NCBI GenBank assembly: GCA_937128505.1
Contig: CAKZMM010000075.1
Span: forward strand, 1 to 39,318
DNA from: an uncultured Thermogutta sp.
Lineage (GTDB): Bacteria; Planctomycetota; Planctomycetia; Pirellulales; Thermoguttaceae
DNA length: 39,318 nt
Reading direction: 5' to 3'
Shown: piece after piece, positions 1-39,318 of the stretch
How positions within the stretch are numbered: position 1 is the stretch's first letter
Layout: each line of letters opens with the position of its first letter
Notes under the pieces: generated by a model
Seen by the model: the letters and a program-made list of their open reading frames with translations, nothing else
Database searches by the model: none
Told to the model about the DNA's origin: nothing
Position numbers and translations under genes: made by a program

Positions 1-340
1 AGGGGGCCGATTATCTCTCCTGCCGGCTTGGGAATTCCGAAGACCGCTTGGCCCGCAGTAGACTCCGCCCCCTGAGAGCCGGTCGGAAGACGCTAAATCC
101 TCGGTTGACTGGAGCGAGAGACACCAGGACTTGCAGGGCAAGTGCTCGCACTCGCGAGGCGCCGAGCCGTCCAAAAAGTGCGACGGCTCGGCTCGCAGAG
201 AAAGACCCCAGCCGCCCGGCCAGTTGCAAGCTATCGCGGAAACTGGCATTCCGTCGCGCAGAATCAAACCCGCCGCCTTGCGGCGGGCCAGCCGGGTTTG
301 TCCATGAGTTGCCGGCCGCCCGTGATTTCCGCATTGATTC

Positions 341-370
341 CTTGGAGGGTCCCCCCTCCAAGCTCTTTTC
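341..370 (+). terminator. Perfect 9-bp hairpin, possible terminator
   Basis: CTTGGAGGG (341-349) pairs perfectly with CCCTCCAAG (354-362) around a four-base loop, followed by the modest T-rich CTCTTTTC. It could end a transcript entering from left of the window. The T tract is weak, so this is tentative. Confidence 0.3.
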
Positions 371-473
371 GGCTTTGCCTGGGAGCTTTTGCGGCGATGT
401 TGCGAGCCTTTCTGGCTCGATCCGCCTCCTTTTTGCGGAGCTTTGAAAGTAGCGATCGCTCATCGGGGGCGAC

Positions 474-502
474 TTGACATCCGGAAAAACCGACGCCATT
501 AT
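474..502 (+). promoter_or_regulatory. Sigma70-like promoter for the Gfo/Idh/MocA gene
   Basis: A perfect TTGACA (474-479) is followed after 17 bp by CATTAT (497-502, four of six matches to TATAAT). Transcription would start near 509, giving a leader of about 100 nt to the ATG at 610. It is the best promoter match ahead of this gene. Confidence 0.4.
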
Positions 503-609
503 CGGGGTCGAATTTCAAGCGGTTTCGGCATTCCGGTCGTACTTGAGCACTCGGTGTGCTCGAGAGGGAAAGCTTCGCAGGTCGGTCGACCGCCGGGAGG
601 GTCAGATCA

Positions 610-1941
610 ATGCGTCAACTGGGCTCGTTAAGTCGCCGCCAAATGCTGGGTCGGGCGATGCGGTTTTCCGCAGCATTTAGTGTGCCGGCGATCGTGCCCG
701 CTCAGGCCCTAGGACTTGGCGGCATGGTAGCGGCCAATGATCGAATCACCGTGGGGATGATCGGCCTCGGGCGGCAAGCGGTCGCGTACAACCTCCCGTT
801 TTTTCTTGACGCCTCGGATGCCGAAGTAGTCGCTCTTTGCGACGTCGATGCCTGGCGGCTTGCCATGGAATCTCCAGAATTGGCGAAAACCCTCGGTCGC
901 CAACCTCGGCCGCAAAAACTCCGGAGTGCCAAACGGTATCGGGATTGGCGCGAAGTGGTCGAGCACCCGGGGATCGATGCCCTGATGATTTCCACCCCCG
1001 ACCACTGGCATGTTCCCATGGCTTTGGCGGGGGTTAAGGCGGGCAAACACGTATGCTGCGAAAAACCGTTAACACGGTTCATCGCCGAAGGGCGACAGTT
1101 GGCCGACGCGGTCGCCCAAGCCGGCGTGGTGTTCCGGACCGATAGCGAGTTCCGTTCTCTGGAACCATTCCATCGGACCGTGGAGCTGGTGCGAAACGGT
1201 TTGATTGGACCGTTGAAGCGGATTTTTACCGGTGTACCTTTCGGCCCGGACCGCTCCCCACCTGCTGTGGAAATGCCGGTCCCGGAGGAGCTGGATTACG
1301 AGGCGTGGCAAGGCCCGGCCCCGCGCCGGCCGTATTGCGGGGATCGCGTCCATCCCCGGCATGGATACTCGCGTCCCGGCTGGATGAATATCCTCGATTA
1401 TTGCGATGGAATGATCACCAATTGGGGGACTCATCTAAACGACATCGCCCAGTGGGGCAATAACACCGACCGCACCGGCCCGGTGGAAATCGAAGGCTCC
1501 GGGGAGTATACACCGGCCGGCGGGTTGTGGAATGTCATTCGTTCTTTCGAAGTGCGTTATCGTTACGCGAACGATGTCGAGCTTTGCTATCGAACGGATC
1601 GGCCTTATGTACGCTTCGAGGGAACCGAGGGCTGGATTCAAGCGGATTATCCCAAGGGTCTTACGGCGGAACCGATTTCAGTCTTGACGGCTGCCCTGCC
1701 GCCGGAGGCCGTGCGGTTTCCCTTAAAGCCAGAAAAACGCGATTTTCTCGATGCGATTAAGACCGGCGGGTCCACGTTGGCCGATGCGGAGGTCGGGCAT
1801 CGCACAACTTCTCTGTGTCATCTCGGCCATATTGCGGTCCACCTGGGAAGGAAGCTCCGGTGGGACCCTGTTGCCGAGCGCTTCACCAACTGCGAAGAAG
1901 CGAATCGATATTTGGACCGTCCAATCCTAGAGCCACCGTAG
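610..1941 (+). CDS. Tat-exported Gfo/Idh/MocA family oxidoreductase
   Basis: A 443-residue NAD(P)-dependent oxidoreductase-like protein. The N-terminus carries a twin-arginine signal (SRRQML, Arg9-Arg10) with a hydrophobic stretch ending near VPAQA, so export is expected. The Rossmann motif follows (VGMIGLGRQA, about residues 51-60), then the family's EKP signature (CCEKPLTR, about 158-165). The C-terminal half has the typical substrate-domain segment (NWGTHLNDIAQWG). The ATG at 610 is chosen because GGGAGG lies just upstream and the Tat signal starts immediately; an upstream in-frame ATG at 556 lacks this. Family members oxidise or rearrange sugars, inositols or glycosides; the substrate here is unknown. 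The next gene, a sugar/nucleoside-type MFS transporter, starts 81 bp downstream on the same strand, suggesting a shared catabolic operon. Exported members of this family are common in Planctomycetota. Confidence 0.9.
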   Translation: MRQLGSLSRRQMLGRAMRFSAAFSVPAIVPAQALGLGGMVAANDRITVGMIGLGRQAVAYNLPFFLDASDAEVVALCDVDAWRLAMESPELAKTLGRQPRPQKLRSAKRYRDWREVVEHPGIDALMISTPDHWHVPMALAGVKAGKHVCCEKPLTRFIAEGRQLADAVAQAGVVFRTDSEFRSLEPFHRTVELVRNGLIGPLKRIFTGVPFGPDRSPPAVEMPVPEELDYEAWQGPAPRRPYCGDRVHPRHGYSRPGWMNILDYCDGMITNWGTHLNDIAQWGNNTDRTGPVEIEGSGEYTPAGGLWNVIRSFEVRYRYANDVELCYRTDRPYVRFEGTEGWIQADYPKGLTAEPISVLTAALPPEAVRFPLKPEKRDFLDAIKTGGSTLADAEVGHRTTSLCHLGHIAVHLGRKLRWDPVAERFTNCEEANRYLDRPILEPP

Positions 1942-2022
1942 GGCTGAGGAGCCCAAGAGGGCCGTGCGGGATTTGGCTAATCGCGTACTAGAGTCCGTTG
2001 GCCGATAGAAAAGGAGAAAGCC

Positions 2023-3207
2023 GTGACTGTGGGATGGGATGTTTATCTGGCTTTGAGCATGGCCATGTTCTTGGAGTATGCCATTTGGGGGGCGTGGGCA
2101 CCGGTTTTGGCGGCCCGATTGCTCGGCCCCTTGGGAATGAGCGGCAAGCAAACCGGCTGGATCTACGCCACGCTGCCTTTGGCCTGTATCTTTGCCCCGC
2201 TCATTTCCGGGCAATTAGCCGATAGCTTTTTTGCCATCAAATGGATTTTGGCCGTTTCGCAAGCACTGAGCGGCCTATTCCTGCTGGTGGCAGCATTTCA
2301 ACGGAGCTTTTGGCCTCTTTTCGGGGTGATGTTTCTGCACTCGTGTTTTTATGCGGCTACGCTCCCGCTGGTGAACGCCATATTGTTCCAGGAGGTCCCC
2401 GACGATAGCACCCGCGCGGCCGTGTTCATTTGGGCACCTGTGGCTTGGGCTTTAGTGGGCTACTTTCTGACAGGGTGGCGGTGGATCTTCAAGACGGAAA
2501 AAGAAGGGCGCGACTGCCTTATTCTTGGTGGGGTGTTGGCGCTAGTGATGGCCGTGTGTTGCGCTTTATTCTTGCCGAGCAATGTGCCGTCACAAACCGG
2601 CGAAATCCCTATCGTCAAAGCCTTGGCGAAATTACAAAGTCTCGATTTCTCAATTTTCATCATCGTCTCTCTCATCGCCGCCGGGCTGATGCAGTTTTAT
2701 TTCCTCGGTTCTGCGAGGTTTATGCAGGATATCGGAATCGGCGCGAAAAATGTGCCGGGAATCATGGCTATTGCCCAGGCTATTCAAGCACTAGCGACGT
2801 TCTTCTTGCTTGAACAGTTTATTCGGACACTCGGTTTCAAATGGATGCTCACCGTTGGGGTCCTTTGCTGGGTGCTCCTTTATGCCGTGTACTTTTTGAT
2901 GAAGCCGCGATGGCTCATTGCGGTTGTGCAGGGCTTTCACGGTTTGGCGTATGTGTTCTTCATGATCGGTGGTCAGATATACGGTGATAGTGTGGCCGGC
3001 GCCGAAATCCGCAGCTCTATGCAGGCCCTCATTTTTGCGGTAACCACCGGTATTGGGCTATTCCTGGGCACGCAACTAGCCGGCTTCGTTATGGATCGTG
3101 CCAAGGAACAGGAGCAGTTCTTGTGGAGGAAAATTTGGGTGGTGCCGGGCCTGATCCTTGCCGCCTGTGCGTTGGCTTTGGCTGCCTTGTTCCGCGGGGC
3201 GAGCTAA
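2023..3207 (+). CDS. MFS transporter, nucleoside:H+ symporter (NupG-like) type
   Basis: A 394-residue polytopic membrane protein with about 12 hydrophobic segments. The opening segment (MAMFLEYAIWGAWAPVLAARL) resembles the start of NupG/XapB-like nucleoside:H+ symporters, in which a WGAW motif in TM1 is common. It starts with GTG at 2023, seven bases after AAGGAG, and ends at a charged helix and hydrophobic tail. Homologues in Planctomycetota sit beside sugar oxidoreductase genes, as here (81 bp after the Gfo/Idh/MocA gene), so sugar or nucleoside uptake feeding the same pathway is inferred. The substrate cannot be read from sequence. No terminator was found downstream; the next gene is convergent. 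Confidence 0.85.
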   Translation: MTVGWDVYLALSMAMFLEYAIWGAWAPVLAARLLGPLGMSGKQTGWIYATLPLACIFAPLISGQLADSFFAIKWILAVSQALSGLFLLVAAFQRSFWPLFGVMFLHSCFYAATLPLVNAILFQEVPDDSTRAAVFIWAPVAWALVGYFLTGWRWIFKTEKEGRDCLILGGVLALVMAVCCALFLPSNVPSQTGEIPIVKALAKLQSLDFSIFIIVSLIAAGLMQFYFLGSARFMQDIGIGAKNVPGIMAIAQAIQALATFFLLEQFIRTLGFKWMLTVGVLCWVLLYAVYFLMKPRWLIAVVQGFHGLAYVFFMIGGQIYGDSVAGAEIRSSMQALIFAVTTGIGLFLGTQLAGFVMDRAKEQEQFLWRKIWVVPGLILAACALALAALFRGAS

Positions 3208-3744
3208 AGGTGTAAGAATGGCGAAAACTGAAACTAACAGAATCGCTAAGACGGGGAAACGAAGCAGTCGGTAACAGGGTCCATTTGCATCACCGCAAAA
3301 CTGAAATTGACAGAATTACTTACACGGGGAGACCGCCAAGCCGTACGGATTTTCCCGTGGCGAGATTCCATTTCCCCGTGACGAGATTCGCGGCGTTGCA
3401 GCCCGCGGGAATGGGCACCTTCAGCGAAGCCGCGGAGATATCGCAGACGTAAGCATCGCGGAATGCCCGGGATAGCAAGGCTTGAAGTGCCGGGAAATGG
3501 TTAATTGCCAGGAAAATAACCAGTCGCCGGGAAATTGGTTTGAGCTGTTTCGTTCCAGCTTTTCTGGTGAAGCGAGGGCTTAATCGAATATCCTGGCAAC
3601 GTCGGACACCATCGCAATTTGGTGAAACCCGGTTCGATAAACGGCTGCAAAAGCGGGCCAAAACCCAGCGTTTCAGCCATCATCGTAGGGGGAAAGAGCA
3701 TCGTAGGGGGGAGGCGCAAGCTCTCAGAGTTCACGCCCAGACGA
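3208..3744. other. Convergent intergenic region rich in direct repeats
   Basis: No gene is supported between the MFS gene and the convergent isomerase-like gene. It contains a 34-nt imperfect direct repeat (3224-3257 and 3297-3330). It also holds a 15-nt near repeat (3354-3368 and 3375-3389) and a duplicated CATCGTAGGGGG near 3680-3710. No clear terminator was seen for either gene. Confidence 0.6.
3224..3330. repeat. 34-nt imperfect direct repeat, 73-bp period
   Basis: Copies at 3224-3257 and 3297-3330 agree at 28 of 34 positions; both begin AAAACTGAAA and end ACGGGGA. The first copy starts 17 bp after the MFS stop codon. Only two copies are present. Confidence 0.6.
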
Positions 3745-4752
3745 TTAAACGATGGGTTCACCGAAGCTGATACCGATCTCCTTACCCAGTTCAAATAGGT
3801 ACAGGCGCGAGCGATCGTACTCCTCAGGGCTAGCCATGTGCTCGATCATGAGGGGCGGGTTTTGAGGCAACTCCGCCAGCCGCCGAAGATACGTGCGGTA
3901 ATCGAGTTGGCCAGTTCCCAGGGTTACCTCGCGGAAGTGGATCTGCATTTCCACTTCCCAAGCCACATCCTTGGCATGGCAACTCACGATCCACGGTCCG
4001 AGCTTTTCGAAGCATTCCTCCAAAAGAGCGGTATTCTGATAGAACCGCCGCGGCGAATTGATCAAGTTGCAGGGGTCCAAATGGACGGCAAAGGCCGGAC
4101 GGTCAATGGCCCGGATGAGCTCGAGGTAGCTATCAGGACTATCCGGCAGTGACCAACCCATCATCTCGTAGGAGAATTTCGCGCGCTTCGGTCGCACTGC
4201 GTCGATGATGGCCCGGGCATTTTCCACCGCTTGCTCGAAGAAAGCAGGAGAGAGATTATCCGGGTGCGGCCCGTACCACACCTCGCGATTGAAAGATCCC
4301 GCGATATTCACGCAGCAAAGGGCGCCCAATTCGTCGGCTAAAGCGAGGCCCTCGATGACCCGCTCCAGATTCGCTTTTCGTTTTTGCGGGTCGCTTTCCA
4401 GCAGGTTACACCAGCGTCCCACTTCGGCGATGACAACATCGTGTTTGGTAAAGGCCTGAGAAAGCTCCCGAATACGGTCTTTATCGTTCAGCGAGACCGC
4501 CGGGCAATAGGCCGCGCGGTAGCCCAGGCGCCGATGAGCGAGGGCCAAAGCTTCCGGATCGGCGGGGGGATTGAACACAGGTCCGCCAAGGCGGATTGCC
4601 GCATTCCGTCCGCCGGTTTGCTGCGCGGCATACCCGGCCGCCCAAGACCCCGCACGCGGCAGGCCGACCGTGGTGCTCAGACCCAACGCCGCACCGGCAG
4701 TTCCCCACGTTGCCCAGCGTAAGAACTCGCGTCGAGACGGGTTGCCTCTCAC
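3745..4752 (-). CDS. Tat-exported sugar phosphate isomerase/epimerase-like TIM barrel
   Basis: A 335-residue protein of the xylose isomerase-like (AP endonuclease 2) TIM-barrel superfamily. The N-terminus has a Tat signal (SRREFLRW, Arg7-Arg8) followed by an Ala/Gly-rich hydrophobic segment. The barrel shows expected metal-site neighbourhoods: HLDPCNL, CHAKDV and, near the C-terminus, MIEHM. The start is taken as GTG at 4752 because GAGGAGG lies 7 nt upstream; an in-frame GTG at 4773 would place that SD inside the gene. Such enzymes isomerise or epimerise sugars with a divalent metal; the substrate is unknown. It converges on the Gfo/Idh/MocA-MFS pair and may act on the same class of sugars, though it is transcribed separately. 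Confidence 0.85.
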   Translation of the reverse strand: MRGNPSRREFLRWATWGTAGAALGLSTTVGLPRAGSWAAGYAAQQTGGRNAAIRLGGPVFNPPADPEALALAHRRLGYRAAYCPAVSLNDKDRIRELSQAFTKHDVVIAEVGRWCNLLESDPQKRKANLERVIEGLALADELGALCCVNIAGSFNREVWYGPHPDNLSPAFFEQAVENARAIIDAVRPKRAKFSYEMMGWSLPDSPDSYLELIRAIDRPAFAVHLDPCNLINSPRRFYQNTALLEECFEKLGPWIVSCHAKDVAWEVEMQIHFREVTLGTGQLDYRTYLRRLAELPQNPPLMIEHMASPEEYDRSRLYLFELGKEIGISFGEPIV

Positions 4753-5457
4753 GATGGAACCTCCTCGGAACACAAAATTTTCTTCACTTCTAGGATTTCT
4801 CTATTCAGGGATTTGTCTATTCAATGCCGTGATCTACACCTGGTCCTACCGGTTTCCAAACGAAGGCCCGTACGATTCAGGGATTTCTCTATTCAACACC
4901 CTCATCCAAACGCCGTCATTTGAAGGAAGGCTTTCATCAAGGGTGCCCCGGCATTCAAACCGCAAAAGATAATCATAATTGGCGGATTGCCAGTGGAATA
5001 CTTTGCATCTGCCAAAAGCGGCAAGCATTTACCAAAAGCGGAAAGGTTGATGTCTTTTGGAGTGCACGCGTCCTGCTGTCTCCATCTTCAATTCTCTAGG
5101 ATATCACGAATCAATTCACCGAATCCCTACGCATTCGGCCGACAGTCCCGGGTGCACCGATTTCGGGAAGCTTAGGTCTAAGCGGTCCTACTGGGGATCG
5201 ATCAGCTTTTTAGTGCCGTTAGGACCTTTCTATTAAGTTCAATTAAGTCGTAAGACTCCAAGATACCGTCGCGTTGAACCAGCGAAAATGGGGAAACCTT
5301 GCCGGCAAGTCGGTTTTTCTTGGCTTAAGCGGGAAGTGGTCGTCGATTCATAAAGCAAAAGTTGACAGATCGCACGGTTCGGCAGGGGCTCTACGCTCTG
5401 CTCGGTGCCTGATTGGCGGATATTTCACATCCCTATCCCTTGAAGGGGGGCGAAGGT
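4753..5457. other. Divergent intergenic region
   Basis: It separates the minus-strand isomerase-like gene from the plus-strand BBP7 gene and must hold both promoters, but I could not pick a convincing pair. It contains a 26-nt direct repeat with 72-bp period (4803-4828 and 4875-4900). A CCAAAAGCGG duplication lies at about 5010-5040. No coding sequence is supported. Confidence 0.55.
4803..4900. repeat. 26-nt imperfect direct repeat, 72-bp period
   Basis: Copies at 4803-4828 and 4875-4900 share ATTCAGGGATTT, one mismatch, then CTATTCAA and a similar tail. A partial third copy (GATTTCTCTATTC) lies immediately upstream near 4794-4806. Confidence 0.55.
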
Positions 5458-6624
5458 ATGACACTTAGAGGCTCATTGGTCTGGTTAATCGCTTTTGCCG
5501 TGAGCACTGTCGGAAGCCAACTTTATGGCCAAGCAGTGGTTTACGCGCCCACGGGAGGTCACATGCCGCCCGGTTACCTCACGGCTTGGCAACCGAGCTC
5601 CGCTTTTGTGACGGGTGGGGCGTTAGTCGCGGCCGGACAGCAGCCCACGCCAGCTCCCGGCGTTTTGCCGCAAGCTAACGAGAGCAAATCGGCGGGCGAG
5701 GACTGCGGAACGTGCGGATCAGCCAGCACCTGCTGCCCGCGCTGGAGCATGTTCGGCGATATCCTGTACATTCGGCCGCGCAACCAGGAGGTCGCTATCG
5801 CCGTACCCGCCAACGGGGCAGTTCCCCCAAACCCAGCTCCCATTCAGGTCGGCCCGACGGTTATCGCGGATTTCGACTATGAGCCCGCTTTCCGCTTGGG
5901 GAGCACGATGCCCTTCGGCGAGTGCAGCCTCCTGCGATCGACCTTCACTTATTTGGAAGCAACCACAAACACGTACGGTGCTACGCGTCCGCCCAACGTG
6001 ATGCAGCCGATGATCACCCACCCGGCGGTTGACCTGGCGGACCGAACTTTCCTCGAAGCTGCCGGGCGCTACCTCCTGGATGTTGAGCTATACGATGTGG
6101 ACTGGGTTCGTGTCCTGTCCATCGGCGATTATCACCAGTTGGATCTTGTGCTCGGCGGCCGTTATGCAGGTTTGAGCCAGGAGCTGCGAACTTCTTTGAT
6201 TGCCAACGTCCGTGATACGGTCGATACCGACGTGAACTTTAACGGCGGCGGTATCCGTGTAGGGTTGGAAGGCGAGTGGCACGATACCTCGAGATATTGG
6301 CTCCTCTATGCCCGGAGTGCTGCCAGTTTTGTGGCCGGCGAGTTCCGCGCCTCCTACCGGCAGACGAACAACCTGGGTCAGCGGTTGGTCGACACTTCGT
6401 GGGAAGCCGGCCGCCTGATCAGTATGCTCGATTTGGAGATCGGGCTCGGGTGGCACAACGCAAGGGACACCATGCGATTTACCGCAGGCTATATGGTCAG
6501 CGGATGGCATAATACGGTCAACACCGCTCAGTATATCGATGCCGTCCAAACCAACGAATATGCAGGACTCGGCGACTTCATGACCTTCGACGGCTTCGTG
6601 GGTCGGGCGGAATTCCGGTTCTAA
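5458..6624 (+). CDS. BBP7 family outer-membrane beta-barrel protein
   Basis: A 388-residue protein with a Sec signal peptide (hydrophobic core LVWLIAFAVSTVG, likely cleavage near LYGQA). A short Pro/Cys-rich segment (CGTCGSASTCC, about residues 83-93) precedes a long region of alternating strands ending in a typical outer-membrane terminal strand (GRAEFRF, aromatic last residue). The motif WSMFGDILYIRPR after the Cys cluster matches how the planctomycete-specific BBP7 putative porin family begins its barrel. The ATG at 5458 is used because GGGGGGCGAAGG precedes it; the longer in-frame TTG start would add residues before the signal peptide. Role: probably an outer-membrane pore or structural barrel. 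It is monocistronic, with a terminator at 6838-6870. Confidence 0.85.
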   Translation: MTLRGSLVWLIAFAVSTVGSQLYGQAVVYAPTGGHMPPGYLTAWQPSSAFVTGGALVAAGQQPTPAPGVLPQANESKSAGEDCGTCGSASTCCPRWSMFGDILYIRPRNQEVAIAVPANGAVPPNPAPIQVGPTVIADFDYEPAFRLGSTMPFGECSLLRSTFTYLEATTNTYGATRPPNVMQPMITHPAVDLADRTFLEAAGRYLLDVELYDVDWVRVLSIGDYHQLDLVLGGRYAGLSQELRTSLIANVRDTVDTDVNFNGGGIRVGLEGEWHDTSRYWLLYARSAASFVAGEFRASYRQTNNLGQRLVDTSWEAGRLISMLDLEIGLGWHNARDTMRFTAGYMVSGWHNTVNTAQYIDAVQTNEYAGLGDFMTFDGFVGRAEFRF

Positions 6625-7475
6625 CCCCACCCTTGCGGCCGCGACCTGCCACAATTTGAAGAGGTTCAATGCGGCAACCTGATTCGCAAGATCATCCTTA
6701 GCCCGATAACCCAAATGCGAATGTTAAAGCCGCGGTTGCTAACAGTCGTATAGGTAAGCTAATCGAGTTCCAAGCTCGCCGGGCACCAGTCACCCGGCCG
6801 AGCATCGAAAAACGACAATCCTAGCTGATTCTGGTTTGGCCCCGATAAACCGGGGCCAATCGTTTTTTTTGGGGAAAGGCTTCTGCGTTTACGTTTCTGT
6901 TTCAAGTTTCTTCCAGGCCGGCCGCTGTGGTTTCCATAAAGGAGGGTTTGGGGGGATGCCCCGCGGCACCGTTTTTGGAGGGATGCAGCAATTCCTCCTT
7001 TCCGAACTCCTTTTCCGACATTTGCCTTCTCTGACCGGATCCTCATGAAGTGCGGGTAGCTTCTCGGGCAAACGACCCCAGCCGACCCATTCCAAGTCTT
7101 AAGCGGAGAGCACCCACCGCGAGAAGTCTGCTCAAGCCTCCCCCGAGATGATCTGCGTCCCCTTGCCTAGACCTGCCGGGAATTAGTGCCGGGTGCAGCT
7201 CCGATTCATCCAGGCACTTTTCTCCTTTCCGCTTGACTTCGCGATTGTTGTTCTTCCCTTGCAGCTTTCGGCTTTAGCCCGGAGATCGTTCGCACAGCGT
7301 AAAAACTGGCTCAGGATGAGCAAAAGGCTTAAGTCGCACGTCACGGAACTTGGCGAAGCGATTTCCCGCGGCTATACACGTAGCAATGTCAGGTGCAGCA
7401 AGGTCAGGGGTTCAGAAGGCTGCAAATCGCTTCTTAATAGTTGAAGGTAAGGGAAACGCACAGGTGGAGGTCCTC
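6625..7475. other. Intergenic region with terminator and a candidate micro-ORF
   Basis: It holds the BBP7 terminator (6838-6870). A 30-codon frame at 6956-7048 begins ATG nine bases after AAAGGAGGG, but its sequence matches nothing I know, so I do not call it a gene. The rest up to the large secreted-protein gene at 7476 shows no coding signature. Confidence 0.55.
6838..6870 (+). terminator. Rho-independent terminator after BBP7 gene
   Basis: GGCCCC (6838-6843) pairs with GGGGCC (6852-6857) around an 8-nt loop, and an uninterrupted run of eight T follows at 6863-6870. It lies about 215 bp after the BBP7 stop codon, leaving a long 3-prime untranslated region. Confidence 0.8.
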
Positions 7476-9458
7476 ATGCAGAGTTGGATGATCCGCTTTT
7501 TCAAATCAAAAGGGAAAGTTCTGTACGCTTCAAAAGGGAGAATGCGGTATGCTTTCTGTCGGCCTTGGATCGGTGCACTTTCGGTGGATCTCCTGCTGCT
7601 AGTGGTCTGCCTTGGGCTTGGGAATGCGGCATGCGCCGAGGAAACCGCGACGAAAGGCGGCCCCCAGCCGCCCGGGGGAAAGTGGCGAATCCTCGTCGAT
7701 AAGGTCATGCAGCCGGAAGCCAAATGGACGACCGAGCGGTGGATGGTCGAGGCAACCGCCAAGGCGGGGTTCAATGTTTATTGCCCGCGGCAAGGGTTTG
7801 ACCGGCCCGACGAAGTTCGCCAAATAGCCCAGTGGTGTGCCGAGTTGGGGATTTACTACGTGCCTTGGATGCGGGCATCGCTTGAAGCTCCCGCGGGTCC
7901 ATCAGCCGAAGGCAAAAAGGTGGTATGGGCTACTGGCCAAGAGCAGCCGCTTTGGAGTCCCAATTCAGACGAGCTGTGGCAATGGTTCGAAAAGCACGTG
8001 ACTTATTACGCTAAACTTCGGAAAGAAAACCCTTATGTACTGGGGGTATTCGTCGATTTCGAGAACTATGCGCCAGGGCGGGTCGCCAATTTGTATGATC
8101 TTTCGTACGATCAGATGATCATGCGGCAATTTGCGGAGGAGCGGGGGCTTGCTTTGCCACAGCTTCCCCCGGAGAAGCGAAAACCGTGGTTGCAGGATCA
8201 AGGACTTCACGAGGCCTTTGAGACCTTTCAGGCGGAGCGGTGGCGGGCACGGTGTCAAGCTATCCGACGGGCCGTCGATGCCATCGAGCCGACACTTCGC
8301 TTCTGCATTTGCCCGGCGCCGGGCACGCCTTTCATGATTCGCGCCGTATACCCCCAGTGGGCGACCCCCCGCGCGCCGCTCATGTTGGGGGATGAAGGCA
8401 CCTACGGTCGGCCGGGACGACTTCTGACCGAAGCAGATGCCCTTCAACTCAACCGCGAACGCCTGCTCCGAAACCGTCAGATCCCCCTGGAGGCCGGTAT
8501 TCCGTTTCTTTATTTGGGCGGTATCGACCCGGTGGTCCGCGGGGCTGATCCGGAGTTTTGCGGAAAAAATGCGGTAATGATCAGCGAGACGGTCGACGGT
8601 TATTGGGTCTTCTATGAAGGGCCGCAGTACAAAGTTGACCATCCGGAGTATTGGAAGTGGTTCACCTGGGCCAATCAGGCGGTCGAGCAGGGGAACTTTC
8701 AGGCCCAACATCAACCCCGACAAACCCCCGAAACCCTCTTAGGCGATTTGTTCATGGGGCTTCCTTCTCGGCTCGAGCTTTGGCCGCTCCGCGATGGGCC
8801 GGGAATGCGTGAATATCCGGGGGTCAATCTCCGCCACGAGAACATCCTCGTTTTGGCGGCGAAAGCGGGCGAACCAGTGAAAGTGGAGCTGGAATGGGTC
8901 AAAGTGGGGTCGGCTATTTCGCGGATCATCTGGGAAGCAAGAGATTTGCGGCAGCGGCCCCTAGCTTCAGGAATCGGTGAGCTGGGTAAACCGGTAACCG
9001 TCGAGTTCGTGCCGCCGTCGAGCGAGTTGATTTGGCTAGCCGTCTCCGCCGGTTCAGGGGCGTGCCGCGTCAAACGCTCCTCGGTTCCCGTGGGGATCTA
9101 TGCGACTAATCCTCTGCGGACCATATTCCGGGTGGAACGGCTGTGGTTTTATGTTCCGACCGGACGTAGCCGCTTTTCAATACGGGCCCAAGGCAGCGGA
9201 AGTGAAACGGTGCGCCTCAATGTCTTTTCGCCGGAAAGCCAACTGGTAGCCACAGGGCAGACTTCGCTCCAAGACGCCACGGTGAGCGTCGCGGCGGCTG
9301 GCCCCGCAACCCAGGGAGCGGTTTGGTCCCTCGAAATCACGCGAGCTGACGAGGGGGTTTTGGAGGATTGCGCCCTTTATTGGGATTCGCGGCTTCCACC
9401 GGTCTTGGCTCTGCGTGCCGATGAGTGTTTTGCGCCGATTTCCGCCCGACAAAAATAA
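7476..9458 (+). CDS. Large secreted TIM-barrel protein, glycoside-hydrolase-like
   Basis: A 660-residue protein with a long basic N-terminal region and a hydrophobic signal core (LSVDLLLLVVCLGLGNAACA, cleavage near ACAEE). After the signal the pattern is that of a TIM barrel: WMVEATAKAGFNVYCPRQ, then a strand ending in acidic residues (FVDFENYAPG, about residues 190-199), then CICPAPGTP and MLGDEGTY. Residues from about 430 look like beta-sandwich domains. The acidic strand ends are the usual place for catalytic residues in glycoside hydrolases, so a role in polysaccharide breakdown is inferred; no CAZy family can be assigned. The ATG at 7476 follows GGAGG by 5 nt. Starting at 7542 would give a shorter, more standard signal peptide but lacks a well-spaced SD. 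It appears monocistronic. Confidence 0.75.
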   Translation: MQSWMIRFFKSKGKVLYASKGRMRYAFCRPWIGALSVDLLLLVVCLGLGNAACAEETATKGGPQPPGGKWRILVDKVMQPEAKWTTERWMVEATAKAGFNVYCPRQGFDRPDEVRQIAQWCAELGIYYVPWMRASLEAPAGPSAEGKKVVWATGQEQPLWSPNSDELWQWFEKHVTYYAKLRKENPYVLGVFVDFENYAPGRVANLYDLSYDQMIMRQFAEERGLALPQLPPEKRKPWLQDQGLHEAFETFQAERWRARCQAIRRAVDAIEPTLRFCICPAPGTPFMIRAVYPQWATPRAPLMLGDEGTYGRPGRLLTEADALQLNRERLLRNRQIPLEAGIPFLYLGGIDPVVRGADPEFCGKNAVMISETVDGYWVFYEGPQYKVDHPEYWKWFTWANQAVEQGNFQAQHQPRQTPETLLGDLFMGLPSRLELWPLRDGPGMREYPGVNLRHENILVLAAKAGEPVKVELEWVKVGSAISRIIWEARDLRQRPLASGIGELGKPVTVEFVPPSSELIWLAVSAGSGACRVKRSSVPVGIYATNPLRTIFRVERLWFYVPTGRSRFSIRAQGSGSETVRLNVFSPESQLVATGQTSLQDATVSVAAAGPATQGAVWSLEITRADEGVLEDCALYWDSRLPPVLALRADECFAPISARQK

Positions 9459-9724
9459 TCATGTGATTAGATCAGAGGCTTCGGCTCACGGTGCTCCAAA
9501 GAAATAAACCGCACGTTTTTCTGACTTTTTTTCTGAAGAGTTGAAAACCGCGATTCTCGATCCGGCAGGGAAGACCGGTCAGAAACCTCGCCGCGCGTTG
9601 CGGATCGCATTGTTAGCTCAGACCCCGGCCGAAATGGGAGCACGAGACCCGGCCGAGCGCCGGGAATTCATCCCCCCCTTTTGCGAGCTCATTGTACCGA
9701 AAGGGTTCACAAAGGGCGGGTTAG

Positions 9725-9754
9725 CCCTGCGGTAAGAAACCCTGCGGTAAGAAA
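9725..9754. repeat. Exact 15-nt tandem duplication
   Basis: CCCTGCGGTAAGAAA occurs twice back to back (9725-9739, 9740-9754) with no mismatch. Confidence 0.9.
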
Positions 9755-10282
9755 CATTGTGAAAAAGAGGGCAAGCTTCCTGAGGGAGGATCCCTAGGAT
9801 ACTCTCGCCCTACTTTCTACCGAAGGTAAAGGCGCAGTGTCGACGGCAAGCGGGAAACTTTAATTTCCTCGAGTCTTTCTCGGTAGGGTCGAGGCGGCAT
9901 TTGTGCGGGAGGGCACCATCGCGCAGCGTACGGTGCCGTTTCTTTTCCGGAGGCCGCGGTCTCGAGGGGGGGAGTGGAGATTCCTAATTTCGGCGGAATT
10001 TTGTCCGAATTCGCTCCGGCAAAGCGTTATACATCTCCCGCATGGGAAAAATTTCGCTTCATCCTCGGGCAGATCAACCCGTGCAAACTAAGGCGGATCT
10101 TATTCAAACAGTTCTATCGCCGCATGGCAGCAGATCCGCCGGTGCAGGCTCGGGCGGATCTCGCCTTTAAAATCCCACAATATGCCGGCTCGACTTGCTA
10201 AAATATGCGTAGATTCCCTAACATTTTGAGCGGGTTGAGGTGCCTTGGAGCGGAGCTTTAGTTCAGCATTTTGTAGCTGGGT

Positions 10283-10371
10283 ACGCCTGCACCCCGCAAA
10301 CGGACGGATGCATAAACCGCCACCCCCAAATTCTTCCAACCGCACGCCTGCACCCCGCAAACGGACGGATG
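10283..10371. repeat. Two exact 28-nt repeats separated by 33 nt
   Basis: An identical 28-nt sequence (ACGCCTGCACCCCGC then AAACGGACGGATG) occurs at 10283-10310 and 10344-10371. The 61-bp period and the 28/33 division equal those of the CRISPR array at 30223, but the sequence is unrelated and not strongly palindromic. No third copy was found one period to either side. Confidence 0.85.
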
Positions 10372-10703
10372 GGTGTCTGATAACTTTCAGTTTTTGGGTT
10401 ACGCATAAGGGTTTAATTGTGCGAATTTAATTCTGCGAACAAACCCAACTTGAGGCAGTTCAGATCTAATTTAGTGCACAAGTACTTTTACTTTCTTTCG
10501 CGCACATCCTTTCCTTCATGTGCATTCTTTCTTTCATGTTCTATCATGCACGCTTTCAGGCAGGAGTTTGAGCTCCGAAAATAGGATTATTACGTGCACG
10601 AGTTTGAGCTTTGAAAAAAGGAAAATAATTCCGATCCCGACAAATGCCCAAATGAGTAGCGATGAAGAGGCACTTTGCCGGGGCGAACCGAAGGGGAGCT
10701 TTC

Positions 10704-11834
10704 GTGAGCTTAACGGCGCAAACACAACCGGGCGCAATGGGTTATCGGCCGGAAGATTTTCCGATCAGCCCGATGCTTTTCTACTACGAGGTCACTTTGG
10801 CATGCGATTTGGTTTGCAAGCACTGTCGGGCCTCGGCGCAGGCGGAAGCCCATCCGGAGGAGCTTTCCCCGGAGCTTGCCCGGGCTTTGATCGATCAAGT
10901 GGCCCAGTTTCCGCGTCCACCGATGCTGGTACTAACCGGGGGTGACCCCTTGAAGCGAGGCGATCTTTTCTCCCTGATCGAGCATGCGACCGCTCGCGGC
11001 CTGCATGTGGCCCTGACCCCCTCGGCGACACCGCTGGCCACTAGAGAAGCTTTCCGCCGGGCGCAAGAGGCCGGAATCCGAGCCTTAGGGATCAGCCTCG
11101 ACGCAGCCGACCGCGCGGTCCACGATTCCTTCCGCGGCTGGGAGGGGAGTTTCGATCGCACCCTCCAAATGATCCACGATGGTCAGTCCCTAGGTTTACC
11201 CATCCAAGTAAATACGACGATTACCCGAAGAAACCTAGACCAAGTTGATCTCCTGGCTGAACTATTGGCGGGTTTTCGTATCGCCATGTGGTCGGTTTTC
11301 TTTCTCGTCCCGGTGGGTCGGGGCGCCACCGAGGAGCGAATCTCCCCTGGGGAATACGAACGGGTATTTGCCCGGCTATGGTTCCATGCGCAACGTCAAC
11401 CGTATGCTCTTAAAACCACGGAGGCCCCGCATTACCGCCGGTATGTGCTTCAGCATGGGGGAGACCCCCTTCGGCCTACAGGATCCTCCCGGGCGGAGGG
11501 AGGCCCGCCGCTGCACCGTGCCCCCTTGGGGGTGACGGACGGAAAAGGCGTGATGTTTGTTAGCCACAAAGGCGAGATTTTTCCGGCAGGCTTCCTGCCA
11601 TTAAGCTGCGGTCGCTTTCCCGAGCAATCTGTCGTGGAAACCTACCAACGGCACCCCCTATTCGTCGCGCTTCGCGATCCAGATCGATTCAAAGGCAAAT
11701 GCGGCATTTGCGAGTACCGCTACGTGTGCGGCGGGAGCCGAGCCCGTGCCTTCGCCGTTACTGGTGATCCTTTGGAGTCCGAACCGGATTGCATCTACGA
11801 GCCTCGTCCGGATATCGCGCCGCTCCGCCCCTAA
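10704..11834 (+). CDS. Radical SAM/SPASM domain protein (TIGR04053-like)
   Basis: A 376-residue radical S-adenosylmethionine enzyme. The SAM-binding [4Fe-4S] motif CX3CX2C is at Cys34, Cys38 and Cys41 (CDLVCKHC), followed by the GGDP motif (LTGGDPLKRGDL). The C-terminal SPASM domain supplies Cys333, Cys336, Cys342 and Cys363, enough for an auxiliary cluster. The segments KTTEAPHYRR, FVSHKGEIFPAGFLPLS and YVCGGSRARAFAVTGDP match my memory of the TIGR04053 family, related in design to heme-modifying NirJ/AhbC enzymes. Its substrate is unknown. GTG at 10704 is chosen because AAGGGGAG lies 6 nt upstream; an ATG at 10662 in the same frame has no SD. No precursor-peptide gene is apparent on either side, so peptide maturation is not supported by context. 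Confidence 0.88.
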   Translation: MSLTAQTQPGAMGYRPEDFPISPMLFYYEVTLACDLVCKHCRASAQAEAHPEELSPELARALIDQVAQFPRPPMLVLTGGDPLKRGDLFSLIEHATARGLHVALTPSATPLATREAFRRAQEAGIRALGISLDAADRAVHDSFRGWEGSFDRTLQMIHDGQSLGLPIQVNTTITRRNLDQVDLLAELLAGFRIAMWSVFFLVPVGRGATEERISPGEYERVFARLWFHAQRQPYALKTTEAPHYRRYVLQHGGDPLRPTGSSRAEGGPPLHRAPLGVTDGKGVMFVSHKGEIFPAGFLPLSCGRFPEQSVVETYQRHPLFVALRDPDRFKGKCGICEYRYVCGGSRARAFAVTGDPLESEPDCIYEPRPDIAPLRP

Positions 11835-12876
11835 TCGACCTAAGCCTCCGCCCCTTTGGAAAGTCCCTCAGACTCGGTTCCCCTCCATACGATTAAGGCT
11901 TTAGCGGCGACCGGGCTGCGCGTTGGGGATTGCGCTTCCACACGAGGCGGCCCGGGGTTTACGGAAGGGTGCCCCCCTTCGGAGCCGCCTTTGGGTAAAG
12001 CGGAAGTTTAAGGCGCCGTACCGCAGCCGAAAAATCTCCGAATAAATTGAATGAATTGCGCGTAGAAGCCGTTAACTTGCGTATCTAAGCCGTGCGAAGG
12101 TGGGTTCGGATACGATGCGCACCGCATCAGTCCAGGAGGCAGTCGAACGCATGCCCGTTGGAGGCCTTACTCTGCCGCCACGGGAAGTTTACTGTGCCGC
12201 CACCGGAAGTGATGTACCGACTCCCAAAACACGCTTTAAGGGGCTTTCGGGAACCGGCGGAAGACGGGGAGATCCTCACGCCCTTCCAGGCTGCCACCTG
12301 CAACTTCAAAATCTGGTTAAGCACATCCTTCAAAAATGAGTGCACCTTACTCGCTAATACTGCACGGAAATATTTTTTTCTTTTTCTCCCCGTTCCCGTT
12401 GTTTTCCTTCTCTCTTCTGTCTCTTACTTTTTCCTTTGCCCGATCCTTTTCCTGCTTTGTTATTCCACCTGACCTCGAACCACTTATCTTTGGTTACAAT
12501 CTCAAACAAAGCTTTTTGCGGGTTTTTGTGCTGACCGCTCCGCGGGGATTCCTTGCGGCGAGATACCCGGGGTGTCCCAACTGGGGGCTGATCTTAACCC
12601 GCCCCCCATTTGCAGAGCGGCTAAATCCGGCAAAATATTAGGGGAAAATATAACAATAAATTTCGGATGAGCGTGAAAAGGGTATCGTCTTGAGATGGAT
12701 CTCCAGGAGGCAATCGTTTCCGGCATTAACAAGCCGCTCTCCTTCCCAACAAATATCCTTCCGATCGATAAGACCGCTAGTCCCTTTAAGGCAGAAATAA
12801 TGATCCCTGCTCACAGGAGTCCCCGGATAAAAGAATGTGTAAAAAGAATCCACATTTCTTTTGACAAGGCTGGACC
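11835..12876. other. Long intergenic region with a pyrimidine tract
   Basis: No gene is supported. It contains an imperfect 21-nt duplication around 12170-12212 (TGCCGCCAC-GGAAGT) and a pyrimidine-dominated tract of about 95 nt (12364-12460). An A/T-rich segment (12630-12660) precedes hslV. Frames at 12151-12339 and 12695-12910 have starts but show no family resemblance, and the latter overlaps hslV. Confidence 0.55.
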
Positions 12877-13425
12877 ATGTCCCCGAGATTTCGCGGAACC
12901 ACCGTTTTGACCGTGCGTCGGTGGGGCGTCGTCGCCATGGGGGCTGACGGACAGATCACCTGCGGCCATTCCATCGTCAAGCCTGATGCCGTCAAGATCC
13001 GTCGGCTTTTGGACGGGCAGATCCTTGTCGGATTTGCCGGGGCCGGAGCCGACGCTTTCGCCCTGCTCGAGCGGTTTGAGGCCAAACTGAAGGATTTTCC
13101 TGGCAACATGCCTCGCGCCGCCATTGAGCTTGTCAAAGAATGGCGGACCGACCGCGTCCTGAGAAACCTACGGGCCATGCTCGCCACGGCGGATACCTCT
13201 CACACCCTGCTGATCACGGGGACGGGCGAAGTGCTTCAGCCCCCCGACGGAATCTTGGGAATCGGCTCCGGGGGCAATTATGCCGTAGCAGCGGCGAAGG
13301 CCTTGTTTGCCCACACCGACTTATCAGCCGCTCAAATTGTGCGACAGGCCTTGGAGATCGCCGCCTCCATAGATGTTTATACCAATACTTGTATTACAGT
13401 GGAGGAACTCCCGTGCGACCGTTGA
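12877..13425 (+). CDS. hslV: ATP-dependent protease subunit HslV
   Basis: A 182-residue threonine peptidase, the proteolytic core of the HslUV (ClpQY) complex. A seven-residue propeptide (MSPRFRG) precedes Thr8, expected to become the N-terminal catalytic threonine. Counting from it, the conserved Asp17 (residue 24, in GADGQ) and Lys33 (residue 40, in KPDAVKIRRL) are in place. The conserved blocks GFAGAGADAFALLERFE, EWRTDR and LLITGTGEVLQP are also present. Length is normal for the family. Its SD is weak (AAGG about 9 nt upstream). The reading frame overlaps hslU by 13 nt, so the two proteins are almost certainly co-translated. HslV dodecamers degrade unfolded cytosolic proteins delivered by HslU. 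Confidence 0.96.
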   Translation: MSPRFRGTTVLTVRRWGVVAMGADGQITCGHSIVKPDAVKIRRLLDGQILVGFAGAGADAFALLERFEAKLKDFPGNMPRAAIELVKEWRTDRVLRNLRAMLATADTSHTLLITGTGEVLQPPDGILGIGSGGNYAVAAAKALFAHTDLSAAQIVRQALEIAASIDVYTNTCITVEELPCDR

Positions 13426-14759
13426 CGCCGCGTCAGATTGTCGAGGAACTCAATCGCCACATCGTCGGTCAGGAGGCCGCCAAACGGGCGGTGGCCGTCG
13501 CGGTGCGCAATCGTTGGCGGCGGCAGCAGTTGCCCGAGGAAATCCGTAAGGAGGTCGTGCCCAAGAACATCATGATGATCGGGCCCACAGGGGTGGGCAA
13601 AACCGAAATTGCCCGCCGTTTGGCGGAGCTAACCGGGGCACCTTTTGTCAAGGTCGAAGCCACCAAATACACCGAAGTCGGCTACGTGGGCCGCGACGTG
13701 GAAAGCATGATTCGGGACCTGGTGAAGAATGCGATCTTTATAGTCCGCAACGCCGAGCGCCAGTGGGTGGAGGCCGAGGCACGTCGCCGTGCCGAGGAGA
13801 AGCTCCTAGACCTGCTGGTAAGCCAGATGAAAGAGGAAAACGACGAAGACGAGCAGGTTTTTGCTTCCGCTACCTCCCGCCGACGGGGGATGCGGCAAAA
13901 ACTCCGCTCCATGCTCGCCAACGGGGAGCTAGAGGATCGACGGATCGAAGTCACCGTCGAGCAGCGAAAGCCTTTGCCCTCCTTGGGGGGCGAGATCGGC
14001 TTGGATCGGCTCGATGAAGAACTCCAAGAAATGTTTGAGAAGTTCATGCCCCATACCCAAGCCCGCCGCCAAATGACCGTAGCCGAAGCCCGTGAATACC
14101 TCTTCGATAAAGAGTGCGAGTCTTTAATCAACCGTGACAAGGTCCACGCGGAAGCCATCAAACTGGCTGAGAATTTAGGAATTGTTTTTATCGACGAACT
14201 AGACAAAATCGTCTCCACCGGGCGAACCCATGGCCCGGATGTCTCGCGCGAAGGGGTGCAGCGGGATTTGCTGCCGATTGTCGAGGGGACCACCGTTCAG
14301 ACGCGCTACGGTCCGGTAAAAACCGATCATATTCTCTTTATCGCTGCCGGGGCGTTTCACCGGGCCAAACCGAGCGACCTTATGCCCGAGCTTCAGGGCC
14401 GGTTTCCCATCCGCGTCGAGCTCTCGGACCTCGGTCTTGAAGATTTTGTCCGGATCCTTACCGAGCCCAAGAATTCGCTCATCAAGCAGTATCAAGCCTT
14501 GCTCCAAGCCGAGGGGGTGGAGCTCATCTTTGAGCCGGAAGCCATTCGGGCCATCGCCGAGCACGCCTATCGGGTCAATCAAACGACCCAAAACATCGGT
14601 GCGCGACGTTTGGCCACCATCATGGAGCGTTTGCTCGAGGAAATTAACTTCGAGGCCCCTGAGTTCAAGGAGACCCGGTTGGTCATCGACCGCAATTACG
14701 TGATTTCCAAGCTCGAAAGAATTACGGCTGATGAGGATCTGAGCCGATACATTCTTTAA
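13413..14759 (+). CDS. hslU: ATP-dependent protease ATPase subunit HslU
   Basis: A 448-residue AAA+ unfoldase, partner of HslV. Walker A is GPTGVGKT (residues 57-64), the substrate-gripping pore loop GYVG is at 90-93 exactly as in E. coli, and Walker B is VFIDELDK (about 257-264). The charged helical I-domain lies between (about 110-220). The C-terminal tail DEDLSRYIL is the peptide that inserts into HslV to activate it. GTG at 13413 is the start: it follows GGAGG (inside hslV) by 7 nt and gives a standard N-terminus (MRPLTPRQIVEELNRHIVGQ). The frame begins 13 nt before the end of hslV, indicating translational coupling. A frame open further upstream, inside hslV, is out of register with its coding and is not part of the protein. 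Confidence 0.97.
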   Translation: MRPLTPRQIVEELNRHIVGQEAAKRAVAVAVRNRWRRQQLPEEIRKEVVPKNIMMIGPTGVGKTEIARRLAELTGAPFVKVEATKYTEVGYVGRDVESMIRDLVKNAIFIVRNAERQWVEAEARRRAEEKLLDLLVSQMKEENDEDEQVFASATSRRRGMRQKLRSMLANGELEDRRIEVTVEQRKPLPSLGGEIGLDRLDEELQEMFEKFMPHTQARRQMTVAEAREYLFDKECESLINRDKVHAEAIKLAENLGIVFIDELDKIVSTGRTHGPDVSREGVQRDLLPIVEGTTVQTRYGPVKTDHILFIAAGAFHRAKPSDLMPELQGRFPIRVELSDLGLEDFVRILTEPKNSLIKQYQALLQAEGVELIFEPEAIRAIAEHAYRVNQTTQNIGARRLATIMERLLEEINFEAPEFKETRLVIDRNYVISKLERITADEDLSRYIL

Positions 14760-15227
14760 AACCGAGCCGAGACATTCTCCAGAACTTTTCACCGGGGGCT
14801 TTGTTTGGCTGATAGTCGGCCGATGGCCAAAGGGTGTTGAAGCAATGGCGAGCACGTGGCGCCAGTAAGCGGAGTGAATGCTCGGGCCGGCGCAGAGGCC
14901 AAACGGCACGTTCGCGAGCTCCGCGCGAAGCTCACGGGGCAGGTTCCGGGCCATTTCAATGATAAATCGGTCAACAGAGTGCCCGAAATCTCAAAAGACC
15001 TCTTGCAAAATTCGGAAAGCTCGCTAAAAAATAAAAAAAGAACCTTTGGGCCAGATGTAGCGTCTTAATAGACGGAAACGTCGCTTCCCGACGCGCTTTA
15101 GCCCTGTTTAAGCGCAAGGCCCTTTAAAGGTTCGGTGGCATGTTGAGCCGCAGCCGACGTGGTGGCTCGGCCGCTGAGTAGGTGGCCTAAAGCTGCGGCT
15201 AACCCTTTGGTAAAGGAGGTACAAGCA
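14760..15227. other. Intergenic region upstream of the Lys-rich peptide gene
   Basis: No coding sequence is supported after hslU. A weak promoter candidate for the small downstream gene is TTGCAA (15003-15008), 16 bp, TAAAAA (15025-15030), which would give a leader of about 190 nt. No hslU terminator with a T tract is visible. Confidence 0.5.
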
Positions 15228-15332
15228 GTGCCCGCCAAGAAGGAAGCAAAGAAGGTGGCCCCTCCTGCAGCCGAAAAAGAAAAGAAGGCTGCGAGCAAGA
15301 AGCCAGCCAGCAAAAGCTCCTGCAAGAAGTAA
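15228..15332 (+). CDS. Lys/Ala-rich 34-residue basic peptide, histone H1-tail-like
   Basis: Not a family I can name. Translation from GTG at 15228 gives 34 residues: 12 Lys, 8 Ala, several Pro and Ser, and one Cys near the end (SSCKK). Lysines come in pairs spaced by Ala/Pro, as in histone H1 C-terminal tails and bacterial H1-like DNA-binding proteins. Three things support a real gene despite its size: AAAGGAGGT, a near-perfect anti-SD complement, sits 7 nt before the start; the reading frame is compositionally sharp; and a strong terminator (15397-15432) follows 65 nt after the stop. It is probably a nucleic-acid-binding micro-protein (inferred). The initiator is GTG, with no nearby ATG in frame. 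It stands alone between hslU and a convergent membrane-protein gene. Confidence 0.7.
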   Translation: MPAKKEAKKVAPPAAEKEKKAASKKPASKSSCKK

Positions 15333-15396
15333 TCTAAGGTAGCGGCTGGTTTCTGTCCGGCTTAGCCGGCAAAGCGAATTGTGTCCTGACGAGAAA

Positions 15397-15432
15397 GGGC
15401 TGCCTGGTCTTTCCGGGCAGCCCTGATTTTTT
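15397..15432 (+). terminator. Strong Rho-independent terminator after Lys-rich peptide gene
   Basis: GGGCTGCC (15397-15404) pairs perfectly with GGCAGCCC (15416-15423) across an 11-nt loop, followed by TGA and six T (15427-15432). The position suits the small gene at 15228. Confidence 0.88.
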
Positions 15433-15619
15433 GCCGCCTTGCCGTGGTGGCCACCTCTGCCGCCCTCGGTACTGTCTCACCGGGGGGATTCCGTACTCTG
15501 GCGTACCCAAGAGATCCTCGCCGCGGCACGGTTCCTCTATCGCCAAAGCCAAAAGCTCAAGCGACGGACTCCCTCCCCGACGGGCGGAAGGGGGCCCACT
15601 CCCGACGCTTAAGCCGCGG

Positions 15620-15910
15620 CTAACCAGGTTTTTTCATGGTCAAGCTTTGAAGGAATAGTACGGCTCCTAAGGAAAGAAAGGCATATCCAATCCACTCCGG
15701 CGGCCGGATGGTCTTCGAGCCGACGTTCGGCGGCTTATTGGTCAGAGCTTCTGTGGCTCCATCTGCAAACGCTAAAGGGTGGCTGAAGAGCTCTACCACG
15801 AGCCGGGTAAAGTGCGGCGTCAACACAAACTGCTCGACGAACCGAAACTGAATTCCGAGCAAAAGGAAGAAGATTCCGGCCGCAAATATCTGGTTACGAT
15901 TAAGTTCCAT
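15620..15910 (-). CDS. Small two-helix membrane protein, unknown
   Basis: A 96-residue protein I do not recognise. It has one hydrophobic helix near the N-terminus (IFAAGIFFLLLGIQF, about residues 8-22) and another near the C-terminus (WIGYAFLSLGAVLFLQSL, about 73-90). The loop between is about 45 residues, and the end is Lys-rich (TMKKPG). The first residues (MELNRNQ) suit an inner-membrane hairpin. The ATG at 15910 is preferred over upstream in-frame codons because the helix follows directly and upstream residues look non-coding; its SD is weak. It converges with the Lys-rich peptide gene, whose terminator separates them. Confidence 0.7.
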   Translation of the reverse strand: MELNRNQIFAAGIFFLLLGIQFRFVEQFVLTPHFTRLVVELFSHPLAFADGATEALTNKPPNVGSKTIRPPEWIGYAFLSLGAVLFLQSLTMKKPG

Positions 15911-16030
15911 GGCTTCTTTGCACCTGGAGGATTGGTGTTTGATGGCAAAAGCGAATATTGTTGAACGAAATCGCCGCTGAGACGATCCGTCGTTTGGACC
16001 TTTCAACGCCGCAAAACTTTTCCTTCTTTT

Positions 16031-16072
16031 GTCACGAAGTCAAAAGAAAGTGTCACGAAGTCAAAAGAAAGA
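16031..16072. repeat. 21-nt tandem duplication
   Basis: GTCACGAAGTCAAAAGAAAG plus one variable base occurs at 16031-16051 and 16052-16072; only the last base differs. Confidence 0.9.
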
Positions 16073-16613
16073 CTTTTGTCGCGAACTCAGAATAAAGACG
16101 CTTGACGCCCTTTCCGTCGAGATAGCCTCCCCCCAAGGCAACCTCCCACGGAGGGAGCTTCCCTCACTGACGCTCGGTGACTTCCCAGCCTCCTAGGCCA
16201 TGCCACGAAATCGTGCCCGGAAGTTGCATCCGGACTCCGAGGGCATCATTTCGCCCAAAATTCTTCCATCTTGAGGAACGAGGCCGGGGACCGAGACGAC
16301 CTCTGTATCCGAGAATCGGAACGCAGGGGGCTGTTCTTCAGTCCCCGGGGATACAAACTAATTGCGATTCTCAGGAAAACCGACGCAATTTCGGCGAATT
16401 TAGCAAGAATGAGAATTCTGCCGATCTATCGTGGGGGGCGTTAGCCCACTCTCTACCCCAGTTGCCGGTAATCGGGGCGGGAAATAGCGACGGTATTGAC
16501 ACCCCACCGGGGTGAAAAGCTCAGGCCAATCTTTGTTCTCTCGGCATTTGGTCACGCGCAAGCGGCAAAGAATTTACAAGGAGGCTAAATAGCTGCCGCT
16601 ATGAGCCCAGGTC

Positions 16614-16647
16614 ATCGTGCAAATGCATAAATCGTGCAAATGCATAA
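16614..16647. repeat. Exact 17-nt tandem duplication
   Basis: ATCGTGCAAATGCATAA occurs twice without a gap (16614-16630, 16631-16647). Confidence 0.9.
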
Positions 16648-16747
16648 AAGGAAAAAAAAGGGAAAAAGAAGAAACCTTGGATAACCCCGAGCTCCAGGGA
16701 CAGGCGTGACCCGACTCGAGCCCTTCGCCCCGGCAAAAGATGCAACC

Positions 16748-16793
16748 GATAGCCTAGGAGTCGGCAATAATTGATAGCCCAGGAGTCGGCAAT
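16748..16793. repeat. 21-nt direct repeat, 25-bp period
   Basis: GATAGCC(T/C)AGGAGTCGGCAAT occurs at 16748-16768 and 16773-16793 with one mismatch. Confidence 0.85.
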
Positions 16794-16964
16794 CGAGGCC
16801 CCCTCTCCCTGATAATGAAACTTGGTTGTCCGTTCACGTGTCAGTCTACGTGTCGGTTCGCATGGCAGTTCAGTAAAGTCAAAAGCCCCGACGCCCCTCG
16901 CTGAGTATCGTACAGTTGAAAGCACGGCGCTTAGGCAGCACAGTACCCACAATAACCCGCGGGG

Positions 16965-16997
16965 AAAAATAAAAGTCCCCCAGAATCACCGGGGGGA
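16965..16997 (-). terminator. Probable terminator of the YgfZ-like gene
   Basis: Read on the minus strand, TCCCCC (16997-16992) pairs with GGGGGA (16981-16976), followed by CTTTTATTTTT (16975-16965). It lies about 95 nt beyond the stop codon of the minus-strand gene ending at 17093. Confidence 0.5.
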
Positions 16998-17092
16998 GCA
17001 ATCCCGGGAACAATACGGGAACAATCAAAAAAGAGGGCTAAGGAAAAATTGGGCAGGGTAAACCCGCCGTTGGTCTTCACGTATTTTGGTAG

Positions 17093-18436
17093 TCACGTAT
17101 TCCGGCGTAAAAGCCGCACACTGACGGGGCCAAACGCACTTTCCAAGGCCGCGAAGTCGCGGGCATATTGTGGCCGAACGTACCCAAGGCCCAATGTACG
17201 ACCGATGCCTCCGTGATGGGCCGCGGAGGTCACAAGACCGGCGGATTGCCCGCCGGCTTGCAGGGGGCTTTGCGGGGGAATAGCCTCTCGGCTTTCGAAA
17301 ACCAAACCCACCAATTTGCGGTTCACATGACCCCGCGACTCGATTCGGGCCACCACTTCTTGCCCCAAGTAACAGCCCTTTGTAGTGGAGATAACCGCCG
17401 GATCATCGGTGACTTCCGGCCCCAAATTACCGGCCGTAATGTCTCGGCCGAACTCCGGAAACCCAAACCAAATCCGCCAGGCGTCCCAATCTTGCGGGCT
17501 AACCCGGCAAGTCCCGGGTATGGCATCCAGATTATTTTTGAAATCATCCGCATTTTGGCGTGGGACAACGCTCGCGACCACCGCCGCAGGGGGTAGCCGC
17601 AAAATCCGCCAAGCGCCTCCGCCAGGCTCCCCCGTCAAAAGGCCGTGATCAAACCGACGGTATTGATGAACTTGGCCCAGCGACATTCCTTTAAAAACTT
17701 CTCGGGCACCCTCATTCAGATCGGGAGTCTCGGATGGATCTGCTCCTCCAATTCCCTGGAAAAGCGGATCCAATAAATCCGCAAACGGGAGATGGCTTCC
17801 TAAATTGGGGAGCCATGGTCCGGAGACGCCATCCGCAGCCCCTAGCCCAGCTTCTGACTTACTTGGCACGTGACGGAAGACGGGGGAATCGATCTGACGG
17901 TTCCCCTGAGTTTGCCCCGGCATGACGCTAGAATCCGGCTGGCTCACGGGGCGTGAGCCGGCGGAAGCAAACTCCTGCGAGGAGTTTTCTACCCCTGAAG
18001 CTAACCTGTTGCTGTCGGAAGAGGCCTTTTGCTGCCAAAGGGCGTCGATGGCCGGACCAAAGAGCCGGAAATGGGCCCAACGGTCCGTTTGGACTTCGAA
18101 CGACACCTTTTCGCGAATGTGGTACCTTTCCAAATGCTCCAGCAAGGTTTGTTCCTGGGTAGGGGCCGCTTCGAGGACGATTTTTTCCCTCTGCGAGCCA
18201 TCCACGGCGAGGAAAAGGAACACATGACCCACCACATGGCCCGTGTGGTTCAGAAAGAACGTCTCGCAACCTTGCCCTGGTTTTAAAGCCCTTAGGTCGC
18301 TCGTGCACAGGCGGTGAAGGAAACTCAGGGCATCCTGCCCAGCGACCTTGATATGGCTTCTCGAAGAAAGATTGCAATAGTGAAGTATCTTTGTCATTTT
18401 TCGTGGTTTCCATTCGACGAGAGACGGATCATGCAT
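17093..18436 (-). CDS. ygfZ: YgfZ/GcvT domain protein (folate-dependent Fe-S maturation)
   Basis: A 447-residue member of the YgfZ/GcvT family, which uses tetrahydrofolate to help build or repair certain Fe-S enzymes. The hallmark KGCYLGQE, containing the essential Cys, lies about residue 350 and runs on into VVARIESRGHVNRKL as in the family. The N-terminal domain begins with SSRSHIKVAGQDALSFLHRL. Between the two halves is an extra Ser/Pro/Gly-rich stretch (about residues 140-215), making it longer than the usual 320-350 residues. Two starts are possible: ATG at 18436 after GTGGGGAA, used here, or ATG at 18397 with a poorer SD. An A-type Fe-S carrier gene lies 0.7 kb away on the opposite strand, in keeping with the role. 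Confidence 0.88.
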   Translation of the reverse strand: MHDPSLVEWKPRKMTKILHYCNLSSRSHIKVAGQDALSFLHRLCTSDLRALKPGQGCETFFLNHTGHVVGHVFLFLAVDGSQREKIVLEAAPTQEQTLLEHLERYHIREKVSFEVQTDRWAHFRLFGPAIDALWQQKASSDSNRLASGVENSSQEFASAGSRPVSQPDSSVMPGQTQGNRQIDSPVFRHVPSKSEAGLGAADGVSGPWLPNLGSHLPFADLLDPLFQGIGGADPSETPDLNEGAREVFKGMSLGQVHQYRRFDHGLLTGEPGGGAWRILRLPPAAVVASVVPRQNADDFKNNLDAIPGTCRVSPQDWDAWRIWFGFPEFGRDITAGNLGPEVTDDPAVISTTKGCYLGQEVVARIESRGHVNRKLVGLVFESREAIPPQSPLQAGGQSAGLVTSAAHHGGIGRTLGLGYVRPQYARDFAALESAFGPVSVRLLRRNT

Positions 18437-18574
18437 TTCCCCACGATCCGCGACACATAAATCACTAGATTAATTACTTTAACAATCATCAAAGGTTCAC
18501 CTGTCAAAAATGTGTCAGTTTTCGTGCGTTGGTAAACCCGCATTGTCGAATTATAGAATTTGAGTTGATTATAA

Positions 18575-18602
18575 TTGACAAAATTGTGTTATTGAGTATC
18601 AT
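18575..18602 (+). promoter_or_regulatory. Sigma70-like promoter without an adjacent gene
   Basis: A perfect TTGACA (18575-18580) and TATCAT (18597-18602, four of six matches) are separated by 16 bp in an AT-rich stretch. The nearest plus-strand gene starts 550 bp later, so it would drive a long leader, an RNA, or nothing. Confidence 0.3.
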
Positions 18603-18862
18603 CTCAATGTAGCAGAGCTGTACCGCTCGCCTCGTGCTGAGCTCGCTCCGACGCTGAGTTTCCGGAGTCGGTTGGCACTCCCGCGGCCCTCGGCGGTCTC
18701 AGGAGTCGGTTTGTTCGGGAAACTCGATTTTCTTGGTAGCGGGGGCTTCGGCCGAAGTTTAAGGCGGGCTTGAGGATAGGTTTCGGGGCAATGTCAGGGA
18801 GGCGGGCTTCCAAACTCGAGCTGACTCTTGGTGGGTAAAAGAACCGTCTGGGCAGATACCGA

Positions 18863-18898
18863 ATTTTAGAGGCTTACTAGATTTTAGAGGCTTAATAG
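18863..18898. repeat. 18-nt tandem duplication
   Basis: ATTTTAGAGGCTTA(C/A)TAG occurs at 18863-18880 and 18881-18898, one mismatch. Confidence 0.9.
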
Positions 18899-19154
18899 AA
18901 ATCTCAGGGATGTATTGAAGATCGGCACGAAATTTGCTCACACCGCGGAATTAAACCATACAAGCGGATATTCCTCGCATTCACGGTTGCGTGGTGGCGA
19001 GGCAGTTCCGGCTCTTGGAGCCCCGGGTTAGTTGGCGGTTTATCCTGCGGCCGATTATCGCTGAATCCGCCGGTGTCCCCCCCAATACATTCGATGAATC
19101 AGCAACTTGAGGTTGTTACTTAGGTTTCGTAAAAGTTGAGGAGTGATGCACAAT

Positions 19155-19490
19155 ATGGCGAGCATTTTGGTGACTCCTGCGGCAGTCGAGGAGTTTAAGA
19201 GGATCATTGCCGAGCAAGGTCTTCCGCAAGGAACGGCCATTCGAATATCTGTGGTTGGTGGCGGTTGCAGCGGCTTCGAATACCGCTTGGAATTTGCGCA
19301 AAATCCCAATCCCGGCGAGGACGTCGTCGAGCAGTTCGACGGTGTAGCTGTGGTCGTGGATCGGAAGAGCCTCCGATTTCTAAATGGGACGACGGTTGAT
19401 TATCAGAAGACTTTGATGCAGCGGGGTTTTGTGTTCCACAATCCTCTCGCTGTACGGACCTGTGGCTGCGGCTCATCTTTCTCCCTTTGA
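19155..19490 (+). CDS. A-type iron-sulfur carrier (IscA/ErpA/HesB family)
   Basis: A 111-residue Fe-S cluster carrier that passes assembled clusters to target apoproteins in the cytosol. The three conserved cysteines are present: Cys38 in GGGCSGFEY, and Cys103 and Cys105 in the C-terminal CGCGSSF. Length and strand pattern are standard. The ATG at 19155 matches family N-termini (MASILVTPAAVEEF) and has GAGGAG 11 nt upstream; the in-frame ATG at 19146 and GTG at 19143 sit too close to that SD. Whether it is IscA, ErpA or SufA cannot be told from sequence alone. No isc/suf genes flank it, though the YgfZ-like gene is nearby and functionally allied. Confidence 0.93.
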   Translation: MASILVTPAAVEEFKRIIAEQGLPQGTAIRISVVGGGCSGFEYRLEFAQNPNPGEDVVEQFDGVAVVVDRKSLRFLNGTTVDYQKTLMQRGFVFHNPLAVRTCGCGSSFSL

Positions 19491-20582
19491 GCCGCCACAA
19501 CACCGCGATTGCTGCCGCCACAATAGCGAGATAGATCCCGGGCTTGAAGCCGCCAAAATAGCGAGATTCATCCTGAGAGGAGCACCGAGCGGATTCCGCG
19601 TGGATGACCGAATGGCTTCCGCGCGGAGCATCGCGCGTACTCTTCCTTCTGTTGTTTTGGTTTGCACTAAGACCTTTTTGCGCGTGGAATGAGCTTCGCC
19701 CCAATCGATGTATTGTTGGCAGGCTGTCACCCCTCTAAGCTCTTTGCGCACGAAGTTTTCTTGGGTCCCGTCTGGCCAAAACGCCGATTGCGGGTTGGGT
19801 CAGCTTGCTTTTTGCCCCCGAATTGGTTGAGTGGCTTTTTGGCCATCGAAATTCCTGCTATTAGTCCTGGGAATTGCTGCTTTTAGCCTTCGCAATCTTC
19901 GCTTTTTCTGACCCGTTAAAACTTTCTTGTCTTTGTCTTTTTACTTCCTAGACCTTTCTTTGTTTTTTTTGCTTCTTAGAACTTTCTTGGGTGCTTAGAA
20001 ATTTCCTAATCGGTCCCCTATTAAGCCCATTTGATCCCCCAGTCGGTCGCCTATTGGTCCCTTGTGGGGCAAATTTATCTGCTAATCGGTCCCCTATTAG
20101 GCCCTGTTGACCCCGTTTGGTCTCCTATCCGCTCTCCTGTTGAGCCGGTTTGATCGCCTATTGACCGCGAATAAACCCGAGACCACGATGGCCACCGGCA
20201 GGGGGTATGCCGCCGTGATTTCCCCCGCATCCTGGGCCAAATTCTTTCTTGGGGAAGGACGACTGAATTGTTTCTTGGGGAAAGGACTACTGAGAAGGGA
20301 CGATTGAACCGTGCGTCGGAACTTACGTCGGCCCGCTTGGGTATGGCCTGCAACCGCTCGAAAGGCGTATAGTCTCGCCGCGCGAAAAGCCGCAGTTGAG
20401 TCTCACTGAGCAGAATTACGCATTTACATGGGGAAAAACTAGTCGATTTGCCCCGCGATTGCCAGCATTCCGACTCATGGACGAACCTTTGAAGGGTTTT
20501 GAAGGGTTGCGAACTTTTCAGAGGGGATCCATCAGCTTTCTCCTGGCGAATCGGAAGTCAATGTCAGGAAGGAGCTCGGTCG
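19491..20582. other. Long intergenic region with degenerate repeats
   Basis: No gene is supported in 1.1 kb. It contains an imperfect duplication just after the Fe-S carrier gene (around 19508-19575, CCGCCA-AATAGCGAGAT) and a pyrimidine-rich tract with repeated CTTAGAA/TTTCTTG (19915-20005). A degenerate CGGTCCCCTATTA-type repeat cluster follows (20008-20170). Frames crossing the cluster translate to repetitive peptides and look artefactual. Confidence 0.55.
20008..20170. repeat. Cluster of degenerate repeats around CGGTCCCCTATTA
   Basis: TAATCGGTCCCCTATTA occurs exactly at 20008-20024 and 20083-20099 (75-bp period). Diverged relatives (CGGTCGCCTATTGG, GGTCTCCTATCC, GATCGCCTATTGACC) lie between and after. 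The spacing is irregular, so this is a decayed duplication cluster, not a regular array. Confidence 0.6.
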
Positions 20583-22760
20583 ATGAGGAGCACTTGGCAG
20601 GTTCCAGTCGGTTGGGGTGTAATTTTGGCCGTCGTAAGCTGCCTCTTGGGGGTAGCGGTTGTACCGGCCCAAACATTAACCGGCGACGGCCCCCCAGAAC
20701 CCTTACAAGCAGGGGCGGCCGAGGTCGATATTTCGCCACAATCTTTCCCGGTGATTATCGCCGGATCTTTCCTGGAACGCACCTCGGAGCACTGTCACGA
20801 CCCGCTATTTGCCCGGGCCATCGTCTTGAAAAGGGGAACGACGCGTTTGGCCATCGTCGTTGCCGACACGCTGATGATTCCCGGGGAGCTCGTCGAAAAA
20901 GCCCGGCGGTTGATCGAGCGTCAAACTCAGATCCCGGGCTCACACGTGCTTATCGGGGCCACGCATACCCATTCGGCGCCGGCTTTGATGGGTGCCTTAG
21001 GAACCCGACCTGACCCTTACCGCGAGCAATTTCCGCAGTGGATCGCGGAGGCCGTCACCCGGGCAGCCGAGCGTCTGGAGCCGGCGGAGATCGGCTGGAC
21101 AGTCGTCGCGGCTCCTCAGCACACGCATTGCCGCCGCTGGATCACGCGGCCTGACCGCATGCTACAAGATCCCTTCGGGCAGCTGACGGTTCGGGCCATG
21201 ATGCACCCGGGATATCAAAACCCGAACTTTATCGGTCCGGCGGGTCCGGTGGATACGGCCCTTTCCCTCATGGCAATCCGTTCCACGGAAGGACGCCCCA
21301 TAGCCCTTTTGGCCAATTACTCGATGCACTATTTCGGTGCCCCTGCGGTCTCGGCGGATTATTTCGGGCGGTTCTCGCGGCTTGTAAGCAAGCAGATCAC
21401 CCCGGCGGGAGCCGAACCTTGTGTGGTCATGATGTCCCAGGGCACCAGCGGCGACTTGCATTGGATGGATTACAGTCAACCCCGAAAAGAAATCACCCTG
21501 GAAAGCTATGCCCAGGAAGTTGCCGATATTGCCTGCCAAGCGTACCAATCGCTGAGCTATCAGGGAGGTGTATCTCTGGCGGCAGCCGAAAGCGTGTTGA
21601 TGCTCAAACGGCGCACGCCCGACGAGGCCCGGCTGGCATGGGCCCGGCAGATGGTCGCCAAGATGTCTTCCCCCAAACCCCAGAATATCCCGGAGGTCTA
21701 CGCCCTCGAGCAGATCTATTTGCACGAGTCTCCCCAGGCTCAAGTTCGAGTTCAGGCGATGCGGATCGGCGAGCTGGGCTTAGTCGCAATTCCCTGCGAA
21801 GTGTTTGGGATTACCGGGTTGAAGATCAAAAATAGAAGTCCTTTTGATACCACAGTGGTTTTCGAGCTAGCCAATGGGGCGGAAGGGTATATCCCCCCAC
21901 CGGAACAGCATGCGCTCGGCGGTTACACTACCTGGCCCGCCCGCACGGCGGGGCTGGAGATCGAAGCGGAGCCGAAAATCGTCGAGGCCGGCTTGCAACT
22001 GCTAGAGCAACTAGCAGGCAAGCCCCGGCGGTCCGCGGTTGAAGCCCGGGGTGCCTTTGTGGAAGCGATTCTAAGCCACAAGCCGATCGCCTATTGGCGA
22101 ATGGGCGATATGGACGGCTGCCAATTGGCCGACGAAGTGGCCGGTTTGCTTCCCGCCTCCTTGGAACCGGGATACGCACTTTACCTGGAGGGGGCCGATA
22201 GACCGGGGATTACCGCCGGAAAGCAGATCAGCCGTGCCGTTCATTTTGCCGGGGGCCGCGCCGTGGCCACCATCCCGTCCTTAGAGGACTGCTGGAGCGT
22301 AACCTTTTGGTTCTGGAATGGTCTTCCCCATGATGCGCGGGCAATAACCGGCTATTTGATTTCGCGCGGACCCTTGGGCGATCCCAAGGCGGCCGGCGAT
22401 CACTGGGGAATCGGCGGCACGCACCGCCCGGAAATTCAGGGCCGCCTCTTTTTCTTTAACGGCAACGAGAAGGAGGAAATTTTGGTCGGCCACACCCCCT
22501 TAGAGTTGAAGCGGTGGTATTTCTGCGTGGTGGTTCGCGACGGCCAGAGCGTAGCCGCCTACCTCGACGGAGCCCCGGAGCCCGAATTGGCCGGTCGCGC
22601 CTCCTGGTCCATTCAGCCTGAGGTCAAAACCCTGGTGATCGCAGGGAGGAGCGACGGACTTTTCCCCCTGGAGGGGAAGTTGGACGAGGTCGCCGTCTTT
22701 AACCGAGCATTAACGCCCGCGGAAATCGGTCGAATTTTTCAAGCTGCAATGAACCCGTGA
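20583..22760 (+). CDS. Secreted neutral/alkaline ceramidase-like protein with LamG domain
   Basis: A 725-residue exported protein. The signal peptide has a hydrophobic core (WGVILAVVSCLLGVAVVP, cleavage near PAQT). Residues about 40-470 resemble the neutral/alkaline non-lysosomal ceramidase N-terminal domain: GAAEVDISP opening, GATHTHSAPA (about residues 125-134) as zinc ligands, and the GTSGDLHWMDY block. The last 200 residues (from SHKPIAYWRMGD, through FWFWNG, to KLDEVAVFNRALTPAEIGRIF) are a typical LamG/concanavalin-like jelly roll for carbohydrate binding. Planctomycete proteins of this design are often called ceramidases, but their substrate is unproven; hydrolysis of an amide or ester in a glycolipid or polysaccharide is inferred. 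ATG at 20583 follows AAGGAG by 8 nt; the upstream in-frame ATG at 20499 adds non-signal residues. It appears monocistronic. Confidence 0.82.
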   Translation: MRSTWQVPVGWGVILAVVSCLLGVAVVPAQTLTGDGPPEPLQAGAAEVDISPQSFPVIIAGSFLERTSEHCHDPLFARAIVLKRGTTRLAIVVADTLMIPGELVEKARRLIERQTQIPGSHVLIGATHTHSAPALMGALGTRPDPYREQFPQWIAEAVTRAAERLEPAEIGWTVVAAPQHTHCRRWITRPDRMLQDPFGQLTVRAMMHPGYQNPNFIGPAGPVDTALSLMAIRSTEGRPIALLANYSMHYFGAPAVSADYFGRFSRLVSKQITPAGAEPCVVMMSQGTSGDLHWMDYSQPRKEITLESYAQEVADIACQAYQSLSYQGGVSLAAAESVLMLKRRTPDEARLAWARQMVAKMSSPKPQNIPEVYALEQIYLHESPQAQVRVQAMRIGELGLVAIPCEVFGITGLKIKNRSPFDTTVVFELANGAEGYIPPPEQHALGGYTTWPARTAGLEIEAEPKIVEAGLQLLEQLAGKPRRSAVEARGAFVEAILSHKPIAYWRMGDMDGCQLADEVAGLLPASLEPGYALYLEGADRPGITAGKQISRAVHFAGGRAVATIPSLEDCWSVTFWFWNGLPHDARAITGYLISRGPLGDPKAAGDHWGIGGTHRPEIQGRLFFFNGNEKEEILVGHTPLELKRWYFCVVVRDGQSVAAYLDGAPEPELAGRASWSIQPEVKTLVIAGRSDGLFPLEGKLDEVAVFNRALTPAEIGRIFQAAMNP

Positions 22761-23037
22761 GCTTCCCCGAAAGTCGACTCTAAGAAAACCTCTCGGTTAA
22801 GCGCTCGAGCTATACCTGTCGTTTAAAGCCGCTGCCGGGTACTTCCGGCGACCCTAGGCACGGCCGAACGGCTTGTGCCGGACGGTGTCGTACGATGGTT
22901 GCCTTACGGCTTTTGAGCTGGTGCGGCTTCCGCAGCATTGGCGGCTGCCTTCGCCCCGTGGGTAACTTCCCTTGCCACCGGAGGCGCTTATGGCGACGTT
23001 ATTTTTGAGCAGTCTTTACCCGGCATATCGAGTGTAC

Positions 23038-23093
23038 ATGGCGGCAGAGGACCGGTTGCAGAGGGTGCTGATGGCGGCAGATCACCGGTTGCA
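23038..23093. repeat. 23-nt direct repeat, 33-bp period
   Basis: ATGGCGGCAGA(GG/TC)ACCGGTTGCA occurs at 23038-23060 and 23071-23093 with two mismatches. Confidence 0.85.
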
Positions 23094-23184
23094 TAAGCCG
23101 GTTAATATTCATAAGCCTTTAATCAATTTGCGCCCGGTGCCGGCAAAGGCGGCGCATCCTCACAAAATTGGACCCCTTTAGTGC

Positions 23185-23218
23185 CCGGGTTTTTCTTAGA
23201 ACCGGGTTTTTCTTAGAA
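23185..23218. repeat. Exact 17-nt tandem duplication
   Basis: CCGGGTTTTTCTTAGAA occurs twice back to back (23185-23201, 23202-23218). Confidence 0.9.
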
Positions 23219-23250
23219 GTCGTAACCTTTCTTGCGACCCGCGGTTGTCT

Positions 23251-23286
23251 GAGAATATCTGAAAATATCTGAGAATATCTGAACAT
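23251..23286. repeat. 10-nt tandem repeat, three and a half copies
   Basis: GAGAATATCT, GAAAATATCT and GAGAATATCT are followed by a partial GAACAT. It ends just before the stop codon of the hemerythrin gene. Confidence 0.85.
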
Positions 23287-23298
23287 CAAACCGCCGGT

Positions 23299-23895
23299 TT
23301 AGTGACCGCAGCATCGGTGGGCGGCGGCTGCGGACCGCTTTGGTACCCCGAAATGTTCAGCCAACTCGTCAGCCATTCGGATGTATCCCTCGTGGACGCC
23401 AACCCCCATATGCTCGGTTTCGACCCGTTGAAATGCCTCGAGCAAGACGGCTTGATCATGATCGTTAAAAGCCTGGTCGGCCATTGGAAAAAGGCAATGA
23501 TCCTCTTTTTCGATGTGGTTACGCAGTAGGCTGATGAACGCACGGGCGGCGGCGGCGAAACCGTTGGCCGCGTGGGCAGTTCCGCCTTTCAGGCTCGCCA
23601 AGGCCTGAGCCATTGCGGCCACTCGCTGGCGACCGAGTTCATGTTCATAAAGCATCACCCCCGTGGGTCCTCCGTCACGCACAAATCCTTTTTGCTCCAT
23701 CGCCGGAAAGAAGTGGGATTCTTCCTTCCCGTGATGGCACCGGTCGGCAAAATTTCGGAAGAAATCCAGGGCTTTACTGGCCGCCGCGGTATCCAACGGG
23801 CTTCCGGCTTCCACGCACTCGGCCATTTTCTCCAGGCAATCCAGAACTTGCTCGATGACGCGATGTTCGCCGCTGAGGATAGCGCTAGGTTTCAT
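23299..23895 (-). CDS. Hemerythrin HHE domain protein
   Basis: A 198-residue di-iron four-helix protein. All expected iron ligands are visible: His11 (GEHRVIEQ), His54/His55 and Glu58/Glu59 with His61 (HHGKEESHFFP), His85 (YEHELGR), His127, Glu131 and His133 (NHIEKEDHCLFP). This pattern matches cytosolic HHE proteins that bind O2 or NO. The tail ends HRCCGH, which could bind metal. ATG at 23895 follows GGAGG by 8 nt. It lies 405 bp downstream of norZ on the same strand, and an Fnr-like regulator lies beyond norZ, so an accessory role in NO or O2 response is inferred. A TTGAT half-site (23945-23941 on the minus strand) lies about 50 bp upstream of the start, but its second half is poor. Confidence 0.88.
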   Translation of the reverse strand: MKPSAILSGEHRVIEQVLDCLEKMAECVEAGSPLDTAAASKALDFFRNFADRCHHGKEESHFFPAMEQKGFVRDGGPTGVMLYEHELGRQRVAAMAQALASLKGGTAHAANGFAAAARAFISLLRNHIEKEDHCLFPMADQAFNDHDQAVLLEAFQRVETEHMGVGVHEGYIRMADELAEHFGVPKRSAAAAHRCCGH

Positions 23896-24300
23896 AGAGT
23901 TTTCCTCCGGAGAATATTTCGACTGTAGCGTACGTTCACTATCAAATACGGCGGGGCGAATTCCGTCCGGGCCCTCGCCGCAAGCGAAAATCGCCGAGCT
24001 TCTACCGGCAAGACTTCCCCAAAAAAACCGTAAACGGGGCCGAAACGCATTTTTGCCCCTACTGCTTTTCCTGTACCTGCCGCACTCGTCTTTGCCACCG
24101 ATTTCCTCCTGCTGGTTTATTGCACAGATCCTTGCGAAAAGGCGTGAGAATTCCGTCGAGCTTCAGATGCGTGCCGCTCCTTTGGCTCGCTAAGCTCCCT
24201 GGAACGGTGCTTGCTTGACCCTGCGGATTTCACCGCAATCCCACGTGCTAAATACACGGGTTTTGCTTCGCTCAAATGCTCCTGGGAACCGCCGGCGGTT
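23896..24300. other. Spacer between norZ and the hemerythrin gene
   Basis: No gene is supported. A perfect palindrome AACCGCCGGCGGTT (24287-24300) abuts the norZ stop codon, without a T tract. The 405-bp length argues that the hemerythrin gene has its own promoter. Confidence 0.5.
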
Positions 24301-26571
24301 TTAAGGCAGGCTTTCCGAGCGGGTTATCGCGCGGAGCTTCGGGAACGTGGTGACGAGGAAATACAGCAGGGGTAATGCCCCTACCACGATGATGATTAGG
24401 TCCGGAACCATGCGGAAGTTTCCAAGCTGTTGAATGACCGGCATGTTGTAGAAATCTGCACTTCGCGCAAACCAAGTTCCCGTCTGATAAGCGTGCCAGG
24501 CCTGGATAACACCGATGGGCAGCAGCCCTGTTAGAGACATCAGAGCCAAGCCCACATTCAGTCCCCAAAAGCTGATTGCCAACAATCGGTCGTTCCAATG
24601 CCGATCTTCCACCAAGCCCCGCCATGAGAACAGGATCAGGGCGATGGCCAGCATCCCGTAAACCCCGAACAAAGCGGTGTGTCCGTGGTTGCTAGTTAGA
24701 TAGGTTCCGTGTTCATAGTAGTTGATGATGGGCAGGTTGATCATGAAGCCGAAAATCCCCGCGCCCACAAAGTTCCACACGCTGCTCGCCGTGAGGAAGT
24801 AAAGCGGCCAGCGATATGGAAATTGTCGGCCTGCCTCGCGGATCGACTTATACTCCATCCATGCCCGGACTACCAAAAGCAGGAGCGGAATCGGCTCCAG
24901 CGAGCTGAACACCCCACCAAGGGCTAACCAAAAACTCGGTCCACCATACCAGAAATAATGATGGGCGGTACCCGGTATCCCGGAAAGGAACACTAGGATT
25001 GCCGTCAAGTACGCAACGCGCAGGGCCGATCGCGGCGTGACCAGTCCTAAAGTCACGAGGAATAGCGAAATCACCGCTACGCCGAAAAACTCGAAAATAC
25101 TTTCCACCCATATGTGTACAACGAACCACCGCCAATAGTCCGCGACCGTCAGATGGGTTCCCCGTCCATAAAAGAGTCCAAACCCAAAAAAGGCCACCAC
25201 AAAGATGGCACTGAAGACATAAAACCAGGTCAAGGCGCGGCGGTCGGCTACCTCAGGCAGCTCGGTATTCTTCGGGTAAAGCACCGGCATCATCACCCGG
25301 TAGACGATCACCAGCCAATAGATCAGCCCCACAAAGAGCAAGATCTGCCACAGGCGACCCAGCTCCAGATATTCCCACCCTTGATGACCCAACCAAAACC
25401 ACAGATCGCCGAGGTAACCTTTGATCCCTAGCACCTGACCCAGCAAACTACCGACGGCTACGATCAACACCGCCATAAAAAGCAGGTTCACCAGCAGCCG
25501 CTGGCCCGCTGGTTCTTTGCCGGCTACCAACGGGGCCAAATAGATGGCCGTGCCAACCCAGGAAAGGGCGATCCAAAAAATCGCCAATTGCAGATGCCAA
25601 GTCTTCGCCAAACTGTAGGGATAATTCTCCCCGATGAACTGAATGTAGAAGCTGCCGGGATGGACCGTGTAATGGGCCAGCAGCCCCCCGTGCAGGATCT
25701 GCATCAAGAAAAGCAGACCCGCCACCAGGAAGAACTTCGCCGAGGCACGCTGGCTAGGAGTCACCGGCTGGACCAGCAAGCGGCGGGCAGCCTCCGCAGC
25801 CCGGGCTTCTCCATAAAAGAACTGGTAGCGATGAACGATGTACACCACCACACCCAAAACCGCAAACAGCGCCAAAATGGAACCGATGCTCCACACAAAG
25901 GCCGCCGTGGAGGCCGTGTTGCCGACGCTTCGGTCCGGCGGCCAATTGTTGGTGTAGGTGTAGTTTAAGCCGGGCCGCTCGGTCCCCGCCGCCCAGGCCG
26001 TCCAGAAAAAGAAGTCGGCCAGGGATTCGCGCTCCTCCGCTGTGGGCACGGTATTGGGCAAGAAGCCATATTCCGGATTGCCTTTGCCGAATTGCTCATC
26101 CCAGTATTGCCGATTGCGTTCGAAGGCGAAGCTCTGTGCCTCGGTAAGTGGAAGGACCCCGGTGTTCGCCTGATAACGGTTTTGCCGCAGTTCGTAAATG
26201 ACGGTGGCATCCACCTGGGCCTTCTCATGCCCCGTGAGCCGTTCGTAGGCCCCGGCTTGAGGTTCCCCCGGTGAGATCGCCCACTCCCGCATCCAGCGTC
26301 CGAGGTTACTGAGCGTCCGTGCCGAGAACTCCGGCCCGCGCAAGGAACCGTGACCCCAAATGCTCCCGTGATCCATCAGCCCATACCGCTGATAGACGTT
26401 CTGCCCCTGGAGAATCTTCTCCGCCGTGGTCAGCACTTGACCAGTGGGGCTTTCGACCCGTTGGGGAATCGGGGGGACATGATCCAGTGCGAAATACCCC
26501 CCGATCAACAAAATCCCCATCGCGACAACGAACGAAATCACCGCTGCCTTGCCTAGTGAACTTGTATTCAT
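24301..26571 (-). CDS. norZ: Quinol-dependent nitric oxide reductase (qNOR)
   Basis: A 756-residue integral membrane enzyme that reduces two NO to N2O using quinol. The N-terminal helix (AAVISFVVAMGILLIGGYFAL) is followed by a periplasmic cytochrome-c-like domain (about residues 40-220, GQNVYQRYGLMDHGSIWGHG) without a CXXCH heme site. That absence distinguishes quinol-type qNOR from cytochrome-fed cNOR. About twelve further helices follow, with conserved His and Glu around the heme b/b3-FeB site: VHIWVESIFEFFGV, TAHHYFWYG and NHGHTALFGVYG. ATG at 26571 has GAGGAG 8 nt upstream. A predicted FNR/DNR box at 26785-26798 with a -10 at 26757-26762 faces this gene, and the divergent gene encodes a matching regulator. 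The nearby hemerythrin gene suggests NO detoxification. No other denitrification genes are visible, so respiratory denitrification is not demonstrated. Confidence 0.95.
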   Translation of the reverse strand: MNTSSLGKAAVISFVVAMGILLIGGYFALDHVPPIPQRVESPTGQVLTTAEKILQGQNVYQRYGLMDHGSIWGHGSLRGPEFSARTLSNLGRWMREWAISPGEPQAGAYERLTGHEKAQVDATVIYELRQNRYQANTGVLPLTEAQSFAFERNRQYWDEQFGKGNPEYGFLPNTVPTAEERESLADFFFWTAWAAGTERPGLNYTYTNNWPPDRSVGNTASTAAFVWSIGSILALFAVLGVVVYIVHRYQFFYGEARAAEAARRLLVQPVTPSQRASAKFFLVAGLLFLMQILHGGLLAHYTVHPGSFYIQFIGENYPYSLAKTWHLQLAIFWIALSWVGTAIYLAPLVAGKEPAGQRLLVNLLFMAVLIVAVGSLLGQVLGIKGYLGDLWFWLGHQGWEYLELGRLWQILLFVGLIYWLVIVYRVMMPVLYPKNTELPEVADRRALTWFYVFSAIFVVAFFGFGLFYGRGTHLTVADYWRWFVVHIWVESIFEFFGVAVISLFLVTLGLVTPRSALRVAYLTAILVFLSGIPGTAHHYFWYGGPSFWLALGGVFSSLEPIPLLLLVVRAWMEYKSIREAGRQFPYRWPLYFLTASSVWNFVGAGIFGFMINLPIINYYEHGTYLTSNHGHTALFGVYGMLAIALILFSWRGLVEDRHWNDRLLAISFWGLNVGLALMSLTGLLPIGVIQAWHAYQTGTWFARSADFYNMPVIQQLGNFRMVPDLIIIVVGALPLLYFLVTTFPKLRAITRSESLP

Positions 26572-26756
26572 CGTCTTGGCTCCTCACTTGACACAGGGGG
26601 CAATCATTTCCGCCAAATCATCCGCGACTTTCTGATCAATTCCTCTTCGCTACCGGGCGGAGCCATTCGGCTGGTGTGAGATCCTCGAGGTTTTGGCAGG
26701 AATGAGCCGGCACGATCCGCCCACCGAGTAATCCCTTTTGCGTCGGTTCACGTGCA

Positions 26757-26762
26757 AGGATA
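26757..26762 (-). promoter_or_regulatory. -10 element of the predicted norZ promoter
   Basis: On the minus strand this reads TATCCT (four of six matches to TATAAT). Its bases fall at -12 to -7 if the FNR-type box centre (26791.5) is at -41.5, the classical class II arrangement. Transcription would start at about 26750, leaving a leader of about 179 nt before norZ. Confidence 0.45.
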
Positions 26763-26784
26763 GCCCTCGGTTGACAAGAATTCC

Positions 26785-26798
26785 TTGATTCAGGTCAA
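26785..26798. promoter_or_regulatory. FNR/DNR-type operator
   Basis: TTGAT-TCAG-GTCAA matches the TTGAT-N4-ATCAA consensus with one mismatch. It lies between norZ and the gene for a Crp/Fnr protein whose recognition helix carries the E-x-x-S-R residues that read TTGAT. Toward the regulator gene, TCGAAT (26820-26825) would be one base off class II spacing, so control in both directions is possible. Confidence 0.6.
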
Positions 26799-26922
26799 AT
26801 GGTTGACCGGGAATTAGGTTCGAATGACTGGCCAAAAAGGGTGGCCAGTCGCGGGGAAGTCGCGCCGCGTGTGAATCGGCTTCGGAGCAGCCGCTCCGCG
26901 CTTGCGACCAAAGGGCAAATAC

Positions 26923-27612
26923 ATGCCCAGCAGCGTGATTGAAATTCTGGAGAGTTGTCCCTGGCTGCGAGCTCTGGAAGGGCCGCCTTTCGCGCGCCTG
27001 ATAAGCATCGCCCGGTTAGTAAAGTTTCGTAAAGGGCAGCATATTTTTCGGCAAGGGGAACCTTGTCCGGGGATGTATGTGGTCGGTAACGGATCGGTGC
27101 GTATCTTCAAGACCGGTTCCGGCGGTAAGGAGCACACGCTGCATTTTGTCGGACCCGGTCAGACCTTTGCCGAGGTAGCCGCCCTGGGCAATTTTCCGCT
27201 TCCGGCTTGTGCCGAAGCCCTTAGCTCCACCACGTGTGCCCTGCTACCCACGGAGCCGTTTCGCAAAGCGCTTGCCGAGGATCATCGTCTGTGCCTCGGT
27301 CTCCTGGAGGGCATGGCCGGCTGGGTCCGGAGCCTCGTTGGACTGATCGAGGATATCGTTTTGCGGGATGCCATGAGCCGCGTGGCTCAATATCTGTTGG
27401 CTCGCCCTGCCACCGAGGATGGCCGCATCGTCCTGCCCGGGCTAAAACGTCACATCGCAAGCCATTTGAACCTCACAAGCGAGACACTTTCGCGGTGCAT
27501 GAGCCGCTTGGAGAATCAGGGGCTCATCCTTCGCAAAGGCTCGCGCTGTCTTCAGCTTTTGCAGCGGAAACAGCTCCGAAAGCTCGCCGAGGGTTTTACG
27601 CCGCGGTTTTGA
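26923..27612 (+). CDS. Crp/Fnr family regulator, DNR/NnrR-like
   Basis: A 229-residue transcription factor. A cyclic-nucleotide-binding fold (about residues 20-135; FRQGEPCPGMYVVGNGSVRIFK, FVGPGQTFAEVAALG) precedes a dimer helix and a winged helix-turn-helix (HIASHLNLTSETLSRCMSRL). The recognition helix has Glu187, Ser190 and Arg191, the trio used by Fnr to read TTGAT half-sites. The N-terminal four-cysteine cluster motif of true Fnr is absent, so an O2-labile [4Fe-4S] sensor is unlikely; a heme/NO-sensing DNR or NnrR-type role fits the divergent norZ gene. ATG at 26923 follows AAGGG by 7 nt; the in-frame TTG at 26902 would place that SD inside the gene. The box at 26785-26798 suggests it controls norZ and perhaps itself. 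Confidence 0.9.
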   Translation: MPSSVIEILESCPWLRALEGPPFARLISIARLVKFRKGQHIFRQGEPCPGMYVVGNGSVRIFKTGSGGKEHTLHFVGPGQTFAEVAALGNFPLPACAEALSSTTCALLPTEPFRKALAEDHRLCLGLLEGMAGWVRSLVGLIEDIVLRDAMSRVAQYLLARPATEDGRIVLPGLKRHIASHLNLTSETLSRCMSRLENQGLILRKGSRCLQLLQRKQLRKLAEGFTPRF

Positions 27613-28386
27613 TCCCGCCGGAATTCCCCCCCATCATTGGACGTCCGTCCGCGACAAAGTCGCCGAAGAAGCGGGCCGCGGTACGTGAGTTGCTATTGAG
27701 CTTTGGAGGTATGCCAATTTGACCCATAGGACCGACGAAAGCGATGGGCGTCTGAGCCTCGAGGGCTACGTAGCCCGGAGCCATCGGGGGCTTCCACGAA
27801 GTAGGGCCCGAGTTTGCTCCCAAAGGAGTTTTTGGGTTGCGTCTAAATGCTAGCTGCCGAATTTCAAACGGTAAGAGTTACCGGATCGATCTCATATACA
27901 CCATTTTTATGACAATTTAAGTCGTGATTGGCGTCGCTAAACCGAAAGAGGCTGTAACGGAGCATCGCGGAAACCAGGGCGGTTTGAAGGTATGAGCAAC
28001 GCCGCCGGATAGCGGTAGAATACTAACTTAGTGGTGTTTCATTCGGTAATCCGTTGGTTCGGTGGGGAGCATGAGCCTCGCAAGATTCAGATCTAGAATT
28101 GCTAGATTCAGATCTAGATGCATAAGAAGCACAAGATCGGGAGCGTAAAAATTTGGATGCCCGCCGTTTTGCCGGGCCGAGAGTATTTGCCGCAGCATCC
28201 ATGGAGGATTTCCCACCGAATGATCGTTTCGAAACCGAGGAAGGGTTGTCCACAATTGCGGGGGTACCGTTAAACATTGAGCACCCTGCAAGCGTTATAA
28301 CGCCCAGAGAAGAGAATAGAGAATTCTGACGAGTACCTCAGAGATTTAGCGGAAAAGTCGGATCAGGGCATGAGGGAGGAATAAAC
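27613..28386. other. Intergenic region upstream of the HtrA gene
   Basis: No gene is supported in about 770 bp. It contains a 15-nt repeat built on AGATCT (28083-28118). A plausible promoter for the protease was not identified. Minus-strand frames around 28020-28290 are Ser/Arg-rich and without motifs. Confidence 0.55.
28083..28118. repeat. 15-nt direct repeat, 21-bp period
   Basis: AGATTCAGATCTAGA occurs exactly at 28083-28097 and 28104-28118. Confidence 0.85.
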
Positions 28387-29913
28387 ATGAATCGCGATTC
28401 GAGGGTCGTTTGGGTGGTGTTGTTGGCAGGGTTGCTCGGCGCGTTGGCCGTGGCGTCGGCATGGTGGTTGCCGAACATGATCGCCGCTCTTAGCTACGCG
28501 GCAGAAAGCGGCCAGGCCCGCGCAGCACGAGAATCTTTGGCTGCAGGAAATCCCGCCGAGCAATGGTCCCAGACCTTTCAGCAAGTGGCCAAGGCCGTTC
28601 GGCCCTCGGTGGTGAGCATCACTGCCGTGTCGCGAATTCGCTCGGCAGCCCCGCGGCGAATGCCGTCGCCACCGTTCAGTCCGTTTCCGGAGGAATTCCG
28701 CCGCTTTTTTGGCGAAGATTTCGACCGGTTCTTCTTCGAGATGCCCATGCCGGAGGAATTCGTCCAGCGCGGCTTGGGAAGCGGTGTGATCATTAGCGAA
28801 GATGGTTATATCCTGACCAATAACCATGTGGTGGCCCGGGCCGATGAAGTGGAGGTCCATCTGTCGGATCGTCGTAGCTTCCGTGCCCGCGTGGTGGGCA
28901 CCGATGACAAAACGGATTTGGCCGTGCTCAAAATCGAGGCCACGTCTTTGGTTCCGGCCCAACTGGGGGATTCGGACGCCCTTGAGGTGGGTCAATGGGT
29001 CCTTGCCATCGGAAGTCCTTTCGGTTTGGATCAGACGGTGACGGCAGGGATCATCAGTGCCAAGGGCCGCGCGAATGTCGGAATCGCGGACTACGAAGAT
29101 TTCATTCAGACCGATGCGGCGATCAACCCCGGCAATAGCGGCGGCCCCCTGGTGAACCTGCGGGGCGAAGTCATCGGCATCAATACGGCGATCGCTTCGC
29201 GAACCGGGGCTTTCATGGGGGTTGGTTTCGCGATCCCCAGCAACATGGCCATCGCTGTGAAAGATGCCATCATTAAGATCGGTCGAGTAGAACGCGGCTG
29301 GCTGGGCGTTAGCCTCCAACCCTTGACGGAGGAGTTGGCCCAATCGTTCGGTTATTCGTCCACTCAAGGGGCGCTGATTAGCGATGTGTTGCCCGATCAG
29401 CCCGGGGCGAAAGCGGGCTTGCAACCTGGCGACATCATCGTGGAATTCAATGCTCGACCGATCGAAAGTGCCAACCAACTTCGCAACTTAGTGGCGGCAA
29501 CGCCGCCGGGCACGAAGGTCACGATCGGCGTTTTCCGCAAGGGTCAACGCCTTACGCTGCAAGCCGTACTAACCTTACGTGATGATCGCTTGGCTGCCGC
29601 CGGACCTCGCGGGCAGGAGTTTCTCGGTAATCTGGGGCTCCGGGTGCAGCCGCTAACGCCCGAGATCGCGCAGCAGTTGGATCTGCCCGAAAACGAGCGG
29701 GGGGTCGTCGTCATGCAAGTGGAGCCGGGCAGCCTCGCGGCAATGGCGGGGATTCAACCGGGTGATCTGATTCAGGCCGTGGGAGATCGACCGGTAAACT
29801 CGGTAGCCGATTTGCGCGAGGCTCTGCAAGAGCTGAGCCAAGGCCGGGGCATTCGGCTTCAGATCCGTCGAGGCGATGCACGGCTATTCGTGTTCCTGCG
29901 CTCGGGGCAGTAA
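28387..29913 (+). CDS. HtrA/DegP-type serine protease with two PDZ domains
   Basis: A 508-residue envelope protease/chaperone. The N-terminal hydrophobic stretch (VVWVVLLAGLLGALAVASAWW) is a signal or membrane anchor. The trypsin-like domain has the full triad: His147 (TNNHVV), Asp177 (KTDLAV) and Ser251 (GNSGGP). Before it lies a Pro/Phe/Glu-rich loop (PFPEEFRRFFGEDFDRFFF) like the LA loop of DegP. Two PDZ domains follow (about residues 300-395 and 415-508; GWLGVSLQP and LGLRVQPLTPE openings). Length and architecture are those of DegP/DegQ. ATG at 28387 has GGGAGGA 6 nt upstream. It should act in the periplasm, degrading or refolding misfolded envelope proteins. It appears monocistronic. Confidence 0.94.
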   Translation: MNRDSRVVWVVLLAGLLGALAVASAWWLPNMIAALSYAAESGQARAARESLAAGNPAEQWSQTFQQVAKAVRPSVVSITAVSRIRSAAPRRMPSPPFSPFPEEFRRFFGEDFDRFFFEMPMPEEFVQRGLGSGVIISEDGYILTNNHVVARADEVEVHLSDRRSFRARVVGTDDKTDLAVLKIEATSLVPAQLGDSDALEVGQWVLAIGSPFGLDQTVTAGIISAKGRANVGIADYEDFIQTDAAINPGNSGGPLVNLRGEVIGINTAIASRTGAFMGVGFAIPSNMAIAVKDAIIKIGRVERGWLGVSLQPLTEELAQSFGYSSTQGALISDVLPDQPGAKAGLQPGDIIVEFNARPIESANQLRNLVAATPPGTKVTIGVFRKGQRLTLQAVLTLRDDRLAAAGPRGQEFLGNLGLRVQPLTPEIAQQLDLPENERGVVVMQVEPGSLAAMAGIQPGDLIQAVGDRPVNSVADLREALQELSQGRGIRLQIRRGDARLFVFLRSGQ

Positions 29914-30222
29914 TCCGGCTAAGTAACCGGCAGTGACCGCCCAAGTGACGGACACTAACCCATCGAAGGAATACGGCGGTAACGTCAAAGCCACGGTGCG
30001 CCGGGTGGCCGCTGGAGCTATCGCACCATCCGCAGGGAGCTGCTGAATCTTGGGGTCCTTCTGCGGATGGGCTCGGTCAACTCCGGCCACTGAGAGCAAC
30101 GTTTGCCCCATTAAGTCAGCGTCAACAACTTTCTGCGCAACAGGGGGTACCGGCTTGCAAGGTCCTTTGGCGGGAACGCGGCACAAGCCGGGCCCAGTGT
30201 GCCGGGAGGGCATCCCTCGGAT

Positions 30223-30372
30223 TTCCACCCCCCGCACCCGTGGGAGTGTCGCGCTCGATCTAGGGCGTACTTATCATAGGAGATTCCACCCCCCGCACCC
30301 GCGGGAGTGTCTGAGGCGATCGATGAGGTCATGAGGTCGGCGACTTCCACCCCCCGCACCCGCGGGAGTGTC
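30223..30372 (-). CRISPR. Orphan mini-CRISPR array, type I-E-like, three repeats
   Basis: Three 28-nt repeats (30223-30250, 30284-30311, 30345-30372) are separated by two unrelated 33-nt spacers (30251-30283, 30312-30344). The period is a constant 61 bp, the geometry of type I-E. On the minus strand the repeat has the I-E hairpin: CCCGC, a GGGT loop, GCGGG, then a GTGGAA end. Repeats 2 and 3 are identical; repeat 1 differs by one base at 30241, in the loop or stem edge. A degenerate repeat usually marks the end far from the leader, so transcription on the minus strand from a leader right of 30372 is inferred. There is no cas gene nearby, so interference machinery would have to act from elsewhere. 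With only two spacers, a chance or decayed repeat cannot be fully excluded. Confidence 0.8.
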
Positions 30373-30971
30373 GATGGAGTCCGCCGCACGGGCGGCCCGC
30401 CGTTTTGGCCCGCAATTACCGGCGAAAAATCTGTGCATAGCTCTTTTTGAGCCTAATTGGGGCCTCGCTGCCGCACAGCCCCGCGTTTTTGGGAAGATAC
30501 CGTCCGCCGCAGAACAACCCCTTATCCGCCGCAAACCGTTTTAAAGCCGGAACGCTCTCGAGCCGTTAATAGCGCAGACAATGCCGTAAGGCCTGCAAAC
30601 TCTTTTCTGCGGCAGGTGTTCTTCAAACACTTTACAGCATGTGCCCTGAGTAAAGGCCGCCTCGCCCCCCGAACGCTTTTTTTCCGTTTGGGAGGATATT
30701 TCCCTGCCTAAAGGGTGGTAGAGTGTTTCCTCGGCTCAAAACTTTTGTATCACTTGTACTGCCGTGCGAGCTTGCCGCCGAGGCTTCACAGCCCGGATTC
30801 ATCTCGAATTTCCATGCAAATTCCTGCGGCAAATTTTCATAGCGCGAAGTAATTCCGATAGGTTTTCAATCTGATGGTTTTCTTTTCCTCTGTTTTTAGG
30901 GCGGTTTCCCCCCGGTAATTGCCGCAACCGTCTTTTTTGGGAGGATTTAGGAAAAAAGGGGAAAAAATGGG

Positions 30972-30999
30972 TTGACGCCAAAAACTGAGACGTTAGATT
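30972..30999 (+). promoter_or_regulatory. Predicted nrdJ promoter
   Basis: TTGACG (30972-30977, five of six) and TAGATT (30994-30999, four of six) are separated by 16 bp. Transcription would start near 31006, inside the first NrdR-like box, as expected for a repressed promoter. Confidence 0.45.
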
Positions 31000-31004
31000 A
31001 TTAA

Positions 31005-31052
31005 GCACTGTATGTTGTGGCTTAATAGCTATCATGATACTACATATAGTGT
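31005..31052. promoter_or_regulatory. Tandem NrdR-like boxes upstream of nrdJ
   Basis: The NrdR consensus is acaCwAtATaTwGtgt. The 16-mer at 31037-31052 (ATACTACATATAGTGT) matches it at 14 of 16 positions, and the one at 31005-31020 (GCACTGTATGTTGTGG) at 12 of 16. Their centres are exactly 32 bp apart, the three-helical-turn spacing typical of paired NrdR sites. They cover the predicted start site of a ribonucleotide reductase gene, the classic NrdR target. Confidence 0.65.
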
Positions 31053-31090
31053 ATCAAAAGAGCGAAATATAGTGGATCAAAAGGGCGAAT
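31045..31090. repeat. 23-nt tandem repeat overlapping the second NrdR-like box
   Basis: TATAGTG(T/G)ATCAAAAG plus seven further bases repeats at 31045-31067 and 31068-31090 with three mismatches. It duplicates the right half of the box, creating a weak third site 23 bp on, which is out of helical phase. Confidence 0.75.
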
Positions 31091-31268
31091 TGTGGGTTGA
31101 ATGTCGACTATGGTGATCTTAAAGCTGAATCATCAATGGAGGATTCCGGCCTAGGCCGCAACTACAGTTTCGGGGGGTTCTTGGCGAATTTCTTGAGGTT
31201 CTTGGCAGCAAGACCGGGAAGCCGCAAAGCTTTGACGGAATATGGAAAGCAGTGGCGTAGAAAACAGT

Positions 31269-31292
31269 AGGAGGATCGCAGGAGGATCGCGC
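31269..31292 (+). promoter_or_regulatory. Duplicated ribosome binding site of nrdJ
   Basis: AGGAGGATCGC occurs twice in tandem (31269-31279, 31280-31290), directly before the ATG at 31293. The second AGGAGG is 7 nt from the start codon, an ideal spacing, which decides this start over the in-frame ATG at 31242. Confidence 0.75.
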
Positions 31293-34200
31293 ATGGAGCG
31301 GAATACGGAGCATTTTAACCCGGCAAAGGCCCTTTCCCGCCAAACCGCCACTGGTGTTTCGGAGGAATACTCCGTGGAACCCAACGCGCCCTTGGACGAC
31401 GAAAACCGCGGCCAAAAGCTTCGGATCCCACCGGTTTTTTGCCCGCCGGATGTCACAAGCCCGTTTGACACCGTCGAATGGGAATTGCGAACAGGCCGGA
31501 TTCAGGACGACAAGGGACAGGTTATCTTCGAACAAACGGATTGTGAATTTCCGAAGAGCTGGAGCCAATTGGCCACGAATGTAGTCGCCAGCAAGTATTT
31601 CTACGGAGAATTGGGCACCCCGAGCCGGGAGCGGAGCGTTCGGCAGTTAATCCACCGCGTATGCCGCACGATTGCCGATTGGGGAGTCGCCGACGGCTAT
31701 TTCGCATCGCCTGCGGATGGGGAGAACTTCTATCGAGAACTCGCGTGGCTATGCCTTCATCAATACGCCAGCTTCAATTCACCGGTTTGGTTCAACGTAG
31801 GGCTTTATCATCAATACGGGCTCAAAGGTGCCGTGTGTACTTGGCATTGGGACGCCCGGACCGGCACCGTTAAGCAGCCCGAAAACCCTTATGAGCATCC
31901 GCAAGCCTCGGCCTGCTTCATTCAGAGCGTTCAGGACACGATGGAAGATATCATGGAGCTGGCCCGCAGCGAGGCCATGCTTTTCAAGTTCGGCTCCGGG
32001 ACGGGCACCGACCTTTCGACACTGCGGTCGCAACGGGAGAAGCTTTCCGGCGGAGGTAAGCCATCGGGTCCGCTTTCGTTCATGCGGGTGTACGACCAAA
32101 TTGCAGCCGTGGTCAAAAGCGGCGGTAAGACCCGGCGAGCCGCCAAGATGCAATCCTTGAAGGTCACCCACCCGGATATCGTGGAGTTCATCGAAGCCAA
32201 AGGTCACGAGGAAAATAAGGCTCGGGCTTTAATGGCCGCCGGTTATTCGGCCGAAGAGGCTTACAGTTCGGTCCACTTTCAAAATGCCAATCTTTCGGTG
32301 CGTGTAACCGATGAATTCATGGAAGCTGTGCTCGCCGATCGCCCGTGGACAACCCGCTGGGTAACGGATCCGAATCGTGCCGGACCCACGTATCGGTCGA
32401 AGGAGCTCTTTGAACGAATCGCAAAGGCGGCTTGGTCCTGCGGCGATCCCGGCTTGCAGTATGATACGACGATCAACCGTTGGCACACCTGTCCGAATTC
32501 CGGCCGGATCAACGCCTCCAACCCGTGCAGCGAATTTATGTTCCTCGATGATTCGGCCTGCAATCTCGCCAGCATCAATATGATGAAATTCCGTCGAAGC
32601 GACGGCACCTTCGATGGGGAGCGATTCCTGGCGGCGTGTCGGATCGTTTTCATTGCGCAGGAGCTGCTGGTCGATCATGGAAGCTATCCAACCGCCAAAA
32701 TCGCCCTCAATAGCCACCGTTTCCGCCCGATTGGTTTGGGCTATTCCAACCTGGGAAGTTTGATCATGGCCTTGGGCTTGCCTTACGACTCGGACGAGGC
32801 CCGCGGCCTGTGCTCCGCGGTCACGGCGATCATGACCGGCGCGGCTTACCGAACCAGTGCCGAGCTGGCTGCGGCGGTCGGGCCCTTCGAAGGATTCGCG
32901 ATCAATCGGGAACCGATGCTCCGCGTCATGGAGCAGCATTGGGAGCACGTGGAGCGGATTCAGCACTGTCCAAGCTATCTGAAGGCCGCAGCGCGGAAGG
33001 TTTGGGACGAAGTCCTGGCCAATGGGCGGCGATACGGTTTTCGCAATGCCCAAGCCACGGTACTGGCGCCGACCGGTACGATAAGCTTCATGATGGATTG
33101 CGATACGACGGGGATCGAGCCGGAATTGGGCCTGGTAAAATACAAGCAGCTTTCCGGCGGCGGAGTGCTTAAGCTGGTCAATCAGACGGTACCGCTTGCG
33201 CTGCAAACCCTGGGTTATAGCGACGCACAAATCGCGCGAATCCTCGAATACATCGAGCGAGAGGACTCGATCGAAGGGGCGCCGGAGTTGAAGCAGGAGC
33301 ATCTGCCGGTATTCGACTGCGCCTTTCCTGCCGCCAAGAGCAAACGTGCTTTGAGCTGGCGTGCGCATGTGCTGATGATGGCCGCGGCACAGCCGTTTAT
33401 TTCCGGTGCGATTTCGAAGACCGTCAACATGCCGAACGATGCCACCGTGGAGGATGTGGCGAATGCCTATCTTGAAGGCTGGCGATTGGGGCTGAAAGCC
33501 CTGGCCATCTACCGCGATGGCTCCAAGGGAGCTCAAGTGCTCACCACGAAAAAGAGCACCGCGGAGAAGACGGAAGTACCCCCGCCGCGTCGGGAACGAT
33601 TGCCGGACACTCGCCGCTCCATCACCCACAAGTTCAGTGTGGCGGGGCACGAGGGGTATATCACCGTAGGGCTTTATCCCGATGGTCGCCCCGGCGAGCT
33701 TTTCATCACCATGGCCAAGGAGGGGAGCACGATCGGCGGGCTGATGGACTGCTTCGGGACGGCTGTTTCCATGAGCCTGCAATACGGCGTGCCCCTCGAG
33801 GTCTACGTCAATAAATTCTCTTATACGCGATTCGAACCGTGGGGCCACACGACCAATCCGGATATCCGCGTGGCCACAAGCATCGTCGATTATATCTTCC
33901 GGTGGCTGGGCCTGATGTTCCTGCCGCAAGAGCGGGACGCCAAGCAAGGGACAGATTCTCCAAAAGCCGGTAGCCCGATGGAACCCTCCAAAGCATCGGA
34001 GGGGGGCTTGAGTGCCGCCGGCCCCCTCGGGCAAGCTCCGCCGGCGACAACCGGGGAAGGATCGGCGAGCGATCGCCGGGGGATTACTGCCGCCGAATCC
34101 CTCTCCGGCAGCAACGGTGCGGCACGCGGTGGCGGCGCGATCGCTCCTCGCGTTCCTCTGTGGGATATGCCCTTGCCGGAAAGAACCAATAGCTCCGGCA

Positions 34201-34337
34201 ATGCCCCTCTGGGGGGCGAGCCTTGGGCGCGGTTCCAGGACGATGCCCCACCGTGCGATTGCTGCGGGGCGATCACGGTCCGGGCAGGTAACTGCTATTT
34301 ATGCCGGGTATGCGGCACGAGCATGGGTTGCTCCTAA
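31293..34337 (+). CDS. nrdJ: Class II (adenosylcobalamin-dependent) ribonucleotide reductase
   Basis: A 1014-residue enzyme that makes deoxyribonucleotides using adenosylcobalamin as radical source, independent of oxygen. Key segments are NSPVWFNVG, the active-site loop NPCSEFMFLDDSACNLASINM (about residues 410-430, with catalytic Asn, Cys and Glu), and APTGTISFMMDCDTTGIEPE (about 590). The later segment KLVNQTVP and a TSCPD-type domain (about 770-870, GRPGELFITMAKEGSTIGGLMD) follow. An Ala/Gly/Ser/Pro-rich linker (about 880-980) leads to a cysteine-rich end (CDCCGAI, CYLCRVCGTSMGC) that probably serves for re-reduction. ATG at 31293 follows a duplicated AGGAGG. NrdR-like boxes upstream suggest repression when dATP is plentiful. 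B12 dependence lets the cell make DNA with or without O2. Confidence 0.96.
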   Translation: MERNTEHFNPAKALSRQTATGVSEEYSVEPNAPLDDENRGQKLRIPPVFCPPDVTSPFDTVEWELRTGRIQDDKGQVIFEQTDCEFPKSWSQLATNVVASKYFYGELGTPSRERSVRQLIHRVCRTIADWGVADGYFASPADGENFYRELAWLCLHQYASFNSPVWFNVGLYHQYGLKGAVCTWHWDARTGTVKQPENPYEHPQASACFIQSVQDTMEDIMELARSEAMLFKFGSGTGTDLSTLRSQREKLSGGGKPSGPLSFMRVYDQIAAVVKSGGKTRRAAKMQSLKVTHPDIVEFIEAKGHEENKARALMAAGYSAEEAYSSVHFQNANLSVRVTDEFMEAVLADRPWTTRWVTDPNRAGPTYRSKELFERIAKAAWSCGDPGLQYDTTINRWHTCPNSGRINASNPCSEFMFLDDSACNLASINMMKFRRSDGTFDGERFLAACRIVFIAQELLVDHGSYPTAKIALNSHRFRPIGLGYSNLGSLIMALGLPYDSDEARGLCSAVTAIMTGAAYRTSAELAAAVGPFEGFAINREPMLRVMEQHWEHVERIQHCPSYLKAAARKVWDEVLANGRRYGFRNAQATVLAPTGTISFMMDCDTTGIEPELGLVKYKQLSGGGVLKLVNQTVPLALQTLGYSDAQIARILEYIEREDSIEGAPELKQEHLPVFDCAFPAAKSKRALSWRAHVLMMAAAQPFISGAISKTVNMPNDATVEDVANAYLEGWRLGLKALAIYRDGSKGAQVLTTKKSTAEKTEVPPPRRERLPDTRRSITHKFSVAGHEGYITVGLYPDGRPGELFITMAKEGSTIGGLMDCFGTAVSMSLQYGVPLEVYVNKFSYTRFEPWGHTTNPDIRVATSIVDYIFRWLGLMFLPQERDAKQGTDSPKAGSPMEPSKASEGGLSAAGPLGQAPPATTGEGSASDRRGITAAESLSGSNGAARGGGAIAPRVPLWDMPLPERTNSSGNAPLGGEPWARFQDDAPPCDCCGAITVRAGNCYLCRVCGTSMGCS

Positions 34338-34404
34338 GGACAATCGAGAAGCGGTGCGGTTGCCGCCGATGCCATCAGCGAAAGCCCACGGTTAACCGTA
34401 GCCT

Positions 34405-34500
34405 GATGACGTCGAAAGACGATGGCGAATTCTAATTCCGAAAAAATCGGGCACCGTCGACGGCTGGGCCCCGGTTGATGGCGTCGAAAGGCGATAACTT
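34405..34500. repeat. Imperfect direct repeat, 72-bp period
   Basis: GATGACGTCGAAAGACGAT (34405-34423) and GATGGCGTCGAAAGGCGAT (34477-34495) differ at two positions. Confidence 0.6.
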
Positions 34501-34852
34501 AACGGCATCGCGGAGCCCAGCACCGAACGACCCTCAAAAACCGCACTTTCGTTGCAATCGGCAAATCGTGAGGGATGTGCTTGGGGAGTCGGGCTAACAC
34601 GACCCCCCAAGCCACTTTCACGGCAATTCAGCGGTTCGCGAGGGGTGCCCTCGGCGGTCGGGAGAGTCCGCGAGCTTTCCTCGTACACCTTACGGGAATT
34701 CCGCATCCTCGTAAATTACGGGAATTCTTCCCAGCGTTCACCGAAGTTTGAGCTGGCCGGACTGAGCCCGCGGGATATTAACAATTAACAAAGTAAAGTG
34801 ATTCAGGGACCAAGCCGCGATTTGGGGCAAGTTTGGGCCGAAGTTCTTGAGG

Positions 34853-34878
34853 TGGCAAAGCCTTGAAAGGCTTTGCCA
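34853..34878. terminator. Perfect 10-bp hairpin between convergent genes
   Basis: TGGCAAAGCC (34853-34862) pairs with GGCTTTGCCA (34869-34878) around a 6-nt loop. It lies about 70 bp beyond the minus-strand gene's stop codon. The stem is strong but no T tract follows on either strand, so a terminator or mRNA-end role is only likely. Confidence 0.4.
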
Positions 34879-34949
34879 GCGACGCCTTCGCACCCGATTT
34901 ACCGAAAGGGGCAACGCGGGAAAAAGCGGATCAAACACTGGGTGAGCCG

Positions 34950-36548
34950 CTACGGGCTTTGGACCGGCTGACCCAATTTTTTGGCCCAACGCATGACGGT
35001 GAGGAATTTCGGCGACTTCTCCGGCAGTTCGTCGTAGTATTCGAGGAGTCCCCAACTCCCCCATTTGCTCCATCGACCCACCGAGCTGAAATGGCACAGG
35101 AGTTCGCCACCGTTTTCTTCCCAGGCTTGGAGGTAGCGTTCGTAAATCGTACCCATCCGCGGATGACGGTTGGCGGCATGAAAGAGTGCCGTCATCTTTT
35201 CGTTATTTTCGCCGCCTCCCACCCCGACTAAGTGCTGGCCGGCCTCATATGCCACCAGTTTTAAACCGTAGCGATCGGCCACCGCCTTTTGACGTTGTAT
35301 CCACTCGATGGCAAGTGGGAGGCTGTGACTTTCAACGTGATCCAGCAACCGATCCAACGACCAAGTTGCCACCTCGGTCGCCGTCAATTTTTCTCCGCTG
35401 GCCGGAACGTTGAGTGAAATATACGGGGCTACCCCCAAGGCGTCAGCGTGCCGATACGCCTCTTGGAAGCTACAGATCTGCTCCGACACAAAAGGATTGG
35501 CGGCCTGAGTGGCCAAAACCCGAACCAGGCGGTCACGCCCGCCCAATTCCTCTTCCCAAATCCCAAAGATCTGGACCGAACGATAAGCCGTGTATCGCCA
35601 GGCGGCTTCCCAAGGCTTTTCGGCAAAACCTAATTCCCGGCCGCGATCGCCCGCCCAACGGTGCTGCGAGAAAATTCCGTTCCAAACCTCGTTCGAATAC
35701 TCCACGTAAATTTTCAAGCTGGGATCCAGCTTTCCTTTTACCATCCGGGCAAAATGGCGGACATAATCGTCGTCTGCCTGATGCGGCATGCAAAACCAGG
35801 CATCCGCTTTCAAACGGTTGCATAGGTCGATCATCCACTCCAGCGGTACCCCTCTTTCCGAAAAGGTGGCATGCTTCGGCGTGGGGCGATCCGACCAGCG
35901 TACGACCTTTGAGTTATTGGTCTCCATCCAGTCCATGAACCGTAGGCACGCTACACCTCGCCACCGTTCCAGAAACACCGGATGAAAGGGATTTTGCTCG
36001 AAAAAATCTTCAAACCCGGGCATGATCACCCGGATATTCCTCAAGTAATTCGTGGGATTGGTCTTCATCAATCGAAGAAAACAAGCTCCCTTGGAGGAGT
36101 CGATTTCCAGCGTCAAACGTCCGGGCTGCCGGGCCGCGATTTTGCCTGCCCCCCAGGCTTCCAGCTCTCCTTCCCCCTCGTACAGCACGGTGTAACGCCC
36201 GGAGGGGTAGTGGCCGCCGTCGATTGTACAGACCAGGGTTTCGGCCCAACAATCCGGCTGTAAAGCCTTCACCCAACCAAATTCATCCAGATCCAATGGG
36301 GGGCCTTTCCCCCAGGGTTGTCCTTTCTGTTGACTGATCCACGGGCGCGACATGCGAAACACGTCGACAAACGGAAGTTCGGTATTCCAATCCGCCGGGC
36401 CCGAAAGATTCATCCCTAATCGCGGCACGCCCTGCAAGTTTTTGGCGGCCTTTTGGGCTGGTGATCCCTTCGGTGCCCCGCCGAGCAACCACACGGCAAG
36501 CAGGAGCAAAACACCGGTTTTTCCACCTCGGATGGACATGGTGTGCAT
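34950..36548 (-). CDS. Secreted glycoside-hydrolase-like TIM-barrel protein
   Basis: A 532-residue exported protein. The signal peptide (GVLLLLAVWLLGGAP, then SPAQKA) is followed by a region opening with GMNLSGPADWNTELPFVDVF, typical of proteins loosely annotated as cellulose-binding in Planctomycetota. A small beta domain (about residues 70-180) precedes a TIM barrel. The barrel contains YVEYSNEVWN (Glu about 287, a likely acid/base at the end of strand four) and VAYEAGQH (Glu about 432, a likely nucleophile at strand seven). This is the two-glutamate pattern of clan GH-A retaining glycosidases. I cannot assign a CAZy family or substrate. ATG at 36548 has AGGAGG 10 nt upstream. It follows the BNR-repeat gene after 155 bp on the same strand and is probably co-transcribed with it. 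Confidence 0.8.
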   Translation of the reverse strand: MHTMSIRGGKTGVLLLLAVWLLGGAPKGSPAQKAAKNLQGVPRLGMNLSGPADWNTELPFVDVFRMSRPWISQQKGQPWGKGPPLDLDEFGWVKALQPDCWAETLVCTIDGGHYPSGRYTVLYEGEGELEAWGAGKIAARQPGRLTLEIDSSKGACFLRLMKTNPTNYLRNIRVIMPGFEDFFEQNPFHPVFLERWRGVACLRFMDWMETNNSKVVRWSDRPTPKHATFSERGVPLEWMIDLCNRLKADAWFCMPHQADDDYVRHFARMVKGKLDPSLKIYVEYSNEVWNGIFSQHRWAGDRGRELGFAEKPWEAAWRYTAYRSVQIFGIWEEELGGRDRLVRVLATQAANPFVSEQICSFQEAYRHADALGVAPYISLNVPASGEKLTATEVATWSLDRLLDHVESHSLPLAIEWIQRQKAVADRYGLKLVAYEAGQHLVGVGGGENNEKMTALFHAANRHPRMGTIYERYLQAWEENGGELLCHFSSVGRWSKWGSWGLLEYYDELPEKSPKFLTVMRWAKKLGQPVQSP

Positions 36549-36703
36549 TCGCAGAGAACCTCCTAGTCAGAATGGAAACTTCCTGAACCACCTCTTCCGC
36601 TGTTTTCATCTAACTCTTATCTTTTGCGCGCCTTTTCACCCAATATCTTTTGTATCTTTATCTTTTATATCTTTTGCACACCTTTTCACCCAAAGGGCAA
36701 GAA
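36549..36703. repeat. Pyrimidine-rich repeat spacer
   Basis: ATCTTTTGCGCGCCTTTTCACCCAA (36619-36643) recurs at 36669-36693 with two mismatches. Between the copies are several ATCTTT(T)-type units. On the transcribed (minus) strand this is a purine-rich stretch between two genes of one probable operon. Confidence 0.75.
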
Positions 36704-39202
36704 TTAGCCCCCGTTTGGGCTGAAGTCGCTTGTTTCGGCAAGTTTCCAGGTCTGCCCGCCATCCGCGGAGGTCATCACCGCCCTGCGGTGTCCCGGTTGA
36801 TCCAAACGATAGAACCAGAAGGTTGACCAGCAGTCATGTGAAACCACTAACCGGCCGGTGCGACTGATCGTTAACCGGTGGTAAAACACACTATATTCCG
36901 ACAGAGGCGGAACGACCAGAATCCGCGGCATTTCCCACGCTTCCCCGGGTCGCTTTCGCAGATAAACCAGGGTGGCGTGATGACTTTGTGGAAACGGTTC
37001 CTTGTTATACTGCCACATTCGGCACATTACATGGAGCGTATCATCGGGGCCGCAGACCATGCCGATGTAAGTCAGCGAAGCGTCCGCTACCGGTACCGCC
37101 TCGCTGAAACCCGCCTGTGTGTCGTTGGGTTGCCGGCTGACGGCGTACGGGAAAGGCGCCCCGTGAGTTCCCCCCAACACGTGGAGATAACCGCGGCTAT
37201 CGATCGCGATGCTCGGCGAATTGTGGATATCGTTTGCCGGAGGACCATACCCGACAAGCACCGGCTTCCCCAAATGACCGGTTTTCACATCATACGTGTT
37301 GGCATAGGCGGGGGTGCCGGGCACTTTCACTGCCGGATCCGTCGCCTGAGCCCACACCACATGCACCTTTCCGTCCCGCGAAACCACACTGATCGGACTG
37401 CCGGAATGCGACGACAGTCCCAGGCATTCCTCCGACAGGATAACCGGATCCCCCAAAACAATCGCTCCCCCTTGCTTTTTCGGGACAAAAAGCTCCAGCG
37501 TGTGCAAATATCGCCAAAAAAGCTTCGGGTCTCGGCCCGTGAACACATACCGGAGAATGGGCGGCGGGCCCGAGAGCGGATTGTGTCCGCAGAAAACTTC
37601 CATGTCCATACTCTGGGATGTCGCGCCACGATCCGGGAGGGGATAAGCCGTGAAGCTTCGCCCGCCATCGGAACAGTGCAGGAGCGCTCGGCGATTCCCC
37701 ACGCCGCCAAGCAGGTAGATGTCGCCGTCTTGGTCGAAGGCAATTTTCGGGCTAATCGGCCCAGGGCCGCGGGAAGAATTGCTCCCATCGCTCCAGCGAG
37801 TATTCCGCGAGACGGAGATCGATTCCCACCGCCCCTCTTTCAGACAATACAGGTTATCCCCTGACAGCGTGTACGGGCGATTTTGCGGATCGAAATATAT
37901 TTCGGCATCCGTAGGATAATCCGGTAGGTACCCGAACAGTTCGTTCTGATGGCGATACGGCTTGAGCACCACGGGCAATTCCAGCGGATTTGCCGCCGGA
38001 GGACTGCCGCTTTTTACTCTCAGCGTGGAAAAAGTGGAAAACTCCGGGCAACTCTCCGGCGTAGCCCGCAGGTGGACCACAACCTCCGGCCGACCTGCCG
38101 GCAGACGGAAACGCACTTTGAGTTCCTCCGCGCGCTTGGGGGGAATCTCCAAGATTTGAGCACTGAGTTCCACGGGCCACGGTGCTTCCGGGAATTCTAG
38201 CGAAAAAAGAACCCGTTGCCACACTTGGCTATTGTTGTGAACGCGGAGACTGATTTCCCGGCTTTCCTCCGGCTGACAGTACACGAGTCGTTGGTACGGC
38301 GTCAAAAGCCAGCGATAATCCAGAAGAGGATAGAACGACTCCTGTTGGGGTGTCCAGCAGCAAAGATCCCGATAAAGATCTTCCTGATTCCAGCGGGTCA
38401 GCCCGTCTAAATCTACGCGGAAAGTCCCGGCCGGCAGATACAGTCGCCAGGGATTTTGCGGATCCCTTGCCATAGTCTCCCCCGAAACCGTGGTGCGATA
38501 GACCCCATCTTCCGCCGGCTTTAGGGGGGCAACCAACTCTCCCCGAGCATTCCACACACCTGAATCTTCCCCGGGCGCTACATTGCTCCGAATTTCGGCG
38601 GAAAAGCCCGACTTCCTGGGGATGAAGCATACCTCGATCGGCCTCTCGGGGCTGTGGAGCACCAATGGCTCCTCGTGCGGAGCATCGCGATGCCCCCGTG
38701 ACGTCTCGACAAGATACTTCGGGCAATTCGTCCGGAAACTCCAATACATTGCTTCCCCATACCGGTCCTGCGAGACCGTAATATTGAGCACATAAATTCC
38801 CTTGCGGGCTACCGGGGCCTCGAGCCGTGCAATCTGAATGGGACCCGGTTTGCCACGCGGCGCCTTGTCTTCGGGGAGGAACACTTCGGCCAAAACCTCG
38901 CGATCCGGTCCGGCCAAAATCGCACGCAGCTCGGTGGGCCGATCGCTCCGGTTGAGTTCCTGTTTCTGGACTTCGATGATGAGCGTGCCGGCTTCCGCCA
39001 GGAAGTAAGCGCCCCCACATCCGCCCATCGCTAAGCCGACCGCCGCCGGCCCGAACGCTAACTCCTGTCTGACGGGAAAATTGGAAGGCTGATTTGCCCC
39101 TCCTTCGGCCGCGGTAAACAGAAGGCCGAACAGAAAAATCGGCGCCAAGCTAGTGCAAAAGGCCATCTTTGAGAACCTGGCTATAGGGTGAGAACTTCGC
39201 AC
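36704..39202 (-). CDS. Secreted BNR-repeat (sialidase-fold) protein
   Basis: An 832-residue exported protein. A signal peptide (hydrophobic core LAPIFLFGLLFTAAEGG) is followed by beta-sandwich regions (about residues 40-390). A beta-propeller follows, bearing Asp-box motifs such as CSDGGRSF (about 507) and SADGGQTWK (about 815). Segments such as SHSGSPISVVSRDGKVHVVWAQA, HNSPSIAIDSRGYLHVLGG and PDDTLHVMCRMW match the BNR_4 family, common in planctomycete polysaccharide-degradation loci. No sialidase arginine triad is evident, so binding or lyase activity is as likely as sialidase. GTG at 39202 is chosen because GGAGG lies 8 nt upstream; the in-frame ATG at 39217 contains that SD and has none of its own. 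The glycoside-hydrolase-like gene follows on the same strand, suggesting joint polysaccharide breakdown. Confidence 0.8.
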   Translation of the reverse strand: MRSSHPIARFSKMAFCTSLAPIFLFGLLFTAAEGGANQPSNFPVRQELAFGPAAVGLAMGGCGGAYFLAEAGTLIIEVQKQELNRSDRPTELRAILAGPDREVLAEVFLPEDKAPRGKPGPIQIARLEAPVARKGIYVLNITVSQDRYGEAMYWSFRTNCPKYLVETSRGHRDAPHEEPLVLHSPERPIEVCFIPRKSGFSAEIRSNVAPGEDSGVWNARGELVAPLKPAEDGVYRTTVSGETMARDPQNPWRLYLPAGTFRVDLDGLTRWNQEDLYRDLCCWTPQQESFYPLLDYRWLLTPYQRLVYCQPEESREISLRVHNNSQVWQRVLFSLEFPEAPWPVELSAQILEIPPKRAEELKVRFRLPAGRPEVVVHLRATPESCPEFSTFSTLRVKSGSPPAANPLELPVVLKPYRHQNELFGYLPDYPTDAEIYFDPQNRPYTLSGDNLYCLKEGRWESISVSRNTRWSDGSNSSRGPGPISPKIAFDQDGDIYLLGGVGNRRALLHCSDGGRSFTAYPLPDRGATSQSMDMEVFCGHNPLSGPPPILRYVFTGRDPKLFWRYLHTLELFVPKKQGGAIVLGDPVILSEECLGLSSHSGSPISVVSRDGKVHVVWAQATDPAVKVPGTPAYANTYDVKTGHLGKPVLVGYGPPANDIHNSPSIAIDSRGYLHVLGGTHGAPFPYAVSRQPNDTQAGFSEAVPVADASLTYIGMVCGPDDTLHVMCRMWQYNKEPFPQSHHATLVYLRKRPGEAWEMPRILVVPPLSEYSVFYHRLTISRTGRLVVSHDCWSTFWFYRLDQPGHRRAVMTSADGGQTWKLAETSDFSPNGG

Positions 39203-39225
39203 GGCTCGTGCCTCCATTTAATCAA

Positions 39226-39318
39226 GGCTACAGACCTTAAATTAACGAGTGGTACATCCCTTAAATCAACGAGGGGTACGCACCTCAAATGAACAAGCAG
39301 TACACACCTCAAATGAAG
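39226..39318. repeat. 24-nt imperfect tandem repeat, about four copies, reaching the window end
   Basis: Units at 39226-39249, 39250-39273, 39274-39297 and a partial one to 39318 share G-TAC-(8 variable)-AAAT-AA-AG with several substitutions per copy. The array lies in the upstream region of the BNR-repeat gene and may continue beyond the window. Confidence 0.85.

Follow-up and report, generated by a model that had tools for sequence, protein, structure and literature searches.

The array at positions 30223-30372 of the Thermogutta sp. DNA analysed here is probably a newly made CRISPR locus, one among many that arose by off-target integration by the host's own type I-E Cas1-Cas2. The window (the whole stretch analysed, 39,318 nucleotides) is contig 75 of a 5.58-Mb draft genome in 198 contigs.

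Structure of the array at 30223-30372

An earlier note had described three 28-nt repeats and two 33-nt spacers with a period of 61 bp, and the coordinates in the window bear this out:

30223..30250, + strand, repeat 1, 28 nt, one substitution
30251..30283, + strand, spacer 1, 33 nt
30284..30311, + strand, repeat 2, 28 nt
30312..30344, + strand, spacer 2, 33 nt
30345..30372, + strand, repeat 3, 28 nt, same sequence as repeat 2

The sole change among the repeats is a C-to-T substitution in copy 1, and it leaves the predicted stem intact. The repeat is predicted to fold into a 5-bp stem with a 4-nt loop and three outer pairs. A pattern of two hairpin repeats of this type at spacing 61 was matched in none of 100 shuffles of the window. 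The CRISPR origin and type I-E geometry proposed earlier are supported: its 28-nt repeats with a short dyad and its 33-nt spacers fall within the 28-29 nt and 32-33 nt of type I-E arrays, and the I-E arrays of relatives also have a period of 61. Its repeat is not shared with the array beside the I-E cas genes of its own genome.

The + strand of the repeat fitted 9 of the 12 I-E repeats compared better than its reverse complement did. The reverse complement fitted 2 of them better (a decayed locus of the same genome and the repeat of G291), and the two fits to the E. coli repeat were nearly equal. As judged from these comparisons the + orientation is likely, though not certain. The substitution in copy 1 had also been taken to mark the leader side; the substitution is real, the leader side putative. 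A consensus scan for a leader promoter gave promoter-like sites only at 30972-31050.

TRF lists the stretch as a 61-bp tandem array, which would suit an origin of the repeats by tandem duplication or slippage. Such an origin is almost certainly wrong. The two spacers, compared in register, are identical at 12 of 33 positions, and since 12.8% of shuffles reach this value there is no sign of kinship between them. Moreover, a simple duplication of a 61-bp unit cannot yield loci of two repeats and one spacer, and 61 stands out among all spacings from 29 to 1000 (see below).

The host type I-E system

Contig 102 of the same genome carries a type I-E operon comprising cas3, cse1, cse2, cas6e, cas7e, cas5e, cas1e and cas2e. 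It is adjoined by a canonical array with a different repeat and the same 28 + 33 geometry and period of 61, of which three repeats are present up to the end of the contig. The host therefore encodes a matching adaptation module, Cas1e and Cas2e, and the insert and duplication lengths of the loci described below equal those of its canonical array. The idea that canonical arrays are short in this genus was dropped, the contigs of G000, G001 and G002 ending at or inside these arrays or just before the place where they would lie. The genome-wide I-E system that the earlier note had called for thus exists, but not with a matching repeat. Because the canonical repeat differs and the array repeat occurs only here, a satellite served in trans through the same repeat fails as an explanation.

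When the genome was searched for Cas1, the only finds were the contig 102 I-E operon and another Cas1 on contig 122. The latter lies with an array of 37-nt repeats, next to an ORF that resembles a reverse transcriptase by eye. Contig 102 also has, 0.8 kb upstream of its cas3 ORF (L012:10250-10451), four diverged 28-nt repeats at spacings of 61, 61 and 52.

Loci of the same geometry are dispersed through the genome

The array had been thought to sit alone. A regular-repeat scan, run to compare the arrays of relatives, revealed a second locus of the same geometry in the window, with a repeat sequence different from that of the 30223-30372 array:

10283..10310, + strand, repeat 1 of the second locus, 28 nt
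10311..10343, + strand, spacer of the second locus, 33 nt
10344..10371, + strand, repeat 2 of the second locus, identical to its repeat 1 at 28/28 positions

Over the whole window, exact repeats of at least 18 nt (and shorter than their spacing) at spacings of 20-400 fell at 61, at its multiple 122, and once at 76. A 32-nt pair at 10069-10100 and 10130-10161, 78% identical and also at spacing 61, lies below the threshold for counting and may be an old, decayed locus.

Many more such loci were found in a genome sample consisting of up to the first 20 kb of contigs 1-20, 20 further stretches and the stretches already examined (701,572 non-N bases, about one-eighth of the genome). Pairs of 28-nt windows identical at 22/28 positions or more numbered 37 at spacing 61, 4 at 60 and 3 at 62, against a mean of 0.88 and a largest value of 5 at the other spacings from 40 to 120. 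The 37 include three pairs in the window, two in the canonical array and two in the decayed locus upstream of cas3, which was counted as non-canonical. Raising the threshold to 26/28 left 16 pairs at spacing 61, the mean elsewhere being 0.14. Leaving out the window and the canonical array (662,254 bases remaining) gave 32 pairs against a mean of 0.83 at the looser threshold and 11 against 0.14 at the stricter one. Among exact repeats of at least 22 nt at spacings of 29-1000, canonical pairs included, 11 of 25 fell at 61 and no other spacing had more than 3. The length of the best segment at spacing 61 peaks at 28, the value for 17 of 40 pairs from the host, canonical pairs included, and G002.

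In total, 26 distinct non-canonical loci with spacing 61 were counted in 0.70 Mb, the window included, and six of these have perfect 28/28 copies. About one pair is expected by chance at the looser threshold, so some of the decayed loci need not be real. Sampling was not random, and contig starts had a density of 6.1 loci per 100 kb as against 2.1 for later stretches; with a density so uneven the number in the whole genome can be guessed only roughly, at 100 to 350. The labels 'orphan' and 'remnant' given to the array at 30223-30372 miss that it is one of these 26 loci. The largest dispersed loci are L140:8592-8802 and L113:16780-16990, each with four repeats and three spacers, the last copy in L140 being partial.

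The duplicated units differ in sequence and resemble the native repeat as a set

Between the 26 loci the repeats, compared on the better strand, are identical at a mean of 10.4 of 28 positions, and at 17/28 in the best pair. With values this low the repeats are not copies of one element. As a set they nevertheless resemble the native repeat. At 30 loci the likeness to the canonical repeat was 0.421, and control 28-mers from nearby gave 0.304 (z 9.0). This 30-locus set includes four loci at spacings of 60 or 62 and, in addition to these, one at 60. L116:6763 (spacing 60, 27/28 identical) belongs both to this set and to the 36-locus list used below, and is outside the 26; L115:3743 was left out of the 30.

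When the comparison was shifted along the genome at the 26 loci, likeness was highest at the duplicated 28-mer itself (0.437), falling to 0.398 and 0.402 at shifts of two bases either way and to 0.339 and 0.342 at shifts of one. An earlier test, which slid the 28-mers along the repeat and cut off the ends, gave a less clear peak, with 0.415 and 0.403 at shifts -2 and -4, near the 0.421 at shift 0. The peak in register with the canonical repeat is modest. The array at 30223-30372 scores 0.50 at register 0, but without gaps it fits the host repeat best two positions out of register.

Self-complementarity was examined at 36 loci from three genomes, picked by repeat identity and not by sequence. 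This list leaves out L115:3743, L140:17498, L131:14311 and L143:6336 (weak, at spacings 60/62) and the L208:15063 cluster of G001. It is highest about the middle of the 28-mer, with 5.28 of 14 possible pairs against 4.56 at the next centre and 3.55 in the control (z 6.2). Departure from background composition reaches 0.74 bits inside the duplicated unit (30 loci, strands pooled), while in the 30 flanking bases it is at most 0.08 bits, with no motif (36 loci, strands pooled). An inner dyad with blank flanks is the trace expected from an integrase that reads a dyad and cuts with a 28-bp stagger.

Of 40 pairs at spacings of 60-62, 32 fall between genes, 2 overlap an ORF and 6 are contained in ORFs of at least 120 aa, although about 70% of those contig stretches lies in ORFs of that size. 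The five ORFs that hold the six inside pairs gave no Pfam match. A common dyad motif and mostly intergenic sites are also what a family of dispersed small elements or regulatory RNAs would show, MITE-like and with a conserved hairpin. We consider a family of this kind very improbable here, given that the repeats differ from locus to locus and that there is no clear common signal outside the 28-mer. Furthermore, 40 spacers compared with the own-genome sample, all other spacers included, matched over 15 nt at most, and Rfam gave nothing above the gathering score over 29900-31300, only sub-threshold matches.

An empty site was found for none of the 36 loci in the DNA compared, the sole spanning matches being those of four loci to themselves. 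For L135, a locus at a gene end, the comparison likewise gave no usable empty site.

Relatives with and without the excess at spacing 61

A search of 246 genomes of the order found Cas1e in 11, including all three of this genus. Both congeners, G001 and G002, have Cas1e and show the excess: G001 has 7 pairs at spacing 61 and 1 at 60 in 215,043 bases, and G002 has 3 and 1 in 400,000 bases, the mean at other spacings being 0.01 in each. Two other members of the family that were sampled at length do not show it. G026, which has no Cas1e match at 1e-40, has no pair at spacing 61 in 399,355 bases. G542, from another genus, carries a I-E system and a long array but has no pair in 174,000 bases of the array's contig outside the array, so a I-E system alone is insufficient for the excess. 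G019 also had none, in a sample of only 20,000 bases.

A gene for a standalone RNase H-like exonuclease (PF13482; L012:234-1055, - strand) lies between cas2e and the canonical array of the host. Relatives of this exonuclease lie beside cas2 in G001, G002 and G030, and no match was found at 1e-5 in the available cas loci of G542, G019, G505, G514 and G291; the contig of G529 breaks off at this point and allows no judgement. The exonuclease is a possible candidate for a prespacer-trimming or specificity factor, and may accompany relaxed targeting, a correlation over few genomes.

The array repeat and spacers elsewhere

The array repeat was absent from the rest of its own genome at up to 3 mismatches, and neither GTDB contigs nor IMG/VR gave an exact match to it. 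Single matches were found in 2 of 59 other relatives at 3 mismatches and in 4 of 396 other genomes of the class at 2 mismatches, none of them inside an array of period 61; the near matches in G025, G055, G326, G195, G178 and G114 showed no comparable array. A looser repeat-pair pattern searched over GTDB contigs returned four records with repeats at period 61, all from Streptomyces or Streptantibioticus, and matches to I-E cas3 and cse1 adjoin one of them.

Some of these comparisons would fit a different origin, in which the array is a remnant or satellite of a second I-E system, lost or distant, with a repeat like that of G542, and is unrelated to the other loci. The array hairpin CCCCGCACCCGCGGG is also found in Streptomyces plasmid arrays of period 61. 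The array repeat matches the I-E repeat of G542 at 18/28 positions at shift 2, with an alignment score of 23.5 against 14 or less in 500 shuffles, and the Streptomyces plasmid repeat at 19/28, also at shift 2. It is more I-E-like than the repeats of most other dispersed loci, and the near identity of its copies suggests that the array is young. Yet the Cas1 search turned up no further I-E cas1 in the genome, the repeat has no other occurrence there at 3 mismatches, the near matches in relatives lie outside period-61 arrays, and the remaining 25 loci of this geometry would go unexplained. We therefore regard a remnant or satellite as improbable. The presence of 26 loci of one geometry whose repeats all differ suggests that the arrays were formed in place and are not leftovers.

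The spacers were compared with viruses, plasmids and the host genome, as the earlier note had suggested, and no convincing match emerged. Neither spacer has a second place in its own genome at up to 3 mismatches. Pieces of 20 and 19 nt of spacer 1 have no exact match in viral contigs; a 20-nt piece of spacer 2 has none either, and a 19-nt piece matches three viral contigs, to which the full spacer is identical at only 22, 23 and 25 of 33 positions. Searched against phages and plasmids, the whole array gave only weak matches (E 0.5 or worse), those to plasmids including Streptomyces CRISPR repeats. The loci in L140 and L113 and the locus at 10283 in the window gave no convincing match to phages. 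No clear protospacer was found in these comparisons, and the composition of spacer ends gave no strong PAM-like signal, the strand of the loci not being fixed.

A model for the origin of the loci

Off-target integration by the host I-E Cas1-Cas2 would start at a place in the chromosome whose dyad resembles the one in the I-E repeat. There, Cas1-Cas2 would insert a 33-bp prespacer through staggered nicks 28 bp apart, and gap filling would turn the single native 28-mer into two copies, giving a repeat-spacer-repeat unit. Later insertions at the same place could add spacers, two in the 30223-30372 array and up to three elsewhere, and the repeat copies would drift over time. Off-target integration accounts for the insert and duplication lengths, the dyad, the differing repeats, the mixture of perfect and decayed loci, and growth to three or four repeats. 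The integration step, Cas1-Cas2 as its agent and a single 28-mer beforehand are what we infer from the loci, and integration keeps that standing because no empty site was found.

A further reading is that the genus keeps its I-E memory distributed, with integration at many sites being normal, arrays arising and growing in place, and some of them transcribed and used. This seems to us rather unlikely. Were it true, the genome would be a natural record of the birth, growth and decay of CRISPR arrays.

Relation to known systems

Off-target integration by Cas1-Cas2 is already known. Nivala, Shipman and Church reportedly described it in 2018 for the E. coli I-E enzymes, induced in the laboratory, with insert and duplication lengths like those seen here and at sites resembling the native CRISPR locus. 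That study is also said to list a small number of putative natural examples, from Yersinia pestis and Sulfolobus islandicus. The present case differs in that a single natural genome has 26 loci within 0.70 Mb, perfect to decayed and in places with two or three spacers, and in that two congeners also have such loci.

The loci are similar to orphan or mini-CRISPR arrays in having few repeats and no cas gene nearby. However, the repeat here differs from locus to locus, and 17/28 is the most that any two of the 26 have in common. Casposons also rely on Cas1-catalysed integration with target duplication, but the insert here is 33 bp, too short for a gene.

Overexpressed Cas1-Cas2 can integrate into genomic regions that are not arrays (PMC11788318), and integration away from arrays is favoured near IHF-like motifs (PMC9456107); both credit integration outside arrays to Nivala et al. 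2018. Ectopic spacer acquisition in streptococci (PMC7316486) likewise inserts a spacer at an unusual place, but inside the canonical array, whereas the sites here are elsewhere in the chromosome. Titles and the beginnings of abstracts on off-target and ectopic integration and on mini arrays, with few subscription papers among them, describe no natural genome with many such loci.

Array births in this genome appear to number on the order of a hundred or more, some fresh and others decayed. The birth of arrays is hard to study because natural examples are few. The target sites of the loci would report the integrase's own preference. If our reading is true, the integrase of an immune system persistently contributes 61-bp insertions to the chromosome of its host, and small annotated 'orphan arrays' may be by-products of off-target integration.

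The surroundings of the array in the window

Pfam confirmed that the array is flanked, as the earlier note had placed it, by htrA (trypsin-like and PDZ domains) and the class II ribonucleotide reductase gene nrdJ, whose ORF starts 869 bp from the end of the array; the 0.6 kb given in the earlier note relates to a putative control region of nrdJ. The statement that no cas gene lies within 39 kb holds for type I-E, the eight I-E cas proteins of the host having no tblastn match in the window at E 1e-3; for other cas types the window was covered only through Pfam on 8 large ORFs. The 1.3-kb intergenic region around the array had no match among 98 other genomes. In both congeners the best htrA matches lie on contigs other than that of nrdJ, and a check of 7 regions, each about 5 kb and situated upstream of nrdJ, gave no htrA match. 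A suspected transposase-like fragment around 29990-30100 was dropped, having no Pfam match. Upstream of nrdJ, at 31044-31089 of the window, there is a 23-bp tandem duplication.
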